A stretch of 64,000 bases of DNA, taken from contig NZ_VIJZ01000003.1 in assembly GCF_006874425.1 (NCBI RefSeq), forward strand, positions 372,001 to 436,000, given 5' to 3'. The stretch's first letter is position 1, and every line of letters begins with the position of its first letter. This stretch comes from Paenibacillus ottowii. Its GTDB lineage: Bacteria > Bacillota > Bacilli > Paenibacillales > Paenibacillaceae. A program made the translations under genes and the position numbers. This document shows, in pieces, positions 1 through 64,000 of this stretch. Below the pieces are notes generated by a model that made no database searches, was not told the DNA's origin, and saw only the letters and a list, made by a program, of their open reading frames with translations.

Positions 1-211
1 TTTGCTGTCATGTAAATCCCTCGTATTACGCAAAAAAATCCTGACCACAAGAAATGTACAAGACGTACACTTTTTGTAATCAGGATTTATCGGTTCCTGG
101 TAGAGACCCTCAAACCATATTATTGAGGTTATACAAATGGGGCATTCATTTATTACGCTTCACGAAGGTTATAGCTATTACTATAAAGGAGCCTTTAGCT
201 AAGTTCAACCC

Positions 212-1171
212 CTACAGCCGCAAAAATTCGCTCATGGCACGATCCGACAAATAGGGTAAATACTCATGACCATATTCGTGATACACAAGCAATTCCTTGT
301 CCGATACGATTTTATTGTACACTGCAAACTGTGTGGAAGGTGGGCAAACCACATCCGATAGCCCTGTCACGAATAGCACCCGCCCCCGAATACGGTCTGC
401 TAAATGTTGAATGTCGATGTAGCCTAAGCGGTGAAACACTTCGCTCTCACGTACATGATTGGGATCAAACCAGCGAAAATAATAAACCAGTTCCTCATAG
501 GCCGATGTCGTGGCATCCAGTGCCCAGGCTCTTTTATAATCCGACAGGAACGGATATACCGGCACAGCCACCCGAACACGCGGCTCCAATGCAGCGCAGG
601 CAACCGTCAAAGCTCCGCCTTGGGAGCAGCCAAATGCACCGATCCGTTCAGGGTCCACCTGCTCCATAGACATTAAAATGCGCACTGTCTGTACCGTATC
701 CAAAAATACATTGCGGTAATATAGTCGATCCGGGTCCGGGTCGTCAATCCCGCGGATAATATGACCACGAACCGTCGTTCCCTGAACCTGCAAATTGTCC
801 TCAGACAATCCGCCTTGCCCTCGGCAATCCATAGCCAGCACAGTGAATCCGTGTGCCGCATAGCTTACCTTGTCGAACCAGTCGCCACTATCGCAGGAAT
901 ACCCATGGAACATCGCCAAGGCTGGACCTTGTTCAGTAAGATGCTTGGGACATGCCAACTTCCCATGGACCCTCGCCCCGCCCACTCCAGTAAAATACAG
1001 ATGGTAACACTCCACCAGCGGAGAGACAAAATCGGCAGGCTCCAGTGTATATTCCAGTGGCTGTCGTTCCAGCTCCTGTAGCGCCCGTTCCCAGTACATA
1101 TCAAAATCCTGCGGCTTTGGATTACTTCCCATGTACGATTGTAGCTGCTGTAAAGACATATCCTCCGGCAT
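212..1171 (-). CDS. CE7-family acetyl esterase (acetylxylan esterase / cephalosporin-C deacetylase type)
   Basis: Predicted cytoplasmic serine esterase of the alpha/beta-hydrolase fold that removes acetyl groups from imported oligosaccharides. All CE7 signatures are visible: RGQGG at residues 117-121, GCSQGG with nucleophile Ser183, an Asp in VTGLSD, and the His-Glu pair in YHEYGHE near the C-terminus. Its 319 residues match the family's usual length and there is no signal peptide. A GGAGG lies 8 nt before the ATG. It is the last gene of the leftward mannan operon, 12 nt after the GH130 gene. The context suggests deacetylation of acetylated (gluco)mannan oligosaccharides rather than xylan; that substrate is inference. 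Confidence 0.85.
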   Translation of the reverse strand: MPEDMSLQQLQSYMGSNPKPQDFDMYWERALQELERQPLEYTLEPADFVSPLVECYHLYFTGVGGARVHGKLACPKHLTEQGPALAMFHGYSCDSGDWFDKVSYAAHGFTVLAMDCRGQGGLSEDNLQVQGTTVRGHIIRGIDDPDPDRLYYRNVFLDTVQTVRILMSMEQVDPERIGAFGCSQGGALTVACAALEPRVRVAVPVYPFLSDYKRAWALDATTSAYEELVYYFRWFDPNHVRESEVFHRLGYIDIQHLADRIRGRVLFVTGLSDVVCPPSTQFAVYNKIVSDKELLVYHEYGHEYLPYLSDRAMSEFLRL

Positions 1172-1183
1172 GTAAATTTCCTC

Positions 1184-2233
1184 CTACATCCGGCCGGACT
1201 CACGGTCATCTGCGACTACTTCATCTGTTGCGATGACATACTTCATAATGTCAGCTACCGTCGTGTATGCGATACCTACATACGTATCAGCGGCTCCATA
1301 ATAAATTGCAATTCTTCCGGTGTCTGCATCATGCAGCGTAGCACACGGGAACACCACATTCGGCACAAAACCTCGCTCTTCGTACCATTCCTCCGGAGTC
1401 AACACGAAGTTGGAGGAACGATATTTAACTTTGGACGGATCATCCAAATCAAGAACGGCTACGCCCATGCTGTATACCAGCCCATTGCATGTGCCTGTCA
1501 CCCCGTGGTAGAACATCAGCCAGCCTTCGGTCGTCTCAATCGGTGCAGGTCCGCCGCCAATCTTCACCGATTGCCACCAGCCCTGACCGCCCTTGCTCAT
1601 TACATGACGGTGCTTGCCCCAATACACCAAGTCAGGACTTTCGCTCAGGAAAATATCCCCGAACGGCGTATGACCACTGTCACTCGGACGGGATAGCAAC
1701 ATAAAGTTTCCATTTAGCTTGCGAGGTAACAGCACTCCGTTGCGATTAAACGGCAAGAACGGATTTTCCAATCGTACAAAGCTTTTGAAATCCTTCGTTT
1801 GTGCGATCCCCAGCGCTGCACCATAAAAATCTGTACACCAGATGATATAATACGTGTCTTCTACTCGAACCAGACGCGGATCGTAAGCATAATTAGGCTG
1901 ATAATCATTCCCTTCCTCATCAACCAAATGCAAACGTTCCGTTTCAATATCCCAAGACAACCCGTCGTCACTCCAACCCAAGTGTAAATGTGGGCGTCCA
2001 TTAATCGTCTCAGCTCGGAACACTCCTACAAACCGTCCCTCATACGGTGCTACTGCACTGTTGAAAATACGGGCAATCCCAGGCACAGGATTCCGACCAA
2101 TGACTGGGTTTTCAGTATGTCTCCATACCGGAGCCTCGCTGCCTTCCGGCTTATCCTGCCACGGCATTTTCGACAGGCTGTCTCCTACAATTCGTACATT
2201 ACCTACATTCAAATCCACATTCAATTTATTCAT
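1184..2233 (-). CDS. GH130 glycoside phosphorylase (beta-1,4-mannooligosaccharide phosphorylase type)
   Basis: Predicted cytoplasmic inverting phosphorylase that releases alpha-mannose 1-phosphate from the non-reducing end of beta-mannosides. It shows GH130 five-bladed propeller signatures: NPVPGIARIFNSA near the N-terminus, the YDPRLVRVED segment carrying the likely general-acid Asp, GGGPAPIETTEGWLMFYHG, and NVVFPCA near the C-terminus. The ATG at 2233 follows GAGGAGAG and is preferred over the in-frame start 18 nt upstream; it gives 349 residues. It follows the importer genes in the leftward operon. A second, different GH130 lies at 6787-7986, so this copy probably takes longer mannooligosaccharides. 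Exact specificity cannot be read from sequence alone. Confidence 0.85.
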   Translation of the reverse strand: MNKLNVDLNVGNVRIVGDSLSKMPWQDKPEGSEAPVWRHTENPVIGRNPVPGIARIFNSAVAPYEGRFVGVFRAETINGRPHLHLGWSDDGLSWDIETERLHLVDEEGNDYQPNYAYDPRLVRVEDTYYIIWCTDFYGAALGIAQTKDFKSFVRLENPFLPFNRNGVLLPRKLNGNFMLLSRPSDSGHTPFGDIFLSESPDLVYWGKHRHVMSKGGQGWWQSVKIGGGPAPIETTEGWLMFYHGVTGTCNGLVYSMGVAVLDLDDPSKVKYRSSNFVLTPEEWYEERGFVPNVVFPCATLHDADTGRIAIYYGAADTYVGIAYTTVADIMKYVIATDEVVADDRESGRM

Positions 2234-2274
2234 ATTTGACTCTCCTCTCACCTAGACACTTCATTTTATTTTTT

Positions 2275-3108
2275 CTATTTCACTGAGCCCTGTGCAAATC
2301 CGTTATAGATATATTTTTGTAGTGATAAAAATGCAACCAGCGTCGGAATAATGGCAATAATGATGCCCGCGCTAATGACCTCCCATTGCGATCCATAGGG
2401 CCCTTTAAACTTAAACAGTGCCGTCGATATCACCTGAAGGCTTGTTTTGGGCATATACAGGAACGGGGTATAGAAGTCATTGTAGATATTAACGCCCTTG
2501 ATAATAATTACTGTCACAATGGCAGGCTTCAGCAACGGCAAAATAATGCGCCAGTAGATGGTCAAATAGGAAGCCCCATCTAGCATGGCCGACTCATCCA
2601 GCGCCACCGCGATAGATTCCAGAAACTGAAGAAAAATATACACGGCAATAATATCAGTTCCCAAATACAGTAAAATAGCTGCCCAAGGCGTGTTAAACAG
2701 TTCCAGCTTGTTAATGATCTGGAAGGTCGATACCTGTGTCGTCACCCCCGGAATGAGCGTAGCGAGCAAGAACGCACCCAACATAAGACTCTTACCTTTA
2801 AATTTAAAACGATTCAAAATATACGCGATCATGGAGCCAGTCAGCGTAGCCCCGATGATGGAGATCAGCAATATAAAGGCCGTGTTCACAAATCCGGTTA
2901 GCATATTGCCATCCACAAAGGCTTTGGCATAGTTCGCCCAGTTCAACCAGTTGACCGGGGGAGTCAGAGGACTGGTTGCCGCATATTCAGCCTTCGTCTT
3001 CAAAGATGCAAACAAAATCACAACAATCGGCAGCAGAGCAATGAACGCACCTAGTAATAGCGCGGCGTATTTGATGCTGTTGGCCAGTATTCTTTTCAGC
3101 TTATACAT
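2275..3108 (-). CDS. Carbohydrate ABC transporter permease, MalG type
   Basis: Inner-membrane permease of a CUT1 sugar importer with six predicted hydrophobic segments. The EAA loop reads ESAMLDGASYLTIYWRIILP, with the conserved Gly, and is where the ATPase docks. Its 277 residues are normal for MalG-type permeases. It starts 2 nt after the MalF-type gene and precedes the GH130 phosphorylase, so it belongs to the leftward mannan operon. No ATPase gene is encoded nearby; as in many Bacilli, a shared MsmX-type ATPase elsewhere probably energises the importer (known for the family, inferred here). Confidence 0.93.
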   Translation of the reverse strand: MYKLKRILANSIKYAALLLGAFIALLPIVVILFASLKTKAEYAATSPLTPPVNWLNWANYAKAFVDGNMLTGFVNTAFILLISIIGATLTGSMIAYILNRFKFKGKSLMLGAFLLATLIPGVTTQVSTFQIINKLELFNTPWAAILLYLGTDIIAVYIFLQFLESIAVALDESAMLDGASYLTIYWRIILPLLKPAIVTVIIIKGVNIYNDFYTPFLYMPKTSLQVISTALFKFKGPYGSQWEVISAGIIIAIIPTLVAFLSLQKYIYNGFAQGSVK

Positions 3109-3110
3109 GA

Positions 3111-3995
3111 TTAGTCCTCCTCTCCCCGAATCAGCAAGCGCTGAAGCAGCGTAACAGCAACGACGATCAACAGCAAAACAACTGCCATTGCCGAGGCCAA
3201 ACCAACCTTGCTGTACTTAAATGCCACATCAATCGTCTGAATGACGAACGTTTTGCTGCCATTGGAGCCGCCGGTCATAATGTAAGGAATATCGAATGCA
3301 CTGATCGCGCCGCTAATCGCCAAAATCAGGTTTAGCTGCAAAATCCGCTTGATGGTCGGCAAAATAATAGAGCAGAACTGATGCCAGCGGTTGGCTCCGT
3401 CGATATCAGCTGCTTCATACAGATCACTGGATATGGAGGAAATCGCACCTAGAAACACAATAAAGTTAAAGCCCATGTATCTCCAGATCGACGTACCTGC
3501 CAGCGAAATATTAATAATCTCCGGGTTGCCCAGCCACAGCTTGACATACGATCCCAAGCCCACTGCCTGAAGTAGTGTGTCAAGGGTGCCGTCTGGCTTA
3601 AAAAAGAATAGAAAAATAAAACCAATCGCCACCCCATTCATCAGGGAAGGGAAGAACAAAATGCCTTTAAAGAAATTTTTAAACCAGGTTTGAAAGCTGA
3701 GAATGGTTGCAAAATAAAGAGCCAGACCCATCTGTACAAACGTGGCTACAAAGTAATACAGACTGACCTTAAACACCGAGAAATACTCGGGGTCGGTAAA
3801 AATTTTAATATAGTTTTCAAAGCCCACATATTCCAGACGCTTACTATAGCCGTTCCAGTCCGAAAAGCTGTATTTAAACATATTGATCACCGGCAAGTAT
3901 GCAAAAGTGACCAGCAGCGCCAGCGGAATAAACGAAAAGGCAACAATAATCGCTAATCTTTGTTTGGAGTAACTGAGATTCGAAAATTTAAACAT
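3111..3995 (-). CDS. Carbohydrate ABC transporter permease, MalF type
   Basis: Second membrane subunit of the CUT1 importer, 294 residues with about six transmembrane segments. Its EAA loop is YEAADIDGANRWHQFCSIIL, with Gly at the conserved place. A short N-terminal extension before the first membrane segment is common in MalF-type subunits of Firmicutes. It lies between the solute-binding lipoprotein (66 nt gap) and the MalG-type gene (2 nt gap), the standard order for such operons. Substrate assignment to mannooligosaccharides rests on the flanking GH130, epimerase and esterase genes. Confidence 0.93.
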   Translation of the reverse strand: MFKFSNLSYSKQRLAIIVAFSFIPLALLVTFAYLPVINMFKYSFSDWNGYSKRLEYVGFENYIKIFTDPEYFSVFKVSLYYFVATFVQMGLALYFATILSFQTWFKNFFKGILFFPSLMNGVAIGFIFLFFFKPDGTLDTLLQAVGLGSYVKLWLGNPEIINISLAGTSIWRYMGFNFIVFLGAISSISSDLYEAADIDGANRWHQFCSIILPTIKRILQLNLILAISGAISAFDIPYIMTGGSNGSKTFVIQTIDVAFKYSKVGLASAMAVVLLLIVVAVTLLQRLLIRGEED

Positions 3996-4061
3996 GCTGC
4001 ACCTCCTGGCTATCCGTCATCGACTGTCATATCAATCTTTTCTTATGATCAGTTCGGATGG

Positions 4062-5381
4062 CTATTTCGCTTCCTTGGCTGCCACCTCAGCACGCGCCTT
4101 CACCCATGCATCGTTCAGATCCTTCATAATGTTGTCGTACGATTCCGGGCGGTTACCCACCGCTGCCTCAATAATGCGTTTCTTGAAATCAGGCTGCCAC
4201 AAGCCGATTTCTCCTGTTTTATCGATTTTATCGACAATTCCTTCCTGCCCCTTCGGAGACGGAGTGAGAGGCTCAAAAACAACTCCCTCTTTCTCATACT
4301 GCTTCAAAATGGCAGGCATTTCGGCACCTTTCAGTGGACTAATGCTGCCTGCCTGCTCTACGGCGTAGTTGGATTTTTCGGTAAACCAATCCACCCAGGC
4401 ACGGGCCGCCTCTTTATTTTCACTGTTTACGTTAATACCGAGGTTAAAATCACCTGCCAATGGTACAAGTACCTTGGAAGCATTCGTCGGGAAAGGCATA
4501 AAACCGATATCATCCTTGTTAGGAGCTACGTTTTTAATCTGATCAATCGCCCAAGAGCCGAGGACCATCGTACCGATTTTGCCTTGAGCGAGATCCGCCT
4601 TGGAGGTCTCCCAATCCGTAGTCGTTGGATCTTTTTCAATCAGGCCATTTTTCGCTGCATCGTATAGAACCTTGTACAGCTCATAGTGAGGCTGGCCCTT
4701 CGTGAAATTATCATCTGTAGTCGGTTGTGTGACATTCACGTATTCCTTCGTACCTGCCACTGTGGCCAGACTGGACTCCCACTGAGTCAGTGCCCAGCCA
4801 GAGGCATAGTTCGTAAACAGCGGTACTGCCTTGGTTTTGTCTTTAATTTGCTGTAACGCTTTCAGGAATTGATCTGGTGTTTTCGGAATTTCTGTGATTC
4901 CTGCTTCCTTGAACACTTTTTTGTTATAAATCACGCCAGAGTAAACCATCGCAATTGGGATACCGTAGCTGTTACCATTCACTGTACGTTCTTCAATGCC
5001 GGTATACTTGTTTTTCATTTCGTCATAAGTACCTAGTGGCTCGAAAAAGTTAGGCAACTCTTCGATTGGTATGCTGCCAGGAATCAGCAACACATCTCCG
5101 TAATCCCGGGTTCCCATCCGAATTTTAATTTGTCCATCATAATCGGCCAATGCCTGAAAATTGACCTTCACGTTCGGATAAAGTTTGTTAAATTCCTTGG
5201 CATAATCCTGAAATACGGTATCCACAATATCTGTCCGCTGTGTGATCACCGTAATTTCCCCTTCCGGACCCTTCGGATCAGAACCGGCAGCTGGCGTTTC
5301 CTTCTTTGAGCTACAGCCAGTAAACAGCCCCGCTACCAATAGCACGGATAGCAATGACATCAAAACCTTGGACAACTTCAT
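4062..5381 (-). CDS. Sugar ABC transporter solute-binding lipoprotein
   Basis: Extracellular family-1 solute-binding protein, 439 residues, tethered to the membrane by lipidation. The N-terminus has a type II signal peptide ending in the lipobox LFTGC, followed by a charged linker. The mature part shows typical features of sugar-binding proteins (GTMVLGSWAID, and LGINVNSENKEAARAWVDW near the C-terminus). It is the first gene of the leftward mannan operon. A strong promoter at 5436-5465 lies upstream, with an operator between promoter and gene and a cre site inside the promoter, so it should be induced by mannooligosaccharides and repressed by good carbon sources. The ligand is inferred from context. 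Confidence 0.92.
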   Translation of the reverse strand: MKLSKVLMSLLSVLLVAGLFTGCSSKKETPAAGSDPKGPEGEITVITQRTDIVDTVFQDYAKEFNKLYPNVKVNFQALADYDGQIKIRMGTRDYGDVLLIPGSIPIEELPNFFEPLGTYDEMKNKYTGIEERTVNGNSYGIPIAMVYSGVIYNKKVFKEAGITEIPKTPDQFLKALQQIKDKTKAVPLFTNYASGWALTQWESSLATVAGTKEYVNVTQPTTDDNFTKGQPHYELYKVLYDAAKNGLIEKDPTTTDWETSKADLAQGKIGTMVLGSWAIDQIKNVAPNKDDIGFMPFPTNASKVLVPLAGDFNLGINVNSENKEAARAWVDWFTEKSNYAVEQAGSISPLKGAEMPAILKQYEKEGVVFEPLTPSPKGQEGIVDKIDKTGEIGLWQPDFKKRIIEAAVGNRPESYDNIMKDLNDAWVKARAEVAAKEAK

Positions 5382-5410
5382 GAGACGACCCCTCCTGTTG
5401 TTTTTGAATA

Positions 5411-5428
5411 AGGTTATCGTTAAACTAA
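5411..5428. promoter_or_regulatory. LacI-type operator 1 of the mannan divergon
   Basis: AGGTTATCGTTAAACTAA has a near-palindromic centre (TTATCGTTAA), as LacI-family operators usually do. It lies immediately downstream of the likely start site of the leftward promoter. It differs from the site at 5566-5583 at only two bases. The LacI gene at 8238-9251 is the obvious candidate repressor. Confidence 0.7.
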
Positions 5429-5435
5429 CAAAATC

Positions 5436-5465
5436 ATTCTATTATGTTAGCGCTTACTGTGTCAA
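5436..5465 (-). promoter_or_regulatory. Sigma-A promoter of the leftward mannan operon
   Basis: On the minus strand TTGACA (5460-5465) and TAGAAT (5436-5441) are separated by 18 nt. The expected start site near 5429 abuts operator 1. Confidence 0.65.
5444..5459. promoter_or_regulatory. cre site (CcpA binding) in the mannan promoter
   Basis: ATGTTAGCGCTTACTG fits the catabolite-responsive element consensus except for one 3' position. It sits in the spacer between the -35 and -10 boxes of the leftward promoter, a position expected to block RNA polymerase. Confidence 0.6.
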
Positions 5466-5526
5466 TTACAATATTTTTTCGTAAAAAAACATCTGTATAT
5501 TATGTTAAAACACAAATTTAGTATGG

Positions 5527-5555
5527 TTGACAGTTTATAAATACATAGATAATAT
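5527..5555 (+). promoter_or_regulatory. Sigma-A promoter of the rightward epimerase operon
   Basis: TTGACA at 5527-5532, a 17-nt spacer, and TAATAT at 5550-5555. The predicted start site near 5562 lies just before operator 2, mirroring the leftward promoter. Confidence 0.6.
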
Positions 5556-5565
5556 ACCTTTTGTA

Positions 5566-5583
5566 AGGTTAACGATAAACTAA
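5566..5583. promoter_or_regulatory. LacI-type operator 2 of the mannan divergon
   Basis: AGGTTAACGATAAACTAA is the second copy of the operator (16 of 18 bases identical to 5411-5428, same orientation, about 155 bp apart). It lies directly after the rightward transcription start. Two sites at this spacing could allow DNA looping by a tetrameric LacI protein. Confidence 0.7.
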
Positions 5584-5614
5584 TAATTTCATTTTCCGAA
5601 GGAGGCTTTGTCTC

Positions 5615-6790
5615 TTGGAAACACTAGTGCACGAAATTAGACAGGAATGGCAGGAGCACATACTCCCATTCTGGCTAGGCCTGAAAGATGAAGAACATGG
5701 CGGATATTATGGCGAGGTAGACGTGGATCTGCACACCCATAAACAAGCGGACAAAGGTGGCATCGCCACTGCGCGGCTGCTCTGGTCTTTCTCAGCAGCA
5801 GCCCGTGTAACAGGGGAACGTGCCTATGCAGATGCGGCACGACATGCTTTCACTTTCCTGCGAGATCACCTGCTTGACCCATTACATGGGGGAATATACT
5901 GGATGGTGAACTACAATGGGCAACCTGTGGATACGTGTAAGCATGTTTACGCGCAGGCATTTGCCATCTATGCGCTGGCAGAATATGCACGAGCTACGGA
6001 TGACCCGAATGCATTGCCACTGGCAATGGAACTATTTCACCTTGTGGAGCAAAAGGGGTATGATCCTGCTCTACAAGCATACGGTGAGCAATATGATCGA
6101 TCTTGGAACGCACAGCCCAATGAACTGCTTAGTGAAAATGGAGTCACCGCGCATATTACTATGAATACGCATATCCATGTTTTGGAAGCGTATACCCAAT
6201 TGCTGCGCGCTCAGCCAAACGACGAGGTCCAGGCTGCACTGAGGAACGTGCTGGATATTTTATACCAGCGTGTTTACGATGCTTTCGCTCGGCGGTTGGG
6301 AGTATTTTTCGATCGCGAATGGCGCTCACTGCTTGATCTGACCTCATATGGTCACGACATCGAAGCCAGCTGGCTGATGGAGGACGCTATGAATGTGCTG
6401 AATTATCATCCATCCAAGTATGTGAATATGGTGCTGGATATTGCCAGCGCTGTAGCTGAGCAGGCTATTCAGCCAGACGGATCGCTTATCAACGAGCGTG
6501 AGGGAGAGCGGGTAGATACTTCACGTATTTGGTGGGTACAGGCCGAGGCAATGGTTGGCTTTTATAATGCGTTTCAACGGACACAAGATGAAAAATATTT
6601 GCAGATTGTACGAAATCTATGGACTTATACCCGACAATATATCATCGATCCACGCGCCGGAGGCGAATGGTTCTGGTCAGTTCAAGCCGATGGTAAGCCT
6701 GATGCGAGAGAGATTGCAGGCCCTTGGAAGTGCCCATATCATAACAGCCGATTTTGCATTGAAATGCTGGAAAGGATGGAAAAACAATGA
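5615..6790 (+). CDS. Cellobiose 2-epimerase-type sugar epimerase (AGE family)
   Basis: Predicted (alpha/alpha)6-barrel epimerase that converts the reducing-end mannose of beta-1,4-mannobiose to glucose, giving mannosyl-glucose (or epimerises cellobiose). The 391 residues fit the family. Its histidine motifs are visible: [29 protein letters not shown] and PYHNSRF near the C-terminus. The start is TTG, 8 nt after GGAGGC. It overlaps the downstream GH130 gene by 4 nt (ATGA), so the two are translationally coupled. This pairing is the described epimerase plus mannosylglucose phosphorylase route for mannobiose, which supports the substrate call. Confidence 0.88.
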
Positions 6791-7986
6791 TTCATAGCAA
6801 ATACGACGAGCTGCTAGCGCAGCAAGAAGAACTGCTTACACGCCCCAATGAGGTTAAAACCTCCTTTTACAATGGTATCTACGAACGCTACCTCTATCCG
6901 GTGCTCACACGTCATCATGTTCCCATTCACTGGCGGTTTGATCTGGATGCCCAAGCCAACCCCTTTTTTATGGAGCGACTGGGTGTAAATGCAGCATTGA
7001 ACCCTGGAGCGATCTATCATGAAGGAAAATACATTCTTGTTTCGCGCACCGAGGGGCTGGACCGAAAGTCGTTTTTTGCCTTGGCAGAGAGCGATAACGG
7101 TATTGATCAGTTTCGGTTCATTGACGCTCCCTTAGTGTGGGATGATATCGACCCGGAAGAAACCAACATGTACGATATGCGGCTGGTGAAGCATGAGGAC
7201 GGCTGGATTTACGGGATTTATTGTTCGGAAAGAAAGGACCCTGACGCGCCACTCCATGATACCTCAAGTGCTGTCGCTCAGGCCGGACTGGTCCGCACTC
7301 GTGATCTTCGCACATGGACTCGGCTTCCCAACATCACTACCCAGTCTCCGCAGCAACGCAACGTGGTCCTGCACCCTGAATTTGTGAACGGTCAATATGC
7401 CTTCTATACTCGTCCCCAAGATGGGTTTATTTCCACTGGCTCAGGCGGAGGAATCGCGTTTGGTCTCTGCAAGGATATTACACAGCCCGTCATTGAGCAT
7501 GAGACAGTCATTGATGAGCGTTGCTATCATACGGTATACGAAGTCAAGAACGGGCAGGGCCCTGCCCCGATCAAAACGAGTCGCGGCTGGATTCATATCG
7601 CTCACGGGGTACGCAATACAGCTGCCGGGCTGCGATATGTGCTGTATACCTTTGCCACCAGTCTGGAGGACCCTACGCGCGTCATCGCCAAGCCCGGCGG
7701 GCATTTTCTGGCTCCTTATGATGAGGAACGCGTGGGTGATGTTTCGAATGTTATTTTTTGCAATGGAGCCGTCGTTAATGAACGAGATGAAGTCTTCATA
7801 TACTACGCATCCAGTGATACCCGTATCCACGTAGCGACAACCACCATCGCCCGACTGGAAGACTACACCTTCAATACACCGTCCGATCCATTGCGTTCTC
7901 TCGGCAGCGCCGCTGTCCGCCGTGAGTTGATCCATCGCAATGAAGCGTTATTGCAAGCACGTACCCGTCCTTCCCAGCAGATCTAA
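6787..7986 (+). CDS. GH130 4-O-beta-mannosyl-glucose phosphorylase type enzyme
   Basis: Predicted cytoplasmic phosphorylase that splits mannosyl-glucose into mannose 1-phosphate and glucose. The 399-residue length and long N-terminal helical part fit the mannosylglucose phosphorylase branch of GH130. Signatures include the [19 protein letters not shown] segment (likely general-acid Asp), [19 protein letters not shown], and [12 protein letters not shown] near the C-terminus. It overlaps the epimerase gene by 4 nt and is probably co-transcribed with it. It differs clearly from the GH130 at 1184-2233, so it is not a recent duplicate. Confidence 0.87.
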
Positions 7987-8027
7987 GCCCGTAAGCTTTA
8001 TCATGATTACGGAACCATGTATACTAT

Positions 8028-8070
8028 CCATAGAACAACTGTTACCCGCAGGCTAATTGTTGTTCTATGG
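8028..8070. other. Strong inverted repeat after the mannan phosphorylase gene
   Basis: CCATAGAACAAC pairs with GTTGTTCTATGG across an 18-19 nt loop. There is no T-run on either strand, so it is not a classical terminator. It may stabilise the upstream mRNA end or act as a weak terminator before the LacI gene. Confidence 0.5.
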
Positions 8071-8237
8071 GCAGCTATGCTGCCAATCCTTGTATCTATA
8101 CAAAGCAGCTGCACGGCTAAGCTCATTGAATTTTCTACAAGCGGATAAGCTATTCATATTCACCTCAGCATTTTGCAACCAATTATTTGGATGTGGGCAA
8201 AGTGCTTATCTTTTTAAAATTGGAAGGCGGAACAGGA

Positions 8238-9251
8238 ATGAAGAGCAACGTAACGATGCGGGATATTGCAGATAAGCTGGGAATAAGCAGCGTGACCGTG
8301 TCGAAGGCGCTCAATGACAAGGATGGGGTTAGCGAGGAGTTAAAGGAACGCATTAAGACACTCGCAGGCGAAATGGGATATCGTTTCAATACCGTTGCCA
8401 AGTCCATGAAGGAGGGGCTCACCTATAACATTGGTGTGGTCATCCCTGAACGTTTTACCGGTCCTGGCCAATCGTTTTACCTGCACATTTATCAGCAAAT
8501 TTCACGGGCACTGGAGCCATACGGCTACTACGGTATCCTTCACATCCTCCATCGCGAGGACGAAGAACAGCTTAATCTGCCACGTATCTATTACGATCGT
8601 AAGGTGGACGGCTTTATTCTTCTGGGACAAGTGAGCAAGCCATATATTGAACTGGTACAAACCATGGACCAGCCTAAAATGTTTCTCGATTTTTATGATG
8701 AGCATGCCGATATCGACTCGGTGGTGACAGATAATTTTTACGGAGCCTACGAACTGACTAACTATTTGATCGCACAGGGGCACCGGGATATTGCTTATGT
8801 GGGGAATATCTATTCCACCAGCAGTATTCAGGATCGTTTCCTCGGCTACTATAAATCCTTGCTGGAGCACAGGCTGCCCCTCCGTAACGAGTGGGTACTC
8901 AGTGACCGGGACGACGAAGGATCTTATGTTGAAATGGAGCTTCCTCAGCCTCTACCGACTGCCTTTGTATGCAACTGCGATCAGGTCGCTCACAATCTGG
9001 TGCACAAGCTGATGGGTCTGGGATACCGCGTACCTGAGGACTGCTCCGTGGTCGGCTTCGATAACGATGTATACGCCACTCTTATTGTTCCGCAACTGAC
9101 CACCGTCGGCGTAGACATTGAGCAAATGGCACGTACAGCGGTGGACTCAATGATGAAAAAAATAAGCCATCCCGGCAGTCGTTTTGGCAGAGTCCTTGTA
9201 CAGGGTCATATTGTATATCGTGATTCTGTGCAGTCCCTTGAGAGGTCATGA
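8238..9251 (+). CDS. LacI-family transcriptional repressor
   Basis: DNA-binding regulator with an N-terminal LacI helix-turn-helix (MRDIADKLGISSVTVSKALND) followed by a periplasmic-binding-like sensor domain. The ATG at 8238, after GGAAGGCGGAACAGG, gives 338 residues and places the HTH at the very N-terminus, as is normal; an in-frame ATG 51 nt upstream lacks support. It follows the mannan phosphorylase gene on the same strand. The twin operators at 5411-5428 and 5566-5583 are its likely targets, with a mannooligosaccharide or derived sugar as inducer (inferred). Confidence 0.9.
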   Translation: MKSNVTMRDIADKLGISSVTVSKALNDKDGVSEELKERIKTLAGEMGYRFNTVAKSMKEGLTYNIGVVIPERFTGPGQSFYLHIYQQISRALEPYGYYGILHILHREDEEQLNLPRIYYDRKVDGFILLGQVSKPYIELVQTMDQPKMFLDFYDEHADIDSVVTDNFYGAYELTNYLIAQGHRDIAYVGNIYSTSSIQDRFLGYYKSLLEHRLPLRNEWVLSDRDDEGSYVEMELPQPLPTAFVCNCDQVAHNLVHKLMGLGYRVPEDCSVVGFDNDVYATLIVPQLTTVGVDIEQMARTAVDSMMKKISHPGSRFGRVLVQGHIVYRDSVQSLERS

Positions 9252-9271
9252 TCCGTGAATATTCCACAATC

Positions 9272-9306
9272 AAAAACCGCTCTGCATATCGCTGGAGCGG
9301 CTTTTG
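9272..9306. terminator. Bidirectional terminator between lacI-type gene and ydjO
   Basis: AAAAACCGCTC pairs with GAGCGGCTTTT, giving a T-run on both strands. It serves the two convergent genes. Confidence 0.8.
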
Positions 9307-9350
9307 ACGTTTATAAAATTTGCAGCGTGATCATCGGGTTTGCCCTTCAA

Positions 9351-9563
9351 TTAAGAGCGCTGAGCGACAAAGGAATTACCCGCCCGATTGAGAATCGGCA
9401 GCATCCGCATTTCCTGCCCCATCGAAGCTTGGCACAGTGGACAAGCCGGCTCGCTCAAAAAGGTGAAATCCGTTCTCATCCATCCGTTGCAACCCTCGTT
9501 GGTACACGACCAAATAGCCGTATTTTCCTCTGGAATGACTTCCGGGGCCTGGCGTCTATACAT
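9351..9563 (-). CDS. ydjO: YdjO-family cold-inducible protein
   Basis: Small 70-residue protein resembling B. subtilis YdjO: an EENTAIWSCTNEGCNGWMR segment followed by a second CPLCQ pair, so four cysteines could bind a metal ion. The ATG at 9563 is chosen because GAGGGGGG lies 7 nt before it; an in-frame start 33 nt upstream has no such site. The family is described as cold-inducible with unknown molecular role. It stands alone, convergent with the LacI gene. Confidence 0.8.
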   Translation of the reverse strand: MYRRQAPEVIPEENTAIWSCTNEGCNGWMRTDFTFLSEPACPLCQASMGQEMRMLPILNRAGNSFVAQRS

Positions 9564-9682
9564 GTATATCCCCCCTCGGTTGTTATAGGGGAACATCCCC
9601 TGTCGGCATACTGTTAATTCCCTCCTGTGCGGGTATTAATATGCTCCAACCTGCGAAAAATATGCGTATTTTACCAAAATTC

Positions 9683-10198
9683 TTATTTGCGGATAGCCTT
9701 GGTCCAGAAGCCGCCGTGAAATTGCTTCGGCTCCACCGTAATGACAAAAGCCTTGGGGTCCAACTCCAGAATGGATTGATACAGCTTGTTCTGGTTTTTC
9801 CGCTTGGCCAAAATTTCCATCACCAGTCGTTCTCCATCACGTCCACTGCCCAGCCAGGCTGTAACGCCGTAGCCTTTGTCCCGCAGTGCATTGGCTATTC
9901 CTCCATTAGTCTCATTGCTGATCACCTTTACGGTGACATAACCAAGCGCTATTTTTTCCTCAATCCATGCCCCAATAAGAATACCCAATGCGTAGCCTAT
10001 AGCGTATACCGCCAAACTTGCCACATGATCCAGATACTTAAGCACGACATTCAAGCCCAATACATAGACCGTAACTTCCACGGTGCTAATAAGCGCAGCA
10101 ATGTACTTCTGTCCTTTCAGCGTCAAAATCATGCGCAGTGTATACGCCGATACATAGATGAGTTGAATCACGAGAATAAACAATAAAATCTTGAGCAT
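9683..10198 (-). CDS. UPF0316 membrane protein (YebE-like, DUF2179)
   Basis: 171-residue protein with three hydrophobic segments in the first ~85 residues, then a soluble C-terminal domain containing GYGVTAWLGSGRDGERLVMEILAKRKN, typical of the UPF0316/DUF2179 family. The ATG at 10198 follows GGGGAGTGAG and is preferred over the ATG 15 nt upstream, which lies inside that ribosome binding site. Function of the family is unknown; the C-terminal domain is thought to be a ligand-binding or regulatory unit. Monocistronic by spacing. Confidence 0.82.
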   Translation of the reverse strand: MLKILLFILVIQLIYVSAYTLRMILTLKGQKYIAALISTVEVTVYVLGLNVVLKYLDHVASLAVYAIGYALGILIGAWIEEKIALGYVTVKVISNETNGGIANALRDKGYGVTAWLGSGRDGERLVMEILAKRKNQNKLYQSILELDPKAFVITVEPKQFHGGFWTKAIRK

Positions 10199-10274
10199 AT
10201 GCTCACTCCCCATTTCACGATCTAATTAACCCCATATCCAACATTATACCCCTGCCTGCGATCTACAGCCTAAC

Positions 10275-10300
10275 GTTTCGTATTACCCTCGCTCGGGTAA
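10275..10300 (+). promoter_or_regulatory. Sigma-B-like promoter motif before the csbD-like gene
   Basis: GTTTCG (10275-10280), 14 nt, GGGTAA (10295-10300) resembles the Bacillus sigma-B consensus. The -10-like half is also part of a perfect 7-bp inverted repeat (ATTACCC, 6 nt, GGGTAAT, 10282-10301), which might instead be an operator. Confidence 0.45.
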
Positions 10301-10355
10301 TGACTAACTACAGCATGCTGAATGAGAGTTTGATTATATAGAGGAGGGCTAGACC

Positions 10356-10532
10356 ATGAAGGATAACGGAATCAGCGATAAAATCAAAGGTAACGTCAAT
10401 AAAGCTAAAGGCGAAATCAAGGATCAAATCGGGAACGCTACGGATAATAAGTCCCTGCAAGTCGAAGGTAAATTGGATAAAGCCAAAGGTCATCTTCAGG
10501 AAACAGCAGGCAAGCTGAAGGACCATAAATAA
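10356..10532 (+). CDS. CsbD-like general stress protein
   Basis: 58-residue hydrophilic, lysine-rich protein beginning MKDNGISDKIKGNVNKAKGE and containing the repeat-like KGxxxKAKGxxxE pattern typical of CsbD proteins. No signal peptide or membrane segment. A GAGGAGGG site lies 8 nt upstream. In B. subtilis csbD belongs to the sigma-B general stress regulon, and a sigma-B-like motif precedes this gene too. Molecular role unknown for the family. Confidence 0.88.
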   Translation: MKDNGISDKIKGNVNKAKGEIKDQIGNATDNKSLQVEGKLDKAKGHLQETAGKLKDHK

Positions 10533-10566
10533 TTCAACTTTTGAGACTTTAACGGACTTTCCTACG

Positions 10567-10608
10567 AACAAGTTTCGCTGTCTTGTGCAGCGGACTTGTT
10601 TTATTTTG
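10567..10608 (+). terminator. Terminator after the csbD-like gene
   Basis: AACAAG..CGCTG pairs with CAGCG..CTTGTT and is followed by a T-rich stretch. Confidence 0.6.
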
Positions 10609-10788
10609 TTCGGATACTTTTGGAAAAATATTTACGCAAACAGGGCAACTTTTGCAGTCGCTTTTGCGTCTAACTAGTATAGGCATAACCAATAACAACT
10701 CTTCCAACCTGTTGGATTTTGCATGTATTAATGTTACTCTAGTCTATGTATCACGCTATAATTCTTAAATAAAGGGGTAGACCGACGA

Positions 10789-11835
10789 ATGAAATCATTG
10801 AAGTCCATGAAGAAACCAGTCATCATCACTGCCGTATCGGCCTTGGCCATCTCCGGGGCTCTGTTCAGCCAATCTACATATGCTGCACAAGTAACTAAGC
10901 CGATCCAAGCAGTATATAACAATATTAAAATTATCTACAACGGAACCGAGGTTCCTGCTGATGCTAAAACAGAACCATTTCTGCTGGATGGCGTGACGTA
11001 TATCCCGTTGAAGCTGGCAGGTACAGCGCTGGATAAAAAAGTAACATGGGATGGCACCAACAAACGCGTGGTCATTGCTGACAACGGTGTTCCTATTGAT
11101 CAATCTACAGTTACAGCATTGAATAACCAAATTTCAACCCTGACGCAGGAACTGAACACAGCGAAAGCAGCGAACACAACGAAAGATGCTACCATTGCTC
11201 AATTGCAAAAAGACAACCAGACGCTGAAAGATGAAGCGAGCAAAAATAGTTCAAGCACCTTGAAAGATCTACAAAAGCAACTGAACAAGGATTACAGTGA
11301 TTCCTACAACACGAACTCGGATATCACACTGGATGGTAACAAAAGCGATATTGACGTGACCATCGAAATGACCAAGTCCAGATGGGATGACCTGTCCGAC
11401 AGCAGAAAGGAAAGCTACCTGGAGGACATCGTTAAGGACATTTTGAAAGAGTACAAAGATGCCGATATTGACGGCACAGTGAAGAACTCCAGTAATAGAG
11501 ATAAATTGGCGACCTTTTCAACCAACAGCAGAGGCGATGTAACGATTAAGAAAGTGGCTTCTTCTCTGGATACTAGTAGTATCCAACGTTCTTTGACTGA
11601 CAAATACGGTAACTATGCAGGTGTTGGCTTTGACTTCACCGTAAGAGGCGACAGCAGTGAAGCTAACGTAGATGTATATGTAAAAACTGATGCTTGGAAC
11701 AACACACTTACTAATACGCAAAGAAACTCCCTAATAGAGAACGTCCTTTATGAGCTTAAGAATAGAAACTCGGTATCTCGAGTAGTGGGTAAAATTAAGT
11801 CCAGCGAAAACAGCAACACGATAACTTCGTTCTGA
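10789..11835 (+). CDS. Secreted stalk-domain protein (copper amine oxidase N-terminal-like) with coiled coil
   Basis: 348 residues. A Sec signal peptide (about 1-32, ending TYAA) is followed by a stalk domain of the copper-amine-oxidase N-terminal type (IKIIYNGTEVPADAKTEPF, then VTYIPLKLAGTALDKKVTW). Residues ~105-165 are rich in Gln, Leu, Asn and Thr in heptad-like order and probably form a coiled coil; a charged C-terminal domain follows. Such proteins are common in Paenibacillus, where the stalk domain is thought to act in cell-wall attachment or assembly. No enzymatic residues are recognisable. TATAAT and TTACTC boxes lie upstream and a strong terminator downstream, so it is monocistronic. 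Confidence 0.8.
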   Translation: MKSLKSMKKPVIITAVSALAISGALFSQSTYAAQVTKPIQAVYNNIKIIYNGTEVPADAKTEPFLLDGVTYIPLKLAGTALDKKVTWDGTNKRVVIADNGVPIDQSTVTALNNQISTLTQELNTAKAANTTKDATIAQLQKDNQTLKDEASKNSSSTLKDLQKQLNKDYSDSYNTNSDITLDGNKSDIDVTIEMTKSRWDDLSDSRKESYLEDIVKDILKEYKDADIDGTVKNSSNRDKLATFSTNSRGDVTIKKVASSLDTSSIQRSLTDKYGNYAGVGFDFTVRGDSSEANVDVYVKTDAWNNTLTNTQRNSLIENVLYELKNRNSVSRVVGKIKSSENSNTITSF

Positions 11836-11850
11836 AATCATACTTTTCAA

Positions 11851-11890
11851 AAAAAGCGACAGAGGCCTTACGGCCTTTGTCGCTTTTTTT
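11851..11890 (+). terminator. Strong terminator after the stalk-domain gene
   Basis: AAAAAGCGACAgAGGCC and GGCCTttGTCGCTTTTTTT form a long stem with a 4-nt loop and a T-tract. It may also serve the leftward pseudogene. Confidence 0.85.
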
Positions 11891-11914
11891 GATGTACAAC
11901 CATTATGAATTCAA

Positions 11915-12704
11915 TTATTGAATCAGCCTGCCTACGGAAGTGATATACTTTATATAATCATTATCAGCATCAATTGTATCGATATTCATTGTATAAACCA
12001 AATGACCAGGGCTGGTTATTTTGACTTTGTGAAATGAACCAGGTTTAGAATAAGGGTCTACAGTATAGGTCTCTTTGCTATACACAATCATAGGATTGAA
12101 GTCAACTTTCTTGAAGACGGGCGATAATCCATTCTTATACGTAGCATAAATATTTAATACGCCCTGCTTTTGATCCCAGTCAAAGGAAGTAAGACCAAAT
12201 GCATTCGCATCAATGACTTTGGCCAAGTCTTGTCCCTCGAACCTCATAAGAACTGGGCTTTCCGTAAAACTGTCATGCCTTATCTTCAATAAGCCCCGCT
12301 TGGAATCCCACTCCATCTTCGTATCTGTATCTTTCAACAAAATGGATACTGGCAAAAACATCACGTTGCTTTTCATGATGGGGACTGTGTCCATTGTCAT
12401 CAGCTCACCGTTAACCGATATTTCAGGTGAATCGATTATAGTCGTTACATTACGCCCCAAAATATCAACAGAAGCGGTTTTGCTCGCTGCATTGTAAGTT
12501 ACTTTACCACCCATTAGCTGCTTGAAGCGGTATAAGCAATCTCCCCTTCGTATCCACAAAAGGTGAGGCAGGATAGGTGTATAAAACGTAATGGTCATTG
12601 ACCTTCAAGTGTATGGGGGTCTGAGCTTGAGCTGATGTTGAATTCGAGTGTACAGTAGCAATACTAAATAAAACCATAAGGCATACGAACAACCTGATTT
12701 TCAT
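11915..12704 (-). pseudogene. Frameshifted stalk-domain (copper amine oxidase N-terminal-like) secreted protein
   Basis: One former gene now lies in two frames. The first part (12704 to about 12520) encodes a signal peptide (MKIRLFVCLMVLFSIATVHS..) and the start of a stalk domain (IHLKVNDHYV, GRLLIPLQA), then hits a stop. From about 12540 the sequence continues in another frame with FKQLMGGKVTYNAASKTASVDI, the expected second half of the same motif (compare IPLRxxSEALGAxVxWD in relatives), and runs about 200 more residues. The junction lies between 12505 and 12545. It could be a natural pseudogene or a sequencing indel; the rest is well preserved, so the break is recent if real. Confidence 0.75.
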
Positions 12705-12937
12705 AATATCCTCCTTTGTTCATAAACAGCTCAAAGATACAACTGTTTTGTTTATAACTAACGTACCTCCAACAAGACATATAGTCAACCAAAATTTATA
12801 ATCCCTACCTAATTATAGAATATTACACCTTCCATACAATCATTTAATTCATAAATACATTAATGATATTTATAAATATAAAATTATTTAATGCTGAAAG
12901 CAGAATATATCACTGTATTCCAATTAGAAAGGGGAAA

Positions 12938-13304
12938 ATGTATATGATGAGAAGTTTTGTTAAGCGTAGAGTCAGGTCGAGCATTGCACTAGCATTCACT
13001 TTATTATTAGCAATCGCAAGGCGTACCATCAGGCACAATGGATGCCGCGGCAGCGGTGCCGAAACAGAACAATAAGCAGGATGTGCCCACCTTCTCTAAT
13101 GTATCGGTTCATGATCCTTCGATTGTCAAAGACTGTGACACTTATTATGTATTTGGGTCGCATATCACCGCAGCAAAGTCCAAAGATCTCACACATTGGT
13201 CCTCTTATACAAACGGTTACAAGACGCCTGGGAATACTCTTTACAGAGATTTATCATTTAAGATTATCTATGAATGCGTAAACATCGCTAGTGTCAAAGA
13301 ATGA
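12938..13304 (+). pseudogene. GH43 arabinanase fragment (frameshifted and C-terminally truncated)
   Basis: An ATG at 12938 after AGAAAGGGG starts a signal peptide (MYMMRSFVKRRVRSSIALAF..). About 25 codons on (near 13010-13020) the frame is lost, and the sequence continues in the next frame as GVPSGTMDAAAAVPKQ, then VSVHDPSIVKDCDTYYVFGSH, the N-terminal motif of GH43 endo-arabinanases with its catalytic Asp. Homology stops after about 75 residues (NTLYRDLSFK), where an intact enzyme would continue for several hundred more. It is a dead remnant of a secreted arabinan-degrading enzyme, bounded by a terminator at 13307-13334. Confidence 0.8.
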
Positions 13305-13306
13305 GA

Positions 13307-13334
13307 AAAGAGAGCGCTAAACAGCGCTCTCTTT
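13307..13334. terminator. Bidirectional terminator between GH43 remnant and NDH-2
   Basis: AAAGAGAGCGCT pairs perfectly with AGCGCTCTCTTT around a 4-nt loop; short T-runs on both strands. Confidence 0.8.
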
Positions 13335-13362
13335 CAATAATTCATATAAAATGTAATGAATA

Positions 13363-14544
13363 TTAATAGGCCAAAGCAAAAAGTCCTTTGATGTGGGACA
13401 AGTAACGGATGTTACTGCCTTCTTTCATCAAAGTAGCTACAGCGCCTTTCAGTTGGGTGCCATTCGCGCCTACAGTACCGATCGCGTCTGTTCTTCCCAA
13501 GCTGCCCAGTGTACCGGAGAATACTGGTGTGAATTGTTCCATTTTCGCTCCATTAAAGTAAGCAAAAAGGTTGTAACCCACGGTTTCGCCCATTTGCCAA
13601 GCCAACTGTGCAGTTGGAGGGTATGGACGCTCGCCTTCACTTGGGAACACTACTGCGCTGTCGCCAGCGAGGAAGATATCTTCGTGAGAAGTCGATTGCA
13701 ATGCGCCATTCACCGTTGCGCGACCGCGGTTTACTTCGATACCGGATGCGCCAACCAGTGCGTTACCTTGTACGCCGCCCGTCCAGATCAGTGTGTTCGT
13801 TTTGATTGAACGTCCGTCTTTCAGGAGAACTTCGTCAGCTTTCATTTCTGTAATCGGAACACCCGCTACGATTTGAACGCCACGTTTCTCAAGGCTTGTT
13901 ACTGCACGATCAACCAGTGGTTGAGGGAAGCCTGCCAAAATAGATGGTCCAGCTTCTACGCAATACAAGCTGATATCTTCGTAGTTGATGCCCTTTTCAC
14001 GGCACACTGCAGGCAGTTTGTCGGCATATTCGCCCACCAGCTCAACGCCTGTCAGACCGCCGCCACCGATAACGATGGTAGCATCCGCTTTGTTACCGGA
14101 TTGCTTGTAAGCATCCAGACGAGCTTCCACATGTGCACGGATGCGATTGGCTTCTGCCACTGATTTCAGTGTGAAGCTATGCTCTTGCAGCCCCGGAATA
14201 CCGAAATATGCCGTTTCACTGCCCAGGGAAATAACGAGAGCGTCATAGCTCAATGTAGCACCACTGGCCAGGGTTACTTTCTTATCGTCCGGTTTGATTT
14301 CGGAAACCGTATCCACTTTCAGGATAATATCCTTGTTACGCAGCAGTTTTTCCAAAGGAAGCGCCACAGCTTTTTCGGCAATCGTACCTGCAGCCAAACG
14401 GTGCAGTTCCGTAATAATTTGGTGCGACGCAAAGCGGTTTACCACTGTAATGGTTGCTTGGCTAGCGTCCATATGCTGGCGTGCTGTAAGAGCGGCCAGC
14501 AAGCCGCCGTATCCGCCGCCCAAGATCAAAATTTGCTTCGACAT
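13363..14544 (-). CDS. Type II NADH dehydrogenase (NDH-2), FAD-dependent
   Basis: Membrane-associated, non-proton-pumping NADH:menaquinone oxidoreductase of the respiratory chain. The N-terminal FAD-binding Rossmann motif is ILGGGYGGLLAAL, the second dinucleotide (NADH) motif is VIGGGGLTGVELVGEYAD, and the FAD-contact segment IFLAGDSAVV lies later. The ATG at 14544 is preferred (GGAGG 6 nt upstream); the ATG 6 nt earlier abuts that site. Length 393 fits the family. The DUF1641 gene lies 27 nt upstream in the same operon, a pairing frequent in Bacilli. Confidence 0.9.
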   Translation of the reverse strand: MSKQILILGGGYGGLLAALTARQHMDASQATITVVNRFASHQIITELHRLAAGTIAEKAVALPLEKLLRNKDIILKVDTVSEIKPDDKKVTLASGATLSYDALVISLGSETAYFGIPGLQEHSFTLKSVAEANRIRAHVEARLDAYKQSGNKADATIVIGGGGLTGVELVGEYADKLPAVCREKGINYEDISLYCVEAGPSILAGFPQPLVDRAVTSLEKRGVQIVAGVPITEMKADEVLLKDGRSIKTNTLIWTGGVQGNALVGASGIEVNRGRATVNGALQSTSHEDIFLAGDSAVVFPSEGERPYPPTAQLAWQMGETVGYNLFAYFNGAKMEQFTPVFSGTLGSLGRTDAIGTVGANGTQLKGAVATLMKEGSNIRYLSHIKGLFALAY

Positions 14545-14571
14545 GTCCATCCTCCGTTCTCGATCAGGTAA

Positions 14572-15003
14572 TTATTTGCTTTCGCGTTGGCGCTCATTCA
14601 GAATATCCAGGAAAGCCTGGCTGAAACGCAGCGTTTTTTGTACATTAGGATCTTTAAGCATTTTGAGCAGGCCAAACAGACCTACACTGCCATCCGTAGT
14701 TTGTACACGGTCATTTGCTTCAATTGCAGCAGAAGCCAATCCTTTAGCTGAATCTGTAACAGGCTTCACAAACTCACCCATGGAGTTTTTCATATCTCCG
14801 ATAAAGACAGGGTCAGTTGCCAGACTGCGTGCTACATCATAAGCATCGGTCATAAAAGTAACCATTTCAGTCAACTTTGGCAGATTCTCTACCAGTACGG
14901 TCAGCGATTGCTGAACCTCCGGTTTCATCAATTGGTCCAATACATCCCGAGACTCTTTGGTAGCTTCTTGTGTTACGGCCACCTCTTGTTGGTTTTCAGA
15001 CAT
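14572..15003 (-). CDS. DUF1641 protein, partner of NDH-2
   Basis: 143-residue soluble protein with DUF1641 character (long helices, VFIGDMKNSMGEFVKPVTDSAKG, then GLFGLLKMLKDPNVQKTLRF at the C-terminus). The ATG at 15003 after AAAGGAGGACG is clearly better than the in-frame start 39 nt upstream. In other Bacilli this family sits beside NADH dehydrogenases or formate dehydrogenases, and is thought to be an accessory subunit of the oxidoreductase; its molecular role is not established. First gene of the two-gene operon. Confidence 0.85.
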   Translation of the reverse strand: MSENQQEVAVTQEATKESRDVLDQLMKPEVQQSLTVLVENLPKLTEMVTFMTDAYDVARSLATDPVFIGDMKNSMGEFVKPVTDSAKGLASAAIEANDRVQTTDGSVGLFGLLKMLKDPNVQKTLRFSQAFLDILNERQRESK

Positions 15004-15458
15004 GCGTGAACGTCCTCCTTTACTGTGAAAATAGAAGTCCATTCCTTTCTCGTAACCTGTATCATAAACTCTAGCAATAAAACGTTAATGAATTCGCCCT
15101 TAAACATGCAAGAAGCACAGCTTAAACTGGCCTATACCCTAAAGGGCAAGACTGGTGATCGCAGATGCCAATTGTATATTGCCTGGACGTTATTCTGTTG
15201 TTGTTACTGCTGCGGAATATCTCACGAAGCGCTCCCTCGTGACTACAACAGGACGAAACGGAACCCTATACCTCTATATTACACCTTTCACAACCCAATC
15301 GTCGAAGAAATTTTAAATTTGCACAAATTTCTGCAATTTTTTTATTGTTATTTTAGATAAAAATTAGAATAAGCACGATTTTTGTCTAAGTTTACCTTAA
15401 TAAAGAGGGTATTTTGTACTAGAAATGGATAATAGAGAGAGTGAGTTTGGTCGATTTC
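15004..15458. other. Intergenic region, no gene seen
   Basis: Holds the leftward promoter area of the DUF1641-NDH-2 operon on its left side and the 3' end of the HNH gene on its right. No convincing coding frame; the rightward ORF at 15025-15360 lacks a ribosome binding site and homology. No strong hairpin seen. Confidence 0.5.
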
Positions 15459-16313
15459 CTAAGAATCGGTCTTGGTGTGCAAGGTGTCCTCAGAAGCCTC
15501 GGGGTTCTCGGGAGCAGCGGGAGGCTCGAAATCATTAGAATTCGGTAGCGGTACGCCAGACTCGATGAATTCCTCTACATCACGGGCAGCTTTAACTTGA
15601 TTGCACTCGTTGCAGGCACATACACAATTTACCGGCGTGGTATGCCCACCTTTAGCCCGAGGAAGTAAATGATCAATTGTGTCGCCATAGCCTCCGCAAA
15701 AAAAGCAGGTATAGCGGTCACGTTTAAGCACATATTGGCGGAATTCCTTGTTGCTATAAAGCCTGCGGACCGTGTACGGATTTACAATCACCGCCATGCG
15801 TTCTCTGACCAAAGTCATCGCCAGATCAAGCTCGATCTCCTGATACCAGCGTCTCCCTTGGTCCGTTTTGCCCCTTAGCCGAATCAGGCCGTTGCGATTA
15901 AGTCGCAATGCATGGGTATCCGCAGGCTTCAGTCTGCTAAGCAAGTGACGGACTCGCTGCCGATGGCGCTCGCGTGCTTTGTCCGTGATGGGCTTTCTGC
16001 GAGGCCGCTCAGACTCCATAGAAGCCAGCCCGGACGCCTCCAAAGGATGCGCAGATGTATCTGCTTCAAGGCTACGCCGTCCCGCGGGAGCAACCGGGGG
16101 CTTCGTGCCCTCTTGGGAAGGAGCGGACGTAACCGCTCGTTCTTGCGGGGCTAACCCCCGGCAGGAACGGCAAGGACCACGCCGGGAATAAGGACCCGCC
16201 CGGCGACCGGTTCTACGCTGAAAATCCGTTAATGGCTTTATCTCCTGACAATACGTACATTTTTTCATCAGCGGTTCTTTTGCTTCATCCTTATTCTGCT
16301 GTGGATTTTTCAC
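15459..16313 (-). CDS. HNH endonuclease domain protein with N-terminal zinc-ribbon-like segment
   Basis: 284 residues from a GTG at 16313, chosen because AAGGAGAG lies 6 nt before it; the ATG at 16349 has no such site. Near the N-terminus a CTYCQEIKPLTDFQRRTGRR segment with CRSC forms a putative zinc finger. A disordered Pro/Arg-rich stretch follows. The C-terminal HNH domain is clear: RDRYTCFFCGG, TIDHLLPRAKGG, NCVCACNECNQVKAARD, with paired CxxC zinc ligands and the catalytic His after Asp. Role unknown: host DNA repair or a domesticated mobile-element nuclease. It stands alone with no mobile-element hallmarks around it. Confidence 0.8.
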   Translation of the reverse strand: MKNPQQNKDEAKEPLMKKCTYCQEIKPLTDFQRRTGRRAGPYSRRGPCRSCRGLAPQERAVTSAPSQEGTKPPVAPAGRRSLEADTSAHPLEASGLASMESERPRRKPITDKARERHRQRVRHLLSRLKPADTHALRLNRNGLIRLRGKTDQGRRWYQEIELDLAMTLVRERMAVIVNPYTVRRLYSNKEFRQYVLKRDRYTCFFCGGYGDTIDHLLPRAKGGHTTPVNCVCACNECNQVKAARDVEEFIESGVPLPNSNDFEPPAAPENPEASEDTLHTKTDS

Positions 16314-16575
16314 GTCTATCTCTCCTTCCCTCTCTTGTTCAAGTTTCATGGTTTGCCTGAAATCCGATCTATTGCTAAGTTACACTTATTTTAACGTTTT
16401 CACGTTTTCTTTTCTAGGTATTGAGTCGGTCTGGTCACTCCAGGTATAACAAATTTTAATGATTTAGCATACGTTATACAACGATCCATGTCCTGCATCC
16501 ACATCATATTAGCCATCAGACGTTTAGCCCCCCTCACTTGGTGGGTAACTTGTTATATATGAAGGAGGGACGCAT

Positions 16576-18072
16576 ATGAAAAGGAACCATACGATGATGC
16601 AATTTTTCGAGTGGAATGTCGAAGCTGACGGTTCTCACTGGAAAAAGCTCGCTCGCCTGGCACCGGAACTGAAGGCCAAAGGAATTGACGCGATATGGAT
16701 TCCACCTGTCACCAAAGGCCAATCGCCCGAGGATACGGGTTACGGCGTCTATGACCTTTATGATCTGGGCGAATTTGACCAAAAAGGTGCAGTACGCACC
16801 AAATACGGCACCAAGGAAGACCTGCTGGAAGCTGTAGCGGCCTGTGTTCGCCACGGTGTTGCCGTCTACGTCGATCTGGTCATGAACCATAAGGCTGGTG
16901 CGGATGAGACCGAGGTATTCAAGGTTGTCGAGGTCAACCCGGATAACCGCAACGAGGTCATTTCTGAGCCCTTTGATATCGAAGGCTGGACTAAATTTAC
17001 ATTTCCCGGCCGACAAGGTCAGTATTCCACATTTCAATGGAATTTCGAACATTTTAACGGAACGGATTACGATGCAAGTCAGGACCGGACAGGAATCTAT
17101 CGCATTTTAGGCAAAAATAAAAACTGGAGCGATCATGTAGATGATGAATTCGGCAATTATGATTATTTAATGTTCGCCAATATTGACTATAATCATCAGG
17201 ATGTGCGCAAGGAAATGATTCGCTGGGGCAAATGGCTGGTGGACACCCTGCAATGCAATGGATTCCGTCTGGATGCCATCAAGCATATCAATCATGAATT
17301 TGTACGGGAGTTTGCCACAGAAATGATTAAAAAGCGTGGGCAGGATTTCTATATGGTAGGCGAGTTTTGGAAACCGGATCTGGAGTCGTGTCAAAAGTTT
17401 CTGGATACCATTGATTATAAAATTGACCTGTTCGACGTATCCCTCCACTACAAACTACATAGCGCTTCCTTGGGTGGTAAGGATTTCGATTTAAGCACCA
17501 TTTTCGAGGATACGCTGGTTCATACCCATCCCCTGAACTCGGTTACTTTTGTCGATAATCATGATTCCCAGCCGCACGAAGCGCTCGAATCTTGGGTGGA
17601 GGACTGGTTCAAGCCCAGTGCCTATGCACTCATCCTACTGCGCAAAGATGGTTATCCTTGCGTATTCTACGGGGATTACTACGGTATCCGGGGACAAACG
17701 CCTGTGAAAGGCAAGCAGGCTGAGCTAGACCCACTCCTATATGCGCGGTACCACAAAGCCTATGGTGAGCAAAAAGATTATTTTGATGATCCCCATACGA
17801 TTGGATGGGTTCGTCAGGGTGTCCCTGAACTGCACGGCTCCGGATGTGCCGTGGTGATTACCAACGCAGGTGACGGGGAAAAGCGAATGTTTGTGGGTAA
17901 AAAACGTGCCGGGGAGAAATGGATCGATTTGACCGGACATCACGATCATACCGTACAAATCGAACAGGATGGCTACGGCATATTTCCCGTTCGTGCCGGC
18001 AGTGTATCGGTATGGGCACTTCCTACTGAGGAAGACAGCCTGGATGCAGAGGATACTGCTGCGAACACTTAA
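16576..18072 (+). CDS. Cytoplasmic alpha-amylase (GH13 subfamily 5 type)
   Basis: Intracellular alpha-amylase cleaving maltodextrins or glycogen-like glucans. There is no signal peptide. The GH13 regions are in order: DLVMNHKAGAD (region I), GFRLDAIKHI with the Asp nucleophile (II), MVGEFW with the acid/base Glu (III), and FVDNHDSQP with the third Asp (IV). The 498 residues match liquefying-type amylases of subfamily 5. GAAGGAGGG precedes the ATG. It is monocistronic and convergent with gpmA. The secreted beta/alpha-amylase at 58972 could supply its substrates after import. Confidence 0.92.
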   Translation: MKRNHTMMQFFEWNVEADGSHWKKLARLAPELKAKGIDAIWIPPVTKGQSPEDTGYGVYDLYDLGEFDQKGAVRTKYGTKEDLLEAVAACVRHGVAVYVDLVMNHKAGADETEVFKVVEVNPDNRNEVISEPFDIEGWTKFTFPGRQGQYSTFQWNFEHFNGTDYDASQDRTGIYRILGKNKNWSDHVDDEFGNYDYLMFANIDYNHQDVRKEMIRWGKWLVDTLQCNGFRLDAIKHINHEFVREFATEMIKKRGQDFYMVGEFWKPDLESCQKFLDTIDYKIDLFDVSLHYKLHSASLGGKDFDLSTIFEDTLVHTHPLNSVTFVDNHDSQPHEALESWVEDWFKPSAYALILLRKDGYPCVFYGDYYGIRGQTPVKGKQAELDPLLYARYHKAYGEQKDYFDDPHTIGWVRQGVPELHGSGCAVVITNAGDGEKRMFVGKKRAGEKWIDLTGHHDHTVQIEQDGYGIFPVRAGSVSVWALPTEEDSLDAEDTAANT

Positions 18073-18082
18073 TGTGTATCAA

Positions 18083-18128
18083 CAACAAAGAGGACAGGAT
18101 GCAAGCAAGCGTCCTGTCCTCTTTGTTG
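18083..18128. terminator. Bidirectional terminator between amylase and gpmA
   Basis: CAACAAAGAGGACAGGA pairs perfectly with TCCTGTCCTCTTTGTTG across a 12-nt loop. Confidence 0.85.
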
Positions 18129-18137
18129 TATGGGAAG

Positions 18138-18887
18138 TCATTCCGTCACCTTGCTTTGGTTGGCCACCGCCTGTTTCTTTGCCTCTACATGACTCGGATC
18201 ACCAAGATAGAAGCGCCGGATAGGATCGATATGATCATCCAGCTCATACACCAGTGGAATGCCTGTGGGAATGTTCAAATCCAGCAGCGAAGTCTCATCC
18301 AGATTTTCCATATACTTGATCAAGGCCCTTAAGGTATTACCGTGTGCAGAAATAATAACCCGGTCCTTTTTAAGAATCAACGGCACAATCCGTTGCTTCC
18401 AAAACTCACCGACCCGATGCACAGTATCTTCCAGACTCTCCCCGAGCGGCAGCTCCTCCGGCTTGATATGGCGATAGCGCTCTTCCCGATGTGGACTCCG
18501 TTCATCCTGCGCGTCCAACATAGGAGGTCGCACGGTCAGGCTACGCCGCCAAATATGAACCTGTTCCTCGCCATATTGGACGGCCGAATCCAGCTTGCTA
18601 AGTCCCTGAAGAGCACCGTAGTGGCGTTCATTCAGCTTCCATGACTTCTGCACAGGTATCCACAGATGATCCAACTCATCCAAGATATGATACAACGTGC
18701 GGATTGAACGTTTTAGCACAGAAGCAAATGCCAAATCAAACGTATACCCAGCCTCCTTGAGGATACGTCCTGCCTCGATGGCTTCATGAGTTCCCTTTTC
18801 AGTCAGATCGACATCCGTCCAGCCTGTAAACAGGTTTTGTTGGTTATACACACTTTCTCCATGCCTCACCAGCACCACTTGATACAT
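18138..18887 (-). CDS. gpmA: 2,3-bisphosphoglycerate-dependent phosphoglycerate mutase
   Basis: Glycolytic enzyme interconverting 3- and 2-phosphoglycerate through a phosphohistidine. The catalytic VRHGESVYN motif is at the N-terminus with the nucleophilic His in RHG. NERHYGALQGL and SAHGNTLRALIKY (second catalytic His) follow in the expected places. Its 249 residues are normal for the dPGM family. Bacilli usually rely on the cofactor-independent GpmI, so this may be a second isoenzyme. Monocistronic. Confidence 0.93.
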   Translation of the reverse strand: MYQVVLVRHGESVYNQQNLFTGWTDVDLTEKGTHEAIEAGRILKEAGYTFDLAFASVLKRSIRTLYHILDELDHLWIPVQKSWKLNERHYGALQGLSKLDSAVQYGEEQVHIWRRSLTVRPPMLDAQDERSPHREERYRHIKPEELPLGESLEDTVHRVGEFWKQRIVPLILKKDRVIISAHGNTLRALIKYMENLDETSLLDLNIPTGIPLVYELDDHIDPIRRFYLGDPSHVEAKKQAVANQSKVTE

Positions 18888-18978
18888 TTATTTCACTCCT
18901 CCCCTGTCTATCCTCTATGTTTACCCAACTTCTATGTATTTAACGTAAAATGCATTTTTTAAACCGCTTCTTTTATAC

Positions 18979-19007
18979 AAAAAAGGACGACATTCAGCCG
19001 TCCTTCT
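18979..19007 (-). terminator. Terminator after the Bax-inhibitor-like gene
   Basis: On the minus strand AAGGACG..CGTCCTTTTTT forms a stem with a T-tract. Confidence 0.75.
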
Positions 19008-19046
19008 GTTCTCGCCCTACTTAATTATATGAAGTCATTGCAGACC

Positions 19047-19787
19047 TTAGTCTCTCTCGCTAAATTTGGCTAACAAATCCAATATTCGTACATATAGCCA
19101 CACTAAAGTTACCAGTAATGCAAAAGAGCCATACCATTCCATATATTTGGGTGCGCCTTGATCAGCTTGTTCCTCAATGTAATTAAAATCTACGAGCAGA
19201 TTCAAAGCGGCTATGATGACGACAAATAAACTAATGCCAATACCCACCCAGCCCGTTTCATGGATATACGGAACATTCATACCGAAAAAATTCAAAATAA
19301 AGTCAACCAACGTCACCAGAAAAATCGCCATCGTACATAGGACAACAAATGAGATAAAGCCACGTGTCACCTTGATGATTCGTTGTGTATACATAAAGAG
19401 CATCAAGAACAAGATACCCACAGTCAGCAAAATGGCATTAACTACAATTCCAGGGTACTCATATTCCATAAAAGCAGAAACGCCACCTAAAGCAAAGCCA
19501 CTCAGAATCGCATATACAGGTGCAAGTAATGGAGCCGTTTTTGGAAAAAAGGATATCGCAAGTGCTATGCCTGCCATCCCAAAAAGGCCTGCCGTCATCA
19601 ACGATAGCACCTCTATGGTTCCTTGATAGGTCATATACCAGGTAATACTGGCAGAGACGATGAGCAGGACTAGCAGAAGCAACGTTTTGTTCACCGTTCC
19701 TCCGATAGTCATACGTTGTTCGCTAGCTTCTCTTTCATCTTCACGCAAAAAGATGTCATCACGTAAAACCGGGTTGCTAAAGCTCAT
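19047..19787 (-). CDS. Bax inhibitor-1/YccA family membrane protein
   Basis: 246-residue integral membrane protein with seven predicted hydrophobic segments after a charged N-terminal tail of about 35 residues. Features such as YAILSGFALGGVSAFMEYEYPGI and the late LNLLVDFNYIEEQADQGAPKYMEWYGSFAL segment fit the BaxI_1 subfamily. Related proteins (BsYetJ) are pH-sensitive calcium-leak channels; whether this one conducts calcium is unknown. Monocistronic, with its own terminator. Confidence 0.88.
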   Translation of the reverse strand: MSFSNPVLRDDIFLREDEREASEQRMTIGGTVNKTLLLLVLLIVSASITWYMTYQGTIEVLSLMTAGLFGMAGIALAISFFPKTAPLLAPVYAILSGFALGGVSAFMEYEYPGIVVNAILLTVGILFLMLFMYTQRIIKVTRGFISFVVLCTMAIFLVTLVDFILNFFGMNVPYIHETGWVGIGISLFVVIIAALNLLVDFNYIEEQADQGAPKYMEWYGSFALLVTLVWLYVRILDLLAKFSERD

Positions 19788-19884
19788 ACAGGGTACTCCT
19801 TTTCGATGTGTTATTTACGATGCCATATGTATATATCGGTACAACCTGAAAAAAGTTTCAGAAAATTTCCAAACAATAAAAAAA

Positions 19885-19924
19885 ACCCTAACCTTGCCTT
19901 TCGGCAAAGCTAGAGTTAGAGGGT
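19885..19924 (-). terminator. Terminator of the 95-aa protein gene
   Basis: Minus strand CCTCTAAC..TTGCC, GAAA loop, GGCAA..TTAGGG, then eight T. Confidence 0.85.
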
Positions 19925-19938
19925 CAAGTCGTTACAGA

Positions 19939-20226
19939 TTAAAAATCAGCAGTAGCAATTTGGATGGTACCTGTTACTGCTCCAGCTGGAGTAGCTTGGA
20001 GAGCGGCTACCAGCAGCAAGGCAACTTCTAACGTAAGACTATTGCCCGCCGGAATAGTATAAGTGATCACAGGAGCGTTAACACGGGTAACCACAAGATT
20101 CACCGGATTGGCACCGAAATTATTCACGGTAATTGTAGCATTATTACCGCCTCTCAGGTTTTCAAAAAAAGATTCACCTACACCAGCAGCAAGATTGTAA
20201 ATTTGCGAAGGTAAAAGGATTGCCAT
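19939..20226 (-). CDS. Uncharacterised small protein with beta-rich core
   Basis: 95 residues from the ATG at 20226, which follows GGGAGGTGAG at good spacing. Not recognised. It starts MAILLPSQIYNLAAGVGESF and is followed by a Val/Thr/Asn-rich core (NNATITVNNFGANPVNLVVTRVN) that would suit a beta sandwich, then VALLLVAALQATPAGAVTG. No signal peptide is convincing and there are no cysteines. A strong ribosome binding site and strong terminator suggest a well-expressed single gene. It could be a spore- or surface-associated structural protein, but that is only a guess. Confidence 0.7.
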   Translation of the reverse strand: MAILLPSQIYNLAAGVGESFFENLRGGNNATITVNNFGANPVNLVVTRVNAPVITYTIPAGNSLTLEVALLLVAALQATPAGAVTGTIQIATADF

Positions 20227-20315
20227 AGAACTCACCTCCCTTGCTTTTGATAGTGTATTCTATGCTTCAAATCTATGAACGTAACGTTAAGTGACTCAGT
20301 AATAAGGCACAATTT

Positions 20316-20377
20316 AAAAGATTCGTAGATTAAAGTATCCTATATATGTTAAAAGGAATCTACGGAATACTCCTTTT
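20316..20377. other. Long hairpin upstream of pepT
   Basis: ATTCGTAGATT (20321-20331) pairs with AATCTACGGAAT (20357-20368), flanked by AAAAG and CTTTTT. It precedes the likely pepT promoter (TAAAAT near 20430). It may be a terminator for read-through or an operator. Confidence 0.4.
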
Positions 20378-20471
20378 TAGATCATGGAAGTCTCAGATGG
20401 TATATCATATTTTAAGTCTAATCATGATAAAATACATACCATAATAGAAAAGGTCCAAGGAGGATAACCAC

Positions 20472-21707
20472 ATGAAACAGGAACTGATTGACCGCCTGAC
20501 TACCTATGTTCAGGTAGATACCCAATCCGACGAGAGCAGTCACACTTGCCCCACTACACCCGGCCAGCTCACATTGGGCAACCTTCTGGTAGACGAACTA
20601 AAAGCCATCGGCATGACAGACGTAACCATTGATGAACATGGTTATGTGATGGCAACTCTCCCCTCCAATACGGATAAGGAGGTTCCCGTCATTGGTTTTC
20701 TGGCCCACCTCGATACGGCTACCGAGCTCACTGGAGCAGGAGTGAAACCACAGTTGACGGAAAACTATGACGGGGGCGATATCACACTGAATGCCTCGCT
20801 TGGTGTAGTCCTTTCCCCACGTGAGTTTCCCGAATTGACTCAATATAAAGGCCATACCCTGATCACAACAGATGGTACCACCCTACTTGGTGCAGACAAT
20901 AAAGCTGGCATCGCAGAAATCATGACAGCGATCCACTATCTGATAGATCATCCAGAAATTAAACATGGCAAAATTCGCGTTGCTTTTACACCAGACGAAG
21001 AGATTGGAAGAGGACCAGAACGCTTTGATGTAGCCGCTTTTGGCGCTGAATATGCTTATACAGTAGACGGTGGACCACTTGGAGAGCTGGAATATGAGAG
21101 CTTCAATGCCTCAGCTGCTCATGTTACCATTCACGGTGTGAACGTGCACCCCGGTACGGCAAAAAACAAAATGATCCACGCGGCCAAAATCGCTATGGAG
21201 CTGCACAGCAGATTACCTGCGAATGAAGCGCCGGAATATACAGACGGGTATGATGGATTCTATCATCTGTCGGAGTTTACAGGCACAGCAGAACAAGCCA
21301 AACTGCACTATATCATCCGTGATTTTGATCGTAAGAGCTTTGAGAACCGGAAAGCTTATTTGACGAATATCGTAAAAGAGCTCCAGGCTGCCTATGGAGA
21401 AAACCGGATTACGCTGGAGCTGAGAGACCAGTACTACAACATGAAAGAGAAAATCGAGCCTGTCAAGCATATCGTCGATATCGCTCATGAAGCAATGACG
21501 AAGCTGAATATTGAGCCCATTGTTAAGCCCATTCGTGGAGGTACAGACGGTTCACAGCTGTCCTATATGGGACTGCCTACACCGAATATTTTTACAGGTG
21601 GGGAGAACTACCACGGTAAGTACGAGTATGTGTCAGTGGACAACATGGTGCTTGCTACCAAGGTGATTGTAGAGATTGCACAATTGTTCGAGCAGCGCGG
21701 CAAGTAA
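20472..21707 (+). CDS. pepT: Peptidase T (tripeptide aminopeptidase)
   Basis: Cytoplasmic dizinc M20 metallopeptidase that removes the N-terminal residue of tripeptides. Metal-binding motifs are visible: [11 protein letters not shown] (His/Asp), [14 protein letters not shown] (bridging Asp), [15 protein letters not shown] (catalytic Glu pair), and a late [15 protein letters not shown] (His). The lid/dimerisation domain lies between. Its 411 residues match PepT. The site AAGGAGGATAACC precedes the ATG, and a terminator follows. Monocistronic. Confidence 0.95.
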
Positions 21708-21750
21708 ACCGCTTATACACACAGCACTGACACGTTCAGATTAAATACGA

Positions 21751-21789
21751 AGGCATATCGTTTCGATGTGAAACGATATGCCTTTTTTT
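21751..21789 (+). terminator. Terminator after pepT
   Basis: AGGCATATCGTTTC pairs perfectly with GAAACGATATGCCT, then seven T. Confidence 0.9.
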
Positions 21790-21907
21790 CTGAAATGTCC
21801 ATTTTTCTTGAAACATTCGATACCTTTGTAACTTTTATCCGTCTTTAGACCGACAATAATATAGGACTATAAAAAATATACTTAGTAAAGAAAGGTAGGT
21901 CCTCCAC

Positions 21908-22744
21908 TTGAATACAATAGATGCATTAATTGCTGCCATCCCCTATATACAACAGATTATGCGGGAGAAGGTTACCCTTGCCCTCTTCGACCGCACTCAC
22001 GTTCTGGCTTATAGCCAATCGGAGGGTATGGACCTTGGCTTTGAAACAGGCTCAGAGCTGCTTGAGGGCTACAAAAATTTCACCATGCTTAAAAATGGAC
22101 ATGAGGCCAGCTTGACTCACATTCCGGCTGAAGTACTGGGATATCCTCTTGATATGATCAGTATTCCTGTGTTTGACGATAAAGGAGAAGTCATTGCGGC
22201 TTTTGCCGCCTCCTATAATTTGACCAATAAAAATCAACTGGATCAAATCGTATCTGAAAACCGCTCCGTTACCGAGCAGCTCATTGAGATGGTGCAGCAA
22301 GTAACAGCGCATTCGCAGGAGTTACAAGCTACCAGTGAACACATTTTGAAGAACACCCAATTTGCCGTACAAAACTCGGGTAAAATCAATCAGGTTGCTG
22401 TATTCATCAAGGAAATTTCCGATCAAACCAACCTGCTTGGACTCAATGCCGCGATTGAAGCCGCACGTGTCGGAGAAGCAGGAGCCGGCTTCGGTGTCGT
22501 TGCTCAAGAAGTACGCAAGCTATCTGTAGAGTCCAAAAAAGCGACGGTCGATATTGAGGGAGCTCTAAAGGATGTACAGAACTCCATTCGTCAAATGGAG
22601 CAGGAAATAGAGCAAATTGTTGCTTCCTCTCAAGAGCAGGCGACTCTGGTAAGCACTTTTACCGAGGTCATGGAGCGTATGCAAAAGACGAGCGAAACGA
22701 TGCAGTATCTAGCCGATAACCTGACTTCCTATATTGTAAAATAA
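21908..22744 (+). CDS. Soluble methyl-accepting chemotaxis-type receptor (YfmS-like)
   Basis: 278-residue cytoplasmic chemoreceptor that lacks transmembrane segments. The first ~120 residues form a small sensor domain. The last ~150 are the MCP signalling hairpin with the conserved tip [36 protein letters not shown], which contacts CheA and CheW. This is the layout of B. subtilis YfmS. Start is TTG. A weak sigma-D-like motif (TAAC, about 16 nt, ACCGACAA, near 21830-21855) precedes it, as expected for a motility gene, but the match is imperfect. The ligand is unknown. Confidence 0.85.
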
Positions 22745-22769
22745 ATAAATGATGTATTAGCATGAGAAA

Positions 22770-22820
22770 GGGGAGCCCACTGATCCGCAAATTGCGTAAA
22801 AGTGTGCTCCCCTTATTTAC
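22770..22820. terminator. Terminator between the chemoreceptor and TPR-protein genes
   Basis: GGGGAGCcCACT pairs with AGTGtGCTCCCC with a 19-nt loop. Both genes converge on it. Confidence 0.65.
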
Positions 22821-22867
22821 AAAATCCCTACTGGGTCAGACGATCGAAACCCGAAACTCAAACAACA

Positions 22868-23743
22868 CTAAGAAACGCTCAGACCATAGTTATCGAGGTT
22901 AATGCCTTTTTCATGATGAAGCGCCCTTAATAAAATGGTTTGATATTGCTCTTGCTGTGACGGTGTTGCCTCATCTCGAAAAGTCTCGAACAGTGCAACC
23001 AGTGTCCTGAAATCAGCATCCGTTTCTACACCAACAGAGAACTTCAGAGAAACAAGAATATAATTCAAAGCAACGATGTGCTGCTTCTTTTTTAGATGGT
23101 AAATAGCTAATTGGCTGACCAGTTTTAAATAATATACTCGGTTTGCTCTATCTTCATAACCTTCAAATATCTCAATATCATCGGCAAACTCGTTCAGCAG
23201 GTCGTCAATATCCCAATTATTCAAGTTAGCGGCTTCGGCAATACCCACCATTCCTGGTAATAGCTCCTCGTCATTGTCGTGAAGAAACTGAACATATTCC
23301 GATAAAAGCTCCCTCTTCCCCAAAAGTAAATCAATCGAATATAAATTGGCCTTGGCGAGAAAACGGAATCTTTCTACTTCTTCGTGACCGCTTTGATCCA
23401 GCCCCATAAACCAGCCCATTTCGCTATACTTCATAATATAATCTCTGGCTTTCTCATACTGGCCTATATTCTGATAATAAATCGATTTCGCCAGATAGCT
23501 GTAAGCATAATAAAATACCAGCGGGTGTTTGGTGTCCAATGTTTCGTACTTGCCGTCCGCAGCATTTCTCAGTTGGGTGTGATACAGGCTTTCAGCCAAC
23601 GAATGCATATAATCCGCAACCTTGTTTGCTTCATCCCAATCATTATGTGTGTAGCTGATTCTAAACAACTCACAAGCTTTATCAAGTTCGTGGTTGTCCG
23701 ACAACAAATAAATAGCTCCCCTATGATTCAGGACCTCTTCCAC
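22868..23743 (-). CDS. Helical-repeat (TPR-like) protein of unknown function
   Basis: 291 residues from a GTG at 23743, chosen because GGGAGGCGG lies 6 nt before it; an in-frame GTG 36 nt upstream has no site. The sequence is almost all helical with TPR-like pairs, for example HPLVFYYAYSYLAKSIYYQNIGQYEKARDYI and QLAIYHLKKKQHIVALNYIL. It resembles the C-terminal sensor half of Firmicute regulators that combine an HTH with TPRs (Rap/PlcR-like), but no HTH is present here. It may be a stand-alone peptide-sensing or partner protein; function unknown. Confidence 0.7.
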   Translation of the reverse strand: MEEVLNHRGAIYLLSDNHELDKACELFRISYTHNDWDEANKVADYMHSLAESLYHTQLRNAADGKYETLDTKHPLVFYYAYSYLAKSIYYQNIGQYEKARDYIMKYSEMGWFMGLDQSGHEEVERFRFLAKANLYSIDLLLGKRELLSEYVQFLHDNDEELLPGMVGIAEAANLNNWDIDDLLNEFADDIEIFEGYEDRANRVYYLKLVSQLAIYHLKKKQHIVALNYILVSLKFSVGVETDADFRTLVALFETFRDEATPSQQEQYQTILLRALHHEKGINLDNYGLSVS

Positions 23744-24187
23744 TAGACTCCGCCTCCCTATCCTGAAAATTACGGTCACCCCTAGCCTAGTGGCTATTCT
23801 TCAGGGTAGTTATGCTGTTAGCTTCCCTTTTTACATACCAGTATATTGCAAATATAGTCAAAACCTAACTTGAAGTCAATTCAATTATCTGTACATTCAT
23901 TCTTTTGCAACCTGACATGGATGTGTACACTTACTGGTCACGAATAGATGCATTTTATTATCGGAATAATGTTAAAGAGGACAAAATGTTGGCTCTCTTA
24001 TGAGCGGTTTTTATGATCTATAGTATCGTCAGGGTAACTACGTTACGAATTAGTGCGTACTTTTCAACCGAATACCTGGGCCTTACAATCAAACCTGTGC
24101 ACGAAAGCAAAGTTATAGAGTACAGCCCAACAAAAGCATGTACCTGTTCATCCAAATACAATTCACTTAAGGAGTGAAGTTAATAAC
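23744..24187. other. Divergent intergenic region before hxlAB
   Basis: Contains no coding frame. It should hold the leftward promoter of the TPR gene and the hxlAB promoter. A perfect small palindrome GTAAC-TAC-GTTAC lies at 24034-24046 and may be an operator. AAGGAGTGAAG precedes hxlA. No hxlR gene is present here, unlike B. subtilis. Confidence 0.45.
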
Positions 24188-24823
24188 ATGGAACTTCAAT
24201 TGGCTTTAGACTTAGTAGATATCCCGCAAGGGATTGCATTGGTAAAAGAAGTGGAATCGTATATTGATATCGTAGAAATCGGTACGCCGATTGTCATCAA
24301 TGAAGGACTTCATGCTGTAAAAGCAATGAAAGAGGCATTTCCCAATCTAAAGGTGCTGGCTGACCTGAAGGTTATGGACGCAGGGGGCTATGAAGTGCTG
24401 AAAGCTTCCGAGGCTGGTGCAGATATCGTTACGATTTTGGCTGTAGCTGAAGATGCAACGATTAAAGGTGCAGTAGAAGAAGCTAAAAAACAAGGCGGCA
24501 AAAAAATCCTGGTGGACATGATCGGTGTTAAAAATCTGGAGCAACGTGCGAAAGAAATCGATGCTTTAGGTGTTGACTACATCTGTGTGCATACTGGCTA
24601 CGATCTGCAAGCGGAAGGACAAAGTCCATTCGAAGCATTGCAAACCGTCAAAAAAGTCGTAAAAAACTCCAAAACAGCCGTAGCTGGCGGTATCAAGCTG
24701 AGCACATTGTCCAAAGTAGTACAAGCTCAACCGGATCTGGTTATCGTAGGCGGCGGGATTACTGGCGAAGACGACAAAAAGGCTGTAGCTTCGCAAATGC
24801 AACAGCTCATCAAACAAGGTTAA
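24188..24823 (+). CDS. hxlA: 3-hexulose-6-phosphate synthase
   Basis: Formaldehyde-fixing aldolase of the ribulose monophosphate pathway: ribulose 5-phosphate plus formaldehyde gives 3-hexulose 6-phosphate. It is a 211-residue TIM barrel of the OMP-decarboxylase superfamily. Key motifs are LQLALDLVD at the N-terminus, VLADLKVMDAGGYE (catalytic DxKxxD), YICVHTGYDLQ, and VVGGGIT with the phosphate-binding Gly cluster. It is followed 5 nt later by hxlB. In non-methylotrophs this pair detoxifies formaldehyde. Regulation is likely formaldehyde-induced, but no HxlR gene lies beside it. Confidence 0.95.
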   Translation: MELQLALDLVDIPQGIALVKEVESYIDIVEIGTPIVINEGLHAVKAMKEAFPNLKVLADLKVMDAGGYEVLKASEAGADIVTILAVAEDATIKGAVEEAKKQGGKKILVDMIGVKNLEQRAKEIDALGVDYICVHTGYDLQAEGQSPFEALQTVKKVVKNSKTAVAGGIKLSTLSKVVQAQPDLVIVGGGITGEDDKKAVASQMQQLIKQG

Positions 24824-24828
24824 TCCCC

Positions 24829-25386
24829 ATGGAAACCTCTCAATATTTATCCGAGGTTATCAAGGAACTGCAATTCGTTCCGCAGCTAATTAGCGATAAC
24901 GAATCAGAACAGCTGATCCACTCCATCGCTGCTGCGAATAAGGTATTCGTAGCAGGGGCGGGGCGATCAGGGTTCATGATGCGCTCGCTGGCCATGCGGC
25001 TCATGCATATGGGAATTCGAGCTTACGTAGTTGGGGAAACCGTAACCCCTGGTTTGACTGAGGGCGATCTGTTGATGATCGGTTCAGGCTCTGGTGAAAC
25101 CAAAAGTCTGGTCTCCATGGCAGACAAAGCAAAGAAGCTCGGGGCCTCACTGGCGCTGCTTACCACTTCGCCCGAGTCCAGCATCGGCAAACTGGCTGAT
25201 ATCATCGTCAAGCTGCCCGGTGCACCTAAAGACCCATCCAACAAGGATTACCAGACGATTCAGCCTATGGGCTCGCTATTTGAGCAAACCCTGCTGCTGT
25301 ATGGTGATGCATTGGTGCTCAGAACGATGAAGCTGCGCAAGCTGACCTCCGAATCCATGTTTAGTCAACACGCTAACTTGGAATAA
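24829..25386 (+). CDS. hxlB: 6-phospho-3-hexuloisomerase
   Basis: SIS-domain isomerase, 185 residues, converting 3-hexulose 6-phosphate to fructose 6-phosphate. The sugar-phosphate-binding segments FVAGAGRSGFMMRSLAMRLMHMG and GSGSGETKSLVSMADKAKKLGA are clear, and the catalytic region near LGASLALLTTSPES follows. It is the second gene of the hxlAB operon and ends before a strong terminator. Confidence 0.95.
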   Translation: METSQYLSEVIKELQFVPQLISDNESEQLIHSIAAANKVFVAGAGRSGFMMRSLAMRLMHMGIRAYVVGETVTPGLTEGDLLMIGSGSGETKSLVSMADKAKKLGASLALLTTSPESSIGKLADIIVKLPGAPKDPSNKDYQTIQPMGSLFEQTLLLYGDALVLRTMKLRKLTSESMFSQHANLE

Positions 25387-25413
25387 AACTGCTTTTATCT
25401 TTACGATACAAAG

Positions 25414-25461
25414 ACAGGCTGTACATACGTGTCCGAGCATGTATGTACAGCCTGTTTTTGT
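25414..25461 (+). terminator. Terminator of hxlAB
   Basis: ACAGGCTGTACATAC pairs perfectly with GTATGTACAGCCTGT, followed by TTTTTGT. Confidence 0.9.
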
Positions 25462-25509
25462 GTTAAATGAGGTAAAAGCTTAGCTTTGTACTTCTCTGTC
25501 TCACATCCT

Positions 25510-27633
25510 TTATTCGTTACTCTCTGCCGGCAGCGGCGGCACTTTGGATGGGTCAACCAGCGCCCAATATGCATATTTGGCCTTTAACCGTTCATCGAAC
25601 AGCAGCGGCTTATCCAGCCGGGCAATCGGGAACGTACTGAGCCATGTATTGCCATCATCCGTTCCCCAAATCGTCACATTGCTGATATGCTCCTGCTGTC
25701 TTGTAAACATATCAAATAGTGCTTGATAACGATAAGCCTGACGAATCAGCATGGCTTCAGGGATCGTTTCGTAGCGATCCGTATCATTGGAGTAGAGGCC
25801 CATATCCAGTTCCGTAATCTGATTATCCAGCCCAAGTGAAGCAAACTTTTCGATGGATTGCTCGATTTCGGCAATAGCAGGAAACTCCAGGCGGATATGT
25901 GTTTGGTGACCTACGCCGTCAATCGGGACGCCTTTGGCCAGCAGGTCACGCACCAGATTGTACAGAAAATCCCGCTTCTTCGGTTCATGGGTATTGTAAT
26001 CGTTGATGAACAACCGCGCATTCGGACCCGCCACTTCCCTTGTGACACGGAACGCTTTTTCAATATATTCGGTACCTGTAATCTGGTACCACTTGCTGCG
26101 GCGCATCCCATCCGGCTGGTCAGGATCAATGACCTCATTCACCACATCCCAATCGGTAATGACTTTTTTATACCGAGCGGCAACAGCACGAATATGCGTC
26201 TCCAGGCGGTCCAGCAAAAGCTTTTTATTCTCAGCAGTTGGTGTCATCGGCTGTCCATTTTTGTCCTTAAACATCCAATCCCCGGTCTGGTTATGCCACA
26301 CCAAGGTATGGAAACGAATTTCCAGACCATGTTGTCTGGCAAATTGCACAATTTGGTCTGCTTCCTCCCAATGGAACTGCCCCTCGGATGGTTGCAAGGA
26401 GGCAGGCTTCATCGCATTCCCTGCTACGACGCTGTTAAAATGCTTCTGTACCAGTTCTCCGTAAGCTCCCTCAGTCTGAAAAGCCTCAATCGCTGTGCCG
26501 ATGCTAAACTGTCCCTGATATAATCCGTGCAAAGAGGGAATGTCCTTTTCAATCGCCAGCGGCGGCACCAGGGACAATTCGAAATCATCCATATAAAAGG
26601 AAGACGTTCCTTCTGGCGATTCCAGGTACATAGAAACGGCATCTGCATCATGTGCGAATGTATACGTACCAGACAAATGGATCCATCCTCCTGTCGCGAT
26701 CGTCGTATCACCTACAACCGTTTCATATGCACTTTGTCCTTGATGATCACGCTGTACGCTGAGCCTCACCTTGGCAGGCTGCTCTCCCGACACCAGCTTC
26801 ACCCAGGCACTGACCGTATATCGGCTGCCCTTTTGCATCGTGGTCGTCACGTCCAGCTTGGGGCCGGCATATGCCTTTTGTCTGCCCGTTGTCAGCAGAC
26901 TGTACGAGCCGGTCCGTGCATCAGCATTCGAGACCTGCACGGTCTCGGCTCCCAAGCGGGATACCCATCCTTGGGCTGTACCATCTTCAAACCCAGATAC
27001 GATCCCACTTGTAGGATTCGTCCGTGTTACTGATACCTGCCTAATTTCCACCTCATCCACATAGTAGGCCTGAGCGGGATTCGAGTTCTCCACATACAGC
27101 TTCAATGCATTCATCTCCCCGGTAAAAGTATATCTCCCCCGGAGTTTGATCCACGATGTGCCTGCTGTCTCCGCCTGAGCTACGGTCTTCCATGTTGTAG
27201 TCCCGCCTGTTTGCTGCTGCTCTATCGTGAACTTAAGCACGCTTGGAATCGCGGCATTGCCATCCAGTTTCACATATCCGCTAATTTCATATTCCAAATC
27301 TGGCAGTAGCAGCGGCTTCACATCCAGTTCTGCCCCGTTCCAGGCCGCCGTACGGGCGGTTGCCTTCAGACTGTGTGTGCCGCCATATGCCGCTTCCGTG
27401 ACGGATGCAATTTGGGTATAAGCTCCCCGTGGCTTCCAGCCGTCGCTGTTTCCTTGCTCAAATCCATACGTTTTAACGGTCATTCCCGCCGATCGCACCG
27501 TGTCCGAAAAAGACGGGAAAGGCTCCATAGACGGAGCTGCCTTCGCTACAGACGACCCCCACCATCCGATAGGCGATAACAACAGCACTCCAGCCAGCAC
27601 CAGACAAAAAGGCGTATACCAACCTGACCGCAA
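25510..27633 (-). CDS. Secreted GH10 endo-1,4-beta-xylanase with two N-terminal CBM22-like modules
   Basis: Extracellular xylanase, 707 residues. The signal peptide covers about residues 1-32 (ends VAKAA). Two similar beta-sandwich binding modules follow (about 53-200 and 212-355), each with the pattern GFE..GWxxR..G....G.YSL and ending YYVDEVEI or FYMDDFEL, as in CBM22/CBM4_9. The GH10 barrel runs from about 365 to 700, with acid/base Glu500 in WDVVNE and nucleophile Glu609 in ITELDM; HTLVWHNQ is also typical. Start is TTG behind GGAGGG. No S-layer anchor. It ends the leftward operon after two permeases, so released xylooligosaccharides are probably imported by that transporter. Confidence 0.93.
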   Translation of the reverse strand: MRSGWYTPFCLVLAGVLLLSPIGWWGSSVAKAAPSMEPFPSFSDTVRSAGMTVKTYGFEQGNSDGWKPRGAYTQIASVTEAAYGGTHSLKATARTAAWNGAELDVKPLLLPDLEYEISGYVKLDGNAAIPSVLKFTIEQQQTGGTTTWKTVAQAETAGTSWIKLRGRYTFTGEMNALKLYVENSNPAQAYYVDEVEIRQVSVTRTNPTSGIVSGFEDGTAQGWVSRLGAETVQVSNADARTGSYSLLTTGRQKAYAGPKLDVTTTMQKGSRYTVSAWVKLVSGEQPAKVRLSVQRDHQGQSAYETVVGDTTIATGGWIHLSGTYTFAHDADAVSMYLESPEGTSSFYMDDFELSLVPPLAIEKDIPSLHGLYQGQFSIGTAIEAFQTEGAYGELVQKHFNSVVAGNAMKPASLQPSEGQFHWEEADQIVQFARQHGLEIRFHTLVWHNQTGDWMFKDKNGQPMTPTAENKKLLLDRLETHIRAVAARYKKVITDWDVVNEVIDPDQPDGMRRSKWYQITGTEYIEKAFRVTREVAGPNARLFINDYNTHEPKKRDFLYNLVRDLLAKGVPIDGVGHQTHIRLEFPAIAEIEQSIEKFASLGLDNQITELDMGLYSNDTDRYETIPEAMLIRQAYRYQALFDMFTRQQEHISNVTIWGTDDGNTWLSTFPIARLDKPLLFDERLKAKYAYWALVDPSKVPPLPAESNE

Positions 27634-27737
27634 AGCAATCCCTCCTGCACTCCAATTTTCAAATTCATATTTGGCACCCTTGGATTCCAGTTGCTTGCGG
27701 ATTAAAAATGGCTCCTAAAAAAAATGTAAAATATCTA

Positions 27738-28661
27738 CTATCCTTTCACGCCTCCCAGGGTCATACCCTTCACAAAGTATTTTTGTAAAAACGGATAGAC
27801 TAAAATAATAGGCACTGAGGCGACAATCGTCATTGTGGCACGAATAGAGGTTGGCGTAACTGCCTTCGCCAGATTTTCTGACCCTGAAAACTGGCTGGCA
27901 TAATCCTGAGCGTTAACAGACGTATTGGAATTTTGCAAAATTTTCATCAGCTCATATTGGAGCGTGCTCCACTGCTCATACGACGAATTGTACAAAAATA
28001 CATCGAACCAGGAATTCCATTGCGAGACCGCCGTGAACAACGACACCGTTGCCAGCACCGGCACACACAGGGGCAGAACGATACGCATAAAAGTAGCAAA
28101 CTCCCCGGCCCCGTCAATACGCGCCGACTCTAAAATCCCCTCTGGCAAGCCCTCAATAAAGGAGCGAATGACTATGACGTTAAACACCCCGATTAACCCC
28201 GGTACGATGTACACCCAGAAGGTTCCCAGCATCCCAAGCTCACGAATCAAGAGAAAATTGGGGATCAAGCCACCGCTAAAATACATCGTCAAAATAAAAG
28301 CAATCGAGACAAATTTGCGCAGCACATATTCCGGCCGGCTAATCGTATACGCCACCATTGCGCAGCAAAACACCGAGGTCACTGTACCGGCGACCGTACG
28401 TAATACAGAAATCAACGTAGCATGGAAAATCGTCGCTTCCTTGAATACAAATTCATAATTGCTCCACGTGAATTCCCGCGGCCACAAGTAAATCCCACCC
28501 CGAATCGAGTCATTCGCTTCATTTAACGAAACCGCCAGCGTATTTAAAAATGGATACAGCGTGAACACCATCAGGCACAGCATAAACACGACATTACACG
28601 CATCGAAAATCCGATCCGAGGGCGCCCGAAATCGCCCGTGTATGGTCTTCCCTTTGCCCAT
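27738..28661 (-). CDS. ABC transporter permease, LplC/YtcP type
   Basis: 307-residue membrane subunit of a carbohydrate importer with six hydrophobic segments. The EAA loop reads LESARIDGAGEFATFMRIVLPL, and the C-terminal YFVKGMTLGGVKG is characteristic of LplC proteins. It lies 104 nt upstream of the xylanase gene and 445 nt downstream of its partner LplB-type gene, an unusually long gap for such a pair. Probable role: import of (glucurono)xylooligosaccharides released by the xylanase. Confidence 0.92.
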   Translation of the reverse strand: MGKGKTIHGRFRAPSDRIFDACNVVFMLCLMVFTLYPFLNTLAVSLNEANDSIRGGIYLWPREFTWSNYEFVFKEATIFHATLISVLRTVAGTVTSVFCCAMVAYTISRPEYVLRKFVSIAFILTMYFSGGLIPNFLLIRELGMLGTFWVYIVPGLIGVFNVIVIRSFIEGLPEGILESARIDGAGEFATFMRIVLPLCVPVLATVSLFTAVSQWNSWFDVFLYNSSYEQWSTLQYELMKILQNSNTSVNAQDYASQFSGSENLAKAVTPTSIRATMTIVASVPIILVYPFLQKYFVKGMTLGGVKG

Positions 28662-29105
28662 GACTTCCTCTCCTTTCTAAAAAGTAGTCTAGCCCAGCAC
28701 TTAAATCCATTGATTATTCTTAGCTTGTTGGTGCCGTTACTTGGAACAGTCATTTTGAGTGTTTATATCAGTGACAATTGGAGTGAATTACGTGGATTAT
28801 TATTAGTAATATAGAAAGTCATATTTTAGCTGTTTGATGAGGTCTTGTTGAGGTCCGCGAAGCGGCCTGTTAAAAATCCACCGACCTTCCCTGTAGAATG
28901 CATGAGCACGCGTCATCACCACCACTAGTCCAGTCCTAAAAAACAAGCGATAGCGAAGCTGAGCCACCATCATGACGCAGTTATTACAAGGAAGCGCGAG
29001 TCACGCGCCTTTCTTAAGCTCTTCCCTGCCACTACCCTCAGTTCTTAAAAAAGTGACTTTACAGCGAAGCGACGACGCCCCCTCCCAGAAAAACTCACTC
29101 CTTTT
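28662..29105. other. Hairpin-rich gap inside the transporter operon
   Basis: 444 nt without a gene between two permease genes that normally touch. It holds three copies of GCGAAGC (28857-28863, 28953-28959, 29064-29070) and several short hairpins, for example CCGC-GAA-GCGG and GCGCG-AGTCA-CGCGC on the plus strand. No T-rich terminator on the minus strand is convincing. It may be an RNA-processing or attenuation region, or a degenerate repeat insertion. Confidence 0.5.
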
Positions 29106-30086
29106 TCAGAACAACCTCTCCTCCCCTAACCGCTTCGCAATATGATTGGCACTAAACAACAATATAAAGCTAACCACTGTTTTGAACATTCCAGCAGCAA
29201 TGGAAAGTGAGAAATTGCCCATCTGAATACCATATTTCAGTACGAAAATATCTAAATTTTCCGAGTAATCCACGTTCATGCCATTGCCCAGCAAATATTG
29301 TGGTTCAAAGCCTGATTCCAGCAGATTACCAATGTTCATAATAAGCAGGATGATAAATACCGGCTTTAATCCCGGCAAGGTCACATGCCAAATCCGCTGA
29401 AACCGCCCTGCTCCGTCCATCTCGGCCGCTTCATACTGCGAGGGATCAATCGTGGTCATCGCGGCCAAATAAATGATGGTATTCCAGCCAACATTTTTCC
29501 ATACCTCCGACGCACCGAGAATGCCCCAAAAGTAGCTTCCCTCACCCAACCAGAGAATAGGTTCCTTAATGAGTCCAAGCCACATCAGCACCTCATTGAC
29601 AATGCCGCCGTCCGCTGATAGCGCCGTACTAATAATGCTGGCCGCAACTACCCATGAAATAAAATGTGGCAAGTAGCTGATCGTCTGCACCACCCGCTTG
29701 AACACAATCTGACGAAGCTCATTCAGCAAAATTGCTAGGGTTATAGCGGTGACAAAGCCCAGCACCAGATTAATAAAGCTCATCGCCAGCGTATTGCGCA
29801 TCACCCGCAGAAAGTGCTCATCCTGAAATAGAAAACGGAAATGCTTTAATCCAACCCATTGCTGATCAAGCAGCCTGCGGGCAGGCTTAAAATCCTGGAA
29901 GGCAATCGTCCAGCCCCAAAGAGGTAAATATTTAAAAATAAACAGCCAGATTAAAAAAGGGACGGACATCCATACGAGTGCACGCTGCTGGTTCAGCTTG
30001 TGTATAAATCCCCTAAAGCCGGTTCGCCGTGAGGACGGCAAATAGCCCGAGGAGGTCGTAACGGGTGGCGGTGACGTGTAGCTCAT
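29106..30086 (-). CDS. ABC transporter permease, LplB type
   Basis: 326-residue first permease of the importer, with six membrane segments after a Ser/Pro-rich N-terminal tail of about 30 residues. LplB-type motifs are LPLWGWTIAFQDFKPARRLL near the first periplasmic loop and the EAA loop YEAAEMDGAGRFQRIWHVTLPG. It follows the solute-binding protein by 14 nt. As in other Lpl/YtcQ-type systems, no dedicated ATPase is encoded here. Confidence 0.93.
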   Translation of the reverse strand: MSYTSPPPVTTSSGYLPSSRRTGFRGFIHKLNQQRALVWMSVPFLIWLFIFKYLPLWGWTIAFQDFKPARRLLDQQWVGLKHFRFLFQDEHFLRVMRNTLAMSFINLVLGFVTAITLAILLNELRQIVFKRVVQTISYLPHFISWVVAASIISTALSADGGIVNEVLMWLGLIKEPILWLGEGSYFWGILGASEVWKNVGWNTIIYLAAMTTIDPSQYEAAEMDGAGRFQRIWHVTLPGLKPVFIILLIMNIGNLLESGFEPQYLLGNGMNVDYSENLDIFVLKYGIQMGNFSLSIAAGMFKTVVSFILLFSANHIAKRLGEERLF

Positions 30087-30100
30087 AGCTGCTTCCTCCT

Positions 30101-31768
30101 TTATTTTTTCCCGACCGTCTTGATTTTTTTGGCAACCTCCTTCGTGATCAGCTCCTCAAAAGCCTTCACATCCAGCTTGTTAAACTCGGTGGTGTATTCA
30201 ATCCAAATGGCATCGAACTGTGCCGGTGCAGACAGCACCAAGCGCGGAAAATATTTGCGCTGCAGGTCTCCTTTCTTTTGCTGGAAGATCTGCGCAGGCG
30301 AGCCTTGGGCAACCTGAATGCTCCAGGCTGGGAACCATGGACGCTCGTCAGGTGCAGAAAACATCTGCGAGAAAGACTCTACACCGTTCGCTTTAAGTAG
30401 CTTTTTATCACCTTCGGTATATGACATCCGCGCAACCTCAGGCTGCCGTCCGGGGCTAGCCGAGTTGCCGTCGGGTAAGGAAGAACCGTTACCGTACCGC
30501 GGCCAGCTGTATTCAAAATATTTGAATCCAAATGAGTCACGGAACGCATCCTCACCTGTCTTCTTAATTTGCTCCTTGGTCCGATAAAAGCGCCCTTTTT
30601 TATCTACATCATAGGTTTCACCTTTGATCCCCCAGTTGGATAATATCTGATTTTCGTCGGTTAGCAGATTGTTGAAAAATTTGATGATACGTACCGGGTC
30701 CTTGGCACTGACCGTAATTCCAATGCCTCGGTTATTAACAAATGACGACGGATCAAGATACTGATCCTTTATATTCCTGTCGTATACAACAGGCAGCCCT
30801 ACATATTCCAGATCATCATTACCGGAACGCTTGGAAGCCTCCTGCAGGTTATTTAGAGCCTGCCCTGCCTGCCAGCGGTAATCGAAAAAGCCCAGCACCT
30901 TACCCGAGGTCAGCTTTGCCAAATATTGATCGTAATTGTCTACAAAGGAGGATTTATCGAACAGGCCCTCTGCGTTAAGCTGATTCAGTTCCTTCAGATA
31001 CCGCTTCGTGATTTCTTTATCTCCATAATCCGTCGCCTGGTGTGTTTTCATATCAATAATCGTGCCGCCATCGTTGGGATAGCCTGCCAGATGCATCGGC
31101 GCATTCGTAAGCGCATAAAACCTATCCTGCGTGGTTAACGCCAAGTACCCGGTTAATCCCTCGTCGGCATGCTTTTTCGCATAGTTCCGAATCAGAGCCA
31201 AGTACTCATCTAACGTTTTTATTTTTGGATATCCCGCCTCCTTCAACACTCTGCGCTGTATCCAAAAAGCTCCCTGCTCTATGTTAGGAGCAGACAAATA
31301 ATTACCGACCACCGCACTGAACGGCAGGAAATAGATATTCCCATCCTCCGCTTTCATCAGGTTGTAGTACGGTCCGTATACACGCTTGATATTGGGTCCA
31401 TATTTATCGATCAAATCATTCAGGGGAATAAAAGCCCCGGCATCCAGCAATTTATCAATCGTGCCATCTGGTACAATCACGTCTGGGTAATCATTACTGG
31501 CAATAAACGTGCCAATCTTCGTATTCGAATCCCCTACCAAATGCTCCAGCTTCCAGTTCACGCCTGTCTGATCTTCCAATATTTTTCCGATCCGCGTTTC
31601 ATTGGTATTAACGTCCCTTCCCGCCGTGGCATTAAAATACGTGAATGTGACCTTCTCCTTGCTATCTCCCGACGCAGGTTCCTTACCCGAGCTCCCTGAG
31701 CAAGCAGTGATCATAGATGCCATCATAACCATTACCAGACTGATGATTCCAAACCTTTTGCTTGTCAT
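30101..31768 (-). CDS. ABC transporter solute-binding lipoprotein, LipO/YtcQ type
   Basis: 555-residue extracellular binding protein of the large LipO type. The N-terminal lipobox is SMITACSGS, so it is lipid-anchored. The length, well above that of ordinary sugar-binding proteins, and the FTYFNATAGRDVNTNETRIGKILEDQTGVNW start are typical. It is the first structural gene after the two-component system, 165 nt downstream of it, and carries a cre-like site upstream at 31860-31875. Likely ligands are xylooligosaccharides, inferred from the xylanase at the operon end and from the usual role of YesMN-linked transporters. Confidence 0.92.
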   Translation of the reverse strand: MTSKRFGIISLVMVMMASMITACSGSSGKEPASGDSKEKVTFTYFNATAGRDVNTNETRIGKILEDQTGVNWKLEHLVGDSNTKIGTFIASNDYPDVIVPDGTIDKLLDAGAFIPLNDLIDKYGPNIKRVYGPYYNLMKAEDGNIYFLPFSAVVGNYLSAPNIEQGAFWIQRRVLKEAGYPKIKTLDEYLALIRNYAKKHADEGLTGYLALTTQDRFYALTNAPMHLAGYPNDGGTIIDMKTHQATDYGDKEITKRYLKELNQLNAEGLFDKSSFVDNYDQYLAKLTSGKVLGFFDYRWQAGQALNNLQEASKRSGNDDLEYVGLPVVYDRNIKDQYLDPSSFVNNRGIGITVSAKDPVRIIKFFNNLLTDENQILSNWGIKGETYDVDKKGRFYRTKEQIKKTGEDAFRDSFGFKYFEYSWPRYGNGSSLPDGNSASPGRQPEVARMSYTEGDKKLLKANGVESFSQMFSAPDERPWFPAWSIQVAQGSPAQIFQQKKGDLQRKYFPRLVLSAPAQFDAIWIEYTTEFNKLDVKAFEELITKEVAKKIKTVGKK

Positions 31769-31859
31769 GTCAGACCTTCCCCTTTCGGCCTATTTTGTCG
31801 ATGGTGTGTGAATATCGTACGGACGTCCCTTGAGCAGCGGGTTTCTCGTACACCTTAAA

Positions 31860-31875
31860 TTGTAAGCACTTTCAT
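31860..31875. promoter_or_regulatory. cre site upstream of the LipO-type gene
   Basis: TTGTAAGCACTTTCAT matches the cre consensus with one mismatch (A for the central G). Positioned about 95 nt before the start codon. Confidence 0.55.
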
Positions 31876-31932
31876 TTTATAAAATGCCGTTAGTTCTGTT
31901 CACCTGTCAATCTAAAGGTGTTGCTTAGGAAA

Positions 31933-33711
31933 CTATAGGTCCCGATCCGCAGGAATCATGATACGAATCTCCGTCCCCTCGCCGGGTGCACTGCGAATGA
32001 TAAGCTTAAAGCGGTTCCCGTAGTAAAGTTTTAGACGATAGATGACATTTTGCAGACCTATACGCTCACCCATTTCCTCCTGCCTTTGCATGTAATCATA
32101 TAAACGCTGCACCTGTTCCGCAGACATACCCACCCCATTATCCCGAACCGTTAGAATAAGTTGTCCTTCCTCATGCCCGAAAAGGATCTCAATGCGTCCC
32201 CCATGCTTTAGCGGCTCAATGCCGTGGATGCTTGCATTTTCAACTAGCGTCAGCACGACCATCTTGGGAATCAGATGGTCCAAGTCTTCAGAGCTTGCCT
32301 GTACCTCATACTTTATTCGCTCACCAAAGCGATATTGTTGGATTTCCAGAAAACATCGGATCAACTCGAGCTCTTCCTGCAAAGTAACCCGATCCTTGTT
32401 CCAAACCAGCGAATTGCGAAAAATCCGCGCCATATTATGGATAATGCGAGCTGTCTCATCCTCATGCTTTATCAGGCTTCGCATGCGGATCGTCTCCAGC
32501 GCATTGAACAGAAAATGTGGATTGATCTGGCAGTGAAGTGCGTTCAACTGGGCATGTCTACGCTGAATCTCCAGATTTTTTCGCTGAATATCGGCCACAT
32601 AGACATCGTTAATCAGTCGTTTGATTCTCAGTGTCATCCGATTAAATTCACCTGTAAGCTGTCCAATTTCATCACTGGACTCCGTACCGGGAATAAGTTC
32701 AAAATGTTGATTTTTCACCTTTTTCACATGTTTCAGAATGCGACGAAGCCGCACGTTCAGCGAACGTGTAATCCAGATAATGATCAAGGTGGGCAGCAGC
32801 ATATTCACGCAGGTTAACAAGAGCGCAAAATTGCGAGGTTCCTGCATTTCATACAGCACTTCATCCCTTGATACTGCGGCCACAATGCTCCAGCCGTTCA
32901 GATTATTCGTAAGCACATAGCTGGTCTTGAACTCCATGGTGTTCTCGTTCATCTTGAGGGTACTATAGGCCACGCTTTTATGGTTTATATCAACCTTGGG
33001 ATCATTTGTGTATTCGATTTCTCCCCGTTCATTAAGCAGGAAGAGACTTCCCTGTAAATTCAGATTATTGAAAATCTCCCGAATGGACGACATTCGCAGC
33101 TCTATTTTTAGTATTTTTTCACGACCACTTGGGGAATAAAAATAGTTCATCCGTCGAATCAGGCTGAAGGGATGTATCTGCTCGTCAGTACTTTCATCGG
33201 CACTGTCATCGGTACGGACAAATATAGGCTTGGACTGGCGTCCAGGCGGGATTTTGGTATACCATGGGAAGCTTTTGACCCTCTCATCTATAAAGCTAAT
33301 TCCCCCGGAATTCAGCAGCGTTGAATTATCAGTGTAGATCGTAATTCCACCTACAGAATGGTACACAGGGCTGTAAGTACTGTTTAAGATACGACGCAAA
33401 TAAGTGTCATAAACAGCAATATAGTCAGCAGGGTGGGAATATGTTTCTTCCAACACCTCATTGAGTCGATAATCGGTATAAAAGATAGACGAGATTTCCA
33501 TCGCATCTTCAAATTCCCGATAAAATTCAATTTTTGTTTGTTCCAGCGCGCGCGTAATATCCTGAATTCGCTGTTCCTTCACATTTTGCGAGGTAACATG
33601 GTAAAAGATCAGGTTAGTCAGCACTATAGGTGTAAAAACACAGAGGAAATAAAGCAGCAGCATTTTATCCCGCAGCCGTATATGATCCAGGATAGTTATC
33701 AGCCTCTTCAT
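31933..33711 (-). CDS. Sensor histidine kinase, YesM type
   Basis: 592-residue membrane sensor kinase. A first transmembrane segment lies near residues 18-38, a large extracellular sensor domain follows, and a second segment lies near 290-310. Then come a HAMP region, the phosphoacceptor motif ALHCQINPHFLFNALETI, and the ATP-binding domain with N-box VENASIHGIEP and G-box VRDNGVGMS. Its start overlaps the stop of the response regulator gene by 4 nt, so the pair is coupled. Such systems sense oligosaccharides, often through the cognate binding protein, and activate the adjacent transporter operon; that target is inferred. Confidence 0.93.
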   Translation of the reverse strand: MKRLITILDHIRLRDKMLLLYFLCVFTPIVLTNLIFYHVTSQNVKEQRIQDITRALEQTKIEFYREFEDAMEISSIFYTDYRLNEVLEETYSHPADYIAVYDTYLRRILNSTYSPVYHSVGGITIYTDNSTLLNSGGISFIDERVKSFPWYTKIPPGRQSKPIFVRTDDSADESTDEQIHPFSLIRRMNYFYSPSGREKILKIELRMSSIREIFNNLNLQGSLFLLNERGEIEYTNDPKVDINHKSVAYSTLKMNENTMEFKTSYVLTNNLNGWSIVAAVSRDEVLYEMQEPRNFALLLTCVNMLLPTLIIIWITRSLNVRLRRILKHVKKVKNQHFELIPGTESSDEIGQLTGEFNRMTLRIKRLINDVYVADIQRKNLEIQRRHAQLNALHCQINPHFLFNALETIRMRSLIKHEDETARIIHNMARIFRNSLVWNKDRVTLQEELELIRCFLEIQQYRFGERIKYEVQASSEDLDHLIPKMVVLTLVENASIHGIEPLKHGGRIEILFGHEEGQLILTVRDNGVGMSAEQVQRLYDYMQRQEEMGERIGLQNVIYRLKLYYGNRFKLIIRSAPGEGTEIRIMIPADRDL

Positions 33712-35339
33712 TCGTCGTTCCTCTCTGGATCGTGCCCAGCATTCAGGCTATTGCGGTATTCACTTGGCGTGACGTGCGCCGTCTTTTCAAACTGAGTCAC
33801 AAAATAATCTGAACTGCCGAAGCCCACGCGCTCCGCAATTTCATAAATACGCAGATCCGTCTGCCGCAGCAGACGTTTCGCCTCCTGAATACGCAGTTTC
33901 AGCAGGAATTCGTTAAAGTACACACCGTATGTTTTTCTAAACAATTGACCGAGGTATACCGGATTCATGTAAAAGCGAGCCGCAATGCTTTTCAGACTTA
34001 TATTCTCGGCAGCATGCTGCTCAATGTAAGCACGGATGTGCTGGATTCCTCCTTGCTGACATTCCTTGCGCAGAGTTCCAATATATTTCCCACTTTCCTC
34101 GGCAAAGGCTGTAAACAATCGCTGCAATTCACCCAACGACAGATTCATATCCTGCCAGTTGATCATCGGTTCCAGCGACTGAAGTAAACGCTCATTTCCC
34201 TGCATGTTTTGAATAACCCGCACAATACTAATAACGCATTGATGCAGACTCATTTTCATAGCCTCAGGAGCATAATACTCTTCCCGAAAGCTGCTAAATA
34301 AATGACCTACGGTCGCACGCAGCTCTTCTAGTTGGAATTCCTCGACCTGCTCTGTCAAGCTATCCAGTATGTCCTGATGAATGTTTTTATAATGAAGGGG
34401 CGGCATTTCATCCTGCAAATAGACAACAATACCGCTATGATCATGAATGTATTTGTGGAGCACGGCTTCCTTTGCACTGGCATAGGACTGCTGGATATCC
34501 CGCAACTGATTCACAGGACTTCCCGCATACACGAACACCCGACTTCCCATCCGGTCTTTTAGTGACTCCATCCCCTCAATCTCTTGCTGTAGCGCTTTCA
34601 TAAAATTTTCTAGCTTGGCTTCAAAACTCGCTAAAAAGAAGTCAGGCACGATAAGTCCAACCCGATTACGATGCTCATGGACATAGAGAGGGTACTTGCC
34701 GTCCATTAAACGATGAAGCGCTCGCTCTATAAGCTCCCTGAATTGGAAAAGCGATAGCATGACACCATCGTCACCAGAGCGCCAAGGATGCTGATCATTC
34801 AGCTCGACGAGTACATAGTATATATACGTGGCTTCTCCAAGCCGCAGCTGCTGCTCCCAATGTGTCACCACTGCATCATCCACTTGATTCATCAACATCA
34901 TCTCTAACAGCCCGCCTGTACGGTGGTTCTGATATCGCTGCTCGTTCTGTTGTTCACGATGCAATCTTTCACTCAGCTTGCGCAGTGTAGCCGAAAACTG
35001 CCCATCATCAACTGGCTTGAGAATAAAGTCATGAACTCCATAGCGAAGTGCCTGCTGCGCATAAGTAAAATCACTGTAGCCACTCATGATAATAAAAGCA
35101 GGATGTTGGGTACTCCGTTCGAGTACAGAACGAATCAGCTCTAATCCATCCAGCACTGGCATACGAATATCGGTGATGATCAGATCCGGATGAAGACGAC
35201 TGGTTAGCTCCAGTGCATCCTCACCGTTATCAGCTTCTCCCACGATTTCAAAGCCACAGGTTTCCCAATCGACAAGTTGAATCAGCCCTTTGCGGGTGAA
35301 TATTTCATCATCCACCACAATGGCACGATGCAGCTTCAT
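33708..35339 (-). CDS. Response regulator, YesN type (receiver plus AraC HTH)
   Basis: 543 residues. The N-terminal receiver (about 1-120) has the acidic pair VVDDEIF, the phosphoacceptor Asp in LIITDIRMPVLDG and the Lys in FILKPVDD. A long middle region follows. The C-terminal ~100 residues contain two AraC-type helix-turn-helix motifs (ISLKSIAARFYMNPVYLGQLF and IYEIAERVGFGSSDYFVTQFEKTAHVTPSEYR). It is the first gene of the leftward two-component pair and probably activates the lpl-xylanase operon. Confidence 0.94.
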   Translation of the reverse strand: MKLHRAIVVDDEIFTRKGLIQLVDWETCGFEIVGEADNGEDALELTSRLHPDLIITDIRMPVLDGLELIRSVLERSTQHPAFIIMSGYSDFTYAQQALRYGVHDFILKPVDDGQFSATLRKLSERLHREQQNEQRYQNHRTGGLLEMMLMNQVDDAVVTHWEQQLRLGEATYIYYVLVELNDQHPWRSGDDGVMLSLFQFRELIERALHRLMDGKYPLYVHEHRNRVGLIVPDFFLASFEAKLENFMKALQQEIEGMESLKDRMGSRVFVYAGSPVNQLRDIQQSYASAKEAVLHKYIHDHSGIVVYLQDEMPPLHYKNIHQDILDSLTEQVEEFQLEELRATVGHLFSSFREEYYAPEAMKMSLHQCVISIVRVIQNMQGNERLLQSLEPMINWQDMNLSLGELQRLFTAFAEESGKYIGTLRKECQQGGIQHIRAYIEQHAAENISLKSIAARFYMNPVYLGQLFRKTYGVYFNEFLLKLRIQEAKRLLRQTDLRIYEIAERVGFGSSDYFVTQFEKTAHVTPSEYRNSLNAGHDPERNDE

Positions 35340-35384
35340 AATCTGCCTCCTCCTTTCGATGAAACACCAATTTATTTGAGTTGA

Positions 35385-35612
35385 CTACTTCGCGAGCCTT
35401 GTACGATATCCCAGCTGGAGAAAAATGGCCTTTAAAACGTATTGTGGCACTTCGGAAGCCGTTTGTACAGACGGGATTTCATCATAAGGTTGTTGAAAAG
35501 CGTGAATGCCGTAGCCTGGTGTAGCTTGTAGATGAACAGGCATCGGGCTTGCCACAGGCACAGTAATCCTGATAGACGGGGATGTGGAGCCTATTTCGGG
35601 GTGTGATTCTCC
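35385..35612 (-). pseudogene. Unrecognised coding remnant without a start
   Basis: Between the YesN start and a terminator, the minus strand holds a ~75-codon open frame without ATG or ribosome binding site. It reads like real protein (..RITVPVASPMPVHLQATPGYGIHAF.., ending LGYRTRLAK and TAG). It is probably the C-terminal remnant of a deleted gene. I do not recognise the family. Confidence 0.35.
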
Positions 35613-35613
35613 A

Positions 35614-35656
35614 ATACAAAAGCCGCCTGGTCATTTAAACCAAGCGGCTTTTGTAT
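35614..35656. terminator. Bidirectional terminator upstream of yesN
   Basis: ATACAAAAGCCGC pairs with GCGGCTTTTGTAT; it terminates the leftward cupin gene. Confidence 0.8.
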
Positions 35657-35701
35657 GTTTGGAGTTTAGAGTTTAGACTAAGATTTCTCTACTTGCATTT
35701 T

Positions 35702-36043
35702 TTATATATTTTTTGCATAACTTTCACTTGGTGTTTTGGTCAATACCACATGTAGGCTAGAGTTTACCTCCCCACCACTGCGATAGGAAAAGTGCTCATC
35801 TCCGGTAATATGGATCATATCCCCTTGAACAACTTCTGTTTCTTCCCCATTCACAGTGACAACACCGGTGCCTTCAAGAACGAGCAAATATACATTTGCT
35901 CCTGGATGATTATGTGTTGGCAGTTCAGCATGAGGAGTAAAGTTGAGAATAAAAATGACATTGTCGGCTTCCTTATGCACAATTCGTTTTGTAAATGCAG
36001 CTTCTTTATATTCCTGAAATTGAACGAGGTTTACTTTTTCCAT
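35702..36043 (-). CDS. Cupin-domain protein
   Basis: 113-residue single-domain cupin. The metal-binding motif LPTHNHPGANVYLLVLEGTG and the second motif GDMIHITGDEHFS are present, so it probably binds iron or another divalent metal. The ATG at 36043 follows AGGAGAGTG; a GTG 9 nt upstream is less likely. It is divergent from the flavodiiron operon with the Fnr-type palindrome in between, so it is likely co-regulated with anaerobic or NO stress genes. Substrate unknown. Confidence 0.85.
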   Translation of the reverse strand: MEKVNLVQFQEYKEAAFTKRIVHKEADNVIFILNFTPHAELPTHNHPGANVYLLVLEGTGVVTVNGEETEVVQGDMIHITGDEHFSYRSGGEVNSSLHVVLTKTPSESYAKNI

Positions 36044-36109
36044 TGAGTTCACTCTCCTATTTGAAAATCAGACTGTGTCTATTATTGAACAATAGAACCA
36101 TCCCCCTTC

Positions 36110-36127
36110 TTGTGATTGCAATCACAA
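36110..36127. promoter_or_regulatory. Fnr/Crp-type operator, perfect palindrome
   Basis: TTGTGATTGCAATCACAA is an 18-bp perfect palindrome of the TGTGA-N6-TCACA type used by Fnr and Crp proteins. It lies between the divergent cupin and flavodiiron genes, about 40 nt from plausible -10 regions on each side, the activating distance for class II sites. The Fnr-type gene at 38939 is the likely regulator. Confidence 0.75.
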
Positions 36128-36252
36128 AACGAAATTTAAGGCATAAATATTTTGAAATATTCAAAAATTTGATTTCAATCATCTTTTTCATCATCACAAC
36201 CAACTAGAATCGAATTGTATTAGACAAACCAAAACAACAGGAGGTCATTCCT

Positions 36253-37488
36253 ATGAAACCAGGATTCAAGCTGGCAAAGGATATTTATTGGGTAGGGAAA
36301 ATCGATAATCGTGAGGTACCCTTTCACCGTCTTACATTATCTAAGGGTACAACCTATAACGCATACTTATTAAAAACTGGAAAACCAACCGTCGTGGATA
36401 CCGTAGATATGGCGTTTGGTAGAGAATTTGCCGAAGCTGTAGCCGAATTGATCGATCCATTGGATATTGAATATATAATCATCAATCACACAGAACCCGA
36501 TCACTCTGGCGGATTAGCAGCACTTGCTTCCAAGGCAACAAACGCCACCATTGTCTGCACTGAGATTGCCGTTCCGGAAATTCAGCAGATGTATAAGCTC
36601 CAGCATCGGAACTTCCTCGTCATCAAGGACGGGGATCAACTGGATATTGGAGGCAAGACACTGCTGTTCAAGGAAACGCCTTACCTCCATACAGAGGAAA
36701 CCATGATTACGTATTGCGTGGAAGATAAAATCTTGTTCCCTTGCGATATTTTCAGCACACACGTGGCTGTAGAGCATCTATTTGCCGATGAGGCCGGTTT
36801 TGATATCACCGAGGACTTTATCGGATACTATCAGGCTATTATTCATCCACATCGCAGATATGTGCGTACATTGATCGAAGCTGTATCTGACTTGGATATT
36901 GAAATGATCGCCCCTTCCCACGGTTTCGCGATCCGACATGATATTGCCAAATTTATTGATTTGTATGCATCCATGAGCAACGAAAGCAAGGAGGATAAGA
37001 AAGTAGCGATTGTTTATGCCACCTTAAAAAATAATACTAAAAAAATGGCAAACATTCTGAAAGACTGCTTTTTGGAAAACCAAATCCAAGTGGAGCTATG
37101 GGATGTAGATAAGGCGGATGAAACCGAAATATTAAATAGTATTGCCTCAGCGGATGCTGTTTTCGTCGGTAGCTCGACCAAATATGCCGACATGACAGGT
37201 AAATTGGAGGATCTGCTGCAACAAATGCAAAAAATGAATCTGGAAGGTAAGCTTGCTGCTGCCTTTGGTTCCTACGGCTGGAGTGGTGAAGCCATTGAAG
37301 TCGTGCAGGATTACTTGAACGGTACTAATATGAAAGTCCAAAGCACTTCAGATGTAATTAAATCAACCGGTATGACCCATGTGGAATTCCCGGTACGCAT
37401 TCGCTTCTCTCCTACAGAAGATGAAAAAGTGAAAAAAATAACAAATGCCGCTGAATTTGTCTCAGATCTGCTGCTTAGTGCTATTTGA
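36253..37488 (+). CDS. Flavodiiron protein (rubredoxin:oxygen/nitric oxide oxidoreductase)
   Basis: 411-residue cytoplasmic A-type flavodiiron protein that reduces O2 to water and/or NO to N2O. The N-terminal metallo-beta-lactamase-like domain carries the diiron ligands His79-x-Glu81-x-Asp83-His84, and later His and Asp ligands (CDIFSTH, APSHG). The C-terminal flavodoxin domain (about 252-400) begins VAIVYATLKNNTKKMA, an FMN phosphate loop, and later has AAAFGSYGWSGEA. It is the first gene of an operon with its electron donors: reductase and rubredoxin. The Fnr-type site upstream predicts induction under low oxygen or NO. Confidence 0.95.
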   Translation: MKPGFKLAKDIYWVGKIDNREVPFHRLTLSKGTTYNAYLLKTGKPTVVDTVDMAFGREFAEAVAELIDPLDIEYIIINHTEPDHSGGLAALASKATNATIVCTEIAVPEIQQMYKLQHRNFLVIKDGDQLDIGGKTLLFKETPYLHTEETMITYCVEDKILFPCDIFSTHVAVEHLFADEAGFDITEDFIGYYQAIIHPHRRYVRTLIEAVSDLDIEMIAPSHGFAIRHDIAKFIDLYASMSNESKEDKKVAIVYATLKNNTKKMANILKDCFLENQIQVELWDVDKADETEILNSIASADAVFVGSSTKYADMTGKLEDLLQQMQKMNLEGKLAAAFGSYGWSGEAIEVVQDYLNGTNMKVQSTSDVIKSTGMTHVEFPVRIRFSPTEDEKVKKITNAAEFVSDLLLSAI

Positions 37489-37525
37489 GCACAGAAAGTT
37501 TAGAAAGAAATAGGAGAGATGCCGA

Positions 37526-38719
37526 ATGGATAACCAACATTACGTTATTATTGGAGGCGGCGTAGCCGCTGTCAACGCGGCAAAAGCGATTAGAGATCAT
37601 GATGAGCTAGCCGAAATTTCGATCTACGGGGAAGAATCCTCCCTTCCGTATAACAGAGTCAAGCTTTCCAAGGCACTATTCACTGACTTGCACAGCGACA
37701 AAATCCTGATCAAAAAGGAAAAATGGTTTGCCAGTCAACGAATTCATGTCTATTCAAGCATCAAGGTTACTGCGATACATGCAGCCGATTCCACCATCGA
37801 AACAGTTAACGGTCAAATCGTTGCTTATGACAAGCTGCTGCTGTGTACAGGAGCCCACAACCGTAAGCTTGTGCTGGACGGGGCTTCACTAAGGAACGTT
37901 CACAATATTCGTTTTAGACAAGATGCCGACAGCCTTAAGGCGAAGCTACAAAAGGATGACCGGATATGTATCATCGGCGGCGGTATTCAAGGCGTGGAGA
38001 CCGCCTGGTCCTTTCAGCAAGCAGGATATGCCGTAACCATTCTGGAAGCTTCGCAACGGCTTATGCCCCGCCAGCTAGACGAAAAGGCCTCCGCTATTTT
38101 GACCCGCCGAGTCATCGAACAAGGCACCCAGGTACGCCTTGGCCAAGGCGTAAAGCGTATTATAGGCACGGAGCATGTAGAGAGCGTTGAGCTACAAGAC
38201 GGCGCTGTTATTCCCTGCGAGCATGTCGTGTATTCTATCGGCATTGTGCCTAATACGGAGCTTGCGCGCCAAACCGGCCTTGATATTGGGCAAGGTATTT
38301 TGGTGAACGCACAGATGGAGACCAGCTACGCCAATATTTATGCGGCAGGTGATGTGGCCGAGTTCCACAATAGAGTGGATGGATTGTGGGAAAGTGCTAT
38401 GGAGCAAGGGAAAATTGCTGGCACGAATATGGCGGGCGTTTCCGCAGCTTACCAGCGTCCCATCTCTGTCACCCTGTCCAACAGCTATGAATGCCCCTTG
38501 TTTTCCATCGGTCTGGTAGATGAGCAGGAATGCGACACCAGCCTGACCCGTGAAAATCAAGTTTCTTATACACGTATGTTCATACAAAACGGCTCTATCT
38601 GCGGCGTGATTGGCTTCGGTGATGCTCTTGCTTCACTTCCATTTAAAGCAGCCATTGTCCAAGGACTCAGTCCAGATGCACCAGAGCTTACAAAAATTTT
38701 AGATGACAAGGAGAACTAA
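37526..38719 (+). CDS. NADH:rubredoxin oxidoreductase-type flavoprotein
   Basis: 397-residue FAD-dependent pyridine-nucleotide disulphide reductase fold. The FAD motif [20 protein letters not shown] is at the N-terminus, the NAD motif [20 protein letters not shown] in the middle, and the second FAD motif [10 protein letters not shown] later. It resembles NorW, NirB N-terminal parts and clostridial rubredoxin reductases. Its place between the flavodiiron and rubredoxin genes (2 nt to the latter) argues that it passes electrons from NADH to rubredoxin. Confidence 0.9.
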
Positions 38720-38721
38720 AG

Positions 38722-38892
38722 ATGAAAAAATATGTATGTCAACCCTGTGGATACGTTTATGACCCTGCTATGGGTGACCCAGATGAAGACGTTATGCCAG
38801 GTACAGCGTTCGAAGAGCTTCCGGAAGATTGGGTTTGTCCAGTCTGTGGTGAGGATCAGGGCCATTTTGCCCCTATAGATGATACAGAATAA
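38722..38892 (+). CDS. Rubredoxin
   Basis: 56-residue iron protein with a single Fe bound by four cysteines: CQPC at 6-9 and CPVC at 39-42, each followed by Gly. The middle [23 protein letters not shown] is textbook rubredoxin. AAGGAGAA precedes the ATG, which comes 2 nt after the reductase stop. It carries electrons to the flavodiiron protein. This completes a three-component O2/NO reductase. Confidence 0.97.
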
Positions 38893-38938
38893 TAAGAGTA
38901 CGCTATACTTTTTAGTTTCCGGTTGATGAATGGAGTGA

Positions 38939-39658
38939 ATGAATGTGAATGAGATGTCCTGCCCCTGCCAGTGCGAACAGGAGCCCTGTGCCCGCAAAGT
39001 GCCTATCTTTTCCTCTTTGTCCTGCGAAGATTTGTGCAAGGTTAGCTCCATGATCCGGCACCGCAAATATCAGAAAGGCGAGGCCTTGATTGTCGAGGAA
39101 CAGGCTTCCGATACGTTGTACATTATTAAAAGCGGACACGTCAAGCTTTTGAAAATGACCCCTCAGGGAAAAGAGCAAATTCTGCACATTCTGACAACTG
39201 GCGATTTTTTTGGTGAGTTGAACATATTTAATAGCGACGAGCTGAGCAATTTTAGTGCATATGCCCTAAAGGATACGGATATTTGTATGCTCACCAAGGA
39301 TGATATGGAGGAGTTGATCCGCAACAATCCAGATATCTCCTTGAGGCTGCTTAAAACGATTACCAAACGCTTGGCACATACTGAAAACCTGGCTCAAAGC
39401 CTGGCTACCAAAGACCCGGAAATCCGTATCGCCTACATGATTCTCGAACTCGGACATAAATACGGCAAGCCGAACGGCTCCTATATTAAAATAAATCTCC
39501 CCCTTTCACGCGAAGAGATGGCTAATTATGTGGGTGTCACACGTGAAACCATCAGCCGCAAATTCGGCAAATTTGAACAGTTGGGGATTATTCATACCAA
39601 GGGTACACGAGAGCTTACCATCTGCGATGTACAGAAACTGAACGAATATATGGATTGA
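38939..39658 (+). CDS. Crp/Fnr-family regulator with an N-terminal cysteine cluster
   Basis: 239 residues. The N-terminus has cysteines at 8, 10, 12, 17, 29 and 33, and there is a Cys116 in the cyclic-nucleotide-type sensor domain. This is like E. coli Fnr (N-terminal cluster plus one central Cys) rather than B. subtilis Fnr, whose cluster is C-terminal. It suggests an oxygen- or NO-sensitive iron-sulphur cluster. The HTH recognition helix VTRETISRKFGKF has the E-xx-SR pattern that reads TGTGA half-sites. It sits 46 nt after rubredoxin. The palindrome at 36110-36127 is its probable target. Start is uncertain among 38939, 38945 (GTG) and 38954. Confidence 0.9.
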   Translation: MNVNEMSCPCQCEQEPCARKVPIFSSLSCEDLCKVSSMIRHRKYQKGEALIVEEQASDTLYIIKSGHVKLLKMTPQGKEQILHILTTGDFFGELNIFNSDELSNFSAYALKDTDICMLTKDDMEELIRNNPDISLRLLKTITKRLAHTENLAQSLATKDPEIRIAYMILELGHKYGKPNGSYIKINLPLSREEMANYVGVTRETISRKFGKFEQLGIIHTKGTRELTICDVQKLNEYMD

Positions 39659-39706
39659 AGTATAACAGCTTACTCTTTATAAATAAGCAAATGGAGAGGA
39701 ATAGAT

Positions 39707-40117
39707 ATGGCGGCTTCCGAAACAAAGGCAAGGTATGGAATCTGGCCAAGGAAACGTCTCGGGAGAAGGAATTGGCGGAAATTGATTCGAGACAAGGTCG
39801 TTCCTTTGGTGGACAAGTATGGTGCTAATCTCGACGAGGTGCTTGAACAAGCCATCTTGACTGGATGGTTTTTGCCACAGCCGAATCCCATGGAATTCTA
39901 TGTGCTGGATGTTCTGGATTTGGTGGTTGATTTCGGATCCTCGGAACAGGTAGCCGCATGTGCACACCGATACATCCGTCATTTATCGGAGGAAATGCAG
40001 GACACCTTCAGGAAAGATTATGAAGCCTATCAAAGGGATGAACAGGCTGCAAGCACGATAGCATTCCGCAAGTTGATCCCTCTTATGGTGGAGAGAAACA
40101 TTTCCTTGCCGCAGTGA
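39707..40117 (+). CDS. Uncharacterised 136-aa protein next to the Fnr gene
   Basis: Not recognised. A basic N-terminus (KARYGIWPRKRLGRRNWRKLIRDKV) is followed by a mostly helical, acidic body (DLVVDFGSSEQVAACAHRYIRHLSEEMQDTFRKDYEAYQ). No signal peptide, membrane segment or metal motif; one Cys. An ATGGAGAGGAATAG site precedes the ATG, so it is probably a real gene, read 48 nt after the regulator and perhaps in its transcript. Confidence 0.65.
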   Translation: MAASETKARYGIWPRKRLGRRNWRKLIRDKVVPLVDKYGANLDEVLEQAILTGWFLPQPNPMEFYVLDVLDLVVDFGSSEQVAACAHRYIRHLSEEMQDTFRKDYEAYQRDEQAASTIAFRKLIPLMVERNISLPQ

Positions 40118-40227
40118 AAAAATATTGGCGGGCTCGTATATATAGCAGGAGCAACTGGATCAGCTATAAGGAAGTCCGGCGGCTATGGGCCACTTCTTGT
40201 GCCCAACGGAAAATGAATGTGAATTAA

Positions 40228-40254
40228 GGGCGATCACCTGTGCGGTGACCGCCC
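40228..40254. terminator. Hairpin between convergent genes
   Basis: GGGCGATCACC and GGTGACCGCCC pair with one mismatch. No long T-run, so a weak terminator. Confidence 0.5.
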
Positions 40255-40259
40255 ATCAC

Positions 40260-42143
40260 TCATTCTGCGGATAAAAAAGCTATATTTGTGGCCTTGGGAA
40301 GCGCAGCCTGAGCTGTAGCCGGCCTGGAGCAATCCCACACCACTTTGACCAAATACCCAAACAACAGCACGTTTAGCAATGATGTCACACACAAAATAAT
40401 ACCGTAATGATCCTGAGCATTAGAGCTATAGAAAATATCAAAGGTGTTCAGGAAAATCGTAAGACTGAATCCACCCGCGAGCCACAAAAATCTGCGATCC
40501 CGCAAATACAAGTACGCCAGTACAGCTAACGCCGCCGCAGGGAACAAGTATCGTTCATGCATGCTGGAGGCGAAGGTAAATACACCTGCAATGAGTACCA
40601 GTGCAGCAGCTGCCGCAAATTGTGGTTTCCGACTGCGGATATACATCCACCCTGTAAACAGAGTCACCAGCACAATACAGATCATGCCCCACGTATGGTA
40701 ACTGAACAGAAACAGCGTGGTAGTGTCCTGCGTATAATTGCCACCAATGAGTGCAAAGAAATTATACGCGTTCACCGAAGCATATGGATACTCTCCAACC
40801 GTTCCCTTGTATAGATCAAGCAGCCATAGCGGCTTCTGCCCCCACGAAAATGGCAATATGACCAGAATGGTTGTCACAACGGCGCCGCCAATGGATAACA
40901 GCCAAGGCTGTATTTTGCGCTGTCTCAGCAGTTCGAAGAACAGAACCGGCCCATAAATAATGCCCTGTGGCTTCATCAGTACCGCTATCGTAAATAGTAC
41001 AGCGGACCAGCCGATTCGGTTTTCCACCAACAGCACAATCATACCCACAATCAGCATGGTAAAGAAAGAATCTACCTGTCCCCAGAAGGCCGAATTGATA
41101 AATATAGCCGGGTTAAATACGTAGAATATAGCCAATCCGAGGCTCACTCCATAGCCGACCCGTTTGCTTGCCAACCGGTACAGCATGTACGCTGTCACGA
41201 TATCGGCTAATATATTTGGAAGCCGCAGCAATACGGACATATAAGGGCTAAAAGCATCCGTAGTACCGATTTTACCGATCACATATAAGATATAAATATA
41301 GAACGGTGGATAATCACTGGAACCATTCGTGTAAAAGCCTGACAAGCTATCCGCTGCGGTCGTAGCCCAGTTTCGGAACAGCATTAAATCCATGTGGCCC
41401 GAGATCCATGGGGTGATCGCCATTCTTAAAAAGAACCCTGCACCCAACACGGTCCACAGCATCAGTCCCCGGTTACGTTCCCCGAGCTTCCATTCTTGAG
41501 CCCGAAAACGGTATGTAATAAAGACAAATGCACCGAAGAACAAAGCGGCGAAAATCGCCAGCGGAGTTGCATAAGCAGATGAAGAATTTCCATTTCTTCC
41601 ACCACCCATACCACCGCCAGGACCTCCCATGCCCATTCCAGCTCCGTTACCAGACATGCGACCGGGACCTCTGTGCTGTCCGTCTCTAGCAACACCGTTG
41701 CCGTCCGTTGCAGACGTATCATTCCCGGCCTTTGTACCTTGGTCACCCGATATGGATGGGTTTTCAGTAGTGGAGTTGGTCGTCTGGCCTGTCGTCCCCT
41801 GGTTCTTGCTGTCAGCAAAGCTGTTCGCCCCATCCGTAGATGCTGAGGACGAATTTTGTTGACCTTGTCCTACACTTCCTGTTCTACGGTTCCCCGCAGT
41901 CTGACCGTCAGAGGAACGTTGCCCCGGCCCTCCCATACCTCCGCCTGGTCCTCCTTCGAACCCGCCGGATGAACCTTGCCTAACTACCACAGACTGAGAT
42001 GCGGAACTGCCTGAATAACTCCATAACGATACGATACTAACGGCAGCACACAATATGAGACTAAATAGAAGTATGTATTTCAGACCGTTCACTTTCCAAA
42101 CGTTCAAATCCGATGCACCTCTCTTTATTTCTATTTTCCTCAT
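40260..42143 (-). CDS. Membrane glycosyltransferase of GT-C type with a Gly/Ser-rich loop
   Basis: 627-residue polytopic protein. After a first membrane segment (about 24-44) comes an extracellular low-complexity stretch of about 140 residues, very rich in Gly, Ser, Asn and Gln (GGFEGGPGGGMGGPG near its start, GGPGGGMGGGRNGNSS near its end). Ten or more membrane helices follow. The first loop of the GT-C core has WISGHMDLMLFRNW with a candidate catalytic Asp, then SSDYPPFYIYILY, as in GT39/GT87 mannosyltransferase-like proteins using polyprenyl-phosphate sugars. Acceptor unknown; cell-wall or surface polymer glycosylation is likely. Monocistronic. Confidence 0.78.
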   Translation of the reverse strand: MRKIEIKRGASDLNVWKVNGLKYILLFSLILCAAVSIVSLWSYSGSSASQSVVVRQGSSGGFEGGPGGGMGGPGQRSSDGQTAGNRRTGSVGQGQQNSSSASTDGANSFADSKNQGTTGQTTNSTTENPSISGDQGTKAGNDTSATDGNGVARDGQHRGPGRMSGNGAGMGMGGPGGGMGGGRNGNSSSAYATPLAIFAALFFGAFVFITYRFRAQEWKLGERNRGLMLWTVLGAGFFLRMAITPWISGHMDLMLFRNWATTAADSLSGFYTNGSSDYPPFYIYILYVIGKIGTTDAFSPYMSVLLRLPNILADIVTAYMLYRLASKRVGYGVSLGLAIFYVFNPAIFINSAFWGQVDSFFTMLIVGMIVLLVENRIGWSAVLFTIAVLMKPQGIIYGPVLFFELLRQRKIQPWLLSIGGAVVTTILVILPFSWGQKPLWLLDLYKGTVGEYPYASVNAYNFFALIGGNYTQDTTTLFLFSYHTWGMICIVLVTLFTGWMYIRSRKPQFAAAAALVLIAGVFTFASSMHERYLFPAAALAVLAYLYLRDRRFLWLAGGFSLTIFLNTFDIFYSSNAQDHYGIILCVTSLLNVLLFGYLVKVVWDCSRPATAQAALPKATNIAFLSAE

Positions 42144-42207
42144 ATTGTATCTGCCTTAGCTTAGGACTTTGTGAGTTCTGGCTGAATGTTAGCTGAAAAC
42201 GGAATCA

Positions 42208-42918
42208 TTACACTGAACACTGCTGCTCCATCTCCATAATCGCGCTTTCTAGCTGAGATTGTGGGTGCTTCAGCATGTTGCCATGGCCGACTGCTAATAA
42301 AGAAGGGCTGAAAGACGCCAGCTTTTTGGCGCTTTTCAGCGAAACATCCTTGTCCCAGGTAGCCAGTGCCGGAAAAGGAAACAGTGGCTTGAGCTTTCCC
42401 GCCACCGCGACACCACCTCGAATCTGGAAGGCATCGCCTGCAATTAACGCACGGGTACGGGTATCCAAAAATGCCATCGAGCCCGGCGTATGTCCCGGTG
42501 CGCTGATCGCCAGCAGCGAACCCACGTTATCCCCATCCTCTAGTAAAATGTCAGGCTGGGTAAGGATATTTTTTGGCACGCTGCCCCGAATAGGAGTGTC
42601 CGGTTCGCCTGCCTCCAACGATACATCCCCCTTCAGAAGCCGAGCATCCCGCCTTGAGATGAATACTTTCGCCTCAGGATATCTTGCCTTCAATTTATCC
42701 AAAGCACCTACATGATCTCCATGCGCATGGGTAAGTACAATTCGTATAATCGGCTGCCCAATCCGCTCCGCAGCCTGTTCAATACCCTTAGCACTGTATG
42801 GCAATCCGGCATCAATCAGAGTAAGCCCCTCCTTTTCCTCCACCAAATAACAGTTCACCGGGAACAACCGAGGCATAAACGTCAATTGATACAGGTGCTG
42901 CACCTGAACGATACGCAT
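42208..42918 (-). CDS. Metallo-beta-lactamase-fold hydrolase
   Basis: 236-residue MBL-fold enzyme. Metal ligands are visible: THAHGDHVGA (HxHxDH), the His in SAPGHTPGSMAFLD, the Asp in ALIAGDAFQIR, and the last His in AVGHG. The fold binds two metal ions and usually hydrolyses thioesters or lactones. The promoter region holds two copies of the motif found at the TetR promoter, so it is probably repressed by the TetR at 43846-44451 and induced by an unknown compound. Confidence 0.88.
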   Translation of the reverse strand: MRIVQVQHLYQLTFMPRLFPVNCYLVEEKEGLTLIDAGLPYSAKGIEQAAERIGQPIIRIVLTHAHGDHVGALDKLKARYPEAKVFISRRDARLLKGDVSLEAGEPDTPIRGSVPKNILTQPDILLEDGDNVGSLLAISAPGHTPGSMAFLDTRTRALIAGDAFQIRGGVAVAGKLKPLFPFPALATWDKDVSLKSAKKLASFSPSLLAVGHGNMLKHPQSQLESAIMEMEQQCSV

Positions 42919-42945
42919 TTTGTCTCATCTCCTTGTTTTCATTTA

Positions 42946-42983
42946 AACTAATACTATTAGTATTATAATTAATATAATTAGTC
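42946..42983. promoter_or_regulatory. Two TetR-type operator copies at the MBL promoter
   Basis: AACTAA-TACTA-TTAGTA (42946-42962) and ATTAA-TATAA-TTAGT (42968-42982) both fit ACTAA-N5-TTAGT, the second with one mismatch. They overlap the likely leftward promoter (TTGATT, 18 nt, TATAAT on the minus strand). Confidence 0.6.
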
Positions 42984-43032
42984 AAAATCAAACTTTTTTC
43001 GTATATACCCGCGGAAACGTTATACAAAAGGC

Positions 43033-43071
43033 AAAAGGCAGACCCGGAATCCTACCTCTGGGTCTGCCTTT
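43033..43071 (-). terminator. Terminator after the SDR gene
   Basis: AAAAGGCAGACCC pairs with GGGTCTGCCTTT; T-rich on the minus strand. Confidence 0.8.
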
Positions 43072-43106
43072 ATTCATATTATGCATATACCGTTCAGTCA
43101 TCAGCT

Positions 43107-43745
43107 TTACCGAATGGCCTCAGCGATAGGCGTACTGCCGGACACCAAATCAATCGCACGACGATACGTTTGCTTTTCCTCCAGAACTGCTACCACCGTT
43201 GCCGCTACATCCTCTCGTGGGATGGTATGGCTGGTGAGATCTCCAATGGTATCAACCTTGCCAGTACCAGCATCATCTGTCAGCCCGCCTGGACGAAGAA
43301 TCGTGTAATCCAGATTGCTCGCTTCCAGCAAGCGATCTGCATAATGCTTTGCCACGTAATATGGCTTAATCGACTCAGGCCATTGCTCCCTGTTCTCTGC
43401 GTGTAGAGCGCTGACCATAATGAAGCGCCGGATACCCGCTTGCTCAGCGGCTTCCATCGCCTTGACTGCTCCGTCAAGATCGATGAGCAGCGTTTTATCC
43501 GCTCCTGTGTTGCCGCCGGAGCCTGCCGTGAACACGACAGCATCGCTGCCTTGTATAGCTGCGGCAATTTCACCTACCGTCCCTTCAAGGTCAGCTACTA
43601 CCGTTTCTGCTCCCAAACGTTCAAGCGCTTCCGCCTGATCCGATTTGCGGATCAACGCCTTTACGCGATGTGGTCCATGTTGCCCCAGTAGGCGAACGAG
43701 ATGTTTGCCTACTTTTCCATTGGCACCAATCACCAGTACGTTCAC
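43107..43745 (-). CDS. NAD(P)-binding SDR-like protein (YwnB/YhfK type)
   Basis: 212-residue atypical short-chain dehydrogenase. It has the Rossmann motif VLVIGANGKVGKHLVRLL at the N-terminus, LEASNLDYTILRPGGL, and a YxxxK-like PYYVAKHYAD. Relatives in Bacillus (YwnB, YhfK, YtbQ) are NADPH-binding proteins often induced by quinones or disulphide stress. A perfect palindrome GTCTACAGTAGAC lies 31 nt upstream of the start, suggesting its own repressor. Monocistronic by its terminator. Confidence 0.87.
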   Translation of the reverse strand: MNVLVIGANGKVGKHLVRLLGQHGPHRVKALIRKSDQAEALERLGAETVVADLEGTVGEIAAAIQGSDAVVFTAGSGGNTGADKTLLIDLDGAVKAMEAAEQAGIRRFIMVSALHAENREQWPESIKPYYVAKHYADRLLEASNLDYTILRPGGLTDDAGTGKVDTIGDLTSHTIPREDVAATVVAVLEEKQTYRRAIDLVSGSTPIAEAIR

Positions 43746-43775
43746 TCAAATCCCTCCTGATATTCACAGTCTCTC

Positions 43776-43788
43776 GTCTACAGTAGAC
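43776..43788. promoter_or_regulatory. Perfect palindrome upstream of the SDR gene
   Basis: GTCTAC-A-GTAGAC. A plausible operator for an HxlR- or MarR-type redox regulator not encoded here. Confidence 0.4.
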
Positions 43789-43845
43789 TGATATATTTTA
43801 CCCTTTGAGTCCAGAAGGCAATCGTATGGCTAAATCAGGTTGAAT

Positions 43846-44451
43846 TCAGTTTTTATCTGAAGGCTCTCCCTCTCGCTTTTGCTGCAACACACGAAGACCT
43901 GCGCAAAAGGTGTCCATCATCACTTCAATACTCTGATCCACATCTACAGGTAAACCAAAACCGCCCTTTGGTTCAAGCGAGGCAAAACCATGAAGAAGAC
44001 TGCGGAATCCCCTCGCTGCATGAATGCAATCTGCTTCGTTGAAGCCGTAGCCACTGGATAGCACGGTAATGACGAGCTCCGCTACGCGATCTGCAGCGTG
44101 TCTCAGCTCGATATCATTTCGGTCGGTTGCATACAGCATCGCTTCATACAAACCAGGCCGCTCGCGCGCATACTGCATATACGCACTCCCCATAGCAGTC
44201 AGCGCATCTTCGCCTGCTCGGCCTACGGCTGCGCTCATCAATGCTTCCTCTAATTTTCCGAGGCTATGTAATGCCAGCACTTGACGTAATCCGTTCAACC
44301 CATTTACGTGGTTGTACAAGGATGGGGGGCGAATATGCAGCTTTTGCGCCAACGTAGTGAGCGTGACATCTCCCATCCCCCGTTCATTGGCAATATCCTC
44401 GGCAGCCGCCAGGATATCTTGTAGCTTTAGTCCATTTCTAGGTGACATCAT
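43846..44451 (-). CDS. TetR/AcrR-family regulator
   Basis: 201 residues from ATG 44451, which follows AAAGGGGACAGG; the in-frame start 54 nt earlier has no site. The N-terminal HTH (VTLTTLAQKLHIRPPSLYNHVNGLNGLRQ) is of TetR type, and the C-terminal half (WHG-like LLHGFASLEPKGGFG) is the TetR_C_33 ligand and dimerisation domain. A 17-bp palindrome sits in its own promoter (44527-44543), and the same half-sites lie at the MBL gene, so autoregulation plus control of the MBL gene is likely. Ligand unknown. Confidence 0.9.
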   Translation of the reverse strand: MMSPRNGLKLQDILAAAEDIANERGMGDVTLTTLAQKLHIRPPSLYNHVNGLNGLRQVLALHSLGKLEEALMSAAVGRAGEDALTAMGSAYMQYARERPGLYEAMLYATDRNDIELRHAADRVAELVITVLSSGYGFNEADCIHAARGFRSLLHGFASLEPKGGFGLPVDVDQSIEVMMDTFCAGLRVLQQKREGEPSDKN

Positions 44452-44526
44452 CCTGTCCCCTTTCGTTGAATTCCTATGTAAGGTCATTTTTATATACATA
44501 TACAAACTAAATTCTTATTCTATCTT

Positions 44527-44543
44527 AACTAATCATGTTAGTT
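44527..44543. promoter_or_regulatory. TetR autoregulatory operator
   Basis: AACTAA-TCATG-TTAGTT, a perfect inverted repeat apart from the odd central base. It precedes the -10-like TAGAAT of the leftward tetR-type gene. Confidence 0.6.
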
Positions 44544-44693
44544 TATACAAAGAAAGTACCGTTTGCAAACAGCTCCATATCCCAGCCCTTTTTTAGAAGA
44601 AGAGCCTGTAGGATATTACTGGTATAATACAAAGAGATGATAAAGCCGATCTGATATTTTTTCCGATTCCCTGCAAAGGAGCTAGCTATATCT

Positions 44694-45434
44694 ATGGAGC
44701 CCAAGCCATTTCCAGCTATTGAGTTTAACCATGTCACCAAATATTTCACCGGGTCGGGACAACAACGTGCTGTCCTGAACGGAATTACGGCAAAAGTCTC
44801 TCGCGGAAAAATCACGACCCTGGTCGGTCCGTCAGGGTCTGGCAAAAGCACGCTGCTTTCACTGTGCAATCTTTTGCTAACATCGGATGAAGGAGAAATC
44901 AGCATCCTTGGTAAGCCTATAACCGAGTGGGAGATCCCTGAACTGAGACGAAAGGTAGCATTGGTTTTCCAAGATGCCCCCATGCTTCAGGGTACGGTCC
45001 TCTACAACCTCCAGACCGTAGAGCGGCTACATGGTAAGGTACTGGAAGATCCAGTTGGCCTGTTAGAGCGCGTAGGACTCACTCGTGACCTGCTGGAGCA
45101 GAAGGCGCAAGAGCTGTCCGGCGGACAAAGACAGCGCCTGGCCCTGGCGCGGACGCTCGCGAATCGCCCGGATATTTTACTACTGGATGAGATTACTTCC
45201 GCACTGGACCCCGCCTCAGTCAAAGAGGTTGAGGAACTGCTGCTTCAAATGAACAAAGAAGAGGGAACAACGATGATCTGGATTACGCACCATATGGAAC
45301 AAGCCCGCAGGGTAGGTCACGAGACATGGCTGATGATCGACGGAAGACTGGTTGAACAAGCGGATACAGAGGCGTTTTTTAACGCTCCACAGCATAGTGA
45401 AACCCGCAAGTTTGTAGCAGGAGAATGGCTATGA
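44694..45434 (+). CDS. fetA: ABC transporter ATP-binding protein, FetA/YbbL type
   Basis: 246-residue ATPase. Walker A GPSGSGKST, signature LSGGQRQRLALARTLA, Walker B ILLLDEITSALD and the switch His in WITHHMEQA are all intact. It is coupled by a 4-nt overlap to a UPF0014 membrane protein. In E. coli the FetAB pair is reported to export iron and protect against peroxide. The same role is probable here but untested. Confidence 0.88.
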   Translation: MEPKPFPAIEFNHVTKYFTGSGQQRAVLNGITAKVSRGKITTLVGPSGSGKSTLLSLCNLLLTSDEGEISILGKPITEWEIPELRRKVALVFQDAPMLQGTVLYNLQTVERLHGKVLEDPVGLLERVGLTRDLLEQKAQELSGGQRQRLALARTLANRPDILLLDEITSALDPASVKEVEELLLQMNKEEGTTMIWITHHMEQARRVGHETWLMIDGRLVEQADTEAFFNAPQHSETRKFVAGEWL

Positions 45435-46192
45435 CGATTGTTGCTTTGATTCTTTCTCTGGGTTTTGTATTTATTGCCATCGTCATGTCCAAGTCCTTCA
45501 AACTCGGTCTGGACCGAGACATTATTATTGCTACGATCAGAGCATCCGTTCAGCTACTGGCGATTGGATATGTGCTGCATTTGATTTTTGGGATGCAAAG
45601 CTACGGATTTATCGTATTATTCATTCTGCTGATGATCACTGTAGCTTCTCAAAATGTTGCACGCAAAGGACGTTTTATCCCCCGTCTCATGTGGAAGTCA
45701 TTTCTGACGTTGCTATGTGTGGAAATCGTAACACAGGCATTCCTGATTGGCCTGCACATCATTCCGGCGACAGCCCGGTATATGATTACGATTAGCGGGA
45801 TGATCATCGGCAGCTCCATGATTTTGTCCAGCCTGCTGGTATCACGGCTCAAGTCGGAAGTCCTGCTGCGCAAGCCTGAAATCATGCTCATTCTCGCTCT
45901 GGGGGGAACACCTCGACAAGCCATCTTCCCTATACTGAAGAATTGCATACGTTCCAGTATGATTCCCACCATTGAGGGTCAGAAAACACTCGGGCTTGTT
46001 CAGCTTCCCGGCATGATGACCGGACAAATCATCGCAGGCGCCAATCCGATTGTCGCCGTGCGTTTGCAATTGCTCATCGTATTCACGACTATGACCTCTG
46101 CCATTTTGACCAGCGTGCTGCTCAGCCTGTTCATTTACCCGACATTATTTACCCGCCAGCAACAACTGCGCACAGAGTCATGGGAAGTCTGA
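45431..46192 (+). CDS. fetB: UPF0014 membrane subunit, FetB/YbbM type
   Basis: 253 residues from the ATG at 45431, which overlaps the fetA stop (ATGA) and lies 8 nt after AGGAG; the ATG 6 nt upstream is too close to the site. About seven hydrophobic segments. The UPF0014 signatures TISGMIIGSSMILSSLLVSRLKSE and LPGMMTGQIIAGANPIVAVRLQ are clear. Membrane part of the FetAB transporter. Confidence 0.9.
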   Translation: MTIVALILSLGFVFIAIVMSKSFKLGLDRDIIIATIRASVQLLAIGYVLHLIFGMQSYGFIVLFILLMITVASQNVARKGRFIPRLMWKSFLTLLCVEIVTQAFLIGLHIIPATARYMITISGMIIGSSMILSSLLVSRLKSEVLLRKPEIMLILALGGTPRQAIFPILKNCIRSSMIPTIEGQKTLGLVQLPGMMTGQIIAGANPIVAVRLQLLIVFTTMTSAILTSVLLSLFIYPTLFTRQQQLRTESWEV

Positions 46193-46254
46193 TAGAGACG
46201 GGTATACCCAGTTATTTACCAACCATTTTCCATTTATCAAAATAAAATAGACAT

Positions 46255-46278
46255 GTTTAATTCCTGACACGAGGGTTA
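46255..46278 (+). promoter_or_regulatory. Sigma-B-like promoter before the KGG-repeat gene
   Basis: GTTTAA, 12 nt, GGGTTA. The -35 half is a perfect match to the Bacillus sigma-B consensus and the -10 half is close to it (consensus GTTTAA, N12-15, GGGTAT). Confidence 0.5.
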
Positions 46279-46327
46279 ATAGATACACGTAGACGCTTTA
46301 CTAAAATTCGATGAGGAGTGATTGAAC

Positions 46328-46675
46328 ATGGCTAACAACAACCAAAATGGCAAAATGAGTCGCGAAGAGGCAGGACGTTTAGGTGGAGAAGCTACTGCTA
46401 AAAATCACGACAAAGAATTTTACCAAGAGATCGGCGAAAAAGGTGGCGAGGCCACTGCTAAAAGTCATGGCAAAGACTTCTATCAGGAGATTGGTGAAAA
46501 AGGCGGCGAAGCCACTTCCAAAAACCATGGCAAGGAGTTCTATCAGGAAATCGGTCGCAAGGGCGGTGAAGCCCGTGGCAATTCAGACCAAAGTGATAGC
46601 GACGGGAAAATGAGCAGGGAAGAAGCAGGCCGTAAAGGCGGCGAAGCTCGCGCCCGTCAGCGTAAAAATAACTAA
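46328..46675 (+). CDS. KGG-repeat general stress protein (GsiB-like)
   Basis: 115-residue hydrophilic protein built of about four tandem units of 20 residues, each like EFYQEIGEKGGEATAKNHGK, flanked by two copies of MSREEAGRxGGEA. It resembles B. subtilis GsiB and plant LEA group-1 proteins and is probably a desiccation or starvation protectant. No membrane segment. The tandem units are also visible as DNA repeats. ATG 46328 is preferred to a TTG 6 nt earlier. Likely stress-induced through the sigma-B-like motif. Confidence 0.9.
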   Translation: MANNNQNGKMSREEAGRLGGEATAKNHDKEFYQEIGEKGGEATAKSHGKDFYQEIGEKGGEATSKNHGKEFYQEIGRKGGEARGNSDQSDSDGKMSREEAGRKGGEARARQRKNN

Positions 46676-46763
46676 CGATAGACCAAAAATATGCTGTCGG
46701 TGCGATTGCAATGTAAGGCACAGACTGCATACGGTTATGAAGTATAGTGAATGTTTATGTTAT

Positions 46764-46803
46764 AAAAGCCTATCTGCCGGTGTTCCGGTAGGTAGGCTTT
46801 TTG
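46764..46803 (+). terminator. Terminator of the KGG-repeat gene
   Basis: AAAAGCCTAtCTgCCGG, tgtt, CCGGtAGgTAGGCTTTTT. Confidence 0.8.
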
Positions 46804-46962
46804 TGTGAAAACTACTTTCATCATCCGACCATACATCTTACAATATACATATACAGGATAAATAACCAATCATACATATTTTATTGCGGATGAAAGAACG
46901 GAATAATGTAGATTCTTTTTCTTATGTCACCTGACTTATACATGAATTATGGGGGTGCACGA

Positions 46963-47259
46963 ATGTTGATTACAAAGAATAAAATAGCTGCATCTATTTT
47001 AAGTGTTATATTTTTTTCACTGATTTTTAGCTGGCTTTATTTTTATTCAGGAATTCACCATGCTGAAACTGCCAAATTAGTTAAAATTACAGACGATTAC
47101 TTAGTTGTACAGAGAGATGCTTCTAACGGAGGCGGATATAAAGAATTATATATTTCCTCACAGTCTATAATCCCTCCTCTGGTTGTAGGAAAACAATATT
47201 ATTTTGTGTCTGATCAAAAGTACTTTCAACACCCATATATCTGTTATGTAGAGGAGTAA
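46963..47259 (+). CDS. Small membrane-anchored protein, unknown function
   Basis: 98 residues from the ATG at 46963, preceded by GGGGGTG. One N-terminal hydrophobic segment (AASILSVIFFSLIFSWLYFY) anchors a small extracytoplasmic domain of about 65 residues with beta character (AKLVKITDDYLVVQRDASNGGGYKELYISSQ). Not recognised. It may be a short relative of DUF proteins in Paenibacillus; no partner gene is evident. Confidence 0.65.
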   Translation: MLITKNKIAASILSVIFFSLIFSWLYFYSGIHHAETAKLVKITDDYLVVQRDASNGGGYKELYISSQSIIPPLVVGKQYYFVSDQKYFQHPYICYVEE

Positions 47260-47350
47260 ACAGAACAAAACAAAAGTGTTGTTCATGCAACTCAAGTCAA
47301 ATATTCCTGCATTCCGGCTGTTAAGATGGAGTCGAAAGGAGGGAACCCTC

Positions 47351-48253
47351 GTGTACGAATGGAACGAAATGGTCCAGCTTATGATTGATTGGATTGATAA
47401 TAATCTTACCTCAGCGCCATCGTTGTTGAGAATGTCCGACCAGCTAGGCTATTCACCTTATTACTGTACAAAGCAATTTCATTCTCTGACAGGAATGACG
47501 TTAAGGGATTATGTATGGATGCGCAGGATTAGCCGGGCAGCCCTTGAACTCCGGGACAGCAATGTCCGCATCCTCGATGTTGCCGTAAAGTATGGGTTTT
47601 CTTCACAGGAAGCTTTTACACGAGCATTTGTAAAAGCGTTCGAGGTATCCCCGGCTGTATACCGGAAGAACCCCCGGCCTATTCCATTAGCCATTCGCGC
47701 TGAGGTGTTCTCTCCTTACCATTACCATTTGAAGGAGCGGGATAAGATGGTTAAGGAGCATTTACAAGAAGCTGAAGTCAAAATCGAGCATATACCAGCA
47801 CACAAATTTATTGGGATCTGGGATATCTCTTCTCGAAACTACGGTGATTTCTGGAGAAACGGTCATAATTGTGATGAAATTTGCGGAACTCTGGAAAGCA
47901 TGTCTCACCTTAAGCTTCCCGGACAATTGGGTCAAACCGCAGGTTGGTTCTATCAGCATGGTCAAAAGGGTTATCTGTATGGAATACCGGTTGCTGCTGA
48001 CTACACTGGAGAGATTCCAGCAGGTATGGAGTGCCGAAACATCCCCGAATCAGATTATCTGGTGTTTTTCCATCCACCCTTTAACTATTTAAAAAACAAT
48101 GGAGATGTTATGAGAGTGGTGGAGGAAAAAGCCTGGAACTTCGACCCACACAGTATGGGGTATGAATGGGATGAGGAAACGAAGCAGGATTATCAACGGC
48201 ATTTCCCTGAAGGATACGGCTACGCAGTGTTACGTCCTGTGAAAAAAGTGTAA
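47351..48253 (+). CDS. AraC-family regulator with GyrI-like effector-binding domain
   Basis: 300 residues from a GTG at 47351, which follows AAAGGAGGG. The N-terminal ~105 residues carry two AraC HTH motifs (PSLLRMSDQLGYSPYYCTKQFHSLTG and RILDVAVKYGFSSQEAFTRAFVKAFEVSPAVYR). The C-terminal ~150 are a GyrI/Rob-like effector-binding domain (VKIEHIPAHKFIGIWD.., ESDYLVFFHPPFNYL). Such regulators (Rob/SoxS-like, Bacillus YdeC/AdaA-type) sense small hydrophobic compounds. Target genes unknown; it is transcribed alone. Confidence 0.88.
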   Translation: MYEWNEMVQLMIDWIDNNLTSAPSLLRMSDQLGYSPYYCTKQFHSLTGMTLRDYVWMRRISRAALELRDSNVRILDVAVKYGFSSQEAFTRAFVKAFEVSPAVYRKNPRPIPLAIRAEVFSPYHYHLKERDKMVKEHLQEAEVKIEHIPAHKFIGIWDISSRNYGDFWRNGHNCDEICGTLESMSHLKLPGQLGQTAGWFYQHGQKGYLYGIPVAADYTGEIPAGMECRNIPESDYLVFFHPPFNYLKNNGDVMRVVEEKAWNFDPHSMGYEWDEETKQDYQRHFPEGYGYAVLRPVKKV

Positions 48254-48266
48254 TAAAAAAATCCCT

Positions 48267-48318
48267 AGAAGCCGCCACGATCTCAGGATGCTGGTAATCG
48301 TCTCTCGGCTTCTTTTTT
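48267..48318 (+). terminator. Terminator after the AraC-GyrI gene
   Basis: AGAAGCCG and CGGCTTCT with inner pairing, followed by TTTTTT. Confidence 0.7.
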
Positions 48319-48337
48319 AAAAGGAAAGGTGTAGACC

Positions 48338-48580
48338 ATGAAGTCCTTTCGCTTTTGGTTGTTCCTAGTCTCATGTATAGTTATCGCTATAAATATTACG
48401 GGATATGACAACTATAATATACTTTTGGCTATGATTAGCCCGTTGGTTTGGATGCATGAATCTTTTCAATTTGTGCGAAAAGCACATATCCCCATAGCCC
48501 TTGTGTACTTCATTACAATAAGTTTCTGGTATCTCATAGGATATATTATCGATCGTTTGATTAAGAAATTGAAAAAATAA
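48338..48580 (+). CDS. Small two- to three-helix membrane protein
   Basis: 80 residues, hydrophobic segments near 6-22, 28-40 and 52-72, ending in a basic tail (DRLIKKLKK). AAAGGAAAGGTG precedes the ATG. No family recognised. It ends exactly where the leftward pseudogene ends, so the two converge without a gap. Confidence 0.65.
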   Translation: MKSFRFWLFLVSCIVIAINITGYDNYNILLAMISPLVWMHESFQFVRKAHIPIALVYFITISFWYLIGYIIDRLIKKLKK

Positions 48581-49082
48581 TTACTTGAAATGATCTTCTA
48601 AATCATCATCTACCTTCTCAGGCTCATACTCGACTGTTTTATAGTCAGGTGAAGAAGGAATCATATTGACCACAACATTCCTCATTTGTAGCTTGTACAT
48701 TCCTTCTTCAAAAGCAAGAATATGCTTAATAGGAGGTAACTCCATATCCTCATACTTCGTGATCGAAGAAACAACAATCTTGGAAGGATTAGAATCATCC
48801 ACAGACAGGATACGATAATCAATCGGTGCCCCTTGGGCTTCTAAAAAGTCAAGCCGTGCCCGCTCTGTTTTAAAACGATAATCATCAGACAGTGAAAGCA
48901 TCTTATCGTAGTCGCGATTCATAGAAGCGTTCATATATTCTGAAAATGTAGAGACAGCAGCCTCTTTGGGCTTATCAGGAAGTTTAGGAGGTCTTATCCT
49001 CTCCAAAACCAGTAGCCATTACGATCAAAGTCCCTCCAAGGACAACTAAACAAGCCCACTTTTTATGTAGTGCAATTTTCAA
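48581..49082 (-). pseudogene. Broken lipoprotein gene (frameshift, lipobox Cys lost)
   Basis: A TTG at 49082 after GGGAGG begins a signal-peptide-like stretch (MKIALHKKWACLVVLGGTLIVMATG) followed by FGEDKTS and a stop. The body of the protein (about 135 residues, PKLPDKPKEAAVSTFSEYMNAS onward) follows in another frame; removing one base in the CCTCCT run near 48988-48994 would rejoin them as TSKLPDKPKEA. The residue after ATG, where a lipoprotein needs Cys, is Phe (TTT for TGT). Both defects argue for a decayed lipoprotein. Confidence 0.65.
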
Positions 49083-49176
49083 TTAATAAAACCTCCCTCA
49101 TTGTAAATTTCACCGTTCACTTTCAGTCCTACACAGAGATGCTGCTTATCAGAATAAGTCAATTTTTGCTTAGATG

Positions 49177-49632
49177 CTAGTTGATAATGTTTATATGTAT
49201 AGTCTCGTTTCTTAAAGTACTATCTACGGTCGCGCCCATAGCCTCTGAAACCCATCTGAGAGGCACCATCACACGATTAGGTGAGACTGGCATAACAGGC
49301 GCATTAGGCATTATTTTTTCTATATCATTTACATAAGCTACTTTACTTCCGATAGTTAGACGTACAATTTCACCATGATCTGAAAGGATTGTAACCTCCT
49401 GCTTTTCTCTATTCCAGCTTACACTTTCGCCCAAACTCTCGGATACAAATCGAATAGGAACATATGTTGTATTGGTTGCTCGTTCGATATAAGGGTTTGC
49501 ATCAGATATGACTTCAACATTGTTTACTGTAAGGACAAGATTGTACAAATATTTAGGAAGTGCAGCATTGGCTCGATCTACGATTACAAAGAAAATCACA
49601 GCAAAGCATATGGTATGGACTGCTTTCTTCAA
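49177..49632 (-). CDS. Secreted stalk-domain protein (copper amine oxidase N-terminal-like)
   Basis: 151 residues with a signal peptide (MKKAVHTICFAVIFFVIVDRANA) and one complete stalk domain: VNNVEVISDANPYIERATNTTYVPIRFVSESLGESVSW near the start and MVPLRWVSEAMGATVD near the end. Start is a TTG behind AAAGGAGAT. It consists of the domain alone, unlike the larger protein at 10789. Role probably cell-envelope related; no enzyme motif. Confidence 0.8.
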   Translation of the reverse strand: MKKAVHTICFAVIFFVIVDRANAALPKYLYNLVLTVNNVEVISDANPYIERATNTTYVPIRFVSESLGESVSWNREKQEVTILSDHGEIVRLTIGSKVAYVNDIEKIMPNAPVMPVSPNRVMVPLRWVSEAMGATVDSTLRNETIHINIIN

Positions 49633-50093
49633 CGTATGATATCTCCTTTTTAAGTAAAAACAAATTTATAAAACTCATTGAAACTTGAAAATTCTGTGGA
49701 ATAGACCATGCAAATAGCCAGCATATCACAAGAATGTATACCTTGACTAAAATCCTACCATACCCACCAAGTACTTCCAAGTTCATCCACGGACATGCGG
49801 GTCTGATTTGGGGTAATACCAGCATCGTTGTCACCAAGTGCAATCTTATGGGTATGTTGGAAATTAATTAATAACATCGTTGTACTCGTTTTGCGCTTCG
49901 GTAATGGCGAGCTTTGAATACACCTTTCTAAAGCCACGTTGAACAAAATGCCGTATTTATGACTTGGGTAGGTTCAATTTGAGAGTATTGTTGTTTGTGA
50001 TTTAGATAACATAAAGTTAACCTTATTCATAAATAATGTTAATTTTATGTCATTCATCGCTTCAATTGCTCTGATATAATTTCTGCTAGGTAG
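49633..50093. other. AT-rich intergenic region with a long inverted repeat
   Basis: No convincing gene. A leftward 63-codon frame (49755-49946) lacks a ribosome binding site and homology. A 42-bp inverted repeat lies at 50009-50050, and a TATAAT at 50074-50079 probably drove the decayed lipoprotein gene to the right. Confidence 0.5.
50009..50050. repeat. Inverted repeat, 13-bp arms
   Basis: ACATAAAGTTAAC and GTTAATTTTATGT pair with one mismatch around 16 nt. Operator or cruciform-prone site. Confidence 0.5.
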
Positions 50094-50417
50094 ATGAGTG
50101 CCGTTTTTTGCTTTCAGCATGTGGATCAGATAAGCCTACAACGGTTACGCGAGGTGCGAGCGAGCCTCCCAGTACACAAGTAACAACCCAACCGGAACAA
50201 AATACTGAGGCAAAACTGATAAAAGCATCGGAAAATAAAGAAAAAGTATCGCCCCATTTGTTATACACAGCAGTGAGGATTACTCGCTGTATGGAAGTAG
50301 CTTTTAGTACATGGTGATATAAAAACGATGGAACAGGAGATTTTAATCCATACGGGGATTAATTCAGTTAGCAAGCGAGTAAACATGCGAAAACATAACT
50401 TTATAGTAGGAGTGTGA
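50094..50417 (+). pseudogene. Decayed lipoprotein gene
   Basis: A clear lipobox (LLSACGSDK) and Ser/Thr/Gln-rich linker appear without a full signal peptide; the preceding T-run (about 50103-50108) may hide a frameshift from an ATG at 50094. The reading frame then shifts at least twice: VSPHLLYTAV, then SEDYSLYGSSF in the next frame near 50270-50305, then VHGDIKTMEQEILIHTG to a stop at 50417. An intact form would be a lipoprotein of about 100-110 residues. The intact lipoprotein gene downstream starts 4 nt later. Confidence 0.6.
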
Positions 50418-50420
50418 GAC

Positions 50421-51020
50421 ATGAAAAAAACATTATTGGCTTGTATTATGATAATGTTGATGCTGGCATCTGCTTGTGGAAATGTTGAAACAACGTCAAA
50501 TCCAAATACCTCCAGTGAGCCTAAACCTGAAACGAAAGAGTCTATTATTCCAAAAAACACATCCGAAAATTGTACTGTAGAACGTAAAAGTTTGGATAGT
50601 GAAACTGAGAAATATTTCTATGGAACTTGGAAAGTTGAGAAGCTTTTAGGATTTGCAAATTCATATAATGATGCTTCTGAATATCCAACAGGGCAAAAAT
50701 TTATTGGAGATGAAATTATAATTAAAAAAGACTTTTTTTCATCAAAAGGGCATAAAAATTATAGTAATTATCAATATGAATTAAAAAATCCATTATATGA
50801 GATTACAGCGACATGCCATAACTCTGACTCTTTTTATAGATTATATAAAATAGATATCCCAGACTTAAATATAAATGATGTAGTAAAAGCAATAGATATA
50901 AGTGACCCTTCTACAAAACTTAGCATACCTGTAAGTGTAAGTTTTTTTGTTGTTAATAACGATAGGCTGATCTTGTTATCAGAAGCAACTATTTTTGAGC
51001 TTAAAAAAATGACTGATTAA
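50421..51020 (+). CDS. Lipoprotein of unknown function
   Basis: 199 residues with a type II signal peptide ending LASACGN (Cys at about residue 19), then a Ser/Thr/Pro/Lys linker and a globular domain starting near residue 65 (YFYGTWKVEKLLGFANSYND..). The domain resembles small beta-barrel lipoproteins seen in Paenibacillus clusters (TWKVEKxxG start), with GDEIIIKKDFFSSKG. AT-rich base use. Monocistronic, ended by the terminator at 51131-51170. Function unknown. Confidence 0.78.
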   Translation: MKKTLLACIMIMLMLASACGNVETTSNPNTSSEPKPETKESIIPKNTSENCTVERKSLDSETEKYFYGTWKVEKLLGFANSYNDASEYPTGQKFIGDEIIIKKDFFSSKGHKNYSNYQYELKNPLYEITATCHNSDSFYRLYKIDIPDLNINDVVKAIDISDPSTKLSIPVSVSFFVVNNDRLILLSEATIFELKKMTD

Positions 51021-51130
51021 ATGAATTAAGGTTATGTAATAAGTTCTGTGATAATAGAATTGAAAATATCCTGGACGGTAAGCATATCCTATAAGCGATT
51101 CTGAAAATGCCTGTGAATATAATTTTTTTA

Positions 51131-51170
51131 AAACAAGAAAGGTCAGCCTTTATGCTGACCTTTCTTGTTT
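51131..51170. terminator. Bidirectional terminator between lipoprotein and lysozyme genes
   Basis: AAACAAGAAAGGTCAGC pairs perfectly with GCTGACCTTTCTTGTTT. Confidence 0.88.
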
Positions 51171-51189
51171 ATATCGTAAAACGATTAAA

Positions 51190-51792
51190 CTATAGTGTAT
51201 ATACTGGATATTTATGGGCATACTTTCTACCTTTACAAAATAAAGTTGCTTCTTCATTTCTTCTTTTTTGTAAATTTCTATCATATGAAAATGCTTTGCT
51301 GACTAATTTTGAACAAGTATCAATTTGACTTTGTGAAAGTGGACCAACAAAAGTTGGATATATATGCGCATTGGCAAGCATAGCTTTTACATCATTGGTT
51401 TTTAGCACCCCAGGACCTGCATTAAAAGTGAGCGAAACAAGTGCATCAAACTGAGATTGTGAAAATTTATGACCGCTAGGAAGTACCAAGTTATTTACTG
51501 CCGCTACAGCACTTGCAGTATCATCAGCAAAAAAAGTATTTGCTTTAGACTGAGAAATTGGTGAAGTATAACCTAGATTTAAAGATTTTGATAGAGCATC
51601 CGCTTGTGCTTGGGTTAGAAGAGAATCATTTGGATTACCTGTTGTATTTTTAGTATATACTTTAGTCTTTGTTATCAAATGTCCCCAACCAACAGTTGGG
51701 TAACCATAAGGATCTCCATAAAATTTCAAGGAAAATCCCTCATGTTTTTTGATCAGGTTTGCTCCATCTGTGCCTAAAGAGAAATTTGCCAT
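51190..51792 (-). CDS. GH24 (T4-like) lysozyme without signal peptide
   Basis: 200-residue peptidoglycan muramidase. The T4-lysozyme triad is intact: Glu18 in KKHEG, Asp27 in YGDPYG and Thr33 in YPTVGWGH, with the canonical 8- and 5-residue spacings. LVSLTFNAGPG further on is also typical. ATG 51792 follows GGAGTG; an upstream in-frame GTG lies inside that site. No signal peptide, so like phage endolysins it needs a holin or cell lysis to reach the wall. It is the last gene of the split-sigma cassette and has its own copy of the cassette's promoter motif. No other phage genes are near. Confidence 0.92.
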   Translation of the reverse strand: MANFSLGTDGANLIKKHEGFSLKFYGDPYGYPTVGWGHLITKTKVYTKNTTGNPNDSLLTQAQADALSKSLNLGYTSPISQSKANTFFADDTASAVAAVNNLVLPSGHKFSQSQFDALVSLTFNAGPGVLKTNDVKAMLANAHIYPTFVGPLSQSQIDTCSKLVSKAFSYDRNLQKRRNEEATLFCKGRKYAHKYPVYTL

Positions 51793-51898
51793 AATAATCA
51801 CTCCTGAAATTAATATTAGTTGAAGAACAATAGGGAGGAATCATAGACAGAGCACCATTCCCAAGTTTTCTGCAATGCCGTATTGTCTTCACATATAT

Positions 51899-51930
51899 AT
51901 AAAGAGAAATGAGTCTCTTTTTTTACAACC
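51899..51930 (-). promoter_or_regulatory. Cassette promoter motif, copy B (before the lysozyme gene)
   Basis: Minus strand GGTTGTAAAAA, 9 nt, ATTTCTCTTTAT. The two boxes and the spacing are identical to copy A at 52741-52772; the 9-nt spacer is different. It lies 12 nt after the RsoA-like gene and about 107 nt before the lysozyme ATG. Confidence 0.7.
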
Positions 51931-51942
51931 ACTCTCCAAATT

Positions 51943-52140
51943 TTATTTCAATTCACTAATATCAAAAGTTTGTATAACCTCAATCATTTTGACATAGAGT
52001 TCCTGTTTTAAATCATCTCGATGATCGGCGGGTACTTGTCGCAAGGAGGCTTTGATCTTTGGTGTAAAAGATTCTAGGATATGTAATGTTGCCTCCTGAT
52101 TGTGGTGGTGCTGTGCTTGTACTAAAAGTTCGGCCAACAT
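51943..52140 (-). CDS. RsoA-like small protein (putative region-2 subunit of a split sigma factor)
   Basis: 65 residues starting MLAELLVQAQHHHNQEATLHILESFTPKIKASLRQVP, with the helix DDLKQELYVKMIEVIQTFD at the end. This matches small helix-turn-helix-16/RsoA-type proteins, whose helices resemble sigma-70 region 2. In B. subtilis RsoA pairs with SigO, which lacks region 2, to form a working sigma factor. Here it lies 4 nt after the YvrJ-like gene and in the same operon as a region-4-only sigma protein, the same gene company as in B. subtilis. Role as co-sigma factor is inferred. Confidence 0.7.
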   Translation of the reverse strand: MLAELLVQAQHHHNQEATLHILESFTPKIKASLRQVPADHRDDLKQELYVKMIEVIQTFDISELK

Positions 52141-52144
52141 TAAA

Positions 52145-52300
52145 TCACCGCTTTACGTTTTTTTGTATTTCATTCTTCAAGCCATTAATGGCATCGCTTA
52201 GATCAGATATTTTTTTTTCAAAACGAATAAGTAGATACAAAGTAATTGCAATCGGGAAGCCTAAATTAGCAATATAAGCAGCAATGTCACCCTCCGTCAT
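52145..52300 (-). CDS. YvrJ-family membrane peptide (holin-like topology)
   Basis: 51 residues: MTEGDIAAYIANLGFPIAIT then one membrane helix (to about residue 25) and an amphipathic, charged helix (FEKKISDLSDAINGLKNEI..). The GFPIAITLYLLIRFE core is the YvrJ signature. AGGGGGAT precedes the ATG. In B. subtilis yvrJ is part of the SigO-RsoA regulon. The topology also resembles BhlA/UviB holin-like peptides, and it sits beside a lysozyme that needs an exit route. Holin function is a hypothesis. Confidence 0.8.
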   Translation of the reverse strand: MTEGDIAAYIANLGFPIAITLYLLIRFEKKISDLSDAINGLKNEIQKNVKR

Positions 52301-52303
52301 AAT

Positions 52304-52699
52304 TTATCCCCCTTCCGTTATTAAGCTGCGCAATTTAGTTAGAGCTTTTAAGCGGTGTTTCGAGACATTTTGTTGGGATACTCCCAATATTCTGGCTATT
52401 TCCTTGTCATTTAGTGCTTGTACGTAAGCAAAAGATAAAATCTGTTGTTGTTGTGCTGAGAGGGATTCATAAGCTTGGTAAAGCGAGTGATCCGTAATGT
52501 GATCTTTTAAATTTGGTGGCACAGATTCTGAATCATGAACAGAAAGTAAGACAGATTCTAGGTTTTCATCGTTGTCTAAAGCCAGCGGGAATCGGCTGTC
52601 CTTCACTCGTCTCTTTTTGTCATAATTGATAGAGTTATAGTGAATAAGATTGGCCATATACTTGATAAAACGACGATTTACCTCATCATCCTTATTCAA
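52304..52699 (-). CDS. SigO-like sigma factor fragment carrying region 4 only
   Basis: 131 residues from a TTG at 52699 behind GGGGGG; the ATG-like start 75 nt upstream would run across the promoter motif. The C-terminal half is a sigma-70 region 4 (YESLSAQQQQILSFAYVQALNDKEIARILGVSQQNVSKHRLKALTKL), with the recognition helix VSQQNVSKHRLKAL. The N-terminal half (NRRFIKYMANLIHYNSINYDKKRR) has no recognisable region 2. This is the SigO (YvrI) layout, which requires RsoA. It heads the leftward cassette and carries promoter copy A upstream, so it may activate itself. Confidence 0.78.
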   Translation of the reverse strand: MNKDDEVNRRFIKYMANLIHYNSINYDKKRRVKDSRFPLALDNDENLESVLLSVHDSESVPPNLKDHITDHSLYQAYESLSAQQQQILSFAYVQALNDKEIARILGVSQQNVSKHRLKALTKLRSLITEGG

Positions 52700-52740
52700 T
52701 ATAAGCCCCCCCTTCTTTATGAAGAGATTGTTCCTACTTA

Positions 52741-52772
52741 ATAAAGAGAAATAAAACCGTGTTTTTACAACC
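52741..52772 (-). promoter_or_regulatory. Cassette promoter motif, copy A (before the SigO-like gene)
   Basis: Minus strand GGTTGTAAAAA (52762-52772), 9 nt, ATTTCTCTTTAT (52741-52752). Ends about 42 nt before the TTG start. It does not look like a sigma-A promoter. Confidence 0.7.
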
Positions 52773-53092
52773 AATTCCCAAAATCAAGAACAAATGTTCC
52801 TCTTTTTATTATTAATAGAACCAAGGTCAAAGTCGTATCTAGGTAGATCAGGGAAGGCATGGAGGCGTCACGTCCGCTCTGCGTTGTTGCGCTCCCATCA
52901 AGCAGCCATGCATAAAGGCAGCAAAAAAAGAACTGGCATACGGTACGCCAGTTCTTGAAATAGAAGACACCAAAAAGGGTAAACCTCCTAACCAGTCCAA
53001 CACTTTGTAAGTGTGTATTGGACTGGTGGATATGCACACGTCAGCTTCCAGCAATTAGCTCAGCGTATAACCGCCATCTGGGAACAGCACGT
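52773..53092. other. Intergenic region after the AraC gene
   Basis: Holds a terminator (52923-52956) for the leftward AraC gene and a second hairpin, CCAGTCCAA..TTGGACTGG (52992-53026), with an inner CACTT/AAGTG stem. Two overlapping leftward frames lack start signals and are not called. Confidence 0.5.
52923..52956 (-). terminator. Terminator of the AraC-family gene
   Basis: Minus strand AAGAACTGGC, 9 nt, GCCAGTTCTT, then six more T. Confidence 0.85.
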
Positions 53093-54037
53093 TTATTCAG
53101 ATGAGCTTTCAGGAGCTACGCTCTTACGGTAGGATGTCGGCGACTGACCGGACCAGCGTTTAAATTGCCTGCTAAAATGTGCAATATCTCCATAGCCGAG
53201 CAGTTCAGCAATTTGCTGCACCGACCATTGCGGATCAGCCAGCAGCAGCTTGGCCTCATGCAAAACAAGCTCGGAGAGATACACTCGCGGAGATACGCCA
53301 AAAACACTACGGAATACACGATTGCAATGGGACACGCTAATACCAAGTTCGGATGAAATTCCCTCAATCCCATCCTGTTTTTCCGCCGAGCCTGCCTGCC
53401 TATAAGGCTGATTGACCCTGCCCTGAAGTCGACTGGCAATCTGATGGGCAAGCTCTGCCTGCACATATCCACGCCCTGGTAGATGAGCAGCTTCACTGGA
53501 TACTGCCTCCCACAGCGTTGCGAACAGTTCAAATACAGCAGATTGAATCCGCATACGCTTTGCCACCGAATCACCACTTATCCCCATGTCTTCAAGCGCG
53601 GAAAGGTCAAGCAGCTTACTCAGCGCTGGCCCCATCTGCTTCGCCACCGCGCCATCAGCTGGAAAAAGCACTTGCTCCAAACGACTCAGGAGCGAAAGAA
53701 ACAATTTATCATCAATGTCGAAATGCATGCAAAAATACGTAAACCCCTGCCCGCTACTGCGGCTGGAGTGGACCATTCCCGGGCGCAAAAGCATCAGATC
53801 ACCCTGTCGCTGAATAAAGCTGTGACCATCCACAACCATGACCTGCTCTCCCGCAAGCACGATATTAATTTCATATTGCGGATGTTCATGTGGTGGATAA
53901 TTCCAGTCTCTTCTGACACTTCGTGTATGGATGGCAAATAGATTGACCGTAGTCCGCACATCGGGAAAAAAGAATTCCTCTCCGGCGACCGTAAGGTCTG
54001 GATCATGGGGACGCTTCGGTAAACGTGGTGACGACAT
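53093..54037 (-). CDS. AraC-family regulator with cupin sensor domain
   Basis: 314 residues. The N-terminal cupin-like arm (about 20-160; HEHPQYEINIVLAGEQVMVVDGHSF, GDLMLLRPGMVHSS) binds a sugar-type effector. The C-terminal AraC HTH pair is GISSELGISVSHCNRVFRSVFGVSPRVYL and SVQQIAELLGYGDIAHFSRQFKRWSGQSPTSYR. GGAGGG precedes the ATG. It is divergent from the GH52-GH67 operon, so it probably activates that operon in response to xylobiose or an aldouronic acid. The rightward promoter (TTGACA at 54115-54120 with a poor -10) would suit an activator. Confidence 0.9.
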   Translation of the reverse strand: MSSPRLPKRPHDPDLTVAGEEFFFPDVRTTVNLFAIHTRSVRRDWNYPPHEHPQYEINIVLAGEQVMVVDGHSFIQRQGDLMLLRPGMVHSSRSSGQGFTYFCMHFDIDDKLFLSLLSRLEQVLFPADGAVAKQMGPALSKLLDLSALEDMGISGDSVAKRMRIQSAVFELFATLWEAVSSEAAHLPGRGYVQAELAHQIASRLQGRVNQPYRQAGSAEKQDGIEGISSELGISVSHCNRVFRSVFGVSPRVYLSELVLHEAKLLLADPQWSVQQIAELLGYGDIAHFSRQFKRWSGQSPTSYRKSVAPESSSE

Positions 54038-54202
54038 GTTTTCCCTCCTGGCTCATTTACATCGCTATCTCCAGTATATCGCTTTCAGCACGATTTGGAT
54101 AAATAGTTGAGCGATTTGACAATGGTTCCTCGGCACATGTCATGCTAGGCTCTAATTGAAGCTAATCAACGTTACATTTTATCATGAAAGGGGTTTCAAT
54201 AG

Positions 54203-56401
54203 ATGTCGAAAAACATATTTTATAACACGCAGCATGCACCTATCGGTTCATTTTCCAGCTTTACACTGGGGTTTAAGGGGAATCGCGGCGGACTTGGCCT
54301 GGAGCTAGGCAAACCTGCTGATGAAAATGTATACATCGGACTACAATCCAGGGATGGCGGATCGTATGAGGCGCTTCCTTTTTTCGCATCCATACAGGAT
54401 GAAAGTACTCGCTACGATGTGGAGAAAAAGGATAAAAAAACAGAGCCTTTGCTCGTTGCCTTTGCCGACCAAGACATCACCCGTGAGCTAAAAGCAGGAA
54501 CCGATACATGGCAGGCAGGTGATTTGACGTTCCGGCTGTACTCTCCCGTTCGCCCGGTGCCCGAACCGGGAATTGCGGGCATAGATGAGCTACGGGCAGC
54601 ATTGGTTCCGGCAGTATTTGCCGAGCTGACGATCGATAATACACAGGGCACTGCTGCACGAAGAGCCTTTTTCGGCTATCAAGGCAGTGATCCGTATAGC
54701 GGCATACGCATTATAGGGGAAGACCCACGCAGAGACACTATGGATTCTCCTCCATTGGAGGAAAGACTCACAGGTATCGGTCAAGGACGAAGCACAGCTA
54801 TTGTGACCAACAGCAGCGAGGCGGTACCTGCCAGCGGATTTGCAATGGAGAAGCTGCTTGGGGAAACCATGGCCGATAACTTATCCTTTGGCCTGGGCAC
54901 AACAGGTGCGCTCCTGATGGACGTTCCCGCAGGGGAAAAGCGCACGTATACCTTCGCCATATGCTTTTATCGCGGCGGCATTGTGACAACAGGCATCGAA
55001 GCATCATATTACTATACCCGGCTGTTCAAGGATATTGAAGATGTGGGAAGCTATGCGTTGAAGCATTTTAACGACCTGACCGCAGCCTGTGTTCAGGGGA
55101 ATGACTGGATCGAATCAGCCAGCCTGAGCCCAGATCAGGAGTTTATGCTCGCTCAGGCGATCCACAGCTATTACGGCAGCACCCAATTGCTCAGTCAGCA
55201 AGAGGATGGCGAACCGATCTGGATCGTGAACGAAGGCGAGTACCGGATGATGAATACACTCGATCTGACGGCGGATCAGCTTTATTATGAATTGATTTTG
55301 AATCCATGGACGGTACGCAACGAGCTGGAGTGGTTTGTCCAAAGGTATAGCTATCGGGATGAGGTACGTTTCCCGGGAGAGGAACATACCCATCCAGGGG
55401 GGATCACGTTTACCCATGATATGGGCGTGGCTAATGTGTTCTCCCGGCAGGGGTACTCCTGTTATGAGCTGGCAGGGATTGACGACTGTTTCTCTTATAT
55501 GAGCCACGAGGAATTGGTAAACTGGCTTTGCTGCGCCACGGTATATATCGAGCAGACACAGGATCAGTCATTTACGGCACGTATGCTGCCTGTCTTGTGC
55601 GACTGCTTCGAAAGCATGCTGCGGCGAGATCATCCAGATCCGGCCCAACGAAACGGCTTAATGGGCCTGGACAGCTCAAGAACCCGGGGAGGTGCAGAAA
55701 TTACAACTTACGATAGTCTGGATGTATCCTTGGGTCAGTCCCGCAATAACATTTATTTAGGCAGCAAATGCTGGGCGGTATATGTTGCGCTGGAAAAGAT
55801 ATTTGCCTCAAAAGGGCTTAGCTCCCTTTCGCAGGAAGCCGGCTCACAGGCAGACAAATGCGCAGCGTCGATTACCGCTCACATGACAGACAAAGGCTAT
55901 ATTCCTGCAGTCATTAAGGAAGGCAACGATTCGCAGATTATTCCTGCCATTGAGGGATTGATCTTCCCTTATTTTACAGGATGTGAAGATGCGCTTAAGC
56001 CTGATGGGCGGTTCAGTGGATATATCCAGGCACTTCGGCGCCATTTGCAAACCGTACTCGTACCGGGGGTTTGTCTATTTGAGGACGGAGGCTGGAAGTT
56101 ATCCTCGACCAGTAACAACTCCTGGTTAAGCAAAATTTATCTGTCACAGTTTATTGCTCGTGAGCTGCTGGAGCTGCCTTGGCAGGAAACGGGGCAAGCG
56201 GCTGATGCAGCCCATGTCTCATGGCTCCTGCATCCTGAAGAATCCTATTGGTGCTGGAGCGACCAAATGCTCTCCGGTATTGCCCACGGCAGCAAATATT
56301 ACCCACGCGGAGTTACCGCTATTTTGTGGCTGTATGAAGGCAAAGGGAATCGACTGACTCTCCCCCAGCATATGAGTCAAGATGAGAAGCAACATGCCTG
56401 A
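54203..56401 (+). CDS. GH52 beta-xylosidase
   Basis: 732-residue cytoplasmic retaining beta-xylosidase that releases xylose from xylooligosaccharides. The sequence follows Geobacillus XynB2-type enzymes closely, starting with [21 protein letters not shown]. The nucleophile is Glu344 in [13 protein letters not shown], and the acid/base Asp lies in [17 protein letters not shown] (near residue 505). No signal peptide. It is the first gene of a two-gene operon with the alpha-glucuronidase; the best ATG of the next gene lies 43 nt after its stop. Confidence 0.95.
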
Positions 56402-56444
56402 AACGAACGAACCCTCACTTGCGCAAAGGAGGTCCAAATCAAAT

Positions 56445-58703
56445 ATGAGCAAGCGTATGGATATGCCAAAAGAGAGCGGCTATGACGCCTGGCTTCACTA
56501 CCGCCGTGATCGCCATGTGAAACAGATGCCTGCTTGGTGTAGAGTCATCGTGGTTCATGAAACAGATGATGAAGTGCTTCAGACGGCTGCGAGCGAGCTC
56601 CAGCAAGGTTTGGCCTCCATGTTCGGACAGCAGCCGAAGATAAGTACCGTTCCTGCCCATGAACCCTTTGTTGCGCTGGGTACGTTCCAGGATCACCCAT
56701 GCGTAGCAGAACGTTTTAGCGCAGAGGAACAGGCAGAAGTGAGCGCAGAAGGCTACCGGATTCGCGGGGTAGAGGTGTCGGAGCTTGCAGGTTTAACTGG
56801 GCAAGATCACGCTGATATCAAAGGACGGTGCGTTACAGTCGCGGGCCAAACCTCCAAAGGGGTATTGTACGGGGTCTTTCATTTGCTGCGCTATCTGCAA
56901 GGCGGACTAGACGGCAAGCTGAAGTCCACTGCCAAACAATCATTGCATGCTCCCATTCTAGACCTATTGTCTAATCCAGCTAATCCCATTCGTATGATCA
57001 ATCACTGGGATAACATGGATGGGAGCGTTGAACGTGGATATGCTGGGGCGTCTATTTTCTACAACAACAATGCCTTTACTACAAATATGGAGCGCCTCCG
57101 AGACTATGCCCGTCTACTCGCTTCTGTAGGCATTCAGGCGCTGTCCATTAATAATGTGAATGTCCATCAGGTGGAAACCGAGCTGATTACGGATCGGTTT
57201 TTACCCGATGTGGCCAAGGTAGCTGCCATCTTTCGCGCCTATGGTATCCAAATCTACTTGAGCATTAACTACGCCAGCCCCATTCAGCTTGGCGGGTTAA
57301 CCACAGCCGATCCTCTAGACCCCGATGTCGCTGAATGGTGGCAGACCAAGGCCCGGGAGATTTACGCAGCCGTTCCCGATCTGGGTGGTTTTGTGGTCAA
57401 GGCCGACTCTGAAAATCGGCCCGGGCCCTTCAGCTATGGACGCCATCACGCCGATGGAGCCAATATGCTGGCGGATGCGCTACGGCCCTATGGTGGACGT
57501 GTGATTTGGCGTTGCTTTGTCTACGACTGCAAACAGGACTGGCGTGACCGCAAGACGGATCGGGCTCGCGCAGCCTTCGACCATTTCAAACCGCTGGATG
57601 GACTGTTCCGGGATAATGTCATTTTACAGATTAAAAATGGCCCTATGGATTTTCAGGTGCGCGAGCCTGTCTCCCCCCTGTTCGGCGCGCTGGAAGCCAC
57701 TCAGGTACTGCTGGAATTTCAAATTGCGCAGGAGTATACCGGACAACAAAAGCATCTATGCTACCTGGTTCCGCAATGGAAGGAAGTGCTCGACTTTGAC
57801 ACCTATGCACAGGGAAAAGGCTCTACCATCAAGCGCATCGTGAGTGGCGCTTTGCATAACAGCAGCAATTCCAACTCCCATCGTGGCAAGGCTATTGTCC
57901 ATGCAAACAGCGGTAGCCTTCAGGAAAAGCCAACGCATCATATTCCTAAACCCACGAACTTTGGAATAGCCGCTGTTTCTAATATTGGTGCAGACACCAA
58001 TTGGACCGGACATTTGCTCGCCCAATCCAACCTTTACGGCTACGGCCGATTGGCATGGGACCCGGATCTATCCGCAGATGAAATCGCGGATGAATGGGTT
58101 CGGCTGACATTCAGCGGCCAAGGTAAGGATAACGGTGATACCGAGTTGATTCCTACCATTAAGCAAATGTTGCTCGATTCATGGAATATCTACGAGTCCT
58201 ACACTGCTCCTCTCGGAGTCGGCTGGATGGTCAGTCCCAATCACCACTATGGGCCAGATGTAGATGGATATGAATATTCGATGTGGGGCACCTACCATTT
58301 TGCCGATTGCTGGGGAATCGGGGTAGATCGCACGACTGCGACGGGAACAGGCTATGCAGGACATTATTTTCCTCCTGTTGCCGGGATCTACGAATCTATA
58401 GACAGCTGTCCAGATGAGCTGCTCTTATTTTTTCACCATGTCCCTTATACGCATGTGCTCCACTCCGGACAAACGGTCATACAGCACATTTATGATACTC
58501 ACTTTGAAGGTGCAGAACGTGCGGCACATCTTCATGCAACATGGATTAGTCTGCGAGAGCAACTACATGAGACAATCTACGAACAGGTGCTGACACGGCT
58601 TGAACATCAGGCTGAGCACGCCGAGGAATGGCGGGATCGAATCAATACGTATTTTTATCGCAAAAGCGGGATTCCTGACGAAAAAAATCGCCCTATCTAT
58701 TAA
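56445..58703 (+). CDS. aguA: GH67 alpha-glucuronidase
   Basis: 752 residues, cytoplasmic. It removes 4-O-methylglucuronic acid from the non-reducing xylose of aldouronic acids. GH67 landmarks are [21 protein letters not shown] near the start of the barrel, [28 protein letters not shown], the catalytic region [27 protein letters not shown], and [16 protein letters not shown] 56445 is chosen because AAAGGAGGT lies 11 nt upstream; a longer in-frame start at 56382 would overlap the GH52 stop. Together with GH52 and the GH10 locus it completes a glucuronoxylan pathway. Confidence 0.95.
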
Positions 58704-58766
58704 GCAGGTAGTTCATGTTTGCTTGTATACACACCGGGATTTGCCTTCCCTATTATAGCAATCCAT

Positions 58767-58804
58767 AAAAGACACACGTCTTACTCAGACCCGTGTCTTT
58801 TTTT
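58767..58804 (+). terminator. Terminator of the GH52-GH67 operon
   Basis: AAAAGACAC..CG..CG..GTGTCTTTTTTT. Confidence 0.75.
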
Positions 58805-58887
58805 GCATGGCCTAATTTATGCACACGGTTGCTAACGAAAAATGTCATATTTGTCCACCTTTAATGTGCAATAAATTCTTCTATTTT

Positions 58888-58902
58888 GTGCAACCGCTTG
58901 CT
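58888..58902. promoter_or_regulatory. cre site 1 upstream of the beta/alpha-amylase gene
   Basis: GTGCAACCGCTTGCT matches the cre consensus at 14 of 15 positions. Confidence 0.6.
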
Positions 58903-58913
58903 TTATACTATTT

Positions 58914-58929
58914 TTGTAGACGTTTACAA
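58914..58929. promoter_or_regulatory. cre site 2 upstream of the beta/alpha-amylase gene
   Basis: TTGTAGACGTTTACAA is a near-perfect palindrome and matches the cre consensus with one mismatch. It lies just downstream of the TATACT -10 candidate (58904-58909). Confidence 0.65.
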
Positions 58930-58971
58930 AATGTTGTCGAATTAGACTATGCTTTGGGGAGGATGATCGGT

Positions 58972-61900
58972 TTGACCTTATATCGAAGTCTATGGAAAAA
59001 AGGGTGTATGCTTCTACTAAGCCTTGTGCTGTCTCTGACCGCCTTCATTGGCTCACCCTCTAATACGGCGAGCGCTGCGGTTGCAGAGGATTTTCAGGCT
59101 TCCGTCATGGGACCGCTGGCGAAAATTAACGACTGGGGTTCCTTCAAAAAACAGCTACAAACATTGAAAAACAATGGCGTGTATGCCATCACTACTGACG
59201 TCTGGTGGGGCTATGTAGAAAGCGCAGGAGATAACCAGTTCGATTGGAGCTACTACAAGACCTATGCAAATGCCGTGAAAGAAGCGGGGCTGAAGTGGGT
59301 CCCTATCATCTCAACGCATAAGTGTGGAGGAAATGTGGGAGATGACTGCAACATCCCACTGCCAAGCTGGCTGTCGAGCAAAGGCAGTGCAGATGAAATG
59401 CAGTTCAAGGACGAAAAAGGCTATTCCAATAGCGAAGCCCTTTCCCCATTGTGGAGCGGAACCGGTAAACAATATGACGAACTGTATGCCTCATTCGCTG
59501 AAAACTTTGCCGGGTATAAAAGTATCATTCCCAAAATTTATTTGAGCGGCGGTCCTTCTGGGGAACTGCGCTATCCGTCCTACTATCCAGCAGCAGGGTG
59601 GAGCTACCCGGGACGAGGCAAGTTCCAAGCTTATACTGAAACAGCCAAAAATGCATTCCGCACAGCTATGAATGACAAGTACGGATCATTGGACAAGATT
59701 AATGCTGCTTGGGGCACCAAACTTACCAGCCTTAGCCAAATCAATCCACCGACCGACGGGGATGGATTTTACACGAATGGCGGGTATAATTCCGTGTATG
59801 GAAAGGATTTTCTGTCGTGGTACCAAAGCGTACTTGAGAAGCATCTAGGTGTCATCGGGGCAGCTGCCCATAAAAACTTCGATTCTGTGTTCGGTGTCCG
59901 GATCGGGGCCAAAGTTTCCGGTTTGCACTGGCAAATGAACAATCCTGCCATGCCGCACAGCACAGAACAAGCGGGTGGATATTATGATTACAACCGTCTC
60001 ATTCAGAAATTCAAGGATGCCGATCTAGACTTGACATTTACTTGCCTAGAGATGAGTGACAGTGGCACAGCACCGAATTATTCGTTGCCGTCCACCCTGG
60101 TTGATACCGTCTCCTCCATCGCGAATGCCAAGGGTGTTCGCCTGAATGGTGAAAATGCACTCCCGACAGGCGGCAGCGGCTTCCAAAAAATCGAGGAGAA
60201 AATCACGAAGTTCGGTTATCACGGGTTTACGTTATTACGCATCAACAATCTCGTCAACAATGACGGCTCACCAACCGGTGAGTTGAGTGGATTCAAACAA
60301 TATATCATCAGCAAAGCCAAGCCTGACAACAATGGCGGTACAGGCAACAAAGTAACGATATACTATAAAAAAGGCTTCAACTCGCCTTACATTCACTATC
60401 GTCCGGCTGGCGGTAACTGGACTGCTGCACCCGGTGTGAAAATGCAGGATGCCGAAATTAGCGGCTATGCTAAAATTACTGTCGACATCGGTTCTGCTTC
60501 CCAATTGGAAGCCGCTTTTAATGACGGCAATAACAACTGGGACAGCAACAACACCAAAAACTACTCGTTCAGCACGGGCACTTCTACGTACACGCCTGGT
60601 AATAGCGGCAACGCAGGAACAATCACTTCAGGCGCTCCATCGGGCGCGAATCCTGGGGATGGCGGCGGTACAACTAACAAAGTAACGGTATACTACAAAA
60701 AAGGCTTCAACTCACCTTACATTCACTACCGTCCGACTGGAGGTAACTGGACTGCTGTGCCTGGCGTGAAGATGCAAGACGCCGAGATTAGCGGCTATGC
60801 TAAAATTACCGTCGATATCGGCACTGCCTCCCAATTGGAAGCTGCTTTTAATGACGGCAATAACAACTGGGACAGCAATAACACTAAAAACTACTCTTTC
60901 AGCACTGGAACTTCTACCTACACACCCGGCTTGAACGGAGCTGCAGGATCTATCCGAACAGGGGCACCTTCAGGAAGTACGATCAGCGTAGTGGCTTCCA
61001 CCTACGCAACCAACCTCAACGAAGTGGCGGGACCTATCCAAACCGAAAAACTTTCGGGTGTATCCTTAAACGTAAGCACTTCTACCTATACACCCAACGT
61101 TAACGGAGTTGAAGTAACTGCTCAAACGGAGGCGCTTTCGAGCGCCTTCACCTCTATAGATCCGGGTACCCTCTCCAAGCCCACTCCCCTTGGCACAGAC
61201 TGGAGCAAACAAAGCATTTATTTTATCATGACAGACCGTTTCAGCAACGGGGATACATCTAACGATAACTATGGTGGCTTCAATTCCAACAACAACGATC
61301 AACGCAAGTGGCATGGTGGCGATTTTCAAGGTATTATTAACAAACTCGACTACATTAAAAATATGGGATTTACCGCGATCTGGATTACACCGGTAACGAT
61401 GCAAAAAAGTGAATACGCTTACCACGGCTATCATACGTATGATTTTTATGCGGTTGACGGACATCTCGGAACAATGGACAAGCTCCAAGAGCTGGTTCGC
61501 AAGGCACATGACAAAAATATCGCTGTGATGCTGGACGTAGTCGTGAATCATACGGGTGATTTCCAGCCAGGGAACGGCTTTGCCAAAGCTCCTTTTGACA
61601 AAGCAGACTGGTATCATCACAATGGTGACATTACAGGAGGGGACTACGACTCCAACAACCAATGGAAAATCGAAAACGGTGATGTAGCTGGACTGGATGA
61701 CTTAAATCATGAAAACCCTGCTACCGCCAACGAGCTTAAAAACTGGATCAAATGGCTGCTTAATGAGACAGGCATCGATGGACTGCGGTTGGATACCGCC
61801 AAGCATGTACCAAAAGGTTTTCTAAAGGATTTTGACCAAGCCGCCAATACCTTCACTATGGGCGAAATTTTCCATGGCGACCCTGCTTATGTGGGGGATT

Positions 61901-62562
61901 ACACCCGGTATCTCGATGCCGCACTAGATTTTCCGATGTATTATACAATCAAGGACGTGTTCGGACACGATCAATCCATGAGAAAAATCAAGGAACGCTA
62001 TTCCGATGATCGTTACTATCGCGATGCCCAGACCAACGGTGTATTTATCGACAATCATGATGTAAAACGTTTCCTGAATGACGCCTCCGGCAAGCCGGGT
62101 GCTAACTATGACAAATGGCCACAGCTCAAAACTGCTTTGGGCTTTACTCTGACATCACGCGGAATTCCAATCATCTATCAAGGCACTGAGCAAGGCTTTA
62201 ATGGCGGAGATGACCCCGGCAATCGGGAGAATATGGTTTTCAACTCCAACCATGACTTGTATCAGTACATTGCTAAGCTGAATAATGTGCGCAATAACCA
62301 CCCTGCTCTGCAAAACGGCGGCCAAAAGGAAAAATGGGTGGACGACTCCTTTTACAGTTTTCAGCGCTCTAAAAACGGTGACGAGGCCATCGTATTTATC
62401 AACAACTCCTGGAATAGCCAAACCCGCACGATTGGCAACTTCGATAATCTGTCCAACGGAACTCGCCTGACCAACCAGCTAAGCAATGACTCCGTTCAGA
62501 TTAACAACGGTTCGATCACTGTGACTCTTGCTCCAAAGGAAGTTAAAATTTTCACCAAGTAA
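58972..62562 (+). CDS. Secreted beta/alpha-amylase polyprotein (GH14 - CBM25 x2 - GH13)
   Basis: 1196 residues from a TTG at 58972, 9 nt after GGGGAGG; longer in-frame starts lack a site. This is the length I recall for the P. polymyxa enzyme. Signal peptide about 1-35 (ends TASAA). The GH14 beta-amylase domain follows (catalytic Glu in SGGPSGELRYPS and in RLNGENALP). Two almost identical CBM25 starch-binding repeats come next (KVTIYYKKGFNSPYIHYRP..), then a Thr/Ser-rich linker. The GH13 alpha-amylase is C-terminal (HGYHTYDFYAVDGHLG, GLRLDTAKHV, MGEIFHG, IDNHDVKRF). In P. polymyxa the precursor is cut by proteases into separate amylases. Two cre sites upstream predict catabolite repression. 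Confidence 0.97.
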   Translation: MTLYRSLWKKGCMLLLSLVLSLTAFIGSPSNTASAAVAEDFQASVMGPLAKINDWGSFKKQLQTLKNNGVYAITTDVWWGYVESAGDNQFDWSYYKTYANAVKEAGLKWVPIISTHKCGGNVGDDCNIPLPSWLSSKGSADEMQFKDEKGYSNSEALSPLWSGTGKQYDELYASFAENFAGYKSIIPKIYLSGGPSGELRYPSYYPAAGWSYPGRGKFQAYTETAKNAFRTAMNDKYGSLDKINAAWGTKLTSLSQINPPTDGDGFYTNGGYNSVYGKDFLSWYQSVLEKHLGVIGAAAHKNFDSVFGVRIGAKVSGLHWQMNNPAMPHSTEQAGGYYDYNRLIQKFKDADLDLTFTCLEMSDSGTAPNYSLPSTLVDTVSSIANAKGVRLNGENALPTGGSGFQKIEEKITKFGYHGFTLLRINNLVNNDGSPTGELSGFKQYIISKAKPDNNGGTGNKVTIYYKKGFNSPYIHYRPAGGNWTAAPGVKMQDAEISGYAKITVDIGSASQLEAAFNDGNNNWDSNNTKNYSFSTGTSTYTPGNSGNAGTITSGAPSGANPGDGGGTTNKVTVYYKKGFNSPYIHYRPTGGNWTAVPGVKMQDAEISGYAKITVDIGTASQLEAAFNDGNNNWDSNNTKNYSFSTGTSTYTPGLNGAAGSIRTGAPSGSTISVVASTYATNLNEVAGPIQTEKLSGVSLNVSTSTYTPNVNGVEVTAQTEALSSAFTSIDPGTLSKPTPLGTDWSKQSIYFIMTDRFSNGDTSNDNYGGFNSNNNDQRKWHGGDFQGIINKLDYIKNMGFTAIWITPVTMQKSEYAYHGYHTYDFYAVDGHLGTMDKLQELVRKAHDKNIAVMLDVVVNHTGDFQPGNGFAKAPFDKADWYHHNGDITGGDYDSNNQWKIENGDVAGLDDLNHENPATANELKNWIKWLLNETGIDGLRLDTAKHVPKGFLKDFDQAANTFTMGEIFHGDPAYVGDYTRYLDAALDFPMYYTIKDVFGHDQSMRKIKERYSDDRYYRDAQTNGVFIDNHDVKRFLNDASGKPGANYDKWPQLKTALGFTLTSRGIPIIYQGTEQGFNGGDDPGNRENMVFNSNHDLYQYIAKLNNVRNNHPALQNGGQKEKWVDDSFYSFQRSKNGDEAIVFINNSWNSQTRTIGNFDNLSNGTRLTNQLSNDSVQINNGSITVTLAPKEVKIFTK
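60335..60600 (+). repeat. CBM25 tandem repeat, unit 1
   Basis: About 266 bp encoding the first starch-binding module; nearly identical to unit 2, offset 330 bp. Could recombine. Confidence 0.8.
60665..60930 (+). repeat. CBM25 tandem repeat, unit 2
   Basis: Second copy of the module, differing mostly at third codon positions (and for example Pro-Ala to Pro-Thr in IHYRP[A/T]GGNW). Confidence 0.8.
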
Positions 62563-62627
62563 ACAGCGTTATTCAGTTACATTGGTTATTCAGATGTGCT
62601 AAAATAAATGATAGAAGGATATACTAA

Positions 62628-62760
62628 AAAAAGAGCAAGGATGCTGGTAACATCCCTACTCTTGGCAACAGCCGCTTTGAAGAGCGGTCGGCTGTTCAAA
62701 GGCGATCTACAGAAATAGACCGTTTTCCCCTTGAGCAGGGCGGTCTATTTCTTTTTGTTT
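62628..62760 (+). ncRNA. Antisense RNA, putative type I antitoxin
   Basis: A TATACT at 62620-62625 predicts a start near 62630. The transcript would contain hairpins GGATG..CATCC and ACAGCCGC..GCGGTCGGCTGT, and end at a terminator (GAAATAGACCG..CGGTCTATTTC then TTTTTGTTTT, 62712-62760). Its last ~15 nt are antisense to the 3' end of the toxin ORF on the other strand, the arrangement of TxpA/RatA-like type I systems. Confidence 0.6.
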
Positions 62761-62858
62761 TGGTTCAGCGCAATAACAATGGTAACGATTAATCCGATCA
62801 ACGCTACTAGTAGCGTGCCGAACATCATCATTAATGTCAGAGCATCCTTAACCTCCAC
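62745..62858 (-). CDS. Hol_Tox-like small hydrophobic toxin (type I)
   Basis: 37 residues from a GTG 8 nt after GGGAGG: M(V)EVKDAL followed by one membrane helix (LLVALIGLIVTIVIAL) and a basic tail (NQNKKK). The MEVKDAL start is the mark of the putative holin-like toxin family. On the minus strand an extended -10 (TGCTATAAT, at 62924-62932) precedes it. An antisense RNA overlaps its 3' end. Expected to damage the membrane when not silenced. Confidence 0.75.
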   Translation of the reverse strand: MEVKDALTLMMMFGTLLVALIGLIVTIVIALNQNKKK

Positions 62859-63020
62859 AGGCATCACCTCCCTTCCGGGAGACTTAGCCGACCGCCCACC
62901 TAAGCCATTCTGTTGTTACTGGAATTATAGCACGTAAATCCGTCCTTAAGCGACAACATTTTACATACTTATCCAGCCAATCTTATGCAAACACTCATCG
63001 TCTTTTTCTGCTTACACACT

Positions 63021-63758
63021 CTACTTTGTCTCTATACGGGTATAGCTTCTTAACGCCAATAAAAGCCCCAGCACAAAAATGAAACAAGTACTGATGATTC
63101 CTCCAGGAACATTCGTAAATGTTCTGCCCAGTGTGCCGTGTGGAGAAAACAATAACGGCACGGTCCATGGATAAAAGGTATTTCCAGGTGTATTAACCAA
63201 AACAAAATTTAAACACATAACGGTACACATCCCCATAATGGCGGGCACAAATTTTTTCCATCGTATAGCGAAGAACGTAATGATCGGGACGAGCATAGCG
63301 TGCATAATAATCATTTTAGTGAAGATTCCAAGCTGATATATAATGATTTCAAAGGTTAGTGGTCTGTCCGTAATTAACATACCCAATAGCGCAGATAGCC
63401 CAAATGCCAACAGAAGGCTAACAGCGATGTACATATAAATAACAAGCAGCTTGCTGAAGTAAAGACGATTCCGGCGAACCGGGCTTGTAAACAGGGCCAT
63501 ATGGGTCCTCTCTTGATATTCTCTCGCATAGATATAGCAGGTCAAAATATAATAGCTCATATACCCAGTCAGAAAATTAATAAGAGTAACAATACTCATA
63601 AAATAGTCATTCCAACCATCACGATCTATCGAATACTTGGGACTACCCGTGTAACTACAAAATTCCACCACAATGGTTAATACTAAAATCATTACACTCA
63701 ACAAAAGAATCTTAGTTCTTTTCAGCTTCAAGCACTCTGCTTTAAACAGGGCAAACAT
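63021..63758 (-). CDS. ABC-2 type permease (antimicrobial-peptide immunity type)
   Basis: 245 residues from the ATG at 63758, which follows AAAGGAGGT. Six membrane segments. The pattern (MFALFKAECLKLKRTKILLLSVM at the N-terminus, then an early loop with YSIDRDGWNDYFMSIVTLINF, and LFTSPVRRNRLYFSKLL) is that of BcrB/LanE/LanG permeases. It lies 30 nt after a similar permease cut by the window edge, and such pairs work with one ATPase. Probable export of, or immunity to, bacitracin or a lantibiotic; the substrate is inferred. Confidence 0.82.
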   Translation of the reverse strand: MFALFKAECLKLKRTKILLLSVMILVLTIVVEFCSYTGSPKYSIDRDGWNDYFMSIVTLINFLTGYMSYYILTCYIYAREYQERTHMALFTSPVRRNRLYFSKLLVIYMYIAVSLLLAFGLSALLGMLITDRPLTFEIIIYQLGIFTKMIIMHAMLVPIITFFAIRWKKFVPAIMGMCTVMCLNFVLVNTPGNTFYPWTVPLLFSPHGTLGRTFTNVPGGIISTCFIFVLGLLLALRSYTRIETK

Positions 63759-63788
63759 AGCAAACCTCCTTTGAAAAGCTCTCTCCAT

Positions 63789-64000
63789 CTAGCCCCTTCT
63801 TTGATATGCCCATAGGGATAAAAACAATCCAAGAAGAAAGGTTACAGATAAACTCAACCACGCAATGGGAATATTGACGTGTCTAACCGTGCTCCCTTCA
63901 TTGGGAGATAAGAGATAGGGCACAATCCACGGGTACCATTCACTTTTGCACAAAAAACTCAAAAATATAGCAGTACAAACTAAGAGCACAACTACCATGA
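63789..64000 (-). CDS. ABC-2 type permease, C-terminal part (cut by window edge)
   Basis: The frame is open to the right edge of the window, so the N-terminal part is missing. The visible ~70 residues (two membrane segments, WYPWIVPYLLSPNEGSTVRHVNIPIAWLSLSVTF, ending AYQRRG) resemble the C-terminal end of the downstream permease (YPWTVPLLFSPHGTLGRTF, VPGGIIST), so it is the partner subunit of the same transporter. Confidence 0.75.
   Translation of the reverse strand, partial: MVVVLLVCTAIFLSFLCKSEWYPWIVPYLLSPNEGSTVRHVNIPIAWLSLSVTFLLGLFLSLWAYQRRG

Follow-up and report, generated by a model that had tools for sequence, protein, structure and literature searches.

Results

Organization of the cassette

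The window, a 64,000-nt stretch of the Paenibacillus ottowii genome, carries on its minus strand (52699-51190) four intact genes that follow each other head to tail and encode a SigO-like sigma subunit (SIG), a peptide of the YvrJ family, an RsoA-like protein and a GH24 lysozyme (Table 1). The initial annotation had claimed four such genes in this arrangement, and all of them were found in place. The limits of the genes were read from the sequence; the listed open reading frame of SIG is longer and extends upstream to position 52774. Hairpins bound the cassette on both flanks, and its DNA is AT-rich, with a GC content of 0.30-0.39 compared with 0.45-0.53 on one flank and 0.37-0.44 on the other. 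Ordinary sigma-70-type promoters were considered as drivers of these genes and rejected, with 16 sites found and 18.3 expected from shuffled sequences.

Table 1. Genes and sequence features of the cassette (positions within the window).
Feature	Position	Strand	Remarks
13-bp hairpin with T run, in the gap between the cassette and an AraC-type gene	52928..52956	-	z -5.5
Promoter-like element of the sigma operon	52741..52772	-	GGTTGTAAAAA-N9-ATTTCTCTTTAT
SIG, SigO-like sigma subunit with region 4	52304..52699	-	131 aa; TTG start after GAAGGGGGGG
YvrJ-family peptide	52145..52300	-	51 aa; begins 3 nt after SIG
RsoA-like sigma subunit, region 2 half	51943..52140	-	65 aa; begins 4 nt after YvrJ
Second copy of the promoter-like element	51899..51930	-	12 nt past the rsoA-like stop, upstream of the lysozyme gene
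GH24 lysozyme	51190..51792	-	200 aa; ATG after AGGAG
17-bp hairpin, terminator-like, closing the cassette	51131..51170	.	-26.9 kcal/mol; z -9.8

SIG and the RsoA-like protein resemble complementary parts of a sigma factor

Pfam searches identified a Sigma70_r4 domain in SIG (5e-10, residues 103-149 of the longer open reading frame) and no match to a region 2 model, in agreement with the original description of a sigma protein that has region 4 and lacks region 2. In NCBIfam, SIG passed the general sigma70-ECF model with an alignment that starts at position 49 of the 165 in the model, so that the tail of region 2 may persist on SIG and the cut between the two halves may fall inside this region. 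The RsoA-like protein matched HTH_16 (PF12645, 3e-5) in Pfam as well as PRK14082 (1.6e-11) and RsoA (NF041489, 8e-6) in NCBIfam, both below the curated cut-off. As it reached only 25.8 of the 100 bits set as the cut-off for the RsoA equivalog, we refer to it as RsoA-like.

A hand-limited profile of the small RsoA-like proteins, which replaced an iterated version that had drawn in full-length sigma factors, was compared with 11 full-length sigma candidates encoded near other yvrJ genes. It fitted their N-terminal end, whereas a profile of the split SIG proteins fitted their C-terminal end, as exemplified by L090_34 with the RsoA profile at residues 16-74 (6.5e-7) and the SIG profile at residues 134-187 (4e-8). 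E-values below 0.01 were obtained in 8 candidates with the RsoA profile, in 8 with the SIG profile and in 5 with both. This fit to opposite ends suggests that the two proteins represent halves of one sigma factor and, together with the HTH_16 domain and the sub-cut-off RsoA matches, upholds the annotation of the small protein as RsoA-like. A single-chain sigma factor, which realignment might have uncovered, was rejected, since SIG matches neither the region 2 model nor the RsoA profile, the latter failing to detect any of 11 split SIG proteins (full-sequence E 0.2 or worse). At the level of sequence, the split of the sigma factor is thus apparent.

YvrJ and the lysozyme

The peptide encoded between the two sigma genes was correctly recognized as a YvrJ-like membrane peptide (PF12841, 4e-16). 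Read by eye, the YvrJ sequences show a single hydrophobic segment and then a charged stretch. The phage holin family phrog_4898 was matched at E up to 1 by each of the 15 YvrJ peptides taken from split cassettes, the best at 2e-9, the window's own at 3.5e-4 and several weakly; none matched the BhlA model at E up to 10, with Pfam returning YvrJ and chance-level models only. Among 30 viral contigs with YvrJ, 14 were inspected and the neighbors from 9 were tested. Half of those inspected (7/14) encode an Amidase_2, Amidase_3 or Peptidase_M15 protein within ~1 kb of YvrJ, and no peptidoglycan hydrolase was detected among the tested neighbors in L227 and L236. SIG and RsoA accompany YvrJ in only 1 of the 30 viral loci. 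In most of the 20 displayed Bacilli loci without a sigma gene, YvrJ follows two proteins of 70-80 aa, with no hydrolase. We propose that YvrJ may act as a holin-type exporter.

The identity of the lysozyme was equally clear, with matches to PF00959 (1.5e-18), to the endolysin family phrog_7 (8e-26) and to GH24 chains in the PDB. Its sequence displays a Phage_lysozyme domain with the catalytic triad spaced E-8-D-5-T, as in T4 lysozyme, which served as the reference. Judged by N-terminal hydrophobicity, the protein has no signal-peptide-like N-terminus.

A promoter-like element shared by the sigma operon and the lysozyme gene

The 32-bp stretches upstream of the sigma operon and of the lysozyme gene agree in the blocks GGTTGTAAAAA and ATTTCTCTTTAT, and the nine bases between these blocks differ between the two copies. 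The pattern GGTTGTAAAAA-N9-ATTTCTCTTTAT occurs twice in the window and never in 100 shuffles. In the 5.5-Mb genome, it has exactly two sites, one before SIG and one before the lysozyme gene, with a single further site at up to three mismatches (carrying three, within an antisense open reading frame) and no match of the reversed control pattern. Across the genus, up to three mismatches yielded 27 sites in 16 of 75 genomes, compared with 15 reversed-control sites; 22 of the 27 carry at most two mismatches, the reversed comparison referring to the total at up to three. A family-wide scan matched 4 of 295 genomes, at loci including L078, L080 and L081; it used a spacer of 15 rather than 16 bases before TCTCTTTAT, a spacing at which the two sites of the window are necessarily missed. 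Collectively, these patterns support the view that the SIG-YvrJ-RsoA operon and the lysozyme gene may be under a common promoter-like element.

YvrJ is present in 136 of 398 genomes of the class. In a wider sample of 60 genera, with one locus per genus chosen as its best listed YvrJ match, 13 loci have split SIG and RsoA genes, 7 have a full-length sigma gene near YvrJ and 40, by our reading, have neither. A relaxed form of the element, GGTTGTW-N17-CNCTTTA with one mismatch allowed, was matched 47 times in 29 split loci, which span 573 kb scanned on both strands and include near-identical Paenibacillus loci, compared with twice in 48 YvrJ loci that lack a split sigma factor (940 kb). The reversed form matched once in the split loci, and other spacings gave 1-6 matches.

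Since the relaxed element had been shaped on the loci in which it was first counted, a held-out set was assembled independently of the element, by scanning genome contigs with a YvrJ alignment. The best 80 of 175 relatives, all named loci, included 59 with SIG and RsoA; after the removal of 7 repeats of earlier loci, 73 remained, 52 of them with both sigma halves. These 52 loci (1.17 Mb) contain 52 matches at the 17-base spacing, distributed over 33 of them, compared with none in reversed form and 0-6 at spacings of 13-16 and 18-21 bases; several of the loci are close kin (Lysinibacillus, Cytobacillus), so that the 33 are not all independent. The element is absent from the remaining 19 of the 52. 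In the 21 held-out loci lacking one or both sigma halves, there were 7 matches in 4 loci and 1 reversed match. Of the 52 matches, 32 lie ahead of a non-cassette open reading frame that has a ribosome-binding site and 17 ahead of a cassette gene, while 3 precede neither; by locus, 8 of the 33 show both kinds, 14 only a non-cassette frame, 9 only a cassette gene and 2 neither. Sharing of the element between cassette genes and other open reading frames is thus evident here and in the held-out relatives.

Exchangeable cargo behind the element

The lysozyme had been viewed as a dedicated partner of the sigma genes, which did not hold: it is one of several exchangeable cargos behind the element. In several genomes with a replaced cargo, the second element lies directly after an rsoA remnant. 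In place of the GH24 lysozyme, L009 encodes a glucosaminidase-like protein (PF01832, 2e-4, below the cut-off), L022, L023 and L025 a SleB-type hydrolase (PF07486, 5e-7 in the one tested) and L021 a 163-aa protein without an assigned family. The genus also contains a second, distant cassette type with a SIG of ~207 aa, YvrJ and RsoA, in which a related element precedes a divergent Amidase_3 (L035, 5.6e-37) or, alternatively, a 239-aa protein that weakly matches GH46 (0.004, below the cut-off). For the latter, a PDB sequence search returned nothing credible, and its predicted structure (pLDDT 48) was not used. The predicted structure of another, 150-aa family had a pLDDT of 70, and this family had no PDB match at E 0.001.

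Over all scanned loci, with 154 element matches, the non-cassette open reading frames of at least 60 aa associated with the element fall into 30 families, some of them perhaps by chance. By a crude proxy for signal peptides (an N-terminal 12-residue segment with a mean hydropathy of at least 1.9), 28 of these families lack a signal-peptide-like hydrophobic N-terminus, and several are wall hydrolases; of the remaining two, one carries a clear signal peptide (L144, L148) and the other resembles an ABC permease (L144). Families backed by Pfam include GH24, Hydrolase_2, Amidase_3, S8 subtilase, NAGPA and two with PG_binding_1, and among ten proteins submitted to one Pfam search, five had no family and one had chance-level matches only. 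S8 proteases of such appearance can also be intracellular. Glutaredoxin-like targets (L123, L156, L166) are at odds with export. The comparison of these loci thus establishes, from their sequences, that the cargo behind the element is exchanged.

Lysozyme units persist beside damaged regulator genes

Long orthologues of the lysozyme occur in 11 of 75 Paenibacillus genomes; 17 contain a match of any kind, the remainder being short pieces of other proteins. Chance neighborhood would have been revealed by this comparison of gene order, and all 11 long orthologues lie behind the promoter-like element, 10 of them as searched and one (G026) with a spacer that is one base shorter. SIG, YvrJ and RsoA are all kept in only three of these genomes (the window, G053, G068). 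In the other eight, at least one of them is broken or missing, with the lysozyme gene and its element retained: YvrJ alone is frameshifted in G069, SIG is broken or missing in the other seven, and in G026 the cassette is reduced to the rsoA end. Six of the eight, all except G026 and G058, also contain a cassette of the second type that might act on the element in trans. The damage to the regulators beside an intact lysozyme unit suggests that cargo units carrying a sigma-responsive promoter of their own may outlive the sigma genes or move separately from them.

Discussion

The account that we favor, with moderate confidence for the whole of it, is that a split sigma factor switches on its own operon together with a holin-type YvrJ peptide and a leaderless lysozyme destined for the cell wall. 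SIG, providing region 4, and the RsoA-like protein, providing region 2, would form one sigma factor that recognizes GGTTGT-N18-CNCTTTA and transcribes the operon encoding it, YvrJ included, as well as the lysozyme unit that follows, thereby constituting a self-amplifying switch. YvrJ would be a small holin-type protein with one helix, similar in style to BhlA and UviB, and would let the leaderless lysozyme reach the wall, leading to its controlled release or to lysis of the producing cell. We infer that the sigma pair acts on these elements; YvrJ, in turn, would move the cargo, with an outcome that may or may not be lytic. The proposal in the initial annotation that a two-subunit sigma factor controls a lysis or export module is upheld at the level of sequence, with the lysozyme as one exchangeable cargo. 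Several observations stand against the account as a whole, namely the damaged regulators, the loci free of the element, the small share of held-out loci (8 of 33) with the element before both a cassette gene and another frame, the matches in held-out loci lacking one or both sigma halves, the cytosolic-looking or ordinary targets, the lack of a BhlA match and the YvrJ genes that have no hydrolase beside them in most displayed Bacilli loci without a sigma gene.

Instead of acting as a holin, YvrJ might partner the sigma factor at the membrane, as a sensor or an anti-sigma-like anchor, with a lysozyme that is driven by the sigma factor and exits otherwise or upon cell death. The position of YvrJ between the two sigma subunits, with gaps of only 3-4 nt, the full-length sigma genes near YvrJ in 7 of 60 genera, the missing Pfam BhlA match and the weak scores of several among the 15 peptides against the holin family are consistent with this idea. 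However, YvrJ has no sigma gene counted beside it in 40 of the 60 genera, it lies near a peptidoglycan hydrolase in 7 of the 14 viral contigs inspected, and each of the 15 peptides matched the holin family, so that we consider a mere partner of the sigma factor unlikely.

It is also conceivable that the cassette represents a captured phage-like lysis module in decay, whose link to the sigma factor was once real and now plays little part. Such a history could account for the damaged regulator genes in 8 of 11 genomes, the AT-rich stretch (GC 0.30-0.39) and the patchy spread (11/75 genomes), but it is difficult to reconcile with the state of the lysozyme, which is open across 196 or more of its 200 residues in all 10 loci tested and has dN/dS values of 0.25-0.58 over 10 pairs (determined from 5 of 9 lysozymes, 4 having been left out because the anchor string was absent). 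As the window's four genes are intact and a like arrangement with other cargo recurs across many genera, we regard decay as improbable. That the genes are chance neighbors and the element a repeat is barely credible: the relaxed motif is unspecific genome-wide (20 matches compared with 13 reversed in the window's genome) and the strict pattern at up to three mismatches has 27 sites in the genus compared with 15 reversed, but a repeat was rejected on the grounds of two exact genomic sites against none for the control, the spacing-specific enrichment in the held-out loci and the divergent bases between the blocks.

Beyond the switch formed by the split sigma factor, it is tempting to speculate, as a tentative possibility, that Bacilli possess an unnoticed signal-peptide-independent secretion route, in which split sigma factors akin to SigO-RsoA would turn on YvrJ as a translocator along with leaderless cargo that is tagged by the promoter and freely exchangeable. 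Its cargo would comprise wall hydrolases, subtilases, a phospholipase-like protein and a bacteriocin-like family whose immunity-like homologues are anchored in the membrane. The oxalate decarboxylase OxdC of B. subtilis has, to our knowledge, no signal peptide; if such a route existed, the window's lysozyme and wall-located OxdC would be two of its cargos, which offers a testable answer to the question of how OxdC comes to the cell wall. SigO-RsoA, so far associated with one small oxalate decarboxylase regulon, would acquire a predicted promoter code and, in Bacilli, a broader predicted task, the timed release of leaderless, often wall-active proteins, and YvrJ, a widespread family without a role in the literature searched, would obtain a function. 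Moreover, a spacing-specific element near split-sigma genes makes it possible to list candidate cargo from sequence alone. Among the titles and opening parts of abstracts listed for the literature searched, none linked YvrJ with export or a split sigma factor with a wall hydrolase.

Among the closest known systems is SigO (YvrI)-RsoA (YvrHa) of B. subtilis, in which sigma regions 4 and 2 are likewise separated onto two proteins. According to the excerpted reports, these halves activate the operon that encodes them as well as yvrJ and oxdC-yvrL (PMC8103513, PMC10028694). While yvrJ is thus described as a target there (PMC8103513, in excerpt), it lies inside the sigma operon here, and instead of OxdC-YvrL, the gene behind the second element encodes a GH24 lysozyme. 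The excerpted account of OxdC as the major gene of the SigO regulon that accumulates in the cell wall (PMC3542257) points to a likeness with the wall-enzyme cargo described here. In contrast to the Paenibacillus cassette, the OxdC-type locus L100, a label that reflects our reading of its cupin protein, lacks GGTTGTW-N17-CNCTTTA; by eye, this protein has no signal peptide.

YvrJ itself is shared with two further arrangements. Phage lysis modules also combine a YvrJ-like peptide with a nearby peptidoglycan hydrolase, but 29 of 30 viral loci lack the split sigma factor. A trio found in Bacilli and Clostridia consists of YvrJ and two proteins that we take to be DUF1659 and DUF2922; a sigma gene is sometimes near, but it is unsplit, the element is nearly absent (2 matches in 48 loci) and most displayed loci have no hydrolase.

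At the level of organization, the cassette also resembles two clostridial systems. In the excerpted description of the Clostridium perfringens UviA-UviB-amidase-Bcn5 locus, a dedicated sigma factor and a small holin are combined with a peptidoglycan hydrolase and a bacteriocin, Bcn5, the product for which the lack of a Sec signal peptide is stated (PMC9527704); a dedicated sigma factor, a small holin, a peptidoglycan hydrolase and a leaderless product are the features that the cassette would share with it. The same excerpt describes TcdR-TcdE of Clostridioides difficile as a sigma factor and a holin with non-Sec cargo, for which non-lytic release is reported (PMC9527704), again a sigma factor, a holin and cargo outside the Sec pathway. 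However, TcdE belongs to another, polytopic holin family, and TcdR is a single-chain sigma factor. UviA, a group 5 sigma factor, is likewise a single chain, the -35 element of this group is given in excerpt as TTTACA (PMC4031146) compared with GGTTGT in the cassette element, and YvrJ matches phrog_4898 rather than the family model of BhlA/UviB. The analogy to UviA/UviB drawn in the initial annotation is supported at the level of sequence by the holin matches of all 15 YvrJ peptides at E up to 1: the cassette probably works like UviA/UviB without being a member of that kind, because its sigma factor is split and of the SigO-RsoA type.

Cargo families behind the promoter-like element

Among the cargo, the mostly leaderless ORFs outside the cassette that follow the promoter-like element in other genomes, a hydrophobic family of 134-163 aa has members at loci L095, L083, L021, L028 and L141. 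Genes on the opposite strand beside this cargo encode membrane-anchored proteins whose C-terminal domain was drawn into the profile of the cargo itself when the profile search was iterated. The arrangement looks like a bacteriocin with its immunity proteins.

A leaderless family of 227-252 aa occurs at L144, L156, L195, L197 and L205; in four of these five loci, an S8 subtilase likewise lies behind an element. The L144 member, which had no match in Pfam, contains a CCxxHDxC stretch resembling the phospholipase A2 motif. A small leaderless family carries an N-terminal CP(I/V/L)-G-H-like signature plus cysteines, with no credible Pfam family for the one member tested.

In the genome holding the window, a 236-aa ORF that appears hydrolase-like by eye is preceded, at a distance of ~235 nt, by a perfect relaxed element. 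This element may be a chance occurrence.

Coordinates of cargo, neighbouring genes and the further element
Feature	Locus	Position	Strand
Hydrophobic cargo	L095	3011-3466	+
Opposite-strand neighbour	L095	3547-4032	-
Opposite-strand neighbour	L095	4172-4597	-
Hydrophobic cargo	L083	9521-9925	-
Opposite-strand neighbour	L083	8845-9306	+
Small leaderless cargo (also L083, L092, L167, L177)	L030	5892-6209	
Perfect relaxed element	L275	G000:C41:53172	

YvrJ with and without the split sigma factor

Only one of 30 viral contigs with YvrJ, a 140-kb IMG/VR contig (L222), also encodes both sigma halves, SIG and RsoA. At loci lacking the split sigma factor (L082-L140), YvrJ follows two 70-80 aa proteins, presumably DUF1659/DUF2922-like, in most Bacilli loci displayed, sometimes with a full-length sigma factor upstream; several Clostridia-type loci are similarly arranged.
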